A DNA stretch of 64,000 bases from Hydrogenophaga palleronii NBRC 102513. Its GTDB lineage: Bacteria > Pseudomonadota > Gammaproteobacteria > Burkholderiales > Burkholderiaceae_C. The translations under genes and the position numbers were made by a program. The stretch spans positions 1-64,000 of the forward strand of contig NZ_BCTJ01000007.1 of NCBI RefSeq assembly GCF_001571225.1. The letters are read 5' to 3'. The notes under the pieces are model-generated. The model ran no database searches, was not told where the DNA came from, and was given only the letters and a program-made list of their open reading frames with translations. This document shows positions 1 through 64,000 of the stretch, one piece after another; the first letter of the stretch is position 1, and every line of letters starts with the position of its first letter.

Positions 1-15
1 CAGGGGGGTGTTCCA

Positions 16-1332
16 TCAATACCTGTGGCCGGTCACGAACAAGGTGGCGCGCATGATGCCGAACGCGATGCGGTCCAGCAGGCGCTGCCGCCACGGGCGC
101 TGGCTCAGGGTCTGGGCGTTGAGCACCTGGCCAGCGTGCTGCAGCAAGCCGTCGAGGTAGGTGTGCAACAGTCCGGAGAAACGCCGGTCGTTGGTCATCA
201 CATTGGCCTCGCGCGCCAGCAGCATGGACAGCGGGTCGAGGTTGGTCGAGCCCACGGTGCTCCAGCGCCGGTCGATCACCGCCACCTTGGCGTGCAACGC
301 GCTCGGTGCGTACTCGTGGATCTCGATGCCGGCGTCCACCAGCTGCTGGTACACCGGCCGCGCCGCGCGGTACTGCATGAAGCGTTCGTACTTGCCCTGC
401 AACAGCAGGCGCACGCGCACGCCACGTGCGGCGGCCACGGTGAGCGCGCGCCGCAGCTTGCGCCCGGGAATGAAGTAGGCGTTGCAGATCACGATCTCGT
501 GCCGCGCCGCGCCAATGGCCTTCAGGTAAGCGCGCTCGATGTCGTGCCGGTGGCTCACGTTGTCGCGCAGCAGCAGCGTGGCGCGCGCACTGTCCACACC
601 CAGCGGAAAGGGCGAGGTCTCGGGGAACGGTCCCTCCAGCAGGGCCGGCTCGCTCAGCGCCACGTCGGTTTCGATCTTCTGCAGCAGGCGCGTGAAATCG
701 CCCACCGGGCGCGAGGCGCGCAAGGCGTCCCAGGCGGCCTTGAACTCGCGCTGGCGCACCCGGCGTGCCGCCAGCATGCGCCACCAGAGCTGCTCCATGG
801 CCTCGACCATGTCGTCCACCAGCGGGCCCGCCACGCGCAGGGCGAAGTCCAGCCGCGGTGCATTGAGCCGCCCGAGCACGACGTCGTCCTGGTCGTCGAT
901 GATGTTGATGCCGCCGCAGAAGCCCACCACCCCATCCACCACGCAGAGCTTGCGGTGCAGGCGGCGCCAGCGGCTCGGCAGCAACAGGCCCAGGCGGCCC
1001 AGCGGCGCATAGGTGCGCAGGGTCACGCCGGCGGCGGCAAAACGCTGCACCCACTCGGCGGGCACCTGCGGCGTGCCCACGCCATCGACCAGCAGGCGCA
1101 CCACCACGCCGCGTTGCGCCGCGCGCTCCAGCGCTTCGGCCACGCTCAGCGCGCTGCCGGCGAATTCGAAGATGTAGGTTTCCAGGTGCACCACGGTGCG
1201 CGCCGCGTCCATGGCCTGAACCAGCGAGGGGAAAAACGCCTCCCCACCCTGCAGCAGCAGCAACTGGTGACCACCGCGCATGGGCGCGTGCCGGGCGGCA
1301 CGCGCCACAGGGGCGGGTGGAGTGGCGCTCAC
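16..1332 (-). CDS. clsB: Cardiolipin synthase B-type phospholipase D protein
   Basis: 438-residue protein with two phospholipase D HKD motifs, HRKLCVVD near residue 126 and HAKVAVID near 347, each followed by a conserved stretch (GGINI, GSTNLDP). This two-HKD layout without N-terminal membrane helices is that of the ClsB subfamily, which transfers phosphatidyl groups to make cardiolipin (or phosphatidylglycerol) at the inner membrane. The GTG start at 1332 is chosen because it overlaps the upstream stop as GTGA; a longer reading to 1383 would overlap the neighbour by 55 bases. It is the last gene of the run with nudB and the EEP-family gene. The family is secure; the exact lipid substrate is inferred. 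Confidence 0.88.
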   Translation of the reverse strand: MSATPPAPVARAARHAPMRGGHQLLLLQGGEAFFPSLVQAMDAARTVVHLETYIFEFAGSALSVAEALERAAQRGVVVRLLVDGVGTPQVPAEWVQRFAAAGVTLRTYAPLGRLGLLLPSRWRRLHRKLCVVDGVVGFCGGINIIDDQDDVVLGRLNAPRLDFALRVAGPLVDDMVEAMEQLWWRMLAARRVRQREFKAAWDALRASRPVGDFTRLLQKIETDVALSEPALLEGPFPETSPFPLGVDSARATLLLRDNVSHRHDIERAYLKAIGAARHEIVICNAYFIPGRKLRRALTVAAARGVRVRLLLQGKYERFMQYRAARPVYQQLVDAGIEIHEYAPSALHAKVAVIDRRWSTVGSTNLDPLSMLLAREANVMTNDRRFSGLLHTYLDGLLQHAGQVLNAQTLSQRPWRQRLLDRIAFGIMRATLFVTGHRY

Positions 1333-2060
1333 AACAACTCGAGCTCGGCGATCAGGGGCAGGTGGTCCGACATGCGCGACCACACGCGGCCGTGCGGCAC
1401 ATGGGCCGAGACCGGCCGCAGGCCGCGCACGAAGACGCGGTCCAGGTGCAGCAGCGGCAGGCGCGATGGGTAGGTGGCGAGGCGGATGCCTTCGAAGGTG
1501 TGCAGGTCGAGCGCCGCCATCGGCCGCAGCAGCTGGGCACCCCAGTCGTTGAAGTCCCCCGCGACGATCAGCGGCGCATCGGGCGCCACGGTGGTCCTGA
1601 TGTGTTCGCCCAGGCGCTGCACCTGGCGTTCACGGCCGGCGTGCATCAGGCCGAAGTGCACCACGATCACATGCACCTGCACCTGCTCCACCAGCAGCTG
1701 CACGTGCAGCAGGCCACGTTGTTCGAAGCGGTGGTCGGACACGTCGGAGTGTTGGGTGTCCAGCACCGGCCAGCGCGACAGCAACGCGTTGCCGTGTTCG
1801 CCGTGGCGCGTGATGGCGTTGGTGCGGTAGATCGATTCGTAACCCTCGGGCGAGAGGTACCCGGCCTGGTCCAGGTCGGGCCAGCGGCTGAAGCTCTTCT
1901 CGAACTTGCGGTGGTGTCGGCGCACCTCCTGCAGGCAGACGATGTCGGCATCGAACTGCTCGACCGCATGTGCGAGGTTGTGGATCTCCAGCCGGCGGCC
2001 CGGGCCCAGGCCCTGCACTCCCTTGTGGATGTTGTAAGTGGCGACGCGCACGATGCTCAT
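1329..2060 (-). CDS. Endonuclease/exonuclease/phosphatase (EEP) family protein
   Basis: 243-residue EEP fold protein. Visible motifs in order: YNIHKG at the N terminus, LQEV (metal-binding Glu), GNALLS, GDFNDW (Asp/Asn catalytic pair) and the C-terminal SDHLPL (catalytic Asp-His). These are the metal-dependent phosphodiesterase signatures shared by ExoIII, DNase I and sphingomyelinase-like enzymes. The substrate cannot be read from sequence. Its place directly before clsB, with a 4-base stop/start overlap, suggests a phospholipid-related phosphodiesterase, but that is inference. ATG at 2060 is the first ATG; a TTG two codons earlier is possible. No signal peptide, so probably cytoplasmic. Confidence 0.85.
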   Translation of the reverse strand: MSIVRVATYNIHKGVQGLGPGRRLEIHNLAHAVEQFDADIVCLQEVRRHHRKFEKSFSRWPDLDQAGYLSPEGYESIYRTNAITRHGEHGNALLSRWPVLDTQHSDVSDHRFEQRGLLHVQLLVEQVQVHVIVVHFGLMHAGRERQVQRLGEHIRTTVAPDAPLIVAGDFNDWGAQLLRPMAALDLHTFEGIRLATYPSRLPLLHLDRVFVRGLRPVSAHVPHGRVWSRMSDHLPLIAELELL

Positions 2061-2082
2061 GTGCAAATCATGCCATCAAGGC

Positions 2083-2541
2083 TCAGGCGTGGGAGTGGAG
2101 CCCGCCCAGCAGCGGCAACCAGGTCAGGGCTTCTGCATTGGAGGGCGAAAAACAGCGCTCGGCCGCTTCGGGCCAGGGCAACCAGAGCTGGTCGCGGTGT
2201 TCGCGCGCGCTCAGCCGCACCGGCAGCGGCGCCGGAATGCACAGGCCGAACAGGTGCTCGGTGTTGTGCGTGATGCCGTCGGCATAACGGTGGCGCCATT
2301 GGGGATAAATCTCGTAGACGTTTTCCAGCCCCCAGTCGCGCAGGCTGTGGCCGGCGGCCAGCGCATCGAGCCCGGTTTCTTCCCGGACCTCACGCGCGGC
2401 GGTGGCCGCGAAGCTTTCGTCGACATGGTCCTTGGAGCCGGTGACGGATTGCCAGAAGCCGGGCGCATCGGCACGCTCTATCAGCAACACCTGCAGTGCA
2501 GGCGTGTGGATCACCACCAGCACCGACTGCGGAATCTTCAC
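2083..2541 (-). CDS. nudB: Dihydroneopterin triphosphate diphosphatase (Nudix)
   Basis: 152-residue Nudix hydrolase with the box GSKDHVDESF...REVREETGLDA at about residues 35-58, here with Asp where the Nudix consensus has the first Glu. The short N terminus (KIPQSVLVVIHT) and the sequence around NVYEIYPQWRHRY resemble NudB/FolQ, which removes pyrophosphate from dihydroneopterin triphosphate in folate synthesis. It starts with GTG at 2541 and lacks a clear Shine-Dalgarno sequence. Its stop lies 22 bases before the start of the EEP-family gene, consistent with one transcript. The neighbourhood aspS...nudB-EEP-clsB is one I recall from other betaproteobacteria. Confidence 0.85.
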   Translation of the reverse strand: MKIPQSVLVVIHTPALQVLLIERADAPGFWQSVTGSKDHVDESFAATAAREVREETGLDALAAGHSLRDWGLENVYEIYPQWRHRYADGITHNTEHLFGLCIPAPLPVRLSAREHRDQLWLPWPEAAERCFSPSNAEALTWLPLLGGLHSHA

Positions 2542-2565
2542 GGCGAACCGTTCAAGGTGTGGCGC

Positions 2566-2877
2566 TCAGCGCACGCGGCGCCGTGGGTTGCTGCTGGTGG
2601 TGGCGGCGCGCACGCGCTTGAAGGTCTGCCACATGGACCAGGCGCGCATGCCCAGCCCCAGCCAGCGTTGCGGGCGCGACACCGCCAGGCCCAGGCCACC
2701 GGCCAAGGCCACCAACGGGTTGTTGCGCAACCACATCACGCCATCGTGCACGCGGTCCATCCAGACCAGTGCCGGCTGCAATGCCATGGCGTCGTGCCGC
2801 ATGCGCCGGCGCAGCAGGGTCGAGCGCCGCAGCAGCGCTTCGCGCCGACGGGCCAGGACGATGCCACGAGGGTTCAC
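2566..2877 (-). CDS. Small basic YqjK-like protein
   Basis: 103-residue, strongly basic protein starting at a GTG that overlaps the yqjE stop as GTGA. The N-terminal half is Arg/Leu-rich and probably helical (ARRREALLRRSTLLRRRM). A short hydrophobic stretch NPLVALAGGLGLAV sits near residue 60, followed by a tryptophan- and arginine-rich tail. Position after YqjD- and YqjE-type genes matches the enterobacterial yqjDEK order, which is the main reason for the name. Function is unknown. An association with the inner membrane or ribosomes, as proposed for YqjD, is inference. Confidence 0.7.
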   Translation of the reverse strand: MNPRGIVLARRREALLRRSTLLRRRMRHDAMALQPALVWMDRVHDGVMWLRNNPLVALAGGLGLAVSRPQRWLGLGMRAWSMWQTFKRVRAATTSSNPRRRVR

Positions 2878-3260
2878 AGCTCGTCCTTGCTGGCGCGCAG
2901 GGCGGCGCTGTCCTGCCGCAGCTCTTCGACGCTGGCCGAGAACAGGCGGGTGCCCGAGCGAACGCGTTCGCGCGCGAGCCAGAGCGAACCACCACCGATC
3001 AACAAAAACAGGCCGGTGAAAATGCCCAGCGCCAGCAGGCGGTGTTGGTCCCACAGGGCCACCGTGATGAGCAGCGCGAGCAGCACGACGCCGAGACTGA
3101 GGAAGGCCACCGCCACCGCACCGTAGACCAGCAAGGCGCCGACACGCAGCACCTCTTCCTGGGCTTCGATGCTGAACAGCTCCAGCCGCAGCTGGACCAG
3201 TTCGATCGCGGTGGCAGCCAGGCCCTTGACGGACGAGGACAGGCGCTGCGGGCTGGCCAT
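2874..3260 (-). CDS. YqjE-type phage holin family membrane protein
   Basis: 128-residue protein with two adjacent hydrophobic segments, roughly residues 40-62 (VLRVGALLVYGAVAVAFLSL...) and 68-95 (LLALGIFTGLFLLIGGGSL). An amphipathic N terminus (IELVQLRLELFSIEAQEEV) precedes them. This is the layout of the phage_holin_3_6/YqjE family of inner-membrane proteins, which are host genes despite the holin name. It lies 14 bases downstream of the YqjD-type gene and is translationally coupled to the YqjK-like gene. The role is unknown; stationary-phase or stress membrane functions have been suggested for the enterobacterial set. Confidence 0.82.
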   Translation of the reverse strand: MASPQRLSSSVKGLAATAIELVQLRLELFSIEAQEEVLRVGALLVYGAVAVAFLSLGVVLLALLITVALWDQHRLLALGIFTGLFLLIGGGSLWLARERVRSGTRLFSASVEELRQDSAALRASKDEL

Positions 3261-3274
3261 GTGGCGTTACCGGA

Positions 3275-3592
3275 TCAGCGGCGGCCGACCAGCAGGCCGA
3301 TCACCAGACCGACACCGGCTGCGGCGCCAATGGCGGGCCACGGGTTCTCGTGCACGTATTCGTCGGTGACACGTGCCACTTCACGCGTGCGTTCCTTGAT
3401 GGCGGCCTCGGCATCGAGCAGACGGCTGCGTGCTTCGCGCAGGTTGTCGCCGATGCGTTCGCGCAGCTCAACCACCTTGCCTTCGGTCTGGTGGGCGGTG
3501 ACCTGCATCAGCTCTTCGGCGTCGGCGATGACGCGTTGCAGTTCGGCAACCAGTTCGTCTTTGGCGGCGAGGGCGTCTTGTTTCTTGGCCAT
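3275..3592 (-). CDS. YqjD-type DUF883 C-tail-anchored protein
   Basis: 105-residue DUF883 protein. Residues 10-80 form a charged, probably coiled-coil helix (ELQRVIADAEELMQ...). They are followed by the family hallmark HENPWPAIGAAAGVGLVIG, a glycine-rich single membrane segment ending in LVGRR. In E. coli YqjD binds ribosomes through its N-terminal half and sits in the inner membrane by this C-terminal helix. The start at 3592 is well supported by an AAGGAG ribosome site eight bases upstream. First gene of the yqjDEK-like set, transcribed from the gap after the aspS terminator. Confidence 0.87.
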   Translation of the reverse strand: MAKKQDALAAKDELVAELQRVIADAEELMQVTAHQTEGKVVELRERIGDNLREARSRLLDAEAAIKERTREVARVTDEYVHENPWPAIGAAAGVGLVIGLLVGRR

Positions 3593-3710
3593 GTTGGACT
3601 CCTTGAGGTGTTGGTGAGATTGAAAAGTCATGGTACCAAACACCTTCGTAGGACAACGCTGATTCTGGTCAAGCCTTGGCTTCGCGCAGCACCCTCGCAT
3701 GACACACAAC

Positions 3711-3740
3711 AAAAAAGGGCGCCCCTCGGGCGCCCTTTTG
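3711..3740 (-). terminator. Rho-independent terminator after aspS
   Basis: GGGCGCCC/GGGCGCCC-type hairpin with a CTCG-like loop. On the minus strand it is followed by a run of six T (plus-strand 3711-3716 is all A). It lies 20 bases beyond the aspS stop and separates aspS from the yqjD start region. Confidence 0.85.
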
Positions 3741-3759
3741 CATGGCCATCGCGGAACGT

Positions 3760-5562
3760 TCAGCCGGCCTTGGCCAGGTCCACGTTGCGCAGTCGGATGT
3801 GCAGTTCGCGCAGCTGCTTCTCGTCCACCGGGCTGGGGGCCTGGGTCAGCAGGTCTTGCGCGCGCTGGGTCTTGGGGAAAGCGATCACGTCGCGGATCGA
3901 CTCGGCGCCAGTCATCAGCGTGATCAGGCGATCCAGGCCGAAGGCCAGGCCACCGTGCGGGGGCGCGCCATACTGCAGCGCGTCGAGCAGGTAACCGAAC
4001 TTCAGCTGCGCCGCCTCGGGCGTGATCTTCAGCGCGTCAAAGGCCTTCTGCTGCACGTCGGCGCGGTGGATACGCACCGAACCGCCGCCCAGCTCCCAGC
4101 CGTTGAGCACCATGTCGTAGGCCTTGGCCAGGCAGGCGCCCGGGTTGGTGTCCATCAGGTCTTCGTGGCCGTCCTTGGGGGCGGTGAAGGGATGGTGCAC
4201 GGCGTTCCAGCGCTGCTCGTCCTCGTCGAATTCGAACATCGGGAAGTCCACCACCCACAGCGGCGCCCAGCGGTTTTCGAACAGGCCGATCTTCTTGCCA
4301 AACTCGCTGTGGCCCACCTTCAGGCGCAGCGCGCCGATGGCGTCGTTGACGATCTTGAGCTTGTCGGCACCGAAGAACAGCAGATCGCCGTCCTGCGCGC
4401 CGGTGCGCTTGAGAATTTCGGTCAGGGCTTCGTCGTGCAGGTTCTTCACGATCGGCGACTGCAGGCCATCGCGGCCCTTGGCCACGTCGTTGACCTTGAT
4501 CCAGGCCAGGCCCTTGGCGCCGTAGATCTTGACGAATTCGGTATAGCCGTCGATCTCGCCACGGCTCATCTCGCTGCCACCGGGCACGCGCAGGGCCACC
4601 ACGCGGCCGCCTTCGGCATTGGCCGGGCCCGAGAAGACCTTGAAGTCCACAGTCTTCATGACTTCGGTCAGCTCGGTGAATTCGAGCTTCACGCGCAGGT
4701 CCGGCTTGTCGGAGCCGAAGCGGAAGGCGGCTTCCTGGTAGCTCATGATCGGGAACTCGCCCAGATCCACGTTCAGCTGGGTCTTGAAGACCTCGATGAC
4801 CATGCGCTGGAACAGCGCACGGATGTCCTCTTCACCCAGGAAGGAGGTCTCGCAGTCGATCTGCGTGAACTCGGGCTGGCGGTCGGCGCGCAGGTCTTCG
4901 TCGCGGAAGCACTTGGTTATCTGGTAGTAGCGGTCGTAGCCGGCCACCATCAGCATCTGCTTGTACAGCTGGGGCGACTGCGGCAGCGCGAAGAAGTGGC
5001 CGTCGTGCACGCGGCTGGGCACGAGGTAGTCGCGCGCGCCTTCGGGCGTGCTCTTGCCCAGCATGGGCGTCTCGATGTCCACGAAGCCTTCGGCATCGAG
5101 GAAGTTGCGCACCTGCATCGCCACCTTGTAGCGCAACATCAGGTTCTTCTGCATGTAGGGGCGGCGCAGGTCGAGCACACGGTGCGTGAGGCGCGTGGTC
5201 TCCGACAGGTTCTCGTCGTCGATCTGGAACGGCGGCGTGACGGACGCGTTGAGCACCTTGAGTTCGTGGCACAGCACCTCGATCTGGCCGCTCTTGAGCT
5301 TGTCGTTGGTGGTGCCGGCGGGACGCGCGCGCACCAGGCCGGTGACCTGCACGCAGAACTCGTTGCGCACGTCTTCGGCGGTGTTGAACATCTCGGCGCG
5401 GTCGGGGTCGCACACCACCTGCACGTAGCCTTCGCGGTCGCGCAGGTCGATGAAGATCACACCACCGTGGTCGCGGCGGCGGTTCACCCAGCCGCAGAGC
5501 TGCACGGTTTGGCCCAACTGGGCTTCGGTCACCAGACCGCAATAGTGGGTACGCATCGCCAT
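3760..5562 (-). CDS. aspS: Aspartyl-tRNA synthetase
   Basis: 600-residue class II synthetase of bacterial AspRS length. It has an N-terminal OB-fold anticodon-binding domain ([20 protein letters not shown]), motif 2 [18 protein letters not shown] near residue 218, the large bacterial insertion (GAD domain) in the middle, and motif 3 GLAFGLDRL near 539. It charges tRNA-Asp. I see no asparaginyl-tRNA synthetase in the window, so whether this enzyme also charges tRNA-Asn (non-discriminating type) cannot be judged here. The start at 5562 is followed by a second ATG at 5556. Preceded by the DUF502 gene 48 bases upstream in the same direction and followed by a terminator. Confidence 0.97.
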
Positions 5563-5610
5563 TTCGCTTCTTCTTTCAACAGGTTCGCAGGCCAGGCCCG
5601 CGGGGACACA

Positions 5611-6288
5611 TCAGGACAGGGGAGTGATGGCGCCGTCGGCCGCCACCTTGATCTGGGGATTCTTCGGTCCACCGGGCACGATCACACCCATGGAGACGAT
5701 GTAGGTCAGCGCTTCGTCCACGCTCATCTGCAGCTCGATGCAGGCGCTCTTGCGCAGCATCACGAAATAACCGCCGGTGGGGTTGGGCGTGGTCGGCACG
5801 TAGACGCTCAAGAACTCGTCGTGCTCGGCGCCACCGGGCATGGACTGCAGGTGGCCCAGCACGTCGCCCGCCGGGGAACCGGTGAGAAAGGCGATGGTCC
5901 ACATGCCCTCGTGCGGCCATTGCACCAGCAAGGCCTTGCGAAAGGCATTGCCCTTCTCGGAGAACAGCGTGTCCGACACCTGCTTGACGCCGGAGTAGAT
6001 GGAGCGCACCACCGGAATGCGGTGCAGCAATGCATGCCACCAGCCCACCAGCTTGTTGCCGATGATGTTGGAGGCCAGGGCGCCGATGGTGAGCACCACC
6101 ACCAGCGCGAACAACACGCCCAGCCCCGGAATGTGCATGCCGAAGAGCTGGTCGGGCTGCCAGCTGGTGGGCAGGATGCGCAGGGTCAGGTCGAGCGTGC
6201 TCACCACCCAGTCCAGCACCCACAGGGTGATGATCAGGGGCACCAGGACCAGCAGGCCGGCAAACAGCCATTTGCGCACGGAGGGCAT
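5611..6288 (-). CDS. DUF502 family inner-membrane protein
   Basis: 225-residue protein with two N-terminal membrane segments, about residues 5-27 (KWLFAGLLVLVPLIITLWVL) and 55-76 (GLGVLFALVVVLTIGALASN). The conserved DUF502 body follows (PVVRSIYSGVKQVSDT and VPTTPNPTGGYFVMLRKS). Homologues are widespread and of unknown function; plant relatives (LCV/COV) affect cell patterning and trafficking. It sits between the FmdB-type gene (8-base gap) and aspS, a recurring betaproteobacterial order that suggests one transcript. Confidence 0.88.
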   Translation of the reverse strand: MPSVRKWLFAGLLVLVPLIITLWVLDWVVSTLDLTLRILPTSWQPDQLFGMHIPGLGVLFALVVVLTIGALASNIIGNKLVGWWHALLHRIPVVRSIYSGVKQVSDTLFSEKGNAFRKALLVQWPHEGMWTIAFLTGSPAGDVLGHLQSMPGGAEHDEFLSVYVPTTPNPTGGYFVMLRKSACIELQMSVDEALTYIVSMGVIVPGGPKNPQIKVAADGAITPLS

Positions 6289-6296
6289 GTAAAGGC

Positions 6297-6650
6297 TCAG
6301 TTGCTGCTGCTCGAGGATGGGGTGGTGCTGGCCGGTGCCGGCGCGGGCGACGCAGCAGGGGCGGCGGCCGGGGCCGGCGCAGCGGCGGCAGCGCCATCAC
6401 CCGCCGGTTTGGCGGCCGGTGCGGACGCGCCGCCATCGGTGGCCGGGGCGGTGGTGGCTGGCTTGTTGCCTTCGCGGAAATCGGTCACGTACCAGCCGGA
6501 CCCCTTGAGCTGGAAGCCGGCGGCGGTCAGTTGTTTCTTGAAGCTGGCCTGCCCGCAGGCCGGACACACGCTGAGCGGGTCATCCGACATTTTTTGCAGC
6601 ACGTCCTTGGCATGGCCGCAGGACTCGCACTTGTAGGCATAAATAGGCAT
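6297..6650 (-). CDS. FmdB-family zinc ribbon protein with Pro/Ala tail
   Basis: 117-residue protein. Residues 1-45 are the FmdB zinc ribbon: MPIYAYKCESCGH, then CPACG (two CxxC pairs). Residues 46-60 keep the family end (GFQLKGSGWYVTDF). From about residue 62 to the end it is almost only Ala, Pro, Ser and Gly, a low-complexity tail ending in SSSSSN. FmdB proteins are small putative regulators or zinc-binding proteins of uncertain function. The ATG at 6650 is the only start that begins with the conserved MPIYAY. A TATAAT-like sequence lies about 100 bases upstream. Confidence 0.88.
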   Translation of the reverse strand: MPIYAYKCESCGHAKDVLQKMSDDPLSVCPACGQASFKKQLTAAGFQLKGSGWYVTDFREGNKPATTAPATDGGASAPAAKPAGDGAAAAAPAPAAAPAASPAPAPASTTPSSSSSN

Positions 6651-6746
6651 GGCGTGGACTTGGGTGGTGGGCAGTGGCGCCCCGGTGGAGCCGGACACCG
6701 CACGGTGCCGGATGCTCCCCGTGCGGGACGTGGAACAAAACCGGCC

Positions 6747-6752
6747 ATTATA
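6747..6752 (-). promoter_or_regulatory. Candidate -10 box for the fmdB-DUF502-aspS unit
   Basis: A perfect TATAAT on the minus strand lies in the 164-base gap between ubiB and the FmdB-type gene. A perfect TTGACA occurs upstream at 6764-6769, but only 11 bases separate the two, so they cannot work as one standard sigma-70 pair. The -10 may be used alone, or the matches are chance. Confidence 0.4.
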
Positions 6753-6814
6753 AATTGAGGGTGTGTCAACCGCCCGCGCCCGGTAAGCGCCCCTGCCAGC
6801 CGGCAGCGGGGGCT

Positions 6815-8380
6815 CTACCAGAGGCTCACGCGCATCAGCACCTGGACCACCACCAGGCCGATCAGAAAGCCGAAACCGCAGTAGATGATGGCCTGCAGCA
6901 GGCGGTTGGTGCGGCGCTGCTCGGCCACCAGAGTGTCGAGTTCGCGCCGCAGTTCGTGCGGCTTGTGCTGCAGGTAATCGTGCAGCAGGCGTGGCAGGGC
7001 GGGCAGCAGCTTGGCGTATTGCGGCGCCTCGGCCTTGAGCTGCTGCAGCAGCTTCTGCGGGCCGACCTGCTCCACCATCCACTTTTCCAGGAAGGGCTTG
7101 GCGGTGCTCCAGAGATCGAGTTCGGGGTCGAGATCGCGCCCCAGGCCTTCGATGTTGAGCAGGGTTTTCTGCAGCAGCACCAGCTGCGGCTGGATCTCGA
7201 CGTGGAAGCGGCGCGAGGTCTGGAACAGCCGCATCAGCACCATCCCGAGCGAAATTTCCTTCAGCGGCCGGTCAAAGTACGGTTCGCAGACCGCGCGGAT
7301 CGAAGACTCCAGCTCGTCGATCCGGGTGTCGGCCGGCACCCAGCCGGACTCGACGTGCAACTCGGCCACCCGTTTGTAGTCGCGCCGGAGGAAGGCGGTG
7401 AAGTTCTGCGCCAGGTATTCCTTGTCGAACTCGGTCAGCGTGCCGACGATGCCGAAGTCGAGCGAGATGTAGCGCCCGAAGGTGCCGGGCGCGGTGCTGA
7501 CCTGGATGTTGCCCGGGTGCATGTCGGCATGGAAGAAGCCGTCGCGGAACACCTGGGTGAAGAAGATGGTGACGCCGTCGCGCGCCAGCTTCGGGATGTC
7601 CACGCCGGCAGCGCGCAAGGCGTCGACGCGGTTGATCTGGATGCCGTGCATGCGCTCCATCACCATCACTTCGGTGTGGCAGTAGTCCCAGAGCATCTCC
7701 GGGATCAGCACCAGATCGAGGCCCTGCATGTTGCGGCGCAGCTGGGCCGCGTTGGAGGCTTCGCGCAGCAAGTCGAGCTCGTCGTGCAGGTACTTGTCGA
7801 ACTCGGCCACCACCTCGCGCGGCTTCAGGCGCTTGCCGTCGGCAGACAGGCGCTCGACCCAGCCGGCCATCATGCGCATCAGGCTCAGGTCTTTGTCGAT
7901 CACCGGCCGCATGTTGGGCCGCAGCACCTTCACCGCCACCTCGCGCCCGCCGTGGCGGCCGTCGAGCAAGGTGGCGAAGTGCACCTGGGCGACGGACGCA
8001 CTGGCCACCGGCACCTGCTCGAAGTGCGAGAACACGGCCGACAGCGGTTTTCCGAAGGCGCGCTCGATGGTGGCCACCGCGACCTCGCTGGGGAACGGCG
8101 GCACCCGGTCTTGCAGGTGCGCGAGCTCGTCGGCGATGTCGGGCGGCAGCAGGTCGCGTCGGGTCGAGAGCACCTGGCCGAACTTGACGAAGATCGGGCC
8201 CAGCCGCTCCAGCGCCTCACGCAGGCGCGCGCCGCGCGGGGCGTCGAGTTTGCGTCCGGTGGAGACGATGCGCGTCAGCAGGCGGATCCACGGCCGCTCG
8301 AAGCTGGAGAGCACCAGCTCGTCAAGGCCGTAACGCAGCACCACCCAGACGATGAAGGCGCCCCGGAACAAACGACTCAT
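6815..8380 (-). CDS. ubiB: UbiB ubiquinone biosynthesis kinase-like protein
   Basis: 521-residue member of the ABC1/ADCK/UbiB atypical kinase family. It keeps the KxGQ motif of the N-terminal extension ([16 protein letters not shown]), the invariant Lys in the beta-3 strand (VAVKVLRP), [10 protein letters not shown] in the catalytic loop and the metal-binding LDFGIVG. Two hydrophobic helices close the protein ([23 protein letters not shown]). UbiB is needed for aerobic ubiquinone synthesis, probably as an ATPase that helps hydrophobic intermediates leave the membrane. The start overlaps the ubiJ stop as ATGA. Confidence 0.95.
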
Positions 8381-9012
8381 GCCGCGGGTCCGTCCGCGCG
8401 CGGTGGCACTGGTGTCTCGGTGGCAGCGGCCGCACTGGCGGCGGGCGCACGCGCCGCGAAACCCTCAGGCAGGCGCTGCACGAAGGCCTTCACCGCTTCG
8501 GCGGCCGAACGTGCAAAACGCGACAAGGTGTGGGCGGTGGCGTCGCCGACGATGCGCGACAGGTCTTCCTCGACGTCCCAGCGCACGTTGTCGACCAGCC
8601 AGGCAACTTCGGCGGCCAGCTGCACGTCACCCTGGATGTCGACCCCGGGCTTCTGCCCGGCCAGCACGCTCTGCGCCAGCGACAGCGGCGAGGTCTGGGT
8701 CAGCGTGACGCTGAGTTCGGGCTTGGCATCGGGTGCGCAACGCTCCAGCAGGCCGGCCGCGGTGGGCGCGAGCGTGAGGTGGAAATCACCCCACTGCACC
8801 CGCACCGGCTTGCCCTTCTGGCGGCGCAGGCGCTCCTGCGCGATCTTCTCCTGCATCAGCACGTGGTTGAGGAACAGCACGACGCGGTTCTGCAGCTCGT
8901 CGACCACCCATTCAGGCGGCCGGATCGCGCCCAGCAGGGATTGCAGGAAGTTCAGCGGTGCCGCGGCGGCCTGGGCGGCGGCGGACGAAAAAACGGGTGG
9001 TTCATTTTTCAT
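8377..9012 (-). CDS. ubiJ: UbiJ, SCP2-domain ubiquinone biosynthesis factor
   Basis: 211-residue protein with an SCP2-like lipid-binding N-terminal part (about residues 20-140) and a helical C-terminal part, ending in an Ala/Pro-rich tail. UbiJ binds ubiquinone precursors and scaffolds the cytosolic Ubi complex. The identification rests on its place directly before ubiB (ATGA overlap) and downstream of ubiE, plus features such as [20 protein letters not shown] that recur in the family. ATG at 9012 is preferred over a GTG two codons upstream. Confidence 0.87.
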
Positions 9013-9068
9013 GACCACCCGATTTTGACGGATAAAGCGCCGCTGCCGGCGCGATCAGCCCGCGAGGC

Positions 9069-10061
9069 TTATTGCAGGGCCTGCACACCGGCCACCAGCC
9101 AGCCGCCGGAGCCGGCTTTGGGGCGGGTGATGTTCCAGACTTCGCGGAACGGATTCGGGCCAGCCGAGGCTTCTTCGCGGATCAGGCCGGAGAACTCCAC
9201 GCTGGCCATGTACTCACCGTGCAGTTCCTCGATGCCCAGCAACTGGGCTTCGAGCATCACCACCTCGGTCTTGTTCACGCGGCCACCGGCCGATTCCTCG
9301 CGCTCGGCAAGCTGGCTGCGGATCTGCTCCAGCATGTCGTCGGTCATCATGGCGCGCAGGGCCGGGATGTCGGAACGGTCCCAGGCGTCCTGCAGGCTCA
9401 CGAAGTTAGCCTTGGAGGCCTTGAGGAAACCTTCGGCGTCGAAACCGGCGGGCACACCCCAGTTCTGGCTGCCCTGCAGCGCGGAACCGATCTGCGAACC
9501 CCCGTTGGCCGCGGTCAGGCCGGCCGGGCCGCTGCGCTCCCAGGGACGCGCCGACGCATCGTTGCCGACGTTCTGCGGCTGGTAGCTGCGTGGCGTGACG
9601 GGCTCGAACTGCGAGCGACCAGCGCCCTGGTAAGCCATGGAAGGCGAAGAGGCTTGTGTGCCGGTGGCACCCGCGCGGCGGCGCATCACCATGCCGATGA
9701 CCGCCATGACCACCATGGCCAGCAGGCCGAACAGCAGGATCTGGCCGAAGGCTTCACCCAGGCCCAGGCTGGAGGCCAGCCAGGCCAGGCCGAGGCCGGC
9801 GGCCAGGCCACCCAGCATGGCGCCCCAGGGGCGCTTGGGCGCGGCAGCGGCGGCACCCGCGGGGGTGGCCGGGCGCGCGGCGGCGTTCTGCGACGGGGCT
9901 TGCTGTGGCGCCGCCTGTTGCGACGGGGGCGCGCTGTTGCGCTGCGTCACGTTGCCGGACTGCTTGCCGAACGACATCCCGCCGCCCATGCGCTTGGCCC
10001 ACACATCGTGCGAGCCCAGCGCCATCACGCAGACCAACAACACCGACCACAACTTGTTCAT
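9069..10061 (-). CDS. Tim44-like domain membrane protein
   Basis: 330-residue protein with a signal peptide or anchor (LWSVLLVCVMALGSHDVWA), the glycine-rich KRMGGGMSFGKQS typical of bacterial Tim44-like proteins, a Gln/Ala/Pro-rich linker, and two hydrophobic segments around residues 80-125. The C-terminal Tim44-like domain (about 195-330) includes FLKASKANFVSLQDAWD and ends GGWLVAGVQALQ. In mitochondria Tim44 anchors the import motor; the bacterial proteins have no settled role. It stands between ubiE and ubiJ in the same direction with gaps of 67 and 56 bases, so a link to quinone synthesis or to the membrane is plausible but unproven. Confidence 0.87.
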   Translation of the reverse strand: MNKLWSVLLVCVMALGSHDVWAKRMGGGMSFGKQSGNVTQRNSAPPSQQAAPQQAPSQNAAARPATPAGAAAAAPKRPWGAMLGGLAAGLGLAWLASSLGLGEAFGQILLFGLLAMVVMAVIGMVMRRRAGATGTQASSPSMAYQGAGRSQFEPVTPRSYQPQNVGNDASARPWERSGPAGLTAANGGSQIGSALQGSQNWGVPAGFDAEGFLKASKANFVSLQDAWDRSDIPALRAMMTDDMLEQIRSQLAEREESAGGRVNKTEVVMLEAQLLGIEELHGEYMASVEFSGLIREEASAGPNPFREVWNITRPKAGSGGWLVAGVQALQ

Positions 10062-10128
10062 ACGCTTGTCTCCATCAAAAAACCAAGGGAAAAACCAACT
10101 CTATCCAACTGTCTAACTGCCGACAGGA

Positions 10129-10860
10129 TCAGCACTTGATGCCCACGTGCAGCGCCACCACTCCGGCGCTCAGGTTGTGCACGTCGACATGGCCAAAACC
10201 CGCGCCGCGCATCATCTGCCGCAGCTCTTCCTGCCCGGGGTGCATGCGGATGGACTCGGCGAGGTAGCGGTAGCTGTCCTCGTCGTTGGCCACCAGCTTG
10301 CCCAGTTTGGGCAGCACGTTGAACGAATACCAGTCGTAGGCTTTCTCGAGCGGTTTGGCCACCCGGGAAAATTCCAGCACCAGCAATTTGCCGCCCGGCT
10401 TGAGGGTCCGATGCATTTCGGCCAGTGCAAGTTCCTTGTGCGTCATGTTGCGCAGGCCGAAGGCCACCGACACGAAGTCGAACGAGGCATCGGCAAACGG
10501 CAGCTTTTCGGCGTCGCACACCATCGTGGGCAGCACCACACCAAGGTCGAGCAGGCGCGTGCGGCCCTCGCGCAGCATGGCTTCGTTGATGTCGGTGTGC
10601 ACCACGCGGCCACTGGCGCCAACCTTGCGCGCGAAGGCCAGCGACAGGTCGCCGGTACCACCCGCGATGTCCAGCACCTGGTCGCCCGGCTGCGGGTTGG
10701 CCACCGTCATGGTGTAGCGCTTCCAGAGGCGGTGCAGCCCGGCCGACATGAGGTCGTTCATCACGTCGTACTTGGGCGCGACGGAGTCGAACACGCTGCG
10801 CACCTTCTGCGCCTTGTCCTGCTCGTCGACGGTCTTGAATCCGAAATGGGTGGAAGCCAT
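10129..10860 (-). CDS. ubiE: Demethylmenaquinone/ubiquinone C-methyltransferase UbiE
   Basis: 243-residue SAM-dependent methyltransferase. The N terminus [21 protein letters not shown] and [13 protein letters not shown] are UbiE signatures. Motif I is [10 protein letters not shown] near residue 67, and GLRNMTHKE with [11 protein letters not shown] lie further on. The enzyme methylates the quinone ring carbon in ubiquinone (and, where present, menaquinone) synthesis. The ATG at 10860 gives the family length and lies 20 bases after the DUF971 stop. Upstream member of the ubiE, tim44-like, ubiJ, ubiB run. Confidence 0.96.
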
Positions 10861-10880
10861 GGGCTGGATTGTCCTCGTCT

Positions 10881-11294
10881 TCAGTGGCTGCCGCAGGCGT
10901 GGCCGCCTTTTTCGGGCATGGGATCGTCGCGCTGTACGCCGGCGGCCAGCAGGCGCGCTTCGTACTCGGCCCACAGCTGGTCTTGCTGGGACCCCAGGAA
11001 ATGCAGGTAGTCCCAGGAAAAGATGCCGGACTGGTGGCCGTCGGAGAAGGTGGGCTGCACGGCGTAGTTGCCGACCGCCGCCAGGTCCACGATGGCCACT
11101 TCGCGCTTGCCGTGCTGCAGCACTTCCTGGCCCTTGCCGTGGCCCTGCACCTCGGCCGAGGGCGAGTAGACCCGCATCAGCTCGAACGGAATGCGGTACT
11201 CGCTGCCGTCGGAAAAACCGACTTCCAGCACGCGCGACTGCTGGTGCAGGGTGATGGACTGCGGTGTCGGGGTGTTCTTGCTCAATCCGGCCAT
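10881..11294 (-). CDS. DUF971 domain protein (gamma-butyrobetaine hydroxylase N-like)
   Basis: 137-residue protein made of one DUF971 domain. Recognisable pieces are [55 protein letters not shown] and [12 protein letters not shown]. The C terminus ends in HACGSH, a possible metal ligand set. In eukaryotic gamma-butyrobetaine hydroxylases this domain binds zinc; the stand-alone bacterial protein has no assigned role. It lies 20 bases upstream of ubiE, an order I recall from other betaproteobacteria, so the two are probably cotranscribed. Confidence 0.87.
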
Positions 11295-11316
11295 GGCGTT
11301 CTCCGTCAATATCAGG

Positions 11317-14300
11317 TCAGACCAGCACGCGTTCGATGCCGCCTTCGTTGGCCTTGGCCACGTACTCGGGCAGCCATTCTTCGCCGAGGATCTGGCGCGC
11401 CATCTCCACCACGATGTAATCGGCTTCGAGCAGGCCCGACTTGAGGTCGTCGCCATAGCGGCTCAGACCCTGCAGGCAGCTCGGGCACGAGGTGAGGATC
11501 TTCACGTTGTCCTTCTCGCCCACGGTACCGGCGGCGCGCAGGGCGGCTTCGCCCTTCTGGATTTCCTCTTCCTTGCGGAAGCGGATCTGGGTCGAGATGT
11601 CGGGCCGGGTCACGCCCAGCGTGCCCGATTCACCGCAGCAACGCTTGCTCTCCAGCACGTTGTCACCAACCAGCGCCTTCACGGTCTTCATCGGGTCCTG
11701 CAGCTTCATCGGCGTGTGGCAGGGGTCGTGGTACAGGTAACCGCCCTGTCCGGCCGGCAGCGTGATGCCCTTTTCCAGCAGGTACTCGTGGATGTCGATG
11801 ATGCGGCAGCCAGGGAAGATCTTGTCGAACTCATACCCCTGGAGCTGGTCGTAGCAGGTGCCGCAGCTCACCACCACGGTCTTGATGTCCAGGTAGTTGA
11901 GCGTGTTGGCCACGCGGTGGAAGAGCACCCGGTTGTCGGTGATCATCTTCTCGGCCTTGTCGAACTGGCCACTGCCGCGCTGCGGATAACCGCAGCACAG
12001 GTAACCCGGCGGCAGCACGGTCTGCACGCCGGCGTGCCACAGCATCGCCTGGGTGGCCAGGCCGACCTGCGAGAACAGGCGCTCCGAACCGCAACCCGGG
12101 AAATAGAACACCGCCTCCGTTTCCGCGGTGGTGGCCACCGGGTTGCGGATGATGGGCACGTAGTCCTTGTCTTCGATGTCCAGCAAGGCGCGCGCGGTTT
12201 TCTTGGGCAGGCCACCGGGCATCTTCTTGTTGATGAAGTGGATCACCTGCTCTTTTATCGGTGCCGTGCCCAGCGTGGCTGGCGGCGCGCTGGTCTGCTT
12301 GCGCGCCACGCGCTGCAGCACCTCGTTGGCCAGGCGCTGGGCCTTGAAGCCCACGCCCACCATGGCGCCACGCACGAACTTGATGGTCTCGGGGTTGGTC
12401 GCGTTGAGGAAGAACATGGCCGCGGCATTGCCGGGCCGGAAGCTCTTCTGTCCCATCTTGCGCAACAGGTTGCGCATGTTCATGGTGACATCGCCGAAGT
12501 CGATCTTCACAGGGCAGGGGCTCAGGCACTTGTGGCAGACCGTGCAGTGGTCGGCCACGTCCTCGAACTCTTCCCAGTGCTTGATGCTGATGCCGCGCCG
12601 GGTCTGCTCTTCGTACAGGAAGGCTTCCACCAGCAGCGAGGTGGCCAGAATCTTGTTGCGCGGCGAGTACAGCAGGTTGGCGCGCGGCACGTGCGTGGCG
12701 CAGACCGGCTTGCACTTGCCGCAGCGCAGGCAGTCCTTGACGCTGTCGGCGATGGCGCCGATCTCGCTGCGCTGCATGATGATCGACTCGTGCCCCATCA
12801 GCCCGAAGCTGGGGGTGTAAGCGTTGGACAGGTCGGCGCTGCGCAGGCTGGCATCGCCCACCGGCCCCTGGCGCAGCAGCTTGCCCTTGTTGAAGCGGCC
12901 TTCGGGGTCGACGCGCTGCTTGTAGTCGGCAAAGGGCTGCAGCTCCTCGTCGGTGAGGAACTCCAGCTTGGTGATGCCGATGCCGTGTTCGCCCGAGATC
13001 ACGCCGTCCAGCCGGCGCGCCAGCACCATGATGCGCGCCACCGCTTCGTGTGCGGTCTGCAGCATCTCGTAGTCGTCGCTGTTGACCGGGATGTTGGTGT
13101 GCACGTTGCCGTCGCCGGCGTGCATGTGCAGCGCCACCCAGACCCGGCCCTTGAGCACGCGCTTGTGGATCGCATTGCATTCGGCCAGCAGCGGGCCGAA
13201 GGCGGCGCCGGTGAAGATGCCTTGCAGCGGCGCGCGGATCTGGGTTTTCCAGCTCGCGCGCAGGCGGTGGTCTTGCAATTGCGGGAACAGCTCGTCGATG
13301 TCGCGCAGCCAGCCGCTCCAGAGCGCACGCACCTCGCGCACCAGGGCCAGGGCCTGCTGCACGCGGTCTTCCAGCAGCTCGGCGCTGGGGATGTCGCTGG
13401 CGTCGTCGGTCTTGCCCAGCGGCAGGTTGCCCTTGGAGAAGAGGGCTTCCAGCGCGTCGGCCAGCTTGATCTTGTTGCGCAGCGACAGCTCGATGTTGAT
13501 GCGCTCGATGCCTTCGGTGTACTCGCCCATGCGCGGCAGCGGGATCACCACGTCTTCGTTGATCTTGAAGGCGTTGGTGTGCTTGCTGATGGCCGCGGTG
13601 CGCTTGCGGTCGAGCCAGAATTTCTTGCGCGCTTCGGCGCTGATGGCGACGAAGCCTTCACCGCTGCGCGAGTTGGCCAGGCGGATCACCTCGCTGGAGG
13701 CGCGCGCCACGGCGTCGGCGTCGTCACCGACGATGTCGCCGATCAGCACCATCTTGGGCAGGGTGCCGCGCTTGCTCTTGGTCGCGTAGCCCACGGCCTT
13801 CAGGTAACGGTCGTCGAGGTGCTCCAGGCCGGCCAGGATGGCGCCACCGGGGCGCTTCATCTCGCCGAACATGAAGTCCTTGATGTCCACGATGGACGGC
13901 ACGCAGTCCTTGGGGTTGCCGAAGAATTCCAGACAGACCGTGCGCACGTGCTCGGGCATGCGATGCACCAGCCAGCGCGCGCTGGTGATCAGGCCATCGC
14001 AGCCCTCCTTCTGGATGCCCGGCAGGCCGCTGAGGAATTTGTCGGTGACGTCCTTGCCCAGGCCTTCCTTGCGGAAGGTGCGGCCAGGAATCACCAGTTT
14101 CTCGGTGCGCACCGGCGTCTTGCCGTCGGCCTCGAAGTACTGCAACTCGAAGGTGGCGACCTCGGCGTCGTGGATCTTGCCCAGGTTGTGGTCCAGGCGG
14201 GTCACTTCGAGCCATTGCGCCTGCGGCGTGACCATGCGCCACGACACCAGGTTGTCCAGCGCCGTGCCCCAGAGCACGGCCTTTTTGCCACCCGCGTTCA

Positions 14301-15195
14301 TGGCGACGTTGCCGCCCACGCAGGAAGCCTCGGCCGAGGTCGGGTCCACCGCGAACACATGGCCGGCGCGCTCGGCCGCATCGGCCACGCGCTGGGTGAC
14401 CACACCGGCCTCGGTCCAGACCGTGGGCAAGGGTTTGTCGTGGCCGGGCACCTTCACCCATTCCACCTCGGTCATGGCCTCAAGCTTCTCGGTGTTGATC
14501 ACCACGCTCTTCCAGGTCAGCGGGATCGCGCCGCCGGTGTAGCCGGTGCCGCCGCCGCGCGGGATGATGGTCAGGCCGAGCTCGATGCAACCCTTGACCA
14601 GGCGCGCCATCTCGGCCTCGGTGTCGGGGCACAGCACCACGAAGGGGTACTCCACGCGCCAGTCGGTCGCGTCGGTCACGTGCGACACGCGCGACAGGCC
14701 GTCGAACTTGATGTTGTCCTTGGCGGTCAGCTTGCGCAGCGCCTTGGTGGCGCGCTGGCGCAGCGCGGCCATGTCTTCGAAGGAGCGGGCAAAACGGTCC
14801 ACCGCCGCGCGCGCGTCGGTCAGCATCTCGACCACCAGGGCGTCACGCCCGGCGTCGTCGGCCGGGGTGCGGCGCTTCTGCACCTCGCCCAGGCGGTGGT
14901 GCAAGGCGTCGACCAGTTGCTGGCGGCGCTTCGGCGTGTCGAGCAGGTCGTCCTGAAGGTAGGGGTTGCGCTGCACCACCCAGATGTCGCCCAGCACTTC
15001 ATAGAGCATGCGGGCCGAACGCCCGGTGCGGCGCTCGCCGCGCAGGCTGTCCAACAGGGACCATGCGCGCTCACCGAGCAGGCGCAGGACGATCTCTCGA
15101 TCCGAGAAAGAGGTGTAGTTGTAGGGGATCTCGCGCAGGCGCGGCGCATCGTCGGTGGCGGTCGCGAGCAGCGAGAGCGGTGTGGGAGCGTTCAT
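11317..15195 (-). CDS. DUF3683 FAD-linked oxidoreductase with Fe-S and CCG domains
   Basis: About 1292 residues, a fusion equivalent to GlcD plus GlcF. In order: an N-terminal DUF3683 region; an FAD-binding PCMH domain with [15 protein letters not shown] near residue 208; an FAD-oxidase C domain with [12 protein letters not shown] near 689 and [13 protein letters not shown]; two [4Fe-4S] motifs, [11 protein letters not shown] near 819 and [12 protein letters not shown] near 883; and two cysteine-rich CCG domains ([10 protein letters not shown] near 1065, CCGESGT near 1184). The family oxidises 2-hydroxy acids such as D-lactate or glycolate and passes electrons to quinones; the substrate here is unknown. 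Start uncertain: ATG at 15195 is preferred, 15219 possible. Confidence 0.9.
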
Positions 15196-15322
15196 GTGTG
15201 TGGCTTTAGTCGCCAGCATGACAGTAGTGGGTCCAAGATGGTACCGCAGCGCAACATACACCCTGGGCCCCTGTGGAAACCCCTGTTGTCACCTTCGGGA
15301 AACGCATGTGCAATGGTTTTGA

Positions 15323-15328
15323 TATAAA
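15323..15328 (+). promoter_or_regulatory. Candidate -10 box for the ugp operon
   Basis: TATAAA within GATATAAAAC, 46 bases before the ugpB start, in the 179-base divergent gap. No convincing -35 hexamer is found 16-18 bases upstream, which would fit an activator-dependent promoter. A good GAGGAG ribosome site precedes the ugpB ATG. Confidence 0.4.
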
Positions 15329-15374
15329 ACAGCCTTAGGCTACGCCTTCCCGTTCATCTCCCGAGGAGCATTCC

Positions 15375-16694
15375 ATGCAAAAGCGTTTCTTCCCACTGGC
15401 CGGCGCCCTCGCGCTTGCCGCCACCCTCAGCGGCCCTGCGCACGCGCAGCAGGTCACCGAAATCCAGTGGTGGCACTCCATGAGCGCGGCGCTCGGTGAA
15501 TGGGTGAACGATCTGGCCAAGCAGTACAACGCCAGCCAGTCCACCTACAAGGTCGTGCCGACCTACAAGGGCACCTACGACGAGTCCATGGCTGGCGCCA
15601 TCGCCGCCTTCCGTGCCGGCAACGCGCCGCACATCCTCCAGGTGTTCGAAGTCGGCACCGCCACCATGATGGCCAGCAAGGGCGCCGTCGTGCCCGTGAC
15701 GAAGGTGCTCAACGACGCTGGGTTCAAATTTGACCCGACGCAGTACGTCTCCGCCGTGTCCGGCTACTACACCGCACCCAACGGCCAGATGCTGAGCTAC
15801 CCGCTCAACAGCTCCACCACCATCTTCTATTACAACAAGGACGCCTTCAAGAAGGCCGGTCTGGACCCCGAAAAGGCGCCCAAGACCTGGCCCGAGGTGT
15901 TCGACGCCGCCAGCAAGCTCAAGGCCAGCGGCCACGCCTGCCCGTTCACCACCAGCTGGATCAGCTGGACCCAACTGGAGAGCTTCTCGCTCTGGCACAA
16001 CACGCTGTTCGCGTCCAAGAACAACGGTTTCGACGGCAACGACGCGCGTCTGCAGATCAACACGCCGCTGCATCTGCGCCACTTCGAGAACCTCGCGAAG
16101 GCGTCCAAGGAAGGCAGCTTTGTTTACAAGGGCCGCGGCAACGCGCCCGACGCTTCCTTCCCCTCGGGCGAGTGCGCCATGATCACCGGCACCTCCGGCC
16201 TGTACGCCCGCGTGAGCAAGGACGCCAAGTTCGCCTATGGCATCTCCACCCTGCCCTACTACCCGGATGTGAAGGGCGCGCCCCAGAACACCGCCATCGG
16301 CGGCGCCAGCCTGTGGGTGATGTCGGGCAAGAAGGCCGCCGAATACAAGGGCGTGGCCGACTTCCTGAACTTCCTCAACGACACCAAGGTGCAGGCCGCG
16401 AGCCACCAGCGCACCGGTTACCTGCCGGTGACCACCGCTGCCTACAAGCTGACCGAGGCTTCCGGCTTCTATGAAAAGCACCCCGGCACCGACGTGGCCG
16501 TGACGCAGATGATCCGCAAGGCCACCGAGAAATCCCGTGGCATCCGCCTGGGCAACTTCCTTCAGGTCCGTGCCATCATCGACGAGGAAACCGAACAGAT
16601 CTGGGCCGGCAAAAAGACGCCCAAGGAAGCACTGGATGCGGCCGTGGCCCGTGGCAACGAGCAACTGGTCCGTTTCGAGCGCGCCAACAAGTAA
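15375..16694 (+). CDS. ugpB: Glycerol-3-phosphate ABC transporter substrate-binding protein
   Basis: 439-residue periplasmic binding protein with a Sec signal peptide cut after HAQ (LAATLSGPAHAQ, about residue 25). The mature part begins VTEIQWWHSMSAALGEWVND, the UgpB-type family 1 binding protein start. Further conserved parts are YNASQSTYKVVPTYKGTYDE and FPSGECAMITGTSGLY. It captures sn-glycerol-3-phosphate or glycerophosphodiesters for import. First gene of ugpBAECQ, the same order as in E. coli. A hairpin follows its stop and may keep the binding protein in excess over the permease. Confidence 0.95.
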   Translation: MQKRFFPLAGALALAATLSGPAHAQQVTEIQWWHSMSAALGEWVNDLAKQYNASQSTYKVVPTYKGTYDESMAGAIAAFRAGNAPHILQVFEVGTATMMASKGAVVPVTKVLNDAGFKFDPTQYVSAVSGYYTAPNGQMLSYPLNSSTTIFYYNKDAFKKAGLDPEKAPKTWPEVFDAASKLKASGHACPFTTSWISWTQLESFSLWHNTLFASKNNGFDGNDARLQINTPLHLRHFENLAKASKEGSFVYKGRGNAPDASFPSGECAMITGTSGLYARVSKDAKFAYGISTLPYYPDVKGAPQNTAIGGASLWVMSGKKAAEYKGVADFLNFLNDTKVQAASHQRTGYLPVTTAAYKLTEASGFYEKHPGTDVAVTQMIRKATEKSRGIRLGNFLQVRAIIDEETEQIWAGKKTPKEALDAAVARGNEQLVRFERANK

Positions 16695-16748
16695 GTTCTT
16701 GCCGAACGCCCGATGATGCCCGCCAGACCCCTGGTGAGGCATCGATAG

Positions 16749-16800
16749 CCCGCCACGCTGCAAACCCAACCGGTTTGCGTCGGGGCGGGTTGTCTTCTTG
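16749..16800 (+). terminator. Intra-operon hairpin between ugpB and ugpA
   Basis: Long interrupted stem: CCCGCC (16749-16754) pairs with GGCGGG (16784-16789), and GCAAACC (16760-16766) with GGTTTGC (16772-16778). It is followed by TTGTCTTCTTG. It looks like a leaky terminator or an RNA 3'-end stabiliser after the binding-protein gene. Confidence 0.65.
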
Positions 16801-16812
16801 AAAGACCGAATA

Positions 16813-17694
16813 ATGGAAAAGCGCGTTCTCTTTCGCTCCGCATGGCTGCCCTGGGTGCTGCTGGCGCCCCAGCTGGCGGTGATCAGCATCTTCTTTTTCT
16901 GGCCGGCGGGCCAGGCCTTGGTGCAGTCGTTCCAGGTGCAGGATTCCTTCGGTTTCTCGAAGGAATGGGTGGGTTTCGAGAATTTCCGGACTCTGTTCCA
17001 GGACCCCAGTTACCTGGCCTCGTTCAAGACCACGGCGTTCTTCTCCATCGTGGTCGCGGTGAGCGGCATTGCCCTCTCGCTGGTACTGGCGATCTTTGCC
17101 GACCGCATCATCAAAGGCGCGCTGGTCTACAAGACCGCGCTGCTGCTGCCCTATGCCGTCGCCCCTGCGGTGGCCGGCGTGTTGTGGATGTTCATGTTCT
17201 CGCCCTCGCTCGGCGTGGTGGCCTACCTGCTGCGCCAGTCGGGGTTTGACTGGAACCACATGCTCAACTCCAACCACGCGATGACGCTGATCGTGATCGC
17301 AGCGGTGTGGAAGCAGATCTCCTACAACTTCCTGTTTTTCCTCGCCGGCCTGCAGTCCATCCCCAAGTCGCTGATCGAGGCCGCCGCCATCGACGGCGCG
17401 GGCCCGTGGCGCCGGTTCTGGAGCATCCAGTTCCCGCTGCTCTCGCCGACCACCTTCTTCCTGCTGGTGATCAACGTGGTGTACGCCTTCTTCGACACCT
17501 TCGCCATCGTCGACTCCACCACCCAGGGCGGGCCGGGCCGCGACACCGCGATCCTGGTCTACAAGGTCTACCACGACGGTTTCAAGGCCATGGACATGGG
17601 CGGCTCGGCCGCGCAGTCGGTGGTGCTGATGGTGATCGTGGTGACGCTGACCGTCATCCAGTTCCGCTACGTCGAAAAGAAGGTTCAATACTGA
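16813..17694 (+). CDS. ugpA: Glycerol-3-phosphate ABC transporter permease UgpA
   Basis: 293-residue inner-membrane permease of the MalF/UgpA type. It has six hydrophobic segments, beginning WLPWVLLAPQLAVISIFFFWPAGQA. The EAA loop that contacts the ATPase is EAAAIDGAGPWRRFWSIQFPLL near residues 190-211. The ATG at 16813 is chosen over an upstream TTG. It pairs with UgpE to form the channel for glycerol-3-phosphate, and its stop is one base before the ugpE start. Confidence 0.95.
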   Translation: MEKRVLFRSAWLPWVLLAPQLAVISIFFFWPAGQALVQSFQVQDSFGFSKEWVGFENFRTLFQDPSYLASFKTTAFFSIVVAVSGIALSLVLAIFADRIIKGALVYKTALLLPYAVAPAVAGVLWMFMFSPSLGVVAYLLRQSGFDWNHMLNSNHAMTLIVIAAVWKQISYNFLFFLAGLQSIPKSLIEAAAIDGAGPWRRFWSIQFPLLSPTTFFLLVINVVYAFFDTFAIVDSTTQGGPGRDTAILVYKVYHDGFKAMDMGGSAAQSVVLMVIVVTLTVIQFRYVEKKVQY

Positions 17695-17695
17695 C

Positions 17696-18547
17696 ATGGT
17701 CGAACGCAGTCCCACTCTCACGCTGCTCTCGCACCTGATCATGGTGCTGGGCGTGCTCATCGTCGGCTTCCCGCTGTACCTCGCGTTCGTGGCGTCCACC
17801 CACACCGCGCAGGACATCGTGCAGGCGCCGATGCCTTTGCTGCCCGGCAGCAACTTCTGGCAGACCTACCGCGACACGCTGTTTGGCGGCGGCAGCGGCC
17901 CGGGTTCCAGCGCACCGGTGGCGCGCATGATGTGGGTGAGCTTCGTCACCGCCATCGTCATCACCGTGGGCAAGATCGCGATCTCGCTGCTGTCGGCCTT
18001 CGCCATCGTCTACTTCCGCTTTCCCTTCAAGGGCATCTGCTTCTGGCTGATCTTCGTCACGCTGATGCTGCCGGTGGAAGTGCGCATCGGCCCGACCTAC
18101 CAGGTGGTGTCCGACCTCGGCATGCTCAACACCTATGCCGGCCTCACCATCCCGCTGATCGCTTCGGCCACCGCCACCTTCCTGTTCCGGCAGTTTTTCC
18201 TCACGGTGCCCGACGAGCTGGTGGAGGCCGCGCGCGTGGACGGCGCCGGCCCGATGCGCTTCTTCAAGGACATCCTGGTGCCGCTCTCGCGCACCTCGAT
18301 CGCCGCACTGTTCGTGATCCAGTTCATCTACGGCTGGAACCAGTACCTCTGGCCGCTGCTGGTGACCACCTCGGAAGAGATGTACCCGGTGGTGATCGGC
18401 ATCAAGCGCATGATCGCTGGCGGCGACTCCGGCAACGAATGGAACATCGTGATGGCCACTGCCCTGCTCGCCATGCTGCCGCCCGCGCTGGTGGTGGTGC
18501 TGATGCAGCGCTGGTTCGTCAAAGGCCTGGTGGACACCGAAAAGTAG
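17696..18547 (+). CDS. ugpE: Glycerol-3-phosphate ABC transporter permease UgpE
   Basis: 283-residue permease of the MalG/UgpE type with six membrane segments. The EAA loop is [21 protein letters not shown] around residues 178-198, and the protein ends in the typical [12 protein letters not shown]. Partner of UgpA in the inner membrane. It begins one base after the ugpA stop, so translation is probably coupled. An 80-base gap with a GC-rich inverted repeat separates it from ugpC. Confidence 0.95.
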
Positions 18548-18627
18548 GCCTCTTCTTCCATACGCGATCCAACACGTGGCGGGCCACCCCCGCCGCCCCG
18601 ACCCCATACAGACATCAAGAAGCGGCC

Positions 18628-19628
<1,001 letters not shown>

Positions 19629-19632
<4 letters not shown>

Positions 19633-20390
19633 CCGGGAGCGTGGGGGCTCGCATGCCGTGGCCGTATCCGCGCTGGATCGCCCACCGCGGCGCCGGCAAG
19701 CTGGCGCCCGAGAACACCCTGGCCGCGTTCCGCCTCGGCGCAGCGCACGGCTACCGCATGTACGAGTGCGACGCCAAGCTCAGCGCCGACGGCGTGGTCT
19801 TCCTGCTGCACGACAGCGAGCTGGAACGCACCAGCAACGGCCACGGCACCGCGGGCGAACAGCCCTGGCACGCACTGAGCCAGCTCGACGCCGGTGGCTG
19901 GCACTCGCGCGCCTTCGCCGGTGAACCGCTGGCCACGCTGGAGGCGGTGGCCCGCCATTGCCAGGCCCACCGCCACTGGCTGAACATCGAGATCAAGCCC
20001 ACGCCGGGCAGCGAGCTGCGCACCGGCCGGGCCGTTGCCGAGGCCACGGCCCGGCTCTGGGCACAGGATGCGGCGCACACGCCCTTGTTGACCTCGTTCC
20101 AGACCGAAGCCCTGCAAGGCGCACAGCAAACCGCCCCGCTGCTACCGCGCGGGCTCTTGCTCGACACCTTGTGGGAGGGCTGGCGCGACGCGGCGGTGTC
20201 GCTGGGTTGTGTGGCCGTCATCTGCAACCACAAGCTCTGGGACGCGGCCACCGTCGCCCAGGCGCGTGAGGCCGGCCTGCGTTGCCTGTCCTACACCGTG
20301 AACGACGCTGCCACCGCGCAGCGCCTGCTGGATCTGGGCCTGGACGGCATCATCACCGACCGCATCGACCTGTTCCCGCCCGAAGGCTGA
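19629..20390 (+). CDS. ugpQ: Glycerophosphodiester phosphodiesterase
   Basis: 253-residue GDPD-family TIM-barrel enzyme. The catalytic signature [19 protein letters not shown] gives His and the metal-binding Glu near residues 17-28, followed by [32 protein letters not shown] supplies further metal ligands. It splits glycerophosphodiesters into glycerol-3-phosphate and an alcohol; with no signal peptide it acts in the cytosol on substrates brought in by UgpBAEC. Last gene of the operon, translationally coupled to ugpC. Confidence 0.95.
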
Positions 20391-20406
20391 ACCACGCGTT
20401 CAGCGC

Positions 20407-20676
20407 TCAGCGCTTGCGGTGCAGCCACCAGGCCAGCGTGCCCTGCACCAGCACCAGGGCCGCGTAGGTGGCCATCTTGCCGTCGCGGTCGAACAGCACC
20501 AGGCCGCCCAGCAACACCACCACCCCGGCCACCACCAGCATGAAGGCCTCCAGGCCGGCACCCGGTGCGGCCCGCCCGGCGCGGCGCAGGCGCGGCACGG
20601 TCCAGAGCAGCAAGGCGATGAAAACGGCCGGTGCAACGAAGCCCGCGAGGTGCCCGAAGAAGGCCAAAAACGTCAT
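20407..20676 (-). CDS. Small hypothetical membrane protein
   Basis: 89-residue protein that I do not recognise. It has three hydrophobic stretches: FVAPAVFIALLLWTVP (about 13-28), FMLVVAGVVVLLGGLVLF (45-62) and YAALVLVQGTLAWWL (71-85), joined by an Arg-rich loop. The C terminus HRKR is positive. It lies convergent to ugpQ (16-base gap) and divergent from hemA (48-base gap), so its promoter must overlap the hemA promoter region. No function is assigned; coding status rests on the coherent membrane topology. Confidence 0.65.
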   Translation of the reverse strand: MTFLAFFGHLAGFVAPAVFIALLLWTVPRLRRAGRAAPGAGLEAFMLVVAGVVVLLGGLVLFDRDGKMATYAALVLVQGTLAWWLHRKR

Positions 20677-20712
20677 TGAAAACGGGTGTCGGCGACCATA
20701 AGGGTTCAATTT

Positions 20713-20718
20713 TATAAT
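20713..20718 (+). promoter_or_regulatory. Perfect -10 box six bases before hemA ATG
   Basis: TATAAT followed by CACGCC and then the hemA ATG at 20725. With the usual 6-8 base distance from -10 to the start of transcription, the mRNA would begin at or next to the A of the ATG. No Shine-Dalgarno sequence is present, and no clear -35 hexamer is visible at the expected distance. Confidence 0.6.
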
Positions 20719-20724
20719 CACGCC

Positions 20725-22026
20725 ATGTCTGTCTGGACCCTCGGCATCAACCACAACACGGCTCCGCTCGATCTGCGGGGCCGTTTTGCGTTCGCGATCG
20801 ACCAGATCCAGCCCACTTTGAACGGCTATCGGCAAAGCCTGGCGCGCCAGCCCGAGGCCACTTTGTTGTCCACCTGCAACCGCACCGAGCTGTACGGCGC
20901 GGGCGATCAGGCCGCGGTGGACCCCACGCTCGAATGGCTGGCCCAGACCGGTGGCGTGAGCAGCGCGGTGCTGCGCGACCACGCCTACGTGCTGCGCGAC
21001 GACGAGGCCGCGCGCCACGCCTTCCGCGTCGCCAGCGGCCTGGACAGCATGGTGCTGGGCGAGGCGCAGATCCTGGGCCAGATGAAGGACGCGGTGCGCG
21101 CCGCCAGCGACGCCGGCGCCCTGGGCACCACCTTGCACCAGTTGTTCCAGCGCTCCTTTGCCGTCGCCAAGGAAGTGCGCAGCTCGACCGAGATCGGCGC
21201 CCACTCCATCAGCATGACCGCCGCCGCCGTGCGCCTGGCCTCGCAGCTGTTCGAAGACCTGCGCGACATCAAGGTGCTGTTCGTGGGCGCGGGCGAGATG
21301 ATCGAACTCGCCGCTACCCACTTCGCGGCCAAGACGCCCAAGGCCATGGCCATCGCCAACCGCACGCTGGAGCGCGGCGAAAAACTCGCCAGCCGCTTCG
21401 GCGCACAGGTGATGCGGCTGGCCGACGTGCCGGACCGCCTGCACGAATTCGACGCCATCGTCAGCTGCACCGCCAGCACCCTGCCCATCATCGGCCTGGG
21501 TGCCGTGGAGCGTGCGCTGAAGAAACGCCGCCACCGCCCCTTCTTCATGGTCGACCTGGCGGTGCCGCGCGACATCGAGGCCGAGGTCAAGGCCCTGCCC
21601 GACGTCTACCTCTACACCGTGGACGACCTGGCCACCGTGGTGCAGACCGGCAAGGACCACCGCCAGGCCGCCGTGGCCCAGGCCGAGGCCATCATCGACG
21701 CCGGCGTGCTGAGCTTCATGCACTGGATGGAGCAACGCGACCCATCCCACGGCGTGGTGCCGCTGATCCAGCAGATCAACGCCCAGGCCGCCGAATGGCG
21801 CGCCATCGAGATGGCGCGCGCGCGCCGCCTGCTGGCCAAGGGCGAGCCGGTGGAAGCCGTGCTCGAAGCCCTCTCGCGCGGCCTCACGCAGAAGATGCTG
21901 CACGGCACCCTGGCCGAGCTGCACACCGGTGACAGCGCATCGCGCGCCGCCACGGCGCAGACCGTCTCGCGCCTCTTCCTGCGCGACGAACCCCTGAAAA
22001 ACCGGCGCGGCAACGCACCCAACTAG
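20725..22026 (+). CDS. hemA: Glutamyl-tRNA reductase
   Basis: 433-residue enzyme of the C5 haem pathway that reduces glutamyl-tRNA to glutamate-1-semialdehyde with NADPH. Visible signatures are [14 protein letters not shown] at the start, the catalytic Cys in [10 protein letters not shown] near residue 50, and [15 protein letters not shown] near 105. The nucleotide-binding region has [17 protein letters not shown] near 190, and there is a helical dimerisation domain at the C terminus. The ATG at 20725 is the conserved start and appears to be leaderless. It heads hemA-prfA-prmC, an order shared with enterobacteria. Confidence 0.96.
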
Positions 22027-22033
22027 CGGCCCT

Positions 22034-22079
22034 GGCCACACCCCGGCGCCGGCGTTGGCACGCCCGCGCCGGCGTGGCC
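22034..22079 (+). other. GC-rich inverted repeat between hemA and prfA
   Basis: GGCCAC (22034-22039) and GTGGCC (22074-22079) frame further complementary blocks rich in GGCGCC and GCGCCGGC. The hairpin has no T run, so it is more likely an mRNA processing or translation element than a terminator. Confidence 0.4.
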
Positions 22080-22098
22080 GGCCCCGCAACACCCGCAC

Positions 22099-23181
22099 AT
22101 GAAAACCTTCGTCCGCGACACCCTGATGCGTCAGCGCGCCCGGCTGCACGAGCTCGACGCCCTGCTCTCAGCGCCCGACGTGGTGGACCAGATGGAGCGC
22201 TTTCGCGCCCTCAGCCGCGAGCACGCCGAGGTCTCCAGCGTGGTCGAGGTGTTCAACCGTTTCCTGCAGCGCGAGGCCGATCTGGCCGCCGCGCATGAGC
22301 TGCTGCCCGATGCCGACATGGCCGAGATGGCGCAGGAAGAAATCACCAGCGCCAGCGCCGACCTGGAACAGCTCGACGTCGAACTGCAGCACCTGCTGCT
22401 GCCCAAAGACCCGGACGACGAGCGCAACGCCTTCGTGGAAATCCGCGCCGGCACCGGCGGTGACGAATCGGCCCTGTTCGCCGGCGACCTGGCGCGGCTG
22501 TACACCCGCTACGCCGAACGGCAGCGCTGGCAGGTCGAAACCGTGAGCGAGTCGCCCAGCGAACTCGGCGGCTACAAGGAAGTGGTGCTGCGCATCGCCG
22601 GCCCGGGCGCCTACGGGCGGCTGCGCTTCGAGTCTGGCGGCCACCGGGTGCAGCGTGTGCCCGTCACCGAAACCCAGGGCCGCATCCACACCAGCGCCGC
22701 CACCGTGGCCGTGATGCCCGAGCCCGATGAAACCGAGGCCATCAAGCTCAACCCGAGCGAGCTGCGCATCGACACCTACCGCGCCAGCGGAGCCGGTGGC
22801 CAGCACATCAACAAGACCGACTCCGCCGTGCGCGTGACCCACCTGCCCACCGGCATCACCGCCGAATGCCAGGACGGCCGCAGCCAGCACAGCAACAAGG
22901 CCAAGGCGCTGCAGGTGCTGACCGCGCGCCTGCAGGAAAAAGACCGCAGCGAACGCGCCGCCGCCGAAGCCGCCACGCGCAAAGGCCTGATCGGCAGCGG
23001 CGACCGCAGCGACCGCATCCGCACCTACAACTTCCCGCAGGGCCGGCTGACCGACCACCGCATCAACCTCACGCTCTACAAGGTGCTGCAGGTGATGGAG
23101 GGCGATCTGGACGAGGTCATCCACGCGTTGCAGGTGGCGCGCGGCACCGAGCTGCTGGCCGAACTGGAAAGAAACGCATGA
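22099..23181 (+). CDS. prfA: Peptide chain release factor 1
   Basis: 360-residue class I release factor. The peptidyl-hydrolase loop [18 protein letters not shown] holds the GGQ motif near residue 233. The domain before it ([18 protein letters not shown]) is typical of RF1/RF2, and the full length fits RF1. It terminates translation at UAA and UAG. Its stop overlaps the start of prmC, which encodes the enzyme that methylates the glutamine of this GGQ, so product and modifier are translationally coupled. Confidence 0.95.
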
Positions 23182-24053
23182 TCCCCCCAGCGCTTCCTCC
23201 CGGCGGGGAGTCGCGCCCCGTGACGCTGCAGGACGCGCTTCAACAGGCCGCGGCGGCGGGCATCGACCGCACCGACGCACGCATGCTGCTGCTGCTCGCC
23301 CTGCAGCGAGACCCGCACGACCGCGCCTGGCTGCTGGCACATGAAAGCGACCCTTTGCCGGCCGACGCAGCCACGCGGCTGGACACCCTGGTGCAACGCC
23401 GCCAGCGCGGTGAGCCCATGGCCTACCTGCGCGGTGACCAGGAGTTCTTCGGCCTCACGCTGCGGGTGGACCCGCGCGTGCTGGTGCCCCGCCCCGACAC
23501 CGAAACCCTGGTGCACTGGGCGCTTGACTTGCTGGACACCCTGCCCGGCGCGGCCACGGTGCTCGACCTGGGCACCGGCAGCGGTGCCATCGCACTCGCA
23601 CTCAAGGCGCAGCGCCCGGGCCACCCGGTCTGCGCCACCGACGCCAGCGCCGCGGCGCTGGCCGTGGCCCAGGCCAACGCTGCGCGCCTGGGCCTGGCGG
23701 TGGAGTTCCAGGCCGGCCACTGGCTGGCGGCGGTGCCGGGCCGGCGCTTTGACCTCATCGTCAGCAACCCGCCCTACATTGCCGAGGGCGACCACCACCT
23801 GCCCGCGCTGGCCCACGAACCGACGTCGGCCCTCACCGCCGGTACCGACGGGCTGGACGACATCCGCGCCCTCGTGGCCGGCGCACCGGCCGCCCTGCAG
23901 CCGGGCGGCTGGCTGCTGCTGGAACACGGCCACGACCAGGCCCCTGCCGTGCGCCGCCTGCTGAGCACGGCCGGCTTCGCCCACATCGGCAGCCGCGCCG
24001 ACCTCGCGGGCATTGAACGCTGCAGCGGAGGCCAATGGCCGCAACAGCGATAA
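23178..24053 (+). CDS. prmC: Release factor glutamine methyltransferase
   Basis: 291-residue SAM-dependent N5-glutamine methyltransferase. It has an N-terminal helical substrate domain, motif [16 protein letters not shown] near residue 130, and the catalytic NPPY in [13 protein letters not shown] near 197. PrmC methylates Gln of the GGQ motif in RF1 and RF2. ATG at 23178 overlaps the prfA stop by ATGA. A GATAAT -10-like sequence for grxD overlaps its stop codon. Confidence 0.94.
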
Positions 24054-24054
24054 T
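24049..24054 (+). promoter_or_regulatory. Candidate -10 box for grxD
   Basis: GATAAT overlapping the prmC TAA stop, followed by a G/C-rich discriminator GTGGGCC. It would give a leader of about 45 bases before the grxD ATG at 24106, which has a strong AAGGAG ribosome site. Confidence 0.45.
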
Positions 24055-24105
24055 GTGGGCCGTTCCCGGGTCAGCCGGATCCCCACGCCGAAGGAGCTTT
24101 TCGTC

Positions 24106-24429
24106 ATGAGCGACGCACAAAACCGCATTGACCAACTCGTCAAATCCCACGACATCGTGCTGTTCATGAAGGGCAGCGCGAGCTTTCCCATGTGCGGCTT
24201 TTCCGGTCGCGCCATCCAGATCCTCAAGGCCTGCGGCGTCGAAACCCGAACGCTGGCCACCGTCAACGTGCTCGAAGACGATGGCATCCGCCAGGGCATC
24301 AAGGAATACAGCAACTGGCCGACCATTCCGCAGCTCTACGTCAAGGGCGAGTTCGTCGGCGGCTCGGACATCATGATGGAGATGTACCAGTCGGGCGAAC
24401 TGCAGCAGGTCATCAACGGCCAGGCCTGA
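24106..24429 (+). CDS. grxD: Monothiol glutaredoxin Grx4
   Basis: 107-residue monothiol glutaredoxin with the CGFS active site in FPMCGFSGRA near residue 30 and the glutathione-binding WPTIPQLYVKGEFVGGSDI. Proteins of this type carry a glutathione-bridged [2Fe-2S] cluster and deliver Fe-S clusters with BolA partners. Clear AAGGAG ribosome site seven to ten bases before the ATG. It forms its own transcription unit: a -10 candidate upstream and a strong terminator 24 bases downstream. Confidence 0.95.
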   Translation: MSDAQNRIDQLVKSHDIVLFMKGSASFPMCGFSGRAIQILKACGVETRTLATVNVLEDDGIRQGIKEYSNWPTIPQLYVKGEFVGGSDIMMEMYQSGELQQVINGQA

Positions 24430-24452
24430 GCCGGCCGTTCTCCTGCCCGCCA

Positions 24453-24480
24453 ACAGCCACCTTCGGGTGGCTGTTTTGTT
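24453..24480 (+). terminator. Rho-independent terminator after grxD
   Basis: Nine-base stem ACAGCCACC/GGTGGCTGT closed by a stable TTCG tetraloop (24462-24465) and followed by TTTGTT. Textbook intrinsic terminator. Confidence 0.92.
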
Positions 24481-24611
24481 GTCGGCCTGCGCCTTTTCAC
24501 ACACCCGGGGCCGGTGCCTTCATTTGCGGTCGCTTTGCGGCCTTGTTCGGCTTGGTCATCCGGCACGTCCTGTGCTTGAATGAAAGCGTCGCCGCAACCA
24601 AGGAGAACCGC

Positions 24612-25616
24612 ATGAGCTCACGCAGCCTGGTCGCTTCACCCGCCCTCGGCCTGCCCATCGCCCAGATGCGCAGCGTGTTCAGCGCCGACGATGTCGAACG
24701 CAAGCTGGCCCTTCTGCAAGCCAGCGGCAACGAGCGCGAACACGAAAGCCTGCGCAACACCTGGCAGCGCATGCTGGAACGCGGCCCACAACGCTTCGCC
24801 GTCAAACCCTCCAGCGTGCCCGACATGGCACCGCTCTACGACCTGCTGCCCAACTTCGGCGAGGTGCTCGACGACGTGAAGCGCCACGTCGCCCTGAGCC
24901 AGGACAGCCGGGACAGCCTGGAAGTCACACCCATCCTGCTGCTGGGCCCGCCGGGCGTGGGCAAGACCCACTTCGCGCGCCAGCTCGCCGACCTGCTGGG
25001 CACCGGCATGAGCCTGGTGCCGATGAGCTCCATGACGGCGGGCTGGCTGCTGTCGGGTTCGTCCTCGCAATGGAAGGGCGCCAAACCCGGCAAGGTGTTC
25101 GAGGCCCTGGTCGATGGCCAGTACGCCAACCCGGTGATCGTGGTCGACGAAATCGACAAGGCCGCGGCCGACGCGCAGTACGACCCGCTGGGCGCGCTCT
25201 ACAGCCTGCTGGAACACGACACGGCGCAGAGCTTCATTGACGAGTTCGCCGAGGTGCCGATCGACGCCAGCCAGGTGATCTGGGTCACCACCGCCAACGA
25301 CGAGCGCGCGATCCCCGAGCCCATCATGAACCGCATGAACGTCTACGAGATCGCACCACCTTCGCCGGAGGCCGCGCGCAAGATCGCCGCGCACCTGTAC
25401 CGCGGCATCCTGGGCGAACACGACTGGGGCCAACGCTTCGAGCCCGAACCACCGGCCGATGTGCTGGACCTGCTGGCCACGCTGGCGCCGCGCGAAATGC
25501 GGCGCGCGTTGTTGACGGCGTTTGGCAATGCCCGGCTGGACCAGCGTTACCGCGTCGAACCCGACGACCTGCCGCGCCACGGCGCGGGCAAGGGCCGCAT
25601 CGGCTTCCTGCAGTGA
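24612..25616 (+). CDS. Lon-like AAA+ ATPase without protease domain
   Basis: 334-residue AAA+ protein. Walker A GPPGVGKT is at residues 112-119 and Walker B VVDEIDKA near 177-184. The sensor-1/arginine-finger region WVTTANDERAIPEPIMNRM resembles the ATPase module of Lon protease. There is no Ser-Lys protease domain after it, only a small helical lid ending at GRIGFLQ, and no Lon substrate domain before it. Substrate and partners are unknown. A good GGAGAA ribosome site precedes the ATG at 24612. It stands alone: a terminator before it and a convergent gene ten bases after. Confidence 0.85.
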   Translation: MSSRSLVASPALGLPIAQMRSVFSADDVERKLALLQASGNEREHESLRNTWQRMLERGPQRFAVKPSSVPDMAPLYDLLPNFGEVLDDVKRHVALSQDSRDSLEVTPILLLGPPGVGKTHFARQLADLLGTGMSLVPMSSMTAGWLLSGSSSQWKGAKPGKVFEALVDGQYANPVIVVDEIDKAAADAQYDPLGALYSLLEHDTAQSFIDEFAEVPIDASQVIWVTTANDERAIPEPIMNRMNVYEIAPPSPEAARKIAAHLYRGILGEHDWGQRFEPEPPADVLDLLATLAPREMRRALLTAFGNARLDQRYRVEPDDLPRHGAGKGRIGFLQ

Positions 25617-25626
25617 GGGGCCGGTT

Positions 25627-26256
25627 TCAGGCGTCGGGGTGCGCCCAGGCCTTGGCCGCCGCGTAGACCGCGTTCGGGTACTCGGCGCGCCCGCGGCTGC
25701 CGTTGTAGCGGCCGAGCGCGAGAAAGGTGTCGCCGCGTTCGCGGTCCAGGTAGTGGCGCAGGATCACGCAGCCAAAGCGCAGGTTGGTCTGCATGTTGAA
25801 CAGGCGACTGGCATCGCCGTCGCCGATCAGGCGCGACCAGAACGGCATGATCTGCATGTAGCCGCGCGCACCCACGCGCGAAATAGCGAACTTGCGGAAC
25901 GCGCTCTCCACCTGCACCAGGCCCAGCACCATCGTGGTGTCCAGGCCGGCGCGCCGCGTTTCGTACCAGAGGGTCTGGAGAAACTCGATGCGGGTCTGGA
26001 AGTCGGGTTTGCGGCGCTGCAGCTTGTCGCTGCTGGCACCCAGCCAGCGCAGGTAGGCCAGGCGGCGCTCCAGTTGGGCGAACTCGGGCACCGGCGGCGC
26101 GCTGTTGGCGATTGCGGCACTCAAGGCACCACGCACCGAATCGGCGAGCGGTTCTTCCAGTTGCCCGCCCGCGTGCGCCAGTCCGGGCAGCGCGCCAAGG
26201 CCCAGCGAGCCAGCGGCCAGCAGGCAGTCGCGGCGCGACCAGGCCTGCAAACTCAT
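25627..26256 (-). CDS. Lytic transglycosylase with Tat-like signal
   Basis: 209-residue SLT-fold enzyme. The catalytic Glu is E117 in [24 protein letters not shown], which fits the SLT pattern ESxF...GAxGLMQ. It is followed by [14 protein letters not shown] and LGRYNGSRG, which bind glycan. It would cleave peptidoglycan strands to 1,6-anhydro products in the periplasm. The N terminus [19 protein letters not shown] is a twin-arginine type signal ending near AHA. Its start overlaps the proS stop as ATGA, so the two are cotranscribed. Confidence 0.88.
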
Positions 26257-27998
26257 GCCGCCAGCTTGCCCTTCAGCAGCGCCACCACCTCGCCCACGGC
26301 CACCTGCGTGGCGGCCGCATCGCGGCGGTGCTGGTACTCCAGCTGGCCGGCCTTCAAGCCACGGTCGCCAATCGTCACACGGTGCGGCACGCCGATCAGT
26401 TCCCAGTCGGCAAACATGGCGCCCGGGCGTTCGCCACGGTCGTCCAGAATCACGTCCACACCCGCCGCCAGCAGTTCGGCATAGAGCTGCTCGGCCGCAG
26501 CCTTCACTTCCGGGCTGCGGTCCATGCCGATCGGGCAGACCACCACCGTGAACGGGGCAATCGCGTCGGGCCAGATGATGCCGCGCTCGTCGTGGTTCTG
26601 CTCGATGGCCGCGGCCGGCAGGCGCGTGATGCCGATGCCGTAACAACCCATCTGGAAAAACGCCGGTTTACCGTCTTCACCCAGGAAAGTGGCATTCATC
26701 GCCTCGCTGTACTTGGTGCCGAGGTAGAACACATGGCCGACCTCGATACCGCGCTCGATCGCCAGCAGGCCCTGGCCGTCGGGCGACGCGTCGCCTTCGA
26801 CCACGTTGCGCAGGTCGGCCACCAGCTCGGGCTCGGGCAGGTCGCGGCCCCAGTTCACGCCGGTCATGTGGAAGTCGGCCTCGTTGGCGCCGCAGATCCA
26901 GTCGGCCAGCACCGCCACTTCGCGGTCCACCACCAGCTTGAGCGGCTTCTTCAGGCCGATCGGGCCCAGGTAACCCGGCTTGCAGCCGAAGTGTTCGTCG
27001 ATCTCGGCCGCGGTGGCGAAGCGGAAGCCCACGTCCAGACCCGGCACCTTGGAGACCTTGACTTCGTTCATGTCGTGGTCGCCACGCAGCAGCAGCAGCC
27101 AGACCTGGCTCTGGACCACTTCACCGGCCTCGTTGAGTTCGTCGGTGGCCAGCACCAGCGACTTCACCGTGGTGGCCAGCGGCACGCCCAGCAGGGTGGC
27201 GACATCGGCGCAGGTGCTCTTGCCCGGTGTCGGCGTCTTTGCCATGGCATTGGCCGCACCCGGGCGCGGGCCGGCCGGCGCCAGGGCCTCGGCCTTTTCC
27301 ATGTTGGCTGCGTATTCGCTGGCCGGGCTGTAGACGATGGCGTCTTCACCGGTGGCAGCAATCACCTGGAACTCTTCGCTCAGGTCGCCACCGATGGCGC
27401 CGCTGTCGGCCGCCACCGCGCGGTAACGCAGGCCGAAACGGTCGAAGATGCGGCGGTAGGCTGCCGCCATGCCCTGGTAACTCACCTTGGCCGCCGCCTC
27501 GTCGCGGTCGAAGCTGTAGGCGTCCTTCATGATGAACTCACGCCCACGCATCAGGCCGAAACGTGGCCGGCGTTCGTCGCGGAACTTGGTCTGGATCTGG
27601 TACAGGTTCTTGGGCAACTGCTTGTAGCTGCGGAAGTCCTGGCGCGCGATGTCGGTCACCACCTCTTCGCTGGTGGGCTGCACCACGAAATTGCGTTCGT
27701 GCCGATCCTGGATGCGCAGCAACTCGGGGCCCATCTTCTCGAAGCGCCCGGTTTCCTGCCAGAGCTCGGCCGGCTGGATCACCGGCATCGTCAGCTCCAC
27801 CGAGCCGGCGCGGTTCATCTCTTCGCGCACGATGGCCTCCACCTTGCGAATCACGCGCAGCCCCATGGGCATGCAGCTGTAGATGCCGGCGCCAAGCTTC
27901 TTGATCATGCCGGCGCGGGTCATCAGCTGGTGGCTGACCACTTCCGCGTCCGCGGGTGCTTCCTTGAGGGTGGAAATCAGGAACTGAGATGCTTTCAT
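26253..27998 (-). CDS. proS: Prolyl-tRNA synthetase
   Basis: 581-residue class II synthetase of the bacterial type, with the YbaK-like editing insertion in the middle (about residues 230-400). The start [26 protein letters not shown] is conserved in the family. Motif 2 is [27 protein letters not shown] near 140-165, motif 3 contains GIGITR, and a C-terminal anticodon-binding domain follows. ATG at 27998 is chosen; a longer reading lacks similarity. Its stop overlaps the transglycosylase start. Divergent from rppH across 179 bases. Confidence 0.96.
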
Positions 27999-28119
27999 GG
28001 GCGCGCGGGAGTTCTGCCAGGTGGTGGCGTGACAAACGGAGGTTGGGGACCGGTGCCGCGGCCACACCCGCAAACGGATCGGCCTTCTGCACCCGGAATT
28101 GCTACAGGTGTGTGATCAC

Positions 28120-28148
28120 TTCGCAACTCGCGCTGCGCGATGCATAAT
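28120..28148 (+). promoter_or_regulatory. Candidate sigma-70 promoter for rppH
   Basis: TTCGCA (28120-28125) and CATAAT (28143-28148) with a 17-base spacer, 29 bases before the rppH ATG. A GAGG-containing ribosome site follows. The opposite strand of this gap must also hold the proS promoter. Confidence 0.45.
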
Positions 28149-28177
28149 GAACACAGTTTAAAAAATTGAGGTTGATT

Positions 28178-28825
28178 ATGCTTGACAGAGAAGGCTTCAG
28201 GCCCAATGTCGGCATCATTCTGCTCAACCAGCGAAACCAGGTGTTCTGGGGCAAACGCATACGCTCACACTCCTGGCAATTTCCGCAAGGTGGCATCGAC
28301 CGGGGCGAGACACCTGAGCAGGCGATGTACCGCGAGTTGCATGAGGAAGTGGGTCTCATGCCCGAGCACGTGAGCATCGTGGCCCGCACGCGCGACTGGT
28401 TGCGTTACGAAGTGCCGGACCGCTTCATCCGCCGTGATGCCCGTGGCCACTACAAAGGCCAGAAACAGATCTGGTACCTGCTGCGCCTGGTCGCACAGGA
28501 CTGGAACTTGAACCTGCGCGCCACCAGCCACCCCGAGTTCGACGCCTGGCGCTGGCACGACTACTGGGTGCCACTGGACGTGGTGGTCGAGTTCAAGCGC
28601 GGCGTCTATGAAATGGCGCTGACCGAACTCGCCCGCTACCTGCCTCGGCACGACAGCCGCAACCGCCACCTGCGCGGCGGCGTTCGCCACCAACCCGCCG
28701 AAGGCATGAGCAAGCCCCCTGCGCTGGCGTGCGGCATGCCGCCCGGACTGGAGTTGCCACCCGGCGCCAGTTTTGATCCCGACCCGCAGAGCGCCACGCG
28801 CACTGCGCACAACGAGCCCAAATGA
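28178..28825 (+). CDS. rppH: RNA pyrophosphohydrolase
   Basis: 215-residue Nudix enzyme. The start [27 protein letters not shown] and the Nudix box [23 protein letters not shown] (about residues 36-58) identify RppH. It removes pyrophosphate from the 5' end of mRNA to trigger decay. Conserved core to about residue 160; the last 55 residues are a Pro/Arg-rich extension not present in the 176-residue E. coli protein but usual in betaproteobacteria. The stop overlaps the next gene by ATGA. Confidence 0.94.
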
Positions 28826-29355
28826 CCTCTGTTGCCCTTCGGGGGCTGCGACACCTGCCGGTCGCTGCCTTCCTGTTTTCATCCCTGCTGGTGGGCGCTG
28901 CGGCCCATGCCCAGTACCGCGACGCTGAAGAAAAAACCTGGACCGAAGCCGAGGCGCCTCTCCCGGCAAGCTTCAACACGGACAACCTGCAGCCCTTCGA
29001 CGTGTCGGTCAACTCAGCCCTGCGTTACGGCATTGATCCCGCGACCCTGTCTGTCGGCACCGATGGCGTGGTGCGTTACGTGCTGGTCGCGCGCAGCAGC
29101 AGCGGTGCGCTCAACGCGCTGTACCAGGGCGTGCGCTGTGAGACCGCCGAGTACAAGACCTATGGCCGCTGGGACAACCAGTCCAGCTGGAACACCAGCG
29201 ACAAGGACGGATGGCGACCTCTTTCGTTCAGCGGTCCCAGCCGCCCGGCCATGATGCTGGCACAAGGTGGCATCTGCGACGGCCGCACCATCAATGGCAG
29301 CGCGCAGAAGATTCTCACCGCCCTGAAGAAGGGCCCCTCCAGCCAGCAGCACTGA
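28822..29355 (+). CDS. CNP1-like secreted protein
   Basis: 177-residue exported protein. Signal peptide about residues 1-31, with a hydrophobic core [18 protein letters not shown] and cleavage after AHA. The mature part resembles the CNP1 family (first described as a cryptic neisserial protein), with [21 protein letters not shown] and [14 protein letters not shown]. Function unknown; probably periplasmic or outer-membrane linked. Coupled to rppH by an ATGA overlap and convergent with proB 19 bases away. Confidence 0.85.
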
Positions 29356-29374
29356 GAGCCGTGCGCGCGCGTGC

Positions 29375-30556
29375 TCAGGTGCGCGCCAGCACCAGGTTGT
29401 CGCGGTGGATCATTTCGTGTTCGGCGACGTAACCGAGCAGGCGCTCGAAGTCGCTCGAAGACTTGCGGCACAGCAGGCGCGCCTCGCTGCTTGCGTAGTT
29501 GGCCAGGCCACGCGCCACCTCCAGGCCACGCGCATCACGCACGGCGATCACATCACCGCGTGAGAAATCGCCCTCGACACCGGTCATGCCGATCGGCAGC
29601 AGGCTCTTGCCTTCGCGCACGATCTTGCCCACCGCGCCGTCGTCCACCACCACCGCACCACGCAGCTGCAGGTGGTCGGATATCCAGCGCTTGCGCGCCT
29701 GGTTCTTGGGCGTCCGGGCCACCAGACACGTGCCGATGGCCTCGCCCTGCACCAGCCGCAACAACACCTGCGGCTCACGGCCCCAGGCGATGACGGTGGA
29801 GGCGCCCGAACCGGCGGCCCGCTTGGCGGCCAGGATCTTGGTGATCATGCCGCCCTTGCCAATGCCACTGCCGGCGCCGCCAGCCATGGCTTCCAGGCGT
29901 GGATCACCAGCACGCGCCACGTGCACGAACTCGGCCGCCGGGTCGCGCCGCGGGTCGGCGGTGAACAAGCCCTTCTGGTCGGTCAGGATCACCAGCACAT
30001 CGGCTTCGACCAGGTTGGCGACCAGGGCACCCAGGGTGTCGTTGTCACCGAACTTGATCTCGTCGTTGACCACGGTGTCGTTTTCGTTGATCACCGGCAC
30101 CACGCCCAAACCGAGCAGGGTCAGCAGGGTCGAGCGTGCGTTGAGGTAACGCTCGCGATCGGCCAGGTCGGCGTGCGTCAGCAGCACCTGGGCACTGCCC
30201 ACGCCGCAGCCGCGCAGCTTGCTCTCATACATCTGCACCAGGCCCATCTGGCCCACGGCCGCGGCCGCCTGCAGCTCGTTGATCTCTTTCGGCCGCACGG
30301 CCCAGCCCAGGCGCTTCATGCCCTCAGCCACCGCGCCGCTGCTGACCATGATCACCTCGCGCCCCTGCTGCACCAGCGCAGCCAGCTGCTCGCTCCACTG
30401 GCCGATGGCCTCTTCGTCCAGGCCCCGCCCGTCGTTGGTCACCAGGCTGGAGCCCACCTTGACCACAATGCGCCGCGCGTTCTTGAACACGGCCTGAGGG
30501 TCCGTGCCACTCGAATTCTTCGCGATGTCAGTCGGTGCGAGGGAGGCGCTGTCCAT
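29375..30556 (-). CDS. proB: Glutamate 5-kinase with PUA domain
   Basis: 393-residue enzyme. It phosphorylates glutamate, the first step of proline synthesis. The amino-acid kinase domain begins [20 protein letters not shown] near residue 27, with [29 protein letters not shown] and the [13 protein letters not shown] loop. A C-terminal PUA domain (about 300-380) follows. Last gene of rplU-rpmA-obgE-proB, 18 bases after obgE. The 20-odd residues before the kinase domain are low in conservation, so the exact start is less certain. Confidence 0.94.
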
Positions 30557-30574
30557 GGGCAGTTGGGATAAAAG

Positions 30575-31681
<1,107 letters not shown>

Positions 31682-31692
31682 TTAAAAACCAA

Positions 31693-31716
31693 ACAAAAAA
31701 GCCCGCACAAGCGGGC
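31693..31716 (-). terminator. Terminator-like hairpin after rpmA
   Basis: Stem GCCCGC (31701-31706) and GCGGGC (31711-31716) with a four-base loop, followed on the minus strand by TTTTTTGTTT. It lies between rpmA and obgE and probably acts as a partial terminator inside the operon. Confidence 0.75.
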
Positions 31717-31791
31717 CTTTTGCATTCGACACAGCAACTGTGCCGTCTTGCGTGAGGCCAACACTCAAGCGGCCCCGACGCAGTGCCCGAT

Positions 31792-32049
31792 TCAAACGGG
31801 CGTGATGCTCACGACCTGGCGGTTCAGTGCACCCTTGAACGAGAACGTCACGTGACCATCGGTCGTGGCGAAAATCGTGTGGTCCTTGCCCAGACCGACG
31901 TTGAGGCCGGGGTGGAACTTGGTGCCACGCTGACGCACGATGATCGAGCCTGCGCTCACCAGTTCGCCGCCAAACGCTTTCACGCCGAGCATCTTGGGCT
32001 TGGAATCGCGCCCGTTTCGCGTTGAGCCGCCGCCTTTTTTCTGTGCCAT
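31792..32049 (-). CDS. rpmA: 50S ribosomal protein L27
   Basis: 85-residue L27. The start [21 protein letters not shown] is the conserved, flexible N terminus that reaches the peptidyl transferase centre. [15 protein letters not shown] and [10 protein letters not shown] follow. No N-terminal pro-sequence of the Firmicutes type. Thirteen bases after rplU; a hairpin terminator follows about 75 bases downstream. Confidence 0.97.
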
Positions 32050-32062
32050 TTTGAGTTACTCC

Positions 32063-32374
32063 TCAGCCTGCGATCGACGCAATCTGCAGCTCGGTGAAAT
32101 TCTGACGATGCCCTTGGCGCTTCTGGTAGTGCTTGCGACGGCGCATCTTGAAGATGCTGACCTTCTCGTGCCTGCCATGGGCCAACACCGTGACCGTGAC
32201 CGTTGCGCCGGAAACCAAGGGAGTGCCAACCTTGATCTCGGTGCCGTTGCCGACAGCCAGAACCTGGTCAAACACGATCTCTTGGCCCACATCCGCAGCA
32301 ATCTGTTCTACTTTAATTTTTTCGCCAGCAGCAACACGATACTGTTTGCCACCGGTTTTTATGACCGCGTACAT
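32063..32374 (-). CDS. rplU: 50S ribosomal protein L21
   Basis: 103-residue L21 with the usual start [20 protein letters not shown] and the L21 signature [16 protein letters not shown] with FTELQI near the C terminus. ATG at 32374 follows an AAGAGG-like ribosome site. First gene of rplU-rpmA-obgE-proB. A good promoter candidate (TTGCTG, 17 bases, TAAACT) lies about 65-90 bases upstream. Confidence 0.97.
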
Positions 32375-32437
32375 ATGAACCTCTTGTAAAAATTCCACGA
32401 ATGGAAACCCGGCGGACCCAATTCCACCGAGCCCAAG

Positions 32438-32466
32438 AGTTTAGCATGTGCCTACAGATTCAGCAA
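32438..32466 (-). promoter_or_regulatory. Sigma-70-like promoter for rplU-rpmA-obgE-proB
   Basis: On the minus strand TTGCTG (32466-32461), exactly 17 bases, then TAAACT (32443-32438). Transcription would start near 32431 and give a leader of roughly 57 bases before rplU. Confidence 0.55.
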
Positions 32467-32546
32467 ACTCCGCTAAAACACCATCCTGGATGGCCTGCGC
32501 GGGCCTGCACATCTCCCCAGCGAAGCGACGTCTTTGGTCCGGTTTC

Positions 32547-32552
32547 TATAAT
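32547..32552 (+). promoter_or_regulatory. Perfect -10 box for ispB
   Basis: TATAAT with a CGCGGGCC discriminator, in the divergent gap between rplU and ispB. No good -35 hexamer is visible. Its position implies that ispB starts downstream of about 32559, which excludes the upstream ATG codons of the open frame. Confidence 0.55.
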
Positions 32553-32595
32553 CGCGGGCCAATCCCTCTTGTCACCTGCTCCAGCACCACCTACC

Positions 32596-33579
32596 TTGAC
32601 CACACACGATGCACGACCCGTCAGCCCGCTGGAGCTGATACAGCCCGACATGCAGCAGGTGGACCAGGTCATCGGCGAGCGGCTCACCACCGAAGTGCCC
32701 CTGGTGCGGGAAGTGGCCCAATACATCATCTCGGCAGGCGGCAAACGCCTGCGACCCGCCCTGCTGCTGCTGGTCTGCGGTGCCATCAACAACCAGAGCC
32801 CGGCTCGCCACACACTGGCCGCCGTGGTGGAGTTCATCCACACCGCCACCTTGCTGCACGACGATGTGGTCGACGAGTCCACGCTACGGCGCGGCCGGGA
32901 AACGGCCAACGAGCGTTTCGGCAATGCCGCCAGCGTCCTGGTCGGCGATTTCCTGTATTCCCGCGCGTTTCAGATGATGGTCGACATCAACAACATGCGC
33001 GTGATGCAGGTGCTGTCGGATGCGACCAACGTCATTGCCGAAGGCGAGGTGCTTCAGCTGATGAACATGCACGACGCATCCATCGACGAGGCCACCTACC
33101 TGCGCGTGATCCGGTCCAAGACCGCCAAGCTGTTCGAGGCCAGCGCCCGTCTCGCCCCCATCCTGGGCGGGGCCGATGAGCGCACCGAAATGCTGTGCGC
33201 CGAATACGGACAAGCCCTGGGCACGGCATTTCAGGTGATCGACGATGTACTGGACTATGAAGGCGATGCCGAAGCGCTCGGCAAGAACCTCGGCGATGAC
33301 TTGCGTGAAGGCAAGGTGACCCTGCCGATCATCTGCGCCCTGCGCGCCGGCTCAGAAGCGCAGAAGACACTGATCCGCCAAGCGATTGAAGATGGGGACT
33401 TGTCGCACCTCGAAGCCATTCGCGACATCATTGTGCAAACGGGTGCTCTGGACACGGCACGGGTGAGTGCACACGCCGAGGCTCAGCGTGCGATCGACGT
33501 GGCAAGGCAGTTGCCGGTCAATGCCTACAGCGCGGCTTTGATACAATTGGCGGCTGGTCTGCTGGAGCGACGCTCCTGA
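32596..33579 (+). CDS. ispB: Octaprenyl diphosphate synthase
   Basis: About 327-residue trans-polyprenyl diphosphate synthase. It has GGKRLRPALLLL, the first aspartate-rich motif LLHDDVVDES near residue 86 and the second, IDDVLDYEGD, near 215. It makes the C40 side chain of ubiquinone from farnesyl diphosphate and isopentenyl diphosphate. No ATG fits between the -10 box and the conserved region. I take TTG at 32596; TTG at 32569 is the alternative. tRNA-Pro follows 47 bases later. Confidence 0.9.
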   Translation: MTTHDARPVSPLELIQPDMQQVDQVIGERLTTEVPLVREVAQYIISAGGKRLRPALLLLVCGAINNQSPARHTLAAVVEFIHTATLLHDDVVDESTLRRGRETANERFGNAASVLVGDFLYSRAFQMMVDINNMRVMQVLSDATNVIAEGEVLQLMNMHDASIDEATYLRVIRSKTAKLFEASARLAPILGGADERTEMLCAEYGQALGTAFQVIDDVLDYEGDAEALGKNLGDDLREGKVTLPIICALRAGSEAQKTLIRQAIEDGDLSHLEAIRDIIVQTGALDTARVSAHAEAQRAIDVARQLPVNAYSAALIQLAAGLLERRS

Positions 33580-33626
33580 GCAGCCAGCGGCGGTCCACGA
33601 CCGCCATGATGGACCCAAGGGTCTTT

Positions 33627-33703
33627 CGGGGTGTAGCTTAGCCAGGTAGAGCGCTACGTTCGGGACGTAGAGGCCGGAGGTTCGAATCCTCTCACCCCGA
33701 CCA
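33627..33703 (+). tRNA. tRNA-Pro (anticodon CGG)
   Basis: 77 bases. The acceptor stem CGGGGTG pairs with CACCCCG, followed by discriminator A and an encoded CCA. The anticodon stem CTACG/CGTAG encloses TTCGGGA, giving anticodon CGG. The T arm contains GGTTCGAATCC. The C1-G72 pair is usual for bacterial tRNA-Pro. Confidence 0.96.
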
Positions 33704-33856
33704 GATTACTTTTTCAGCAGCGACCGTTCAGGGCTGCAACGCGTCCGTTCATTTGGATTCGCGTCCTGGATACAACGTCGTGCGCGGAAGAATCGGGTAT
33801 TTCAGCACGCATTGCCTCAATACTGTCGGGCAAGTCGTTGATTTACGATAGATTAC

Positions 33857-35596
33857 ATGCCTATGGCGTCTGTCGAAACCGCTCCACAAGAGACACGTTC
33901 CATGGCCTTGCCGGGCTTGGGCCGTGCGCTGGTGTCCGCTGGCAAGCTGGACCAGAAGGCCGCTGAAGATCTCTACCGCAAGGCGCAAAGCGGCCGCACG
34001 AGCTTCATTGCCGAACTGACGGGCTCCGGCGCCGTCTCCGCATCGGACCTCGCGCACACCATGTCGGTGGCGTTCGCCGCTCCGCTGCTGGATCTGGACG
34101 CGATCGACGTGCAGCGGTTGCCTGCTGGCTTGCTCGACCCCAAGATATGCGCCGACTACCGCATCGTTGTGCTGAGCAAGCGCAACAACCGACTCATGGT
34201 CGCCACGGCAGACCCAGCGGACCAGCAGGCGGCCGAAAAAATCAAGTTCGCGACGCAGATGGGCGTTGACTGGGTGATTGCGGAGTACGACAAGCTCAGC
34301 AAGCTGGTCGACACGCAGACCTCCAGTGTCAACGACACCATGGACAACATCATCGGTGGCGACTTCGAATTCGACGAGGTCGCCACCGACACCTCGATCA
34401 ACGACACGGCAGACAAGGCGTCGGAAGTCGATGATGCGCCGGTGGTCAAGTTCCTGCACAAGATGTTGATCGACGCGTTCAACATGCGCGCATCGGACCT
34501 GCACTTCGAACCTTACGAACACAACTACCGCGTGCGCTTCCGGGTCGACGGTGAGCTGCGCGAGATTGCCTCGCCACCGATCGCTATCAAGGACAAGCTG
34601 GCCTCCCGCATCAAGGTGATCTCGCGCATGGACATCTCCGAGAAGCGTGTGCCCCAGGACGGGCGCATGAAGCTCAAGATCGGGCCGGAACGGGTGATCG
34701 ACTTCCGGGTGAGCACCCTGCCCACACTGTTCGGCGAAAAGATCGTGATCCGTATCCTGGATCCGAGCAGCGCCAAGGTGGGCATCGACGCACTGGGCTA
34801 CGAGCCGGAGGAAAAAGAACGCCTGATGAGTGCCATCAGCCGTCCCTATGGCATGGTGCTGGTCACCGGCCCCACCGGCTCTGGCAAAACAGTTTCGCTG
34901 TACACCTGCCTGAACATCCTCAACAAGCCCGGCATCAACATTTCCACCGCGGAAGATCCGTCGGAAATCAACCTGCCGGGTGTCAACCAGGTCAACGTCA
35001 ACGAGAAGGCCGGCCTCACCTTTGCCGCCGCGCTCAAGGCGTTCCTGCGCCAGGATCCTGACGTGATCATGGTGGGCGAAATCCGCGACCTGGAGACGGC
35101 CGACATTTCCATCAAGGCCGCACAGACCGGCCACATGGTGCTGTCGACACTGCACACCAACGACGCGCCCACCACGTTGACGCGCATGATGAACATGGGC
35201 ATTCCCACGTTCAACATCGCCTCCAGCGTGATCCTGATCACGGCCCAGCGGCTGGCCAGACGCCTGTGCGGAACCTGCAAGGCACCGCTGGACGTGCCCC
35301 GCAAGGCCCTGGTGGACGCCGGATTCAAGCCCGAAGACCTCGACGGCACCTGGACACCCTACAAACCCGTGGGCTGCTCGGCCTGCAACAACGGCTACAA
35401 GGGCCGCGTCGGCATCTATCAGGTGATGCCCATTTCGGAAGAGATCCAGCGCATCATCCTGCGCGGCGGCAGCGCGCTGGACATTGCGCAGCAAGCCGGC
35501 AAAGAGGGTGTTCGCACCTTGCGCGAATCCGGCCTGCTCAAGGTCAAGCTGGGCATGACTTCACTGGAAGAAGTGCTCAGCGTGACCAACGAGTGA
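33857..35596 (+). CDS. pilB: Type IV pilus assembly ATPase PilB
   Basis: 579-residue secretion ATPase. The N-terminal MshEN/GspE domain spans about residues 1-150. The ATPase core has Walker A GPTGSGKT at 338-345, the Asp box STAEDPSEINLPG, Walker B MVGEIRD near 405 and the His box STLHTNDAPTT. A tetracysteine zinc site is formed by CGTCK (about 471) and CSACNNGYKGR (about 507). It powers pilus extension at the inner membrane. Start at 33857 or at the second ATG, 33863; no clear ribosome site. Followed by pilC and pilD. Confidence 0.95.
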   Translation: MPMASVETAPQETRSMALPGLGRALVSAGKLDQKAAEDLYRKAQSGRTSFIAELTGSGAVSASDLAHTMSVAFAAPLLDLDAIDVQRLPAGLLDPKICADYRIVVLSKRNNRLMVATADPADQQAAEKIKFATQMGVDWVIAEYDKLSKLVDTQTSSVNDTMDNIIGGDFEFDEVATDTSINDTADKASEVDDAPVVKFLHKMLIDAFNMRASDLHFEPYEHNYRVRFRVDGELREIASPPIAIKDKLASRIKVISRMDISEKRVPQDGRMKLKIGPERVIDFRVSTLPTLFGEKIVIRILDPSSAKVGIDALGYEPEEKERLMSAISRPYGMVLVTGPTGSGKTVSLYTCLNILNKPGINISTAEDPSEINLPGVNQVNVNEKAGLTFAAALKAFLRQDPDVIMVGEIRDLETADISIKAAQTGHMVLSTLHTNDAPTTLTRMMNMGIPTFNIASSVILITAQRLARRLCGTCKAPLDVPRKALVDAGFKPEDLDGTWTPYKPVGCSACNNGYKGRVGIYQVMPISEEIQRIILRGGSALDIAQQAGKEGVRTLRESGLLKVKLGMTSLEEVLSVTNE

Positions 35597-35628
35597 GCGC
35601 GCCGTAGACACCAGCCTCAGGGGACACC

Positions 35629-36846
35629 ATGGCCACCGCAGTATCGAAAAACGCCAAAGAACTTGTCTTCGAATGGGAGGGCAAGGACCGCAACGGCAAG
35701 ACCGTGCGCGGTGAAACCCGCGCCGCCGGTGAGAACCAGGTGCTGGCGGCCCTGCGGCGTCAGGGCATCGTGCCGGGCAAGGTGAAGAAGCGCCGAATGA
35801 GTTCGGGCAAGCGCATCAAGCCCAAGGACATCGCCATCTTCACGCGTCAGCTGGCCACCATGATGAAGGCCGGTGTGCCGCTGCTGCAAGCTTTCGACAT
35901 CGTGGGCAGGGGCAACCCCAACCCCAACGTGACCCGGCTGCTGAACGACATCCGCACCGATGTGGAAACCGGCACCTCGCTGAGTTCTGCGTTTCGCAAG
36001 CACCCGTTGTACTTCGACAGCCTGTACTGCAACCTGGTGGAGGCCGGTGAGGCGGCCGGTATTCTGGAAGAGTTGCTGGACCGCCTGGCGACTTACATGG
36101 AGAAGACCGAGGCGCTGAAGTCCAAGATCAAGTCAGCCTTGATGTACCCCATCGCCGTGATCATCGTGGCTTTCGTGGTGGTCGCAGTGATCATGATTTT
36201 CGTGATCCCGTCCTTCAAGCAGGTGTTCGAATCCTTCGGCGCCGACCTGCCGGCTCCCACGCTTTTCGTGATCGCCATGAGCGAGTTTTTCACCGAGTAC
36301 TGGTGGCTGATCTTCGGTGGCCTTGGTGGAGGGTTTTATTTTTTCATGCAGGCTTGGAAGCGCAACGAAAAAGTGCAGCGCTTCATGGACCGCATTCTCC
36401 TGAAGCTGCCGATCTTCGGTGTGCTGATTGAAAAGTCCGTGGTGGCCCGCTGGACGCGCACCCTTTCCACCATGTTTGCGGCCGGCGTGCCGCTGGTGGA
36501 GGCGCTTGATTCAGTCGGCGGCGCCTCGGGTAACTCGGTCTACGCCATCGCAACCGAGAAGATCCAGCAGGAAGTGTCCACCGGCACCAGCCTGACCAAC
36601 GCCATGACCAACGCCAACATCTTCCCCTCCATGGTGCTGCAGATGTGCGCCATCGGCGAGGAATCGGGCTCGATCGACCACATGCTGGGCAAGGCCGCCG
36701 ACTTCTATGAAGCCGAGGTCGATGACATGGTGGCGGGCATCTCCAGCCTGATGGAGCCCATCATCATCGTGGTGCTCGGCACCGTGATCGGTGGCATCGT
36801 GGTCTCCATGTACCTGCCTATCTTCAAGCTGGGTCAGGTGGTTTGA
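35629..36846 (+). CDS. pilC: Type IV pilus inner-membrane platform protein PilC
   Basis: 405-residue GspF/PilC protein. It has two repeated helical GspF domains (TRQLATMMKAGVPLLQAFDIV near residue 70, TRTLSTMFAAGVPLVEALDSV near 275) and three membrane segments, near 170-195, 220-245 and 370-395. It forms the platform on which PilB acts. 32 bases after pilB, with a normal ribosome site, and its stop shares one base with the pilD start (TGATG). Confidence 0.96.
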   Translation: MATAVSKNAKELVFEWEGKDRNGKTVRGETRAAGENQVLAALRRQGIVPGKVKKRRMSSGKRIKPKDIAIFTRQLATMMKAGVPLLQAFDIVGRGNPNPNVTRLLNDIRTDVETGTSLSSAFRKHPLYFDSLYCNLVEAGEAAGILEELLDRLATYMEKTEALKSKIKSALMYPIAVIIVAFVVVAVIMIFVIPSFKQVFESFGADLPAPTLFVIAMSEFFTEYWWLIFGGLGGGFYFFMQAWKRNEKVQRFMDRILLKLPIFGVLIEKSVVARWTRTLSTMFAAGVPLVEALDSVGGASGNSVYAIATEKIQQEVSTGTSLTNAMTNANIFPSMVLQMCAIGEESGSIDHMLGKAADFYEAEVDDMVAGISSLMEPIIIVVLGTVIGGIVVSMYLPIFKLGQVV

Positions 36847-37727
36847 TGCTGGAAGCGAGTGTGCCGGCAGCGGCGCTGCTGGGCCTGCTCGGCCTGTTGG
36901 TGGGCAGCTTTCTGAATGTGGTGATCCACCGATTGCCCCGGATGATGGAGATGCGCTGGGCGGCCGAGTGTGCCGAACTGCAGCAGTCTGCGGCAACGCC
37001 CTCATCCCCCACCCCTGAGTCGGCTGATGCCGCGCCCGAAGCGGCCACTTTCAACCTCATGGTGCCGCGCTCCCGTTGCCCGCATTGCGGCCACCAGATC
37101 CGTTGGTTCGAGAACATTCCCGTGCTCAGCTACGCCGCCCTGCGGGGCCGTTGCAGCCAGTGCGCGGCATCGATCAGCCTGCGTTACCCGGCGGTGGAGC
37201 TGGTCACCGCGGCCCTGTTTGCCTGGTGCGGCGCGCACTGGGGCCTGAGCCTGGAGGCCCTGGCCTGGTGCGGCTTCTCGGCCGCGATCCTGGCCTTGGC
37301 GGGCATCGACTGGGACACCACCCTGCTGCCCGACGACATCACGCTGCCATTGCTGTGGGCCGGCCTGTGTGCGGCCGGCCTGGGATGGATCGACACGCGC
37401 CTGCCCGACGCGCTCTGGGGCGCCGTCGCCGGCTACCTCTCGCTCTGGCTGGTGTACTGGGCCTTCAAGCTGGTCACAGGCAAGGAGGGCATGGGCTATG
37501 GCGACTTCAAGCTGTTCGCCGCGCTCGGTGCCTGGTTCGGCTGGCAGGCGCTGATCCCGGTGATCCTGATGGCCTCCCTGATCGGCGCGGTGATCGGCCT
37601 GCTCATCAAGTTCAACGGCCGTTTGCGCGAAGGCGGCTATGTGCCGTTCGGGCCGTTTCTCGCCCTGGCCGGCCTGACCGCCATGGTCTTCGGCCCGTCG
37701 GCCATTCTGGCCGCCATCGGCCTGTGA
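36846..37727 (+). CDS. pilD: Prepilin peptidase/N-methyltransferase PilD
   Basis: 293-residue polytopic enzyme. Two zinc-binding pairs, CPHC near residue 79 and CSQC near 104, lie in the first cytosolic loop. The aspartyl protease residues are in GIDWD near 153 and GYGDFK near 217. It cuts and N-methylates type IV prepilins. The ATG at 36846 follows the pilC stop as TGATG. A 30-residue Glu/Ala/Pro-rich insertion precedes the zinc site. The stop overlaps coaE as GTGA. Confidence 0.95.
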   Translation: MLEASVPAAALLGLLGLLVGSFLNVVIHRLPRMMEMRWAAECAELQQSAATPSSPTPESADAAPEAATFNLMVPRSRCPHCGHQIRWFENIPVLSYAALRGRCSQCAASISLRYPAVELVTAALFAWCGAHWGLSLEALAWCGFSAAILALAGIDWDTTLLPDDITLPLLWAGLCAAGLGWIDTRLPDALWGAVAGYLSLWLVYWAFKLVTGKEGMGYGDFKLFAALGAWFGWQALIPVILMASLIGAVIGLLIKFNGRLREGGYVPFGPFLALAGLTAMVFGPSAILAAIGL

Positions 37728-38335
37728 GCGTGCCCCTGCCCCGGCGTTGGCGGCTCGGCCTCACGGGTGGTATCGGCAGCGGCAAGAGCACCCTGGCGCG
37801 GCTGTTGCAGGCACGCGGCGCAGACCTGATCGATGCCGACGCGATTTCGCGCGCCAGCACGGCCGCCGGTGGTACGGCCATGCCGGTGATCGCCAGCACC
37901 TTCGGCCCCGACTTCGTCACAAGCGACGGCGCGCTGAACCGTCAGCGCATGCGTGAGCATGTGTTTTCGCAGCCGCAGGCGCGCCACACGCTGGAGCACA
38001 TCGTGCACCCGCTGGTGGCCGCGGAAATCCAGCGCCAGGCGCGCGCGTCGTCAGCCCCCTGCCTGGTGTTCGATGTACCCTTGCTGGTGGAGTCTCCGCG
38101 CTGGCGGCCGCAGCTCGACCGTGTGCTGGTGGTCGACTGCTCAACGGCCACCCAGGTGCGCCGCGTGCAGGCCCGCAACGGCTGGGATGCGGCGGCCATC
38201 GACGCCGTGATGCGCAGCCAGAGCCCACGCGGCCCGCGCCTGGCCGCGGCCGACCTGGTGGTCTTCAACGACGTCGACGAACTCGCCCCGCTGGAGCGCG
38301 CCGCAGAGGCGCTCGCCAGGCGCTTCGGGCTATGA
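37724..38335 (+). CDS. coaE: Dephospho-CoA kinase
   Basis: 203-residue P-loop kinase with GLTGGIGSGKSTLARLL near residues 12-28, LIDADAISR, and FDVPLLVE followed by VLVVDCS. It completes coenzyme A synthesis by phosphorylating dephospho-CoA. Begins with GTG at 37724, overlapping the pilD stop; the neighbour order pilBCD-coaE-zapD is common in beta- and gammaproteobacteria. Confidence 0.94.
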   Translation: MSVPLPRRWRLGLTGGIGSGKSTLARLLQARGADLIDADAISRASTAAGGTAMPVIASTFGPDFVTSDGALNRQRMREHVFSQPQARHTLEHIVHPLVAAEIQRQARASSAPCLVFDVPLLVESPRWRPQLDRVLVVDCSTATQVRRVQARNGWDAAAIDAVMRSQSPRGPRLAAADLVVFNDVDELAPLERAAEALARRFGL

Positions 38336-38336
38336 T
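38331..38336 (+). promoter_or_regulatory. Candidate -10 box for zapD-yacG
   Basis: TATGAT overlapping the coaE stop, followed by a GC-rich discriminator. It would give a leader of about 36 bases to the zapD GTG. No clear -35. Confidence 0.35.
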
Positions 38337-38378
38337 GAAGGCCCGCCCGCTGCCCCGTCCTGCGAAGCCCCCGCCGCC

Positions 38379-39134
38379 GTGATCCTGTACGACTACCCAT
38401 TCAACGAACGCATTCGCACCTACCTGCGGCTTGAACAACTGTTCCGCCGCATGGTGGAACTGGTGCCGCGCAGCCACCCGCTGGACCACCACTATGCGAT
38501 CCAGACGATCTTCGAGATCATGGACGTGGCAGCCCGCGCCGACATGAAGTCCGACGTGCTGAAGGATCTGGACCGGCACAAGCAGCAGCTCATCGGCTAC
38601 CGCGGCAACCCGATGATTTCCGAGCAAGCGCTGGACGAGGTCATCCAGAGGCTGGAGGACTGCTTCACGCAGCTCAACCAGATGACGGGCAAAACGGGGC
38701 AGACGCTGACCGAGAACGACTGGCTGATGAGCATCCGCAGCCGCATCGGCATTCCGGGCGGCACCTGCGAATTCGACCTGCCCGCCTACTACCACTGGCA
38801 ACACAACAGCGCGGAAGAGCGCCGGGCCGATCTGCACAGCTGGTCCCTGCCGCTGGCCCCGCTGGCCGAATCCATCGTGCAGCTGCTCAAGATGTTGCGC
38901 GAGTCGGGATCGCCCCAGAAGGTGGTGGCGCCAGGCGGGCAGTTCCAGTTGACTCTGCCCCAGGGCCGCAGCTTCCAGTTGCTGCGCCTGCGCATCGACC
39001 CGGCCACCGGCCTGATCCCCGAGATCAGCGGCAACCGGTTGATGCTCTCGGTACGCCTGATGCGCCATGGCGAAGACGACCGCCTGCACCCGGCGCAGGA
39101 AGACGCCGCTTTCGAGCTCACGCTCTGCGCCTGA
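38379..39134 (+). CDS. zapD: Cell division protein ZapD
   Basis: 251-residue ZapD (DUF1342). The conserved start is ILYDYPFNERIRTYLRLEQLF, with GTCEFDLPAYYHWQ near residue 128 and GRSFQLLRLRID further on. ZapD binds the C-terminal tail of FtsZ and bundles its filaments at the septum. Starts with GTG; no upstream ATG keeps the family N terminus. One base separates its stop from yacG. Confidence 0.95.
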   Translation: MILYDYPFNERIRTYLRLEQLFRRMVELVPRSHPLDHHYAIQTIFEIMDVAARADMKSDVLKDLDRHKQQLIGYRGNPMISEQALDEVIQRLEDCFTQLNQMTGKTGQTLTENDWLMSIRSRIGIPGGTCEFDLPAYYHWQHNSAEERRADLHSWSLPLAPLAESIVQLLKMLRESGSPQKVVAPGGQFQLTLPQGRSFQLLRLRIDPATGLIPEISGNRLMLSVRLMRHGEDDRLHPAQEDAAFELTLCA

Positions 39135-39135
39135 G

Positions 39136-39345
39136 ATGGCTGTGAGCAATCAACAAGCCGACGCTTCCGCGCGCACGGTGCGCTGCCCGCAGTGTGGCGG
39201 GCCCAGCGTGTACGCCCTGAGCAACGTCTACCGTCCGTTCTGCGGCGAACGCTGCAAGCAGATCGATCTGGGCGCCTGGGCCAACGAAGAGTTCAGCCTA
39301 CCGGAAAAAGAAGGCCAGAGCGACCCTGGCTTCGAGCAGAGCTGA
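39136..39345 (+). CDS. yacG: YacG zinc protein, DNA gyrase inhibitor family
   Basis: 69-residue protein with a four-cysteine zinc site: CPQCG, then PFCGERCKQIDLGAWANEEF, the YacG signature. The E. coli protein binds GyrB and inhibits gyrase. Directly after zapD in the same transcript, as in other proteobacteria. Confidence 0.94.
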   Translation: MAVSNQQADASARTVRCPQCGGPSVYALSNVYRPFCGERCKQIDLGAWANEEFSLPEKEGQSDPGFEQS

Positions 39346-39381
39346 GCACACTTGGCAACGCCAGTTGCGTTGCCAGGCAGC

Positions 39382-39846
39382 TCAGGAAGACGCGGTGGCT
39401 TGTTCCGCCGCCAGCCACTCCAGCACCGGCACTGCGCCCGCCAGCACTGGCGAGCAGGTCACCGGCAGGCGTTGCCAGGCGGCTTGCTGGCCTTCGCGCA
39501 TCTGCAATTCGCCGCGCCATTCGCGCACCTTGCAGAAATGCAGTCGCACCAGGCCGTGCGGGTAATCCACCACCGACTCTCTCCAGGGTTCTGCGGCACC
39601 GATGATCACGCCGAGCTCTTCGTCCAGTTCGCGTCGCAGCGCCTGTTCGACGGTTTCACCGGCTTCCAGCTTGCCGCCCGGAAACTCCCAATAGCCGGCG
39701 TACACCTTGCCGGTCGGGCGCGAGGTCAGCAGGAACTGGCCGTCCGGCGCGATCAACACGCCCACGGCCACTTCCACCACCGCACGATCGACCGGGCGGG
39801 GCTTTGCCGGGTCGGCATCGACCACCAACACAGGCGGCTGCGTCAT
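39382..39846 (-). CDS. MutT-like NUDIX hydrolase
   Basis: 154-residue Nudix protein with the box GGKLEAGETVEQALRRELDEELG at about residues 57-79, preceded by GYWEFPGG. This is the MutT/8-oxo-dGTPase arrangement. It probably sanitises oxidised nucleotides, though other NDP-linked substrates cannot be excluded. The start overlaps the stop of the DUF815 ATPase gene as ATGA. Confidence 0.87.
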   Translation of the reverse strand: MTQPPVLVVDADPAKPRPVDRAVVEVAVGVLIAPDGQFLLTSRPTGKVYAGYWEFPGGKLEAGETVEQALRRELDEELGVIIGAAEPWRESVVDYPHGLVRLHFCKVREWRGELQMREGQQAAWQRLPVTCSPVLAGAVPVLEWLAAEQATASS

Positions 39847-40724
39847 GACCTTGTGGTGGCGTGGGTGCCCGCGTAGTCGCGCGCGAACTGGTAGGCCACG
39901 CGCCCGCTGCGCGATCCGCGCTCCAGCGCCCAGACCAAAGCCAGCGGCCGCGCGGTTTCGATGTCAGCCGCCGGCACGCCCAGGGACGACAGCCACTGCG
40001 CCACGATGGTGAGGTACTCCTCCTGGCTGAACGGGTAGAAGCTGACCCAGAGGCCGAACCGTTCGGAGAGCGAGATCTTCTCCTCCACCACCTCGCCCGG
40101 ATGCACCTCGCCGTCGGCGGTGTGCGTGTAGCTGAGGTTTTCCTTCATGTACTCGGGCAGCAGGTGCCGGCGGTTGCTGGTCGCGTAGATCAGCACGTTC
40201 GGGCTCGCGGCGGTCACCGAGCCATCGAGGATGGACTTCAGCGCCTTGTAGCCCGGCTCACCGTCCTCGAAGCTGAGGTCGTCGCAGAACACGATGAAAC
40301 GCTCGGGCCGGCCGGTCACCACTTCCATGATGTCGGGCAGGTCGACCAGATCGGACTTGTCGACCTCGATCAGGCGCAAGCCCTGCGGCGAGTACTCGTT
40401 GAGGCAGGCGCGCACCAGCGACGATTTGCCGGTGCCACGTGCGCCAGTCAGCAGCACGTTGTTGGACGGCAGGCCCTGCACGAACTGCAGCGTGTTGCGC
40501 TGGATCTTCTCTTTCTGCCCGTCGATTTCCTGCAAGTCGCTGAGCCGCATCGCGCCCACCTGCCGCACCGGTTCCAGTGCGCCATGGCCGCTGCTGCGCT
40601 TGCGGTAACGCCAGGCCACCGCCGCCGACCAGTCCGGCGCCGTCATGGGTTGCGGCAGCACCGCTTCGATGCGGGCGATGAGCTGCTCGGCGCGTTGCAG
40701 CAGGCGTTCGAAATGCTCGTTCAT
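39843..40724 (-). CDS. DUF815 family AAA+ ATPase
   Basis: 293-residue ATPase. Walker A is [16 protein letters not shown] near residue 88, Walker B is [12 protein letters not shown], and sensor 1 is [15 protein letters not shown]. The region ending [13 protein letters not shown] is typical of DUF815. The biochemical role is unknown. It overlaps argJ upstream and the NUDIX gene downstream, both by ATGA, so three unrelated activities are made from one coupled message. Confidence 0.9.
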
Positions 40725-41968
40725 GAGCGGTAGTCGGCGTTGATGGTCACGTACTCGTGGCTGAAGTCGCAGGTCCACACGGTTTCGCTGGCCTTACCCC
40801 GGCCGAGGCCGATGCGCACCAGGATCTCGGCCTGCTTCATCACACGCTGACCGTCTTCTTCCTTGTAGTCCGGGTGGCGTCCGCCGGCTCGGACCACATG
40901 CACGTCACCCAGGTGCAGGTCGATGGTGTTCACGTCGAGGTCGCCAATGCCGGCGTAACCCACGGCCGCCAGGATGCGGCCCAGATTCGGGTCACTGGCG
41001 AAAAAGGCGGTCTTGACCAGCGGCGAGTGCGCAACGGCATAAGCCGCCTGCAGGCACTCTGCCGCGTTGCGCCCGCCCTCGACCTGGATGGTGATGAACT
41101 TGGTTGCGCCTTCACCATCGCGCACGATGGCATGCGCCAGCTGGCGCGCCACCGGCGTCAGCGCGGCCAGCAGGGCCTGGCCGGCCGGGCTTTCCAGATC
41201 GGTGACCGGGGTGTTGCCGGCGCGGCCGGTGGCGATGACCACAAACGAATCGTTGGTGCTGGTGTCACCGTCCACCGTGACGCGGTTGAACGAGGCGTCG
41301 GCCAGGCGGCGGGCGAGTTCGCCCAGCAGGGTCGGTGCGACGTTGGCGTCGGTGGCCAGGAAGCCCAGCATGGTGGCCATGTTGGGCCGGATCATGCCGG
41401 CGCCCTTGGCGATGCCGGTGGCACTGACCGGGCGGCCATCGAGCTCGAAGCGCTGGCTGCAGGCCTTGGGCAGCGTGTCGGTGGTCATGATGCCCTGGGC
41501 CGCGGACAGCCACTGCTCGCCGCTGTCGTGCTGCGCCTGGGCCGCGTCGGCCAGCGCCGCCGGCAGGCCGGCCAGCAGGCGGTCCAGCGGCAGCGGTTCC
41601 ATGATCACGCCGGTGGAAAACGGCAGCACCTGTTCGTGGTCCAGGTCCAGCGAGCGGGCCAGTGCGTTGCAGGTCTGGCGCGCGTTGGCCAAGCCAGGCT
41701 CGCCGGTGCCGGCATTCGCGTTGCCGGTGTTGATCACCAGCGCACGCACCGCCTGCCCCGAGGCCAGGTGCTCGCGGCACACCTGCACCGGCGCGGCGGC
41801 ATAACGGTTCTGCGTGAACACGGCGCCCACGGCGCTGCCTTCATCGAGCAGGAACACCGTGAGGTCCTTGCGATTGGCTTTGCGGATGCCCGCTTGCGCC
41901 ACACCGATGCGCACGCCCGCGATGGGCAGCAGATCCTGGGCCAGGGGGGCGTTGAGTTGAACAGGCAT
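40721..41968 (-). CDS. argJ: Bifunctional ornithine acetyltransferase/N-acetylglutamate synthase
   Basis: 415-residue ArgJ. The proenzyme cleaves itself at the MAT|ML-type site in [21 protein letters not shown] near residues 180-200, leaving Thr as nucleophile. [13 protein letters not shown] and [12 protein letters not shown] are further signatures. It moves acetyl groups from acetylornithine to glutamate in arginine synthesis. 74 bases after secA. Confidence 0.95.
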
Positions 41969-41991
41969 GTGAACTCCGTGGAAGAACCGGG

Positions 41992-42033
41992 GGCGCCCAG
42001 ACGGCTGCGAAGCGGCGGGCGCCTAAAGGCGCC
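41992..42033. other. Three GGCGCC blocks between secA and argJ
   Basis: GGCGCC occurs at 41992-41997, 42018-42023 and 42028-42033. Being self-complementary, any two can pair, so the secA-argJ gap can form alternative hairpins. No T run. Confidence 0.3.
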
Positions 42034-42042
42034 GCACCACTG

Positions 42043-44805
<2,763 letters not shown>

Positions 44806-44940
44806 ACGTGCGGGCCTGCCACAGGCACCCTGGGGATTCCGGGCAGGCAAATGAGGAAGGGAGGGCTCTTTCGAACCCGGGGAGAACAGACGCGGGAGCT
44901 ACCCGGAATGTGCTGGCGAACGCTGGGCTTTCAAGAGCAA
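44806..44940 (-). promoter_or_regulatory. Structured secA leader that hides the ribosome site
   Basis: About 135 bases lie between the -10 candidate and the secA ATG. GCCTGCC (44848-44842) pairs with GGCAGGC (44820-44814), and the only purine-rich Shine-Dalgarno-like tract lies in the second arm, eight bases before the ATG. This suggests translational control. Confidence 0.4.
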
Positions 44941-44947
44941 AGCGCGC

Positions 44948-44953
44948 ATTTTA
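44948..44953 (-). promoter_or_regulatory. Candidate -10 box for secA
   Basis: TAAAAT on the minus strand, 20 bases beyond the stop of the M23 peptidase gene. No good -35 hexamer at 16-18 bases. Confidence 0.4.
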
Positions 44954-44973
44954 CCCGCCGAACCCAGGCCCGC

Positions 44974-45927
44974 TCAGGGCTTGCGCGGGCCGGCCTGGGC
45001 CGCCTGGGCGGCGGCCACGTTTTCACCCGCCGCCAGGAAGCGCTGCGGGTCCTGCGGCACACCCGAAACCCAGACCTCGAAGTGGAGGTGCGGGCCGGTG
45101 GAGCGGCCAGTCGAGCCGACTTCGGCGATCTTCTGGCCACGTTTGACGATGTCGCCCTTCTTCACCAGCACCTTGGAGGCGTGGGCATAACGCGTGATCA
45201 GGTCGTTGCCGTGGTCGACCTCGACCATGTTGCCGTAGGCGGCGTGGTACTCCTGCACCACCACCACGCCACCGGCCGCGGCCAGGATGGGGGTGCCGGT
45301 GTCGGACGGGAAATCCAGCCCGGTGTGCAGCGCCGAGCGCCCGGTGATCGGGTCGATGCGGAAACCGAAGGCCGAGCCCACCGGCACACCCACCACCGGT
45401 TTTTCGGTCGGCACCATGGTGCGCTGGATCTTCTGGTCGAACAGGCGCGACTCCACCACCGTGAGCCAGTCCACGCGGGAACCGGTGCTCTGGTCGATGC
45501 GGTCGAGCGCACCCATCAGCTCGTCCATGCTGATGTCGCGGCTGGCCACCAGCGCACCGCCGGAACCCAGGGGGGTCGTCTTGAACTCGGTCGGGCTCAA
45601 GCCGGCCAGGCCGGCCACGCGTTCGCCCAGCGAGTCGATCTGCACCATGCGCGCCTGCATTTCGCCCAGCTTGCGCGCCATCGCATCCAGGTTGGCGCGC
45701 AGGTAGGCGTTCTGGGAGTTGGCGTCGTCCTGGTGCACCAGCCGCGCCACCGGGGCGAAGCCGGGCCAGCCCTGGCGCACGCCCTCGAGAAACACCCAGT
45801 GGTAGGTGGTGATGGCGCCCAGCATCAGCAACACCGACGCCAGCGCACCGGCGGCCACCAGCTTGAAACCGTTGAGATGCAGGGCGCGGCTTTTGGCCAG
45901 CCAAGCATCCGTGATAATGATGTGCAC
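44974..45927 (-). CDS. M23 family metallopeptidase, membrane anchored
   Basis: 317 residues from the GTG at 45927, which has a purine-rich AAGAAGAG ribosome site. One N-terminal membrane segment (VAAGALASVLLMLGAITTYHW, about residues 22-42) precedes a coiled stretch. The LytM/M23 domain follows, with zinc motifs HTGLDFPSDTGTP and GPHLHFEVW. It is probably a periplasmic peptidoglycan endopeptidase or an activator of amidases. It lies upstream of secA and divergent from dciA, an order I recall from other betaproteobacteria. Confidence 0.9.
   Translation of the reverse strand: MHIIITDAWLAKSRALHLNGFKLVAAGALASVLLMLGAITTYHWVFLEGVRQGWPGFAPVARLVHQDDANSQNAYLRANLDAMARKLGEMQARMVQIDSLGERVAGLAGLSPTEFKTTPLGSGGALVASRDISMDELMGALDRIDQSTGSRVDWLTVVESRLFDQKIQRTMVPTEKPVVGVPVGSAFGFRIDPITGRSALHTGLDFPSDTGTPILAAAGGVVVVQEYHAAYGNMVEVDHGNDLITRYAHASKVLVKKGDIVKRGQKIAEVGSTGRSTGPHLHFEVWVSGVPQDPQRFLAAGENVAAAQAAQAGPRKP
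45913..45918 (+). promoter_or_regulatory. Candidate -10 box for dciA inside the M23 start
   Basis: GATAAT on the plus strand lies within the first codons of the oppositely transcribed M23 gene. It would give a 56-base leader to dciA. A perfect TTGACA on the minus strand (45988-45983) overlaps the dciA start codon and may serve the M23 gene. Confidence 0.35.
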
Positions 45928-45981
45928 TCTTCTTACCTTCTTTCCTGTGCGCTCCGGCATCCACCGGAATGCCCCCAACGC

Positions 45982-46299
45982 ATGTCAACCGGCCACCGTT
46001 CCCACATCATGCTCAGCCTCGAGCAGGCCGTGGGCGCAGCGCCCACGTTGGCCGCTCTGCAGGAACGCATCCGGGAATCCCGCTGGTGCCTGGACCAGAT
46101 CCAGCACCTGATCCCGGCCACCCTGCGCCCGCACGTGCGGCCAGGGCCACTGCAAGACCAGGAATGGTGCCTGCTGGTGGCCAGCGCCGCGGCCTCAACC
46201 AAATTGCGCCAGCTGCTGCCATCGCTGCAGCAGGCATTGACCCAAAGGGGTGCGCAGGTTAACGCAATCCGCATCAAAGTCCAAACGCCGGGACGATGA
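45982..46299 (+). CDS. dciA: DciA-type DUF721 protein
   Basis: 105-residue DUF721 domain protein with the pattern LPATLRPHVRPGPLQDQEWCLLVASAAASTKLRQLLPSL read in short form here: LIPATLRPHVRPG then LLVASAAASTKLRQLLP. DUF721 proteins of the DciA group recruit the replicative helicase DnaB in bacteria lacking DnaC/DnaI. The assignment rests on the domain and on the position divergent to the M23-secA pair. Fifty-four bases separate the two divergent genes. Confidence 0.83.
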   Translation: MSTGHRSHIMLSLEQAVGAAPTLAALQERIRESRWCLDQIQHLIPATLRPHVRPGPLQDQEWCLLVASAAASTKLRQLLPSLQQALTQRGAQVNAIRIKVQTPGR

Positions 46300-46542
46300 A
46301 TGCCCCTGCAACGGGGGCGGGCGGCGCCGGCACCCCACCAGCCAGCCCGGCGGGCGATCGGTCGAATCCGTCATGCCACGATCCCCCCGTCATCCGAAGT
46401 GAAAGAATTTGCGTGTAGCATGCCCGGCACGGACGTGGCCTTCCTGATCCAGATTCAGCTGCACCGCCCCTCAATCAGAGGCCTTTCTACTGCGTGAATC
46501 TCCTTTTTTTGATGCTTTTCTCCAATACCCACCCGACTCCCC

Positions 46543-47070
46543 ATGTTTGAAAACGTTCGCGCCGACTACCAGGCGCATGGCAGAAAGTGGGGGGCGCAGG
46601 GTTTCTGGGTCATGCTCGTTTACCGCTTTGGCCGGTGGCGCTACGGCATCCGTCCGGCCATTCTGCGCAAGCCCTTCTCCTTCCTTTACAAGGTGATGTT
46701 CAAGCTCGTGCAGGTGGTGGCTGGCGTTGAACTCCCCTGTGAAGTCACGGTCGGGAAGAACTTTGTCATCGATCACTTCGGCGGCATCGTGATCAGCGGG
46801 TATGCCCGGTTTGGCGACAACTGCAGGATTCGCACCGGCGTGGTGGTGGGCCTGTCGCGTGTCGAAGACCCTTGCGCACCGGTGTTTGGCAACAACGTGG
46901 ACATCGGAGCTGGCGCCAAGGTGCTGGGCCGTGTGACCGTGGGCGACAACGTGTTGATCGGCGCGAACTCGGTGGTCACCCGTGACGTGCCTTCCGATTC
47001 CATTGCAGTGGGCCTGCCCGCCGTGGTCAAGCCGCGCCGGCAGCCTGCGCCCTCCAGCCAGGCCAGCTGA
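46543..47070 (+). CDS. Serine acetyltransferase-like hexapeptide protein
   Basis: 175-residue left-handed beta-helix acyltransferase. It has an N-terminal helical part (WVMLVYRFGRWRYG), then hexapeptide repeats (VGKNFVIDHFGGIVISGYARFGDN, VDIGAGAKVLGRVTVGDN), ending ANSVVTRDVPSDSIAVGLPA. This resembles short CysE-like transferases often found in polysaccharide clusters more than housekeeping CysE. No polysaccharide genes are nearby. Codons look less extreme in G/C third bases than in neighbours. It ends 19 bases from the tRNA-Thr 3' end. Upstream, 46300-46542 holds no gene and no clear promoter. Confidence 0.82.
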   Translation: MFENVRADYQAHGRKWGAQGFWVMLVYRFGRWRYGIRPAILRKPFSFLYKVMFKLVQVVAGVELPCEVTVGKNFVIDHFGGIVISGYARFGDNCRIRTGVVVGLSRVEDPCAPVFGNNVDIGAGAKVLGRVTVGDNVLIGANSVVTRDVPSDSIAVGLPAVVKPRRQPAPSSQAS

Positions 47071-47089
47071 GGCGCGCGCCTGGCAGTGA

Positions 47090-47165
<76 letters not shown>

Positions 47166-47179
47166 GGGACCCGAAAATT

Positions 47180-47740
47180 TTACTTGACGCGCTTGAGCTG
47201 CGGTCGGCCACCGGACCGCGCAGGGCTCGGGCTGGCAGGCGGCGGTTCGGGCGTCTCACCGTCTTCCGCCGCGGTTGCGGGCGTGTCACTCGGCACCGAG
47301 CGCAGCGCACCTCTGGCCGGGCTGTCGGGTGCACTGTCGCCCTCGAGCTCGGCACCCTCTTGCTCGTCCGGCACCACGGCGGCATCCACCGCCGATCCGG
47401 CCACGGCAGCGGGTGGCGGCGCCGGGAACGCCATGCCCTGCCCGTTTTCGCGCGCATAGATGGCGATGACATGGCTGACCGGCACCACGATCTCGCGAGC
47501 GACGCCGCCGAAGCGGGCTTTGAACTCGATGAAGTCGTTGCCCAGCTTGAGCGAGCTGGTGGCGTCCATGCTCACGTTCAGCACGATCTCACCGTTCTTC
47601 ACGAACTCCATCGGCACGCGCACCGAGGCGTCGACCTGCACCGCGATGTAGGGCGAGAACCCGTTGTCGGCACACCATTCGTGCAAGGCACGGATCAGGT
47701 AGGGCCGGGTGGAAGGGGTTTCGGTTTCGAAGGCACTCAT
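47180..47740 (-). CDS. sspB: ClpXP specificity factor SspB
   Basis: 186-residue SspB. The substrate-binding domain covers about residues 1-105 (TRPYLIRALHEWCADNGFSPYI, GEIVLNVSMDATSSLKLGND). A long Ala/Pro/Ser linker then ends in RPQLKRVK, the basic C-terminal tail that docks on the ClpX N domain. It delivers ssrA-tagged proteins to ClpXP. Follows sspA by 40 bases; a tRNA-Thr gene lies just downstream. Confidence 0.94.
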   Translation of the reverse strand: MSAFETETPSTRPYLIRALHEWCADNGFSPYIAVQVDASVRVPMEFVKNGEIVLNVSMDATSSLKLGNDFIEFKARFGGVAREIVVPVSHVIAIYARENGQGMAFPAPPPAAVAGSAVDAAVVPDEQEGAELEGDSAPDSPARGALRSVPSDTPATAAEDGETPEPPPASPSPARSGGRPQLKRVK

Positions 47741-47780
47741 GGCGTTGCGGGAACCCGGCTCCTGCGAGCCGGGGTGTCCA

Positions 47781-48392
47781 TCACTTGCGCATGACCTTTT
47801 CGGACGGCGTCAGCGCTTCGATGTAGGCCGGGCGCGAGAAGATGCGTTCGGCGTACTTGAGCAGGGGTGCCGCGTTCTTGCTCAGCTCGATGCCGTAGAA
47901 GTCGAGGCGCCAGAGCAGCGGAGCGATCGCCACGTCGAGCATGGAGAAGTTGTCACCCAGCATGAACTTGTTCTTCAGGAACACCGGGGCAAGCTGGGTC
48001 AGGCGGTCGCGGATGTGCGCACGGGCCTTTTCCAGCGCCTTGTCGTTGCCCTTAGTGCTGCGCGATTCGAGCATGGAGACGTGCGTGAACAGCTCCTTCT
48101 CGAAGTTGAGCAGGAACAGGCGCACGCGCGCGCGGTCCACCGGGTCGCCGGGCATCAGCTGGGGATGCGGGAAGCGCTCGTCGATGTACTCGTTGATGAT
48201 GTTCGACTCGTACAGGATCAGATCGCGTTCGACCAGAATCGGCACCTGGCCGTACGGGTTCATGACGCTGATGTCCTCGGGCTTGTTGTAGAGGTCAACA
48301 TCCCGGATTTCGAAATCCATGCCCTTTTCGAACAACACGAAACGGCAGCGGTGGGAGTAGGGGCAGGTGGTGCCCGAATACAAGACCATCAT
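47781..48392 (-). CDS. sspA: Stringent starvation protein A (GST-like)
   Basis: 203-residue protein of the glutathione S-transferase fold. The N-terminal thioredoxin-like part (LYSGTTCPYSHRCRFVLFEKGMDFEI) and VPILVERDLILYESNIINEYIDE are SspA signatures. SspA binds RNA polymerase and acts in starvation and acid stress. An AAGGAGCC ribosome site is present. A strong hairpin with a T run lies only 20 bases upstream of the ATG, see the terminator entry. Confidence 0.94.
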   Translation of the reverse strand: MMVLYSGTTCPYSHRCRFVLFEKGMDFEIRDVDLYNKPEDISVMNPYGQVPILVERDLILYESNIINEYIDERFPHPQLMPGDPVDRARVRLFLLNFEKELFTHVSMLESRSTKGNDKALEKARAHIRDRLTQLAPVFLKNKFMLGDNFSMLDVAIAPLLWRLDFYGIELSKNAAPLLKYAERIFSRPAYIEALTPSEKVMRK

Positions 48393-48411
48393 GAGGAAGG
48401 CTCCTTAAAGC

Positions 48412-48460
48412 AAAAAACAGTGGTTTGCATATGCGCCGGGTCGGCACTGCAAACCACTGT
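48412..48460 (-). terminator. Terminator-like hairpin between petC and sspA
   Basis: Perfect 13-base inverted repeat: TGCAAACCACTGT at 48448-48460 and ACAGTGGTTTGCA at 48417-48429, with an 18-base loop. On the minus strand it is followed at once by TTTTTGCTTT. It would end petABC transcripts, yet it stands directly before the sspA ribosome site. Confidence 0.85.
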
Positions 48461-48504
48461 GGAACGGTCGGGACGGGCTCGGGGCCCGGCCCAGCCGGAT
48501 CGGA

Positions 48505-49260
48505 TTATTTGACGTCTTTCCAGTACGAGGCGTTCAGGCGCCAGGCCACCAGGCTGAAGACGAACAGGAACAGCAGCACCCAGACACCGAGGCGCACGCG
48601 CGTGTTCTGGGCCGGCTCGGCCATCCACTGCAGGTAGGCCACCAGGTCGCCGACGTTGTCGTCGAACGCGGCTTCGCTCAGGGTGCCGGGCTTGACCGTG
48701 GACCAGCCCTTGACGCGATCCACCTCGTGGCCGTGGCTCATCACCTTTTCGTACACCGGCTGGCGCTCGCCCTGCAGTTCCCACAGGGGGTTGGGCATGC
48801 CGATGTTCGGGAAGGCGAGGTTGTTCCAGCCGGTGGGCTTGGTCTCGTCGCGGTAGTAGGAGCGCATCAGCGTGTAGACGTAGTCGGCACCGGTGCCGGC
48901 GTGGCTGGAGCGCGAGCGGGCAACCAGGGTCAGGTCGGGCGGGTTGGCGCCGAACCAGGCCTTGGCCTGCTTGGGATCGATCGAGGCCTTCATGGTGTCA
49001 CCGATCTTGTCGGTGGCGAAGACCAGGTTGTCGGCGATCTGCTTGTCGTTCAGGCCGATGTCGCGCAGGCGGTTGTAGCGCATGAACGCCGCCGAGTGGC
49101 AGCTCAGGCAGTAGTTGACGAACAGCTTGGCACCGTTTTGCAGCGAGGCCATGTCATTGGTGCGCTGGGGCGCCTTGTCCAGGGGAATGCCACCACCGGC
49201 GGCCAGGGCCGCCCCCGACATGCCCAGGGCCAGCATGAAGCCCAAGAGGATTTTTTTCAT
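48505..49260 (-). CDS. petC: Cytochrome c1 of the bc1 complex
   Basis: 251-residue c-type cytochrome. Signal peptide MKKILLGFMLALGMSGAALA (about 1-20). The haem motif is C51-x-x-C54-H55 in NYCLSCHSAAFMRYNRL, and the axial Met is probably in the GMPNPLWEL region. A single C-terminal membrane anchor (VWVLLFLFVFSLVAWRLNASYW) closes the protein. It passes electrons from the Rieske protein to soluble cytochrome c. ATG at 49260 has GGAGAG eight bases upstream. Confidence 0.95.
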   Translation of the reverse strand: MKKILLGFMLALGMSGAALAAGGGIPLDKAPQRTNDMASLQNGAKLFVNYCLSCHSAAFMRYNRLRDIGLNDKQIADNLVFATDKIGDTMKASIDPKQAKAWFGANPPDLTLVARSRSSHAGTGADYVYTLMRSYYRDETKPTGWNNLAFPNIGMPNPLWELQGERQPVYEKVMSHGHEVDRVKGWSTVKPGTLSEAAFDDNVGDLVAYLQWMAEPAQNTRVRLGVWVLLFLFVFSLVAWRLNASYWKDVK

Positions 49261-49292
49261 TTGCTTGACTCTCCGCATTGGCTCTTTGGGGT

Positions 49293-50693
49293 TCAGTGGG
49301 GCTGGAAGGTGACGCGCTTGGGCACGGGCTTGAATTCGCCGATGCGGCTCCACCAGGGCATCAGGAGGAAGAAGCCGAAGTAGAACAGCGTGCCAACCTG
49401 GGAAACGCGCTCGCCGATAGGCGATGGCGGCAGCACCCCGAGGTAGCCCAGGATCAGGAAGTTGATCACGAACAGCGTGTAGAGCCACTTGTTCCAGCTC
49501 GGGCGGTAGCGGATCGACTTGACCGGGCTGTTGTCGAGCCAGGGCAGGAAGAACAGGATGACAACCGCGCCACCCATGGCGACCACGCCCCAGAACTTGG
49601 CGTCGATGGCCAGCATGAGCGCCACCAGCACCACGGCGCCACCGACGATCATGGCCTTGAAGATCGCACCGATCCTGGCTTTGAGCACGCCGAGCACGGC
49701 ACCCAGCAGCACGCAGGCGATCAGGGCGTACATCATCTCGCTGGTGATGGCACGCAGCATCGAATAGAAGGGCGTGAAGTACCAGACCGGCGCGATGTGC
49801 AGCGGCGTCACCAGCGGGTCGGCCGGGATGAAGTTGTTGTACTCGAGGAAGTAACCGCCGAACTCGGGGGCGAAGAAGATGATTGCCGAGAAGGCCATCA
49901 GGAACACCGTCACGCCCAGCAGGTCGTGCACCGTGTAGTAGGGGTGGAACGGAATGCCGTCGAGCGGCTTGCCCGAGGCGTCCTTGGTGGCCTTGATCTC
50001 GACGCCGTCGGGGTTGTTCGAGCCCACTTCGTGCAGCGCAATGATGTGCGCCACCACCAGACCCAGCAGCACCAGCGGCACGGCGATCACGTGGAAGCTG
50101 AAGAAGCGGTTCAGCGTCGCGTCACCCACCACGAAGTCGCCACGGATGAGCAGCGCCAGGTCAGGGCCGACAAAAGGAATCGCGGCGAACAGGTTCACGA
50201 TCACCTGCGCACCCCAGTAGGACATCTGGCCCCAGGGCAGCAGGTAGCCCATGAAGGCTTCGGCCATCAGGCACAGGAAGATCGCGCAGCCGAACACCCA
50301 GACCAGCTCGCGCGGCTTGCGGTAGCTGCCGTAGATCAGGCCGCGGAACATGTGCAGGTACACCACGACGAAGAACGCCGAGGCGCCGGTGGAGTGCATG
50401 TAGCGGATCAGCCAGCCCCAGGGCACGTCGCGCATGATGTACTCGACCGAAGCGAACGCCAGGTTGGCGTCGGGCTTGTAGTGCATCACCAGGAAGATCC
50501 CGGTCACGATCTGGATCACCAGCACCAGCAAGGCCAGCGAACCGAAGAAGTACCAGAAGTTGAAGTTCTTCGGTGCGTAGTACTCGGCCAGATGCTCGTT
50601 GTAGAGCTTGGACAGCGGAAACCGGTTGTCGATCCAGTTCAGGGCTTTCTGAGCGATCGGTGCGTCGGGGGAAATTTCTTTGAATTCAGCCAT
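49293..50693 (-). CDS. petB: Cytochrome b of the bc1 complex
   Basis: 466-residue cytochrome b with eight or more membrane helices and a C-terminal extension (to GEFKPVPKRVTFQPH). Haem-binding His pairs are in YMHSTGASAFFVVVYLHMF and FHVIAVPLVLLGLVVAHII. The quinol-oxidation site motif is PVWY (residues 302-305) instead of the usual PEWY. Also GDATLNRFFSFH and LLPWGQMSYWGAQ. Middle gene of petABC. ATG at 50693. Confidence 0.96.
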   Translation of the reverse strand: MAEFKEISPDAPIAQKALNWIDNRFPLSKLYNEHLAEYYAPKNFNFWYFFGSLALLVLVIQIVTGIFLVMHYKPDANLAFASVEYIMRDVPWGWLIRYMHSTGASAFFVVVYLHMFRGLIYGSYRKPRELVWVFGCAIFLCLMAEAFMGYLLPWGQMSYWGAQVIVNLFAAIPFVGPDLALLIRGDFVVGDATLNRFFSFHVIAVPLVLLGLVVAHIIALHEVGSNNPDGVEIKATKDASGKPLDGIPFHPYYTVHDLLGVTVFLMAFSAIIFFAPEFGGYFLEYNNFIPADPLVTPLHIAPVWYFTPFYSMLRAITSEMMYALIACVLLGAVLGVLKARIGAIFKAMIVGGAVVLVALMLAIDAKFWGVVAMGGAVVILFFLPWLDNSPVKSIRYRPSWNKWLYTLFVINFLILGYLGVLPPSPIGERVSQVGTLFYFGFFLLMPWWSRIGEFKPVPKRVTFQPH

Positions 50694-50736
50694 GGGGATG
50701 CCTCTGTGATCCGGGTGTCTGCCAGCGCCGCGCGGC

Positions 50737-51345
50737 TCAGGCCTGCTTCTCTTCGCCCACCAGCAGCGTGGTGTCGGAGAGGTAGTAGTGCGGCGGCACT
50801 TCCAGGTTGTCGGGTGCGGGCTTGTTCTTGAAGACACGGCCGGCGACGTCAAACGTCGAACCATGGCAGGCGCACAGGAAGCCACCCTTCCAGTCGTTCG
50901 GCAAAGATGGCTGCGGGCCAGGGGTGAGCTTGTCGCCAGGCGAGCATCCAAGGTGGGTGCAGATGCCGACGGTCACGAGGTACTCGGGCTTGATGGAGCG
51001 GTGCGTGTTCTTGGCGTAAGCCGGCGTGGGATAGGCCGTGCGGTCCGAATTCGGGTCGGCCAGTTCACCGTCGAGCGTTGGCAGGGCCGCCAGCTGCTCG
51101 GGCGTGCGACGCAGGATCCAGACCGGCTTGCCGCGCCATTCCACCACGATCTTCTCGCCCGGCTGGATGCCGGAGATGTCGACCTCCACCGGCGCACCGG
51201 CGGCACGGGCACGCTCGGACGGCTGGAAGGTGCTCACGAAGGGCACTGCGACAGCGGCTGCACCGGCGCCACCCATGGCGCAGGATGTGATCAGCCAGGT
51301 TCTGCGGCCGCGATCTACAGTCGCACCGGCGGTTGCTTCACTCAT
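50737..51345 (-). CDS. petA: Rieske iron-sulfur protein of the bc1 complex
   Basis: 202-residue Rieske protein. The N-terminal Tat-type anchor [23 protein letters not shown] keeps the protein attached to the membrane. The [2Fe-2S] ligands are in CTHLGCSP near residue 129 and CACHGSTFD near 157. First gene of petABC. As a folded Fe-S protein it is exported by Tat, whose genes lie 5 kb away in this window. Confidence 0.96.
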
Positions 51346-51393
51346 GGGGATCTTTCAATGAGGGTCGAGACGGGACACTTGGGACAACCCGGC

Positions 51394-51399
51394 ATTGTA
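51394..51399 (-). promoter_or_regulatory. Candidate -10 box for petABC
   Basis: TACAAT on the minus strand, 48 bases before the petA ATG, with a TTGACT seven bases further upstream (too close to serve as its -35). The same 248-base gap must also hold the mscL promoter. Confidence 0.45.
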
Positions 51400-51593
51400 C
51401 TGGAGCAGTCAAGGGGCTTTCCCGCTTGTCGGGGCGTGCGACTGGGCTATTGGCCGCGGTGCGGGCCGCCCTTTTGCACGCCATGGTGGCTGACGGCCCG
51501 GGCACCACCGCTTGTGTGAGAATCCCGCTGGAATACAGTCAGAAGGCTTGCTTTGTGCAGGCCACCAACCAATCTACGTTCAGGAGAGTCCAG

Positions 51594-52016
51594 ATGGGCA
51601 TGATGCAGGAATTCAAGGAATTTGCCGTCAAGGGCAATGTGATCGATCTCGCCGTGGGTGTGATCATCGGCGGAGCCTTCGGCAAGATCGTCACTTCCAT
51701 GGTGGAAGACATCATCATGCCCGTCGTGGGTGCCGTCTTCGGCAGCCTGGACTTCACCAACCTGTTCATCGCGCTCGGCAAGGTGCCCGAGGGCACGCCC
51801 CACACGCTGGCCGCGTTCAAGGCCGCCGGCGTGCCCACCCTGGCCTACGGCAGCTTCATCACCGTGGCGCTGAACTTCACCATCATGGCGTTCATCATCT
51901 TCATCATGGTGAAGCAGATCAACCGCCTCAAGCGCGAAGCCCCGCCAGCCGCTGCGCCGGCCACGCCCGAAGACATCCTGCTGCTGCGCGAAATCCGCGA
52001 CAACCTCAAGAAGTAA
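51594..52016 (+). CDS. mscL: Large-conductance mechanosensitive channel
   Basis: 140-residue MscL. The start [30 protein letters not shown] contains the amphipathic S1 helix and pore-lining TM1, and [22 protein letters not shown] is TM2. A charged helix bundle ends the protein ([15 protein letters not shown]). It opens under hypo-osmotic stress. The ATG at 51594 follows AGGAGAG. The upstream reading frame to 51333 is noncoding. Confidence 0.95.
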
Positions 52017-52054
52017 ACACGCCTGCGGCCGGCACCCCGTGCCGGCCAGCCGCG

Positions 52055-53098
52055 TCAGGCCTGCGCGGCGTCCATGGCCGCGTCGATCGCGGCCAGCAGG
52101 CTTTCGGCGCTTGCGCGGCCGCTGCCAGCCAGATCGAAAGCCGTGCCATGGTCCGGGCTGGTGCGCACGAAGGGCAGACCCAGCGTGGTGTTCACGCCCT
52201 GCTCCAGCCCGAGCAGCTTGACCGGAATCAGCCCCTGGTCGTGGTACATCGCCACCACCACATCGAACGCACCCTGGCGCGCGCGCATGAACACCGTGTC
52301 GGGCGCGTGCGGACCGCTCACCGCCAGGCCTTCGGCCTGCGCCTGCTGCACCGCCGGTGCGATCTGATCGATCTCCTCCCGCCCGAACAAACCGCCCTCG
52401 CCCGCATGCGGGTTCAGGCCGGCCACCGCGATGCGCGGTCGTGCGAAACCGGCGCGGCGGAAATGCGCCTCGGTAATGCGCACCGTCTGCAGCACCTGCT
52501 CACGCGTCACCGCCTGCAAGGCCTGCTGCAGCGCCACATGGATGCTCACCAGCACCGTGCTCAGGCCCGGGCAGCTCAGCATCATGCGCACCGGCAGTTC
52601 GGCCACCGGCACACCGGCGTGCTCAGCCGCGAGCGCCTGCAGCAGCTCGGTATGGCCCGGGTGGTCCACACCCGCCGCGGCCAGTGCTTCCTTGTGGATG
52701 GGCGCCGTCACCACGGCACGGGCCTGCCCCATCAGCGCGGCACGCGCCGCCCAGTGGATGCAGTCGGCCGCAGCCCGCCCGGCGGCGGCGCTCACCTGGC
52801 CCAGCACCACACCCTGCGGCGGCTCGCAGGCCTGCACCACCGCCATGCAGCCCGGTGGCACCGATGCCAGGGCCGGGAGTTCCGTGATCTCGGCCAGCAC
52901 CAGGGCGTCGGCCGCCGAGTCGGGCGCGGCGGCGGTCAGGCGCAGCGCACGCTGCAGGGTGGCCACGTCACCGGCCACCACCACCTGCCGGCACAGGCCC
53001 GGGCGCTCGCGAAAGGCCTTGGCGATGATTTCCGGCCCGATGCCGGCCGGGTCGCCCATGCTCAGGACGATGGGGCGAAGAACAGCGCTGTGGACCAT
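52055..53098 (-). CDS. pdxA: 4-hydroxythreonine-4-phosphate dehydrogenase
   Basis: 347-residue PdxA with LSMGDPAGIGPEI near residue 12. The metal-binding His residues lie in HPGHTELLQAL, NPHAGEGGLFG and AMYHDQGLIPVKLL, and the C-terminal part has GTTLGLPFVRTSPDHGTAFD-like sequence (here VNTTLGLPFVRTSPDHG). It oxidises 4-phosphohydroxy-threonine in pyridoxal phosphate synthesis. Eight bases after the Nif3-like gene. Confidence 0.95.
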   Translation of the reverse strand: MVHSAVLRPIVLSMGDPAGIGPEIIAKAFRERPGLCRQVVVAGDVATLQRALRLTAAAPDSAADALVLAEITELPALASVPPGCMAVVQACEPPQGVVLGQVSAAAGRAAADCIHWAARAALMGQARAVVTAPIHKEALAAAGVDHPGHTELLQALAAEHAGVPVAELPVRMMLSCPGLSTVLVSIHVALQQALQAVTREQVLQTVRITEAHFRRAGFARPRIAVAGLNPHAGEGGLFGREEIDQIAPAVQQAQAEGLAVSGPHAPDTVFMRARQGAFDVVVAMYHDQGLIPVKLLGLEQGVNTTLGLPFVRTSPDHGTAFDLAGSGRASAESLLAAIDAAMDAAQA

Positions 53099-53106
53099 GC
53101 CGCGCC

Positions 53107-53892
53107 TCAGGCCGGGTTGGGAATGTCGATGAACACGTGCTCGAGCCCGAGCTCGGCCGCCACCTGCGCGCCCACCGCCGGTGCGCCGTAACGCTCGGAC
53201 GCATGGTGGCCGCAAGCAATGTAGGCCACGCCGCATTCGCGCGCGTAATGCGCCTGGGGTTCGGAGATTTCACCGGTGATGAACACCTCGGCGCCGGCGG
53301 CGATGGCGGCTTCGAAGTAACCCTGCGCACCGCCGGTGCACAGCGCCACGCGCGTGAGCGGCCGGTCGGGCTCGGCCACCAGCGTGACGGCGCGGCCCAG
53401 GCGCTCGGCCACGTGCTCGGCCAGCGCCGCGGCGGAAGCGCAGGCGCGCTCGCCCATGAAGCCCAGCGACTGTTCGCCGAAGCGGCCGCGCGCATCGTCA
53501 TACAGCTGCACACCCAGGCGCTGTGCCAGTTGGGCGTTGTTGCCCAGCGTGGGGTGGGCGTCCAGTGGCAGGTGGTAGGCGAACAGGTTGATGTCGTGCT
53601 GCAGCAGCAGCGCCAGGCGCTGCTTCATCCAGCCGGTCACGCGGCCGTCCTGGCCGCGCCAGAACAGGCCGTGGTGCACCAGCAGGGCATCGGCCTGCTC
53701 GGCGATCGCCGCCTCGATGAAGGCCCGGCTGGCGGTCACGCCGCTGACCAGCTTGCGCACCGTCGGCCGGCCCTCCACCTGCAGCCCGTTGGGGCCGTAG
53801 TCCTTGAACTGCCCGGGCTGCAGCAGCTGGTCGAGCGAGGCCCCGAGGGCGGCGCGGGACACGGATGGGCGGGATGAAGTGGGCTCGGACAT
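53107..53892 (-). CDS. Nif3-like dinuclear metal-centre protein
   Basis: 261-residue NIF3/YbgI family protein. KDYGPNGLQVEGRP near residue 30, the metal ligands LLVHHGLFW and AYHLPLDAH, and the C-terminal FITGEISEPQAHYAR with ACGHHASER are all present. The family forms hexameric toroids with two metal ions; it has been linked to GTP cyclohydrolase-like or nucleotide functions without consensus. Divergent from the htrA-like gene across 169 bases. Confidence 0.92.
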   Translation of the reverse strand: MSEPTSSRPSVSRAALGASLDQLLQPGQFKDYGPNGLQVEGRPTVRKLVSGVTASRAFIEAAIAEQADALLVHHGLFWRGQDGRVTGWMKQRLALLLQHDINLFAYHLPLDAHPTLGNNAQLAQRLGVQLYDDARGRFGEQSLGFMGERACASAAALAEHVAERLGRAVTLVAEPDRPLTRVALCTGGAQGYFEAAIAAGAEVFITGEISEPQAHYARECGVAYIACGHHASERYGAPAVGAQVAAELGLEHVFIDIPNPA

Positions 53893-53998
53893 GGGGTTCG
53901 GGAGTGGGGATGGCAAAGCCCGACGGGCAGGCCCTCCATTCTGACAGCCGGCACCGGGCCGCACGTGCCGCGCGCCCTGGTGGCGCGGCCATTTGCGG

Positions 53999-54004
53999 GA
54001 CAAT
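53999..54004 (+). promoter_or_regulatory. Candidate -10 box for the HtrA-type protease gene
   Basis: GACAAT followed by AGAGCCCC, giving a leader of about 50 bases. No clear -35; a stress sigma factor could be used instead. Confidence 0.35.
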
Positions 54005-54061
54005 AGAGCCCCTGAATCGGCCCCGGTCGGGACCACGGCCCCTCAACCCGCTCGCATCTCC

Positions 54062-55216
<1,155 letters not shown>

Positions 55217-55255
55217 CAGCGCAGCAAAAGCACAGGGCCCGCAAGCCCCGCCGCG

Positions 55256-56056
55256 TCAGGACGACGCGGCTTCTTCTTCCTTGCTTTCTTCTTCGGTCTT
55301 GGCGGTCGACTTGATGAACCACTGCGCGCCCCAGATGCCCATCTCGTACAACAGGCACATGGGCACGGCCAGCGCGAGCTGGGAAATCACGTCGGGCGGC
55401 GTCACCACGGCGGCGATCACGAAGGCCACCACGATGAAATACCCGCGGAAGTCCTTCAGCTGCTTCACCGCCACCATGTTCATCTTGACCAGCAGGATCA
55501 CCACGATGGGCACCTGGAAGGCCAGGCCGAAGGCCAGGTACAGCGACAGGATCGCCTCCACATAGGACGCGATGTCGGGCGTGGCCGCCACGCTCGCGGG
55601 TGTGAACTTCTGGATGAAGCCGAACATCTTGTCCAGCACGAAGAACTGCACGAACGCAATGCCGACGTAGGCCAGCACGCTGCCGAGCACGATCAGCGGA
55701 ATGCCGAAGCGTTTTTCGTGGCTGTACAGACCGGGCGAAACAAAGGCCCAGACCTGGTACATCCACCACGGCAGGGACAGCAGCAGCGCCGCCATGGCCA
55801 GCACCTTGATCGGCACGAAGAAGGGCGAGAACACGCCGACCGCGATCAGCTTGGCGTCGGGCGGCATGTGGGCGCGGATCGGAACCGCGATCAGGTCGAT
55901 CAGGCCGCTCGGGCCGGGCCAGATGGCCAGCAGGCCCATGCAGATGGCCAGGCCGATGATGCCGTACAGGAGCCGGTCGCGCAGCTCCATCAGGTGCTGC
56001 ACAAACGGCTGTTCGGAACCGGCCAGTTCGTCGGTGGGATCTTTGGGGTCGGACAT
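55256..56056 (-). CDS. tatC: Twin-arginine translocase subunit TatC
   Basis: 266-residue TatC with six membrane helices. The N-terminal cytosolic HLMELRDRLLYGI and FFVPIKV carry signal-recognition residues, and FALSPGLY-like sequence is present (here FVSPGLYSHEK). A charged Glu-rich tail ends the protein. It recognises twin-arginine signals. ATG at 56056 shares one base with the tatB stop (TGATG). Confidence 0.96.
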   Translation of the reverse strand: MSDPKDPTDELAGSEQPFVQHLMELRDRLLYGIIGLAICMGLLAIWPGPSGLIDLIAVPIRAHMPPDAKLIAVGVFSPFFVPIKVLAMAALLLSLPWWMYQVWAFVSPGLYSHEKRFGIPLIVLGSVLAYVGIAFVQFFVLDKMFGFIQKFTPASVAATPDIASYVEAILSLYLAFGLAFQVPIVVILLVKMNMVAVKQLKDFRGYFIVVAFVIAAVVTPPDVISQLALAVPMCLLYEMGIWGAQWFIKSTAKTEEESKEEEAASS

Positions 56057-56550
56057 CAACGGGGAGCGGAGGAGGAGCGCGGCCGGAAGCGGGCCACGCG
56101 GGCCGCACCCGACTGGGTACGGGTGCGCACGCCGGTGCGGGCCTTGAACCACTGGGGCATGGCCTTCTGCTTGATGCGCCAGTTCTTCTTCGGGTGTTTG
56201 TAGACCGGGACGTCGAACGAACCCAGCGGGGCGTTCGATGTGTCGTAGCTGGACGAATTGCCGTCCAGCCCGGCCGTGGCTTCGGACCAGGATTTTTCGA
56301 AGTCGCTGGCGCCGCTGCTGATCGAACTCTCGACGTCGCGCGCGGCTTCGGTGACCGAGTCCTTCATCTTCTTGAGCTCTTCGAGCTCCATCGAGCGGCT
56401 GACTTCGGCCTTCACGTCCGACACATATCGCTGCGCCTTGCCCAGCAGGGCGCCCACGGTGCGCGCCACGCGCGGCAGTTTTTCGGGGCCGATGACGATC
56501 AACGCCACCGCCCCGATGAGGGCGAGCTTGGAAATGCCCAGATCAATCAT
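56056..56550 (-). CDS. tatB: Twin-arginine translocase subunit TatB
   Basis: 164-residue TatB: short N-terminal helix ([21 protein letters not shown]), the [13 protein letters not shown] hinge, an amphipathic helix and a long variable basic tail. It works with TatC in substrate binding. 88 bases after tatA and coupled to tatC. Confidence 0.95.
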
Positions 56551-56638
56551 GTGTCGGCCATCCTGCGGGCAAGGTCGGGCGGGGGACTACCCCGCAAAAC
56601 GGGCGCCGGCGCCGTGGGGAGCGCCAGCCGCCAGGGCT

Positions 56639-56884
56639 TCAGCTTTTTTGCTTGGCTTCGACGTCGATGGCGTTCTTGTCGGCGCGGCTTTCCTGCGTCA
56701 CCTGACCGGCCGGGGCAGAAGCCGCCGCGTCGGAGGGGTTTTGCCCGCCTTCCTTGATACCGTCCTTGAAGCCCTTGACCGCACCACCCAGGTCGGTGCC
56801 GATGTTCTTGAGCTTCTTGGTACCGAACACCATCACCACGATCAGCAGCACGATCAGCCAGTGCCAGATTGAGAACGAACCCAT
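56639..56884 (-). CDS. tatA: Twin-arginine translocase subunit TatA
   Basis: 81-residue TatA: one membrane helix ([16 protein letters not shown]), the [23 protein letters not shown] amphipathic helix and a short polar tail. It forms the translocation pore. First gene of tatABC; 124 bases follow the hinT stop, room for its own promoter. Confidence 0.96.
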
Positions 56885-57008
56885 GAGTTTCTCCAGATAG
56901 GAATGAAGCGACAGTCGCTATGCGTGGGATTCTAAGCCCCGGTAGGAGTTCAGCCCCCGGTCGAATGCGCCCGGCAAGCCGGCCAAAGGGGTGTTGCCGG
57001 ACTTTGCC

Positions 57009-57371
57009 TCAACCGCGCAGCCAGGGGCGCGGGCCACCCATCACGTGCACATGCAGGTGGTGCACTTCCTGGCCGCCTTCGGCGCCGTTGTTGCACACGA
57101 TGCGGAATCCGCCTTCGGGATATGGATTGCAGCCCTGCTCCAGCGCCAGCCGCGGGGCCAGGGTCATCATGCGGCCCATGGTGCGCTCGTGCTCCGGGCC
57201 GAGCTGCGCCATGGACGGCACGTGGGCCTTGGGCACCATCAGGAAGTGCACCGGGGCCCAGGGGTTGATGTCGTGGAAGGCAAAGATGTCTTCGTCCTCA
57301 TAGACTTTTTTGGACGGGATCTGGCCGGCGATGATCTTGCAGAAGATGCAGGTGGGGTCGTGTGCGCTCAT
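57009..57371 (-). CDS. hinT: HIT family purine nucleoside phosphoramidase (HinT)
   Basis: 120-residue histidine triad protein with CIFCKIIAGQIPSKKVYEDED at the N terminus and the triad HHLHVHVMGG near residues 104-113. It hydrolyses AMP-linked phosphoramidates and adenylates. 15 bases after the DUF4870 gene. Confidence 0.93.
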   Translation of the reverse strand: MSAHDPTCIFCKIIAGQIPSKKVYEDEDIFAFHDINPWAPVHFLMVPKAHVPSMAQLGPEHERTMGRMMTLAPRLALEQGCNPYPEGGFRIVCNNGAEGGQEVHHLHVHVMGGPRPWLRG

Positions 57372-57386
57372 GGGAAATCAACAAAT

Positions 57387-57776
57387 TCAGTCGGGCATGG
57401 CCTGGCTGGCGTTCATGCGCACCATGCCCTTGACGATGCGGTAGAGGAACCAGATCGAGATCAGGCACCAGGCGATCATGCCCGGCAGCAGCAGCAGGAA
57501 CCACAGCGGCAAGGTGACGAGGTAGAGCACGGCGGCCCAGATCACGGTGCGGATGCGCCAGGAAAAATGGCTGGCCTGCCAGGTGCCTGCGGCCTCGTTC
57601 TTCTTCACCAGGTCGATGATCAGCGCGATCAGCAGCAGCACCGGGCTGGCCTGCCCGCCCGGCACCACCGCGCCCACCGCCACCAAGAGGTGCAGCACGT
57701 AGCTGACCCAGCCCACTGTCTTGAGGGACTGGGCTTTTTCGTTGTCGACCGTTTCCACGTCAATGATGTCGCTCAT
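57387..57776 (-). CDS. DUF4870-like membrane protein
   Basis: 129-residue protein with three to four hydrophobic segments (VLHLLVAVGAVVPGG, VLLLIALIIDLV, AAVLYLVTLPLWFLLLLPGMIAWCLISIWFLYRIV). The final YRIVKGMVRMN recalls the DUF4870 end. Function unknown. It lies between hisE (16-base gap) and hinT in the same transcript. Confidence 0.82.
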   Translation of the reverse strand: MSDIIDVETVDNEKAQSLKTVGWVSYVLHLLVAVGAVVPGGQASPVLLLIALIIDLVKKNEAAGTWQASHFSWRIRTVIWAAVLYLVTLPLWFLLLLPGMIAWCLISIWFLYRIVKGMVRMNASQAMPD

Positions 57777-57792
57777 CTGAGGCTCCTGGTTG

Positions 57793-58173
57793 TCAACCGG
57801 CTTCGGGACCCGCCGCGGCTTCGCGCTGCAACACCTTGCGCAGCGCCTTTTCCTCCAGCCCGCTCAGGCCTTCGCGGCGTGCCAGCTCGGCCACCACGTC
57901 GGCCGGGCCGAGGTTGTAGTGGGCGAGCGCGATCATGCAGTGGAACCAGAGGTCGGCGGTTTCGTTCACCAGGCTCTGGCGGTCACCACCATGCTCCAGG
58001 TCCTTGGCCGCCATCACCACTTCGGTGGCCTCTTCGCCGATTTTTTTCAGGAAGCTGTCGGGGCCCTTGTGCAGCAGGCGTGCCACATAGCTTTTCTCGG
58101 GGTCGCCGCCGTGGGCCGGCTTGCGGCTCTCGATCACGGCGGCCAGGCGCGCCAGGTCATCGGTGTTGGACAT
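57793..58173 (-). CDS. hisE: Phosphoribosyl-ATP pyrophosphatase
   Basis: 126-residue all-alpha NTP pyrophosphohydrolase. [31 protein letters not shown] carries the metal-binding Glu residues, and [15 protein letters not shown] the second set. It removes pyrophosphate from phosphoribosyl-ATP, the second step of histidine synthesis. Separate from hisI here, eight bases downstream of it, rather than fused as in E. coli. Confidence 0.95.
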
Positions 58174-58181
58174 GGTCGGAT

Positions 58182-58571
58182 TTATTTGTAGATGGATTCG
58201 GGATCTTTGAGCACGGGCTCGACGGCGTTCCATTGTCCGCCGTCCAGGCGCTGGAAGAAACAGCTGTGGCGCCCGGTGTGGCAGGCAATGCCGGGCTCGT
58301 GCCCGAGCTGCGTGACCTTGAGCAGCACCACGTCGTTGTCGCAGTCCATGCGGATGTCGTGCACCGTCTGCACGTGGCCCGACTCCTCGCCCTTGAACCA
58401 CAGACGCTCGCGCGAGCGGCTGTAATACACCGCGCGGCCGAGCTCGGCGGTCTTCTGCAAGGCCTCGCGGTTCATCCACGCAAACATCAACACATCGCCG
58501 GTGGCGGCTTCCTGCGCGATCACCGGCACCAGGCCTTGCGCGTCCCACTTCACTTCATCGAGCCAGTTCAT
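58182..58571 (-). CDS. hisI: Phosphoribosyl-AMP cyclohydrolase
   Basis: 129-residue HisI with [32 protein letters not shown] and the zinc/magnesium region [31 protein letters not shown]. It opens the purine ring of phosphoribosyl-AMP. Its ATG lies seven bases after a TAGATT -10-like box and has no Shine-Dalgarno sequence. It is cut off from hisF by the plus-strand lapA-like gene. Confidence 0.95.
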
Positions 58572-58578
58572 GCGGGTG

Positions 58579-58584
58579 AATCTA
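58579..58584 (-). promoter_or_regulatory. Candidate -10 box just before hisI ATG
   Basis: TAGATT on the minus strand, then CACCCGC and the ATG. The predicted start of transcription falls at the ATG, so hisI may be leaderless. No clear -35. Confidence 0.4.
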
Positions 58585-58688
58585 CCATGGGGTGCGGGCA
58601 CTCGCCCCGGCCAGCCGCGAATGCCGTTAGGATGGTCCGGGCGGCGCCGGCGTGCCGCAGCCTCTTCCAACAAGACAAAAGGGACCTC

Positions 58689-59186
58689 ATGAAACTCCGC
58701 ACCATCCTCCTCGTTCTTTTCATTCTGTTCATCGCCGGCTTCGTGGCGCTGAACTTCGAGCAGATCCTGCAGCCGACCGCGCTGAACTTCGGCTTCACGC
58801 AGGTCCAGGCACCCATGGGGCTGGTCCTTCTCGGCATGCTGGCGCTGGTGCTGGTGGTGTTCCTGGCCGCTCTGGTGTACTACCAGACCCTGCACCTGGT
58901 GGAGGTGCGCCGCGTGACCCGTGAAGCGGCCGACCAGCGTGTGCTGGCCGACAAGGCCGAGGCATCGCGCTTCACCGAGCTGCGCCAGTACCTGCAAGGC
59001 GAGCTGCAGGCCACCGCCGTGCGTGAGAAGGAGCTGGCCGACCAGGTGCAGCTCAAGCTGGACCAGGTGCAGGCGGCGCTGACGCAGGTGGTCGAGCAGA
59101 CCGGCAACGGCCTGAGCGCCACCGTGGGCGAACTGGAAGACCGGCTGGAGCGCCACTACCCGCCACGCGGCGGCAGCGAACTCTGA
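58689..59186 (+). CDS. LapA-like DUF1049 membrane protein with coiled coil
   Basis: 165-residue protein with two membrane helices ([18 protein letters not shown], about 5-22, and [23 protein letters not shown], about 43-65), typical of LapA/DUF1049. A charged helical tail (residues 72-155), probably a coiled coil, follows. Enterobacterial LapA works with LapB in control of lipopolysaccharide synthesis; no lapB is nearby. It lies on the opposite strand inside the histidine operon. Confidence 0.8.
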
Positions 59187-59205
59187 AACAGGCGCCGGGG
59201 CGCGC

Positions 59206-59985
<780 letters not shown>

Positions 59986-59994
59986 GGAGTGCTG

Positions 59995-60735
59995 TTATCC
60001 GTTCAACTCGTCGGCGAGTTGTTGTGCGGCCTCGAAGTCGAGGTCACCGCTGTAGATGGAACGGCCGCAGATCACGCCTTCGACGCCCTCGTCTTCCACC
60101 GCACACAGGGCGCGGATGTCTTCCAGGTTGGACAGGCCGCCGGAGGCGATGACCGGGATGGACAGGGCCTGGGCCAGCTTGACGGTGGCGTCGATGTTGA
60201 TGCCCGAGAGCATGCCGTCGCGGCCGATGTCGGTGTAGATGATGCCTTCGACGCCGTAGTCTTCGAACTTCTTGCCCAGGTCCACCACTTCGTGGCCGGT
60301 GAGCTTGCTCCAGCCGTCGGTGGCAACCTTGCCGTCCTTGGCGTCCAGGCCGACGATGATGTGGCCACCGAACGCGGTGCAGGCGTCTTGCAGGAAGCCG
60401 GGGTTCTTCACCGCGGCGGTGCCGATGATGACGTAGCGCAGGCCGGCGTCGAGGTAACGCTCGATGGTGTCGAGGTCGCGGATGCCGCCCCCGAGCTGCA
60501 CGTCGACCTCGGAGCCCACTTCCTTGAGGATGGCGCGGATCGCCTGCTCGTTCTTGGGCTTGCCGGCGAAGGCGCCATTGAGGTCGACCAGGTGCACGCG
60601 GCGCGCACCCTTGTCGACCCAACTGCGCGCGATCGCCGCCGGGTCGTCGCCGAACACCGTGGATTGGTCCATATCGCCTTGTTTCAGGCGAACGCACTGG
60701 CCGTCTTTCAGATCAATGGCAGGAATCAGCAACAT
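59995..60735 (-). CDS. hisA: ProFAR isomerase
   Basis: 246-residue TIM barrel with [21 protein letters not shown] (catalytic Asp8), VDLNGAFAG, and [12 protein letters not shown] with the second Asp near residue 170. It isomerises ProFAR to PRFAR. The 73-base gap to hisH is longer than other gaps in the operon. Confidence 0.97.
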
Positions 60736-60808
60736 GATGGTGTGGGTGCGATGCGGTTGAACTAGAACTGGAGGACCCGCCGCGCTTGGACGACGGGCTC
60801 TCTGGCTC

Positions 60809-61471
60809 TCAAGGATTCCAGGACAGGAAGTTACGGTAGAGCGCCAGACCCTGATCGGCGCTTTTTTCCGGGTGGAACTGGGTGGCAAAAATATTATCGC
60901 GGGCAATGGCCGCTGCAAAGCGCCCACCGTAGTCCGCTTCGCCCACGCTGTTCGCGGCCAGCGTCGGCCGGGCGTAGAAGCTGTGCACGAAATAGAAGTA
61001 GGCGCCGTCGGGGATGCCTGCCCACAAGGGGTGCGCCGGGCCGCGGCCCAGGTCGTGGAACACCGGGTTCCACCCCATCTGGGGCACCTTGAAGCGGCTG
61101 CCGTCGGCCTGCAGGCGGCCTTGCAGCTGGAAGCGCACGACCTCACCCGGGATCAGGCCCAGGCCCTCGGTCGGCCCTTCTTCGCTGCGGTCGAGCAGCA
61201 TCTGCATGCCGACACAGACACCGAACAGGGGTTTGTTCGCGGCCGCGTGCAGCACGGCGTCGAGCAGGCCGGAGCCCGCGAGCTCGCGCATGCAGTCGCC
61301 CATGTGGCCCTGGCCGGGCAGCACCACGCGGTCGGCGTCGAGCACGTCCCGGGCGTTGGCCGTCACGCGCACCTCCACGTCGGCGGCCTGCGCCACGTGT
61401 TGCACCGCCTGCGATACCGAGCGCAGGTTCCCGCTGCCGTAGTCCACCACGGCGACTGTCTTGCGTTTCAT
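60809..61471 (-). CDS. hisH: Imidazole glycerol phosphate synthase, glutaminase subunit
   Basis: 220-residue class I glutamine amidotransferase. [14 protein letters not shown] at the start; nucleophile Cys in [13 protein letters not shown] near residue 85; His-Glu pair in [14 protein letters not shown] near the C terminus. It supplies ammonia to HisF. ATG at 61471; a TTG one codon earlier is not needed. Confidence 0.96.
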
Positions 61472-61484
61472 CAAGGGACAGGTC

Positions 61485-62105
61485 TCAGAGCGAGCCTTTG
61501 GTCGAGGGAATCACGTCGCCCATGCGCTGGTCGCGCTCGAGGGCCATGCGCAGCGCGCGGGCGAATGCCTTGAACACGGTTTCGGCCTGGTGGTGGGCGT
61601 TTTCGCCGTGCAGGTTGTCGATGTGCAGGGTCACGCCAGCGTGGTTGACGAAACCCTGGAAGAACTCGAAGGCCAGTTGGGTGTCAAAACCGCCGACCAT
61701 GCCGCTCTTGAACGGCACGCGCATGTGCAGGCCCGGGCGGCCGGAGAAGTCGACCACCACGCGCGACAGCGCTTCGTCGAGTGGCACGTAGGCGTGGCCG
61801 TAGCGGCGCAGGCCCTTCTTGTCGCCCACGGCCTGCGCAAAGGCCTGGCCCAGGGTGATGCCGACGTCTTCCACCGTGTGGTGGCCGTCGATGTGCAGGT
61901 CGCCCTTGGCTTGCACGTCAAGGTCGATCAGCCCGTGGCGGGCGATCTGGTCGAGCATGTGGTCGAAGAAGCCGATGCCGGTGGACAGGTTGGCCCGGCC
62001 GGTACCGTCCAGGTTGATGCGCACCGCAATCTGCGTCTCCGCGGTATTGCGTTGCACATGTGCCACGCGGTCGGACACGGAGAGGGCGGGAAGCGTCTGG
62101 GTCAT
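61485..62105 (-). CDS. hisB: Imidazoleglycerol-phosphate dehydratase
   Basis: 206-residue monofunctional dehydratase (no phosphatase domain, unlike E. coli HisB). Metal ligands are in [31 protein letters not shown] and the repeat [15 protein letters not shown]. Its start overlaps the hisC stop as ATGA. Confidence 0.96.
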
Positions 62106-63211
62106 AGGGTGCTCTGGAGAGATCGGATCAACTGGGCGTTTTCCGACGGCGTTCCCACCGTCAGGCGCAGACAGTGGGTCAGCAGTGGGTGCATTTTAGA
62201 AACATTCTTCACGAGGATGCCCTGGGCCTTGAGTGCGTCGAAGCAAACTTGCGCGTCGGGCACCCGCACCAGCACCATGTTGGCTTCGCTCGGGAAGGGG
62301 GTGAAGCCCGGCAGGCGGGCCAGTGCGTCGATCAGCAGCGTGCGCTGTTCGCGGATCTGGGCGGCCTGTTCGGCGAACACGGCGACGTGCTCCAGCGCGA
62401 ACAGGGCGCACTCGGCGTTGAGCACGCTGACGTTGTACGGCGGGCGCAGCTTGTCGATCTCGTGCACCAGGGCCTGTGCGCCCACCAGGTAACCGATGCG
62501 CACGCCGGCCAGGCCGAACTTGGACAGGGTGCGCATCAGCAGCACGTGGGCATTGGCGGCCGGGTCGGCGCGCATCTCGTCCAGCCAGCTGCGGCTGGAG
62601 AAGGGCTGGTAGGCCTCGTCGATCACCACCAGGCCACCGAACGTGGCGGCCTCGGCGATCAGGCGGCGGATGGTGCCGGCGTCCCAGAGGTTGGCGGTCG
62701 GGTTGTTGGGATAGGCGATGAAGGTGAGCGCGGGACGGTGCTCGCGCAGCGCGGCCAGCATGGCGGCCTCGTCCAGTTCGAAGTCGGGCGTGAGCGGCAC
62801 GCCGACGAACTTCAGGCCCTGCAGCTGCGCGCTCATGGCGTACATCACGAAGCCCGGCAGCGGCGCCACGATGCTCGCGCCCGGCAGGTCGCAACCCATG
62901 GCCAGCAGCGAGATGAGTTCGTCCGAGCCGTTGCCCAGCATCAGGCCGCAACCGGCCGGCAGGTCCACGTAAGCCGCCAGCGCCTGCTTGAGGTCGTCGA
63001 TGCGGGCACCGGGATAGCGGTGGATGGCCACCGCACCCAGGCGCGCACCCAGCTCGGCCTGCAGCGCGGGCGAAAGGGCAAACGGGTTCTCCATCGCGTC
63101 GAGCTTGACCATGCCGGCCGAGTCCTGGATGGCGTAGGCGTGCATGGACTGCACATCCTGGCGGATCGTGTTCAACGGGTTGTTGTTGTTCATCGCGGGC
63201 ACTGCGCTCAT
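62102..63211 (-). CDS. hisC: Histidinol-phosphate aminotransferase
   Basis: 369-residue fold-type I PLP enzyme. [14 protein letters not shown] and YPNNPTAN are substrate and cofactor motifs, [13 protein letters not shown] follows, and the PLP lysine is in [17 protein letters not shown] near residue 230. It transfers the amino group to imidazole-acetol phosphate. Overlaps both hisD and hisB by ATGA. Confidence 0.96.
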
Positions 63212-64000
63212 GCCGCACCCCGCATCGGTGGCACCTCGTCCAGCCGCAGCTCGGCGGCGCGGGCGTGCGCCTGCAGGCCTTCGCCATACGCCATTTCAGC
63301 GGCGATGGCACCCAGGCTTTGCGCGCCGGCCTGGCTGACCTCGATCAGGCTGCTGCGCTTCTGGAAGTCGTACACACCCAGCGGCGAAGAGAAACGCGCG
63401 GTGCCGCTGGTGGGCAGCACGTGGTTGGGGCCGGCGCAGTAGTCGCCCAGGCTTTCGCTGGTGTAGGCACCGAGGAAGATCGCGCCGGCGTGTTTGAGCA
63501 GCGGCTCCCAGCGGTGCGGTTCGCTGCTGGAGACTTCCAGGTGTTCGGGCGCGATGCGGTTGCTGATGGCGCAGGCCTCTTCCATGCTGCGGGTGTGGAT
63601 CAGCGCGCCGCGGTCGTTCAGGCTCTTGGCGATGATGGCCGCGCGCGGCATGGTGGGCAGCAGGCGATCAATCTCGCGCTGCACCGCGGCGATGTAGTCC
63701 GCATCGGGACACAGCAGGATGCTCTGCGCCAGCTCGTCGTGTTCGGCCTGGCTGAACAGGTCCATCGCCACCCACTCGGCGGGCGTGCTGCCGTCGGCCA
63801 GCACCAGGATCTCGCTCGGGCCGGCGATCATGTCGATGCCCACGGTGCCGAAGACGCGCTTCTTGGCGCTGGCGACATAGGCATTGCCGGGGCCGGTGAT
63901 CTTGTCCACCTTGGGCACGGTGGCCGTGCCGTAGGCCAGCGCGGCCACGGCCTGTGCGCCGCCGATGGTGAAGGCGCGTGTGACACCGGCCACGTAGGCG
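63208..64000 (-). CDS. hisD: Histidinol dehydrogenase (5' part outside window)
   Basis: C-terminal 263 residues of HisD; the frame stays open to the window end. [11 protein letters not shown], the zinc/active-site segment [22 protein letters not shown] with catalytic Glu-His, and [19 protein letters not shown] are present. It makes the last two oxidation steps to histidine. The start and any hisG lie beyond 64000. The stop overlaps hisC. Confidence 0.96.

Follow-up and report, generated by a model that had tools for sequence, protein, structure and literature searches.

The question raised by this locus is how a AAA+ ATPase with a Lon-like motor might work when no protease is attached to it. 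The locus lies in a 64,000-nucleotide stretch of DNA from Hydrogenophaga palleronii NBRC 102513 (hereafter the window), and an initial annotation had described its product as a free-standing Lon-like module, suggesting an unfoldase or remodeller which would either act alone or feed another protease.

The gene and its Lon-type motor

The open reading frame (ORF) starts with an ATG at position 24612 and comprises 334 codons followed by a stop codon at 25614-25616, as the ORF check of the window showed. It is preceded by a ribosome-binding-site-like sequence (Table 1), and AAGGAG or GGAG is likewise found 5' of many orthologues (25 nt upstream, 47 rows). Because the reading frame is kept in orthologues at 56-94% identity, with the highest value among the named genomes found in Hydrogenophaga (at most 94%, protein), we conclude from its conservation that the ORF is a real gene. 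The genes located upstream on the same strand in the window are prfA, prmC and the grxD-like glutaredoxin gene, and the opposite strand encodes the SLT transglycosylase and a class II tRNA synthetase with an editing domain (proS-like). Since a terminator separates grxD from the ATPase gene, the latter is probably transcribed by itself. Terminator-like hairpins in the 210 nt upstream of the gene were detected in 30 of the 50 rows at 70.4% identity or more, compared to 4 of 50 shuffled rows, and in 9 of the 52 rows at 64-70% identity, compared to 3 shuffled ones. Further away in the window (11317-15219, minus strand), a 1300-aa protein is encoded, which is a very large flavin/iron-sulphur oxidoreductase with DUF3683, FAD-oxidase, cysteine-rich, 4Fe-4S and DUF3400 domains.

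Table 1 Features of the ATPase gene, its product and the adjacent genes in window coordinates.
Feature	Position	Strand	Basis or remark
grxD-like glutaredoxin, 5' neighbour	24106..24429	+	context only
Intrinsic terminator in the grxD/ATPase gap	24452..24475	+	perfect 10-bp stem, TTCG loop, T tail
AAGGAG, ribosome-binding-site-like	24600..24605	+	6 nt before the ATG
Lon-type AAA+ ATPase, free-standing	24612..25616	+	334 aa plus stop; ORF, profile, PDB sequence and fold matches
Variable N-terminus, residues 1-20	24612..24671	+	pLDDT <50
Helical segment matching the pre-AAA+ segment of Lon, residues 21-80	24672..24851	+	AlphaFold model, residues 21-334 on LONP1 427-760
Walker A GPPGVGKT, residues 112-119	24945..24968	+	
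W154, aromatic at the position of pore loop 1 in Lon	25071..25073	+	
Walker B VIVVDE, residues 175-180	25134..25151	+	
Sensor 1 TAN, residues 227-229	25290..25298	+	
Arginine finger R241	25332..25334	+	
Sensor 2 arginine R294	25491..25493	+	
Variable basic linker, residues 322-329	25575..25598	+	most frequent residue of each column found in 30-56 of 107 rows
C-terminal tail I-G-F-L-Q, residues 330-334	25599..25613	+	family signature basic-x(0-2)-[IMLV]-G-F
SLT transglycosylase, convergent neighbour	25627..26256	-	context only

The relationship of the motor to Lon was apparent in all comparisons. The top NCBIfam match was TIGR00763 (lon, E 2.9e-34), which paired residues 99-261 with profile positions 347-510 of 795 only and, at 118.6 bits, stayed below the curated cut-off of 608.05. 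In a sequence search of the PDB, the best 32 matches were all Lon (top E 8.9e-26), and an HMM-HMM alignment (hhalign) of 54 family members with 30 Lon proteases gave a probability of 99.9 (E 3e-31) over residues 41-323. A structure-based search, which the initial annotation had proposed, was performed with an AlphaFold model built from 37 sequences; the model is of moderate quality (mean pLDDT 67.2, pTM 0.61; 50.7-59.4 for the other four models). All 50 Foldseek matches listed were Lon, and VIA-align put 26 Lon entries at the top of its list (Z 17.8 to 13.7), followed by ClpC (13.5) and then ClpA, whereby we do not exclude any family on the basis of the rows ranking below Lon. In these alignments, model residues 21 to 325-334 pair with LONP1 427-762 or with about residues 260-597 of bacterial Lon. 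Taking the model as a guide, we conclude that the protein is composed of the Lon helical segment, the AAA+ core and the small domain, and ends near the start of the Lon protease domain.

The absence of a Ser-Lys protease domain, as stated by the initial annotation, is borne out by the end of the ORF directly after the AAA+ small domain and by the partial TIGR00763 span, and neither Lon N-domain nor Lon protease models were found among the 25 of 27 Pfam matches listed. The proposed lack of a substrate domain needs to be refined. The globular Lon N-terminal domain is indeed missing, since only about 100 residues precede Walker A, but residues 21-80 do carry structure, as the AlphaFold model shows mostly helices there, which align with the stretch located in Lon just before its AAA+ core. 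The module is free-standing, and every ATPase and threading element is kept. Residue and tail conservation was counted in 107 orthologues from 107 genomes, all of which share G112, G115, G117, K118 and T119 of Walker A, D179 and E180 of Walker B, T227 and N229 of sensor 1, as well as R241, R294 and W154. The stretch in which sensor 1 and the arginine finger had been recognised, TTANDERAIPEPIMNRM, corresponds to residues 226-242 and contains the invariant N229 and R241. W154 is also tryptophan in 14/14 rows of an alignment including relatives down to 28% identity, and in the HMM-HMM alignment its counterpart is the tyrosine in the RRTYIGS stretch of Lon. We take this tyrosine to be Tyr398 of E. 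coli Lon, a position that is also reached by counting, and presumably it represents the substrate-gripping pore loop 1 of Lon. Judged by these residues, the protein has the elements needed by a threading motor.

The protein shares with Lon the AAA+ core and the small helical domain, the preceding helical segment, the aromatic residue at the pore-loop place, the arginine finger and the sensors, whereas it differs in the two missing domains and is placed apart from the sampled Lon proteases in trees; a separate Lon is encoded in the same genome. The models of the Clp ATPases scored far below their cut-offs, with 19.1 versus 359 bits for ClpX and 23.4 versus 993 bits for ClpA. HslU is also a single-ring AAA+ unfoldase and appears in the fold list at Z ~12, whereas its TIGR00390 model reached 18.6 versus 362.45 bits; Pfam AAA_3, which we take to be the model of the MoxR type (MoxR/RavA), reached 16.9 versus 27 bits. 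ClpX, ClpA and ClpC lie far from the protein in a broad AAA+ tree with long branches, which was built without E. coli RavA, as its P-loop did not fit the extraction pattern. No curated family model exceeded its cut-off among the 25 of 49 NCBIfam matches listed. The outcome that would have overturned the initial annotation, a place within an AAA+ family that is already characterised and whose partner is known, thus did not arise. By the tests applied, it stands outside the Lon protease and Clp ATPase families, with a Lon-like motor and perhaps a Clp-ATPase-like way of working. Its relatives are named 'AAA family ATPase' or 'hypothetical protein' in databases, and our literature searches, which covered open-access papers, found no paper on such a protein.

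A conserved C-terminal tail

All 107 orthologues end with [I/M/L/V]-G-F plus one to three further residues. The initial annotation mentions neither this tail nor the occurrence of the family on chromosomes and plasmids. The residue before GF is I in 75, M in 24, L in 5 and V in 3 of them, whereas column 331 is always G and column 332 always F, and the six residues before the tripeptide hold at least two basic ones. Glycine is encoded by all four of its codons and phenylalanine by both of its codons in these columns, and since synonymous codons vary so freely, it is the peptide and not the DNA that is under conservation at the tail. The last ten residues of the AlphaFold model have pLDDT values below 50, as expected of a free tail. 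The tail is carried by 79 of the 80 named orthologue loci listed; in the exception, L190 (a Hydrogenophaga MAG contig), GF and the stop codon are missing at the usual place and the frame reads on, which is either a sequence error or a real change.

The tripeptide is also present in free-standing Lon-type AAA+ relatives that are only 30-45% identical and have different N-termini, some of which are encoded on plasmids. Their tails include TIGFLG, GIGFIAT, SMGFV, GVGFVSEGWN, AVGFISSN, KIGFM and RVGFLR, and four relatives (L373-L376) stop exactly after IGF. When [ILVM]-G-[FY] was required among the last twelve residues, the tail was present in 39 family rows and missing from 16, out of 58 tree rows (55 family, 3 Lon). 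Among 29 non-Lon clusters (50% identity), it was present in all rows of 14, in some rows of 2 and in none of 13; the counts by row and by cluster omit duplicate loci, L059 (no Walker A found, tail TIGFI) and L167, the C-terminus of which is cut beside an IS3 transposase. As a control, the same rule matched 6 of 448 unrelated C-termini (5 GY, 1 GF), and a stricter rule matched 3 of 455 after ten family members had been set aside. The 16 rows without the tail include the near-misses L066 (PGF), L381 (YGF) and L384 (VGF, but located fifteen residues before the end), and the relative L077 has GY in place of GF. Genuine absences mostly fall into two groups, with ends in -LH, -VH, -RH or otherwise. 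Relatives without IGF (L034, L069, L071, L073, L074, L388, L391) often have a short tail with a terminal histidine, e.g. KRWLH, KTWLH, RPMLH, RALH or KHVH, which is perhaps another docking tail.

The tail might be no more than what a truncation has left of the strand with which the Lon protease domain opens, as this domain starts with [V/I]-G-x-V near the place at which the protein ends in fold alignments; the corresponding region reads [VI]-G-x-V-T-G-L-A-W-T or nearly so in 30 Lon proteases. A vestige would be expected to drift, yet G and F do not vary at all, in contrast to the linker. Moreover, F occupies its position in none of the 30 Lon proteases (V 18, Q 6, L 2, I 2, E 1, G 1). Confidence in the HMM-HMM alignment extends to residue 323 only; if it is forced on, IGF is left unpaired with the strand. 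A common origin of the tail segment and the Lon strand is possible, but since the phenylalanine is conserved, we conclude that the tail has a use of its own, which makes a mere vestige most improbable. Hydrophobic C-termini can serve as degradation tags in bacteria, and accordingly the tail could be a regulatory degradation signal, or else a lock on its own ring, and no docking site at all. We regard this as very unlikely: two residues, commonly V/M/L then Q/H, follow the phenylalanine in 103 of the 107 orthologues, and the distance of the tripeptide from the C-terminus varies among the relatives.

Spread and mobile relatives

Of the 200 genomes sampled from the GTDB family to which the strain belongs, 107 have an orthologue with an E-value better than 1e-110; at E <= 1e-20, 178 of the 200 genomes matched, many of these matches being Lon itself. 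A class sample yielded 8 of 274 genomes that reach 1e-30, including the own genome and a genus mate, and in the phylum sample (398 genomes) 22 matched at 1e-50 or better, with the best Lon-length match at 8.8e-48. From this we conclude that the ATPase gene is a chromosomal gene in its family. With regard to a phage origin of the gene, 9 phage records matched at 1e-12 or better, each over less than 80% of the query, and a viral scan returned at least 80 loci with a best identity of 37%. A 75% identical orthologue on a contig filed as an Akkermansia muciniphila MAG (L229) is probably misbinned Comamonadaceae DNA.

In 107 context rows, in which genome G190 is counted twice and G194 is left out, the upstream gene was grxD in 50 (70-100% identity), gspE/gspF in 41, kup in 4 and none of these in 5; in 7 further rows, only the 5'-nucleotidase that often follows gspE/gspF was located upstream. 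The G194 orthologue (L020) has prmC and grxD upstream. Genes of the neighbourhoods were predicted with a caller tuned to G+C-rich DNA, which called little or nothing in some of the L074-L079 stretches. The position of the gene tracks the clade and not a partner. An operon partner was therefore rejected, given that orthologue positions differ by clade and that the terminator lies between grxD and the ATPase gene. A general link to type II secretion was dismissed as well, since gspD/E/F upstream in 41/107 rows was attributed to a clade-fixed position, which is absent in the grxD-type (50) and kup-type rows; within the gsp-type clade such a link may exist. A role of the window gene in defence was also rejected, because its neighbours are housekeeping genes and its PADLOC matches are generic AAA ones only (best TRIP13 6.4e-08, IetA 4e-04).

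In trees, the protein and its orthologues formed a group with 99-100% support, which is surrounded by relatives from plasmids and islands. The Lon proteases sampled make up a tight group of their own, apart from most free-standing rows; the roots and deep order of these trees are unsure, the deep forks are weakly supported, and some long branches are drawn together, such as L166 and Lon. The island and plasmid paralogues have the motor in common with the window protein, and many also share the tail, whereas they mostly have longer N-termini (whole proteins ~320-610 aa), are found in mobile contexts and include two subgroups without the tail.

Five paralogues without the IGF tail (L034 7489-10232 in the same genome, L069, L071, L166, L169) belong to a recurrent cassette on islands and plasmids, in which they are accompanied by a HAD_SAK_2 protein ('Swiss Army Knife RNA repair') and a metallophosphoesterase; this cassette may represent an undescribed RNA-repair or defence-like system. 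The second copy of the own genome, L034, is located in an island, as indicated by the adjoining genes (504-3044, minus strand, and 3719-7492, plus strand, among them) for an OloA-like protein (PADLOC, E 2e-61), a phage-type integrase and a 700-aa protein without a Pfam match. Plasmids of Klebsiella and Aeromonas (L163, L165) encode closely similar 524-aa ATPases with the tail, and because the proteins and the layout of their neighbours are alike on plasmids of two different orders, a recent transfer of the cassette is indicated. A defence role is conceivable for the paralogues.

Possible partners of the tail

Between acting alone and feeding another protease, the alternatives left by the initial annotation, the evidence leans to the second, by way of a conserved tail that resembles the ClpP-docking tripeptide. 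According to PMC8745299, each Clp ATPase protomer has a flexible loop with (L/I/V)-G-(F/L), which is bound by hydrophobic pockets of ClpP, and PMC7966870 describes plastid ClpB3 as lacking the IGF motif and being therefore unable to dock. The strict pattern (L/I/V)-G-(F/L) fits 83 of the 107 orthologues, including the window protein (IGF), and leaves the 24 with MGF outside. The genome encodes one ClpP, at 9134-9673 of its contig C4, and its ClpX carries IGF (GIGFGA). Like ClpX, ClpA and ClpC, of which ClpC and ClpA are the second-best fold matches, the window protein would be a separate unfoldase with a hydrophobic-G-F tripeptide.

We therefore favour, at a probability of roughly 40%, a threading unfoldase, the tails of which would dock a separate peptidase, most likely ClpP. 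The protein would be a Lon-type AAA+ unfoldase that has lost, or never had, a covalently attached protease. Its subunits would assemble into a hexameric ring, substrate proteins would be pulled through the pore by W154, and six flexible tails would emerge from the ring at the place taken in Lon by the start of the protease. There they would hold a separate barrel peptidase, most likely the housekeeping ClpP, the pockets of which bind the same tripeptide in ClpX, ClpA and ClpC and would thus take these tails. Relatives with the same motor and tail and other N-terminal parts would be versions for other substrates. Since a linear IGF peptide alone had very little activity on ClpP in earlier work, as cited in PMC8745299, the avidity of the ring would be needed for docking by the tails.

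In favour of ClpP docking, no neighbour is common to all contexts, which fits a partner encoded elsewhere. Against it stand the position of the tripeptide, which is found on an internal loop in the Clp ATPases but at the C-terminus (residues 330-332 of 334) in the window protein, the 24 orthologues with MGF, the single relatives with GY, YGF or PGF, the very low activity of the linear peptide, the 13 of 29 clusters without the motif by our rule, among them the second copy in the own genome (L034), and the mean pLDDT of just 67. In addition, no clpP or hslV gene was found near family members by tblastn in 165 stretches, while the E. coli positive control was detected. The lack of a nearby peptidase gene would also suit a threading remodeller or disaggregase that works without a peptidase and releases its substrates unfolded or refolded, with the tail binding another protein, a neighbouring subunit or an adaptor. 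The tripeptide is short, [IMLV]-G-F could suit other surfaces, and relatives with other tails exist, so that we consider such a remodeller a serious candidate, itself with less than an even chance; what speaks against it is that the G and F of the tail are invariant, resemble a known docking motif and are sited at the Lon protease start. Alternatively, the tails could dock HslV or a peptidase that has escaped recognition. Such C-terminal docking has a parallel in the proteasomal RPT tails, which enter pockets of the alpha-ring according to PMC7226402, but the motif matches the tripeptide of ClpP, and an HslV-like gene was likewise missing from the 165 stretches, which makes another peptidase unlikely.

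Extending the ClpP reading to the whole family, we tentatively propose a new, unnamed class of ClpP-dependent AAA+ unfoldases, with a Lon motor whose own protease would be replaced by a C-terminal IGF tail docking the housekeeping ClpP. This class would comprise a standing chromosomal gene of Comamonadaceae and sister groups, and mobile versions with other substrate domains that would borrow the ClpP of their host.

The ClpP of Pseudomonadota is commonly described as working with ClpX and ClpA. If docking by the tail holds true, a third, Lon-derived partner, widespread in one family and also present on plasmids, would enlarge the range of ClpP substrates, and mobile elements would gain a route to the degradation machine of their host. 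The idea is directly testable through a single residue change in the tail or a short peptide. Such a partner would also provide a natural case of a motor and a protease that form one protein in one family and two separate proteins in another.
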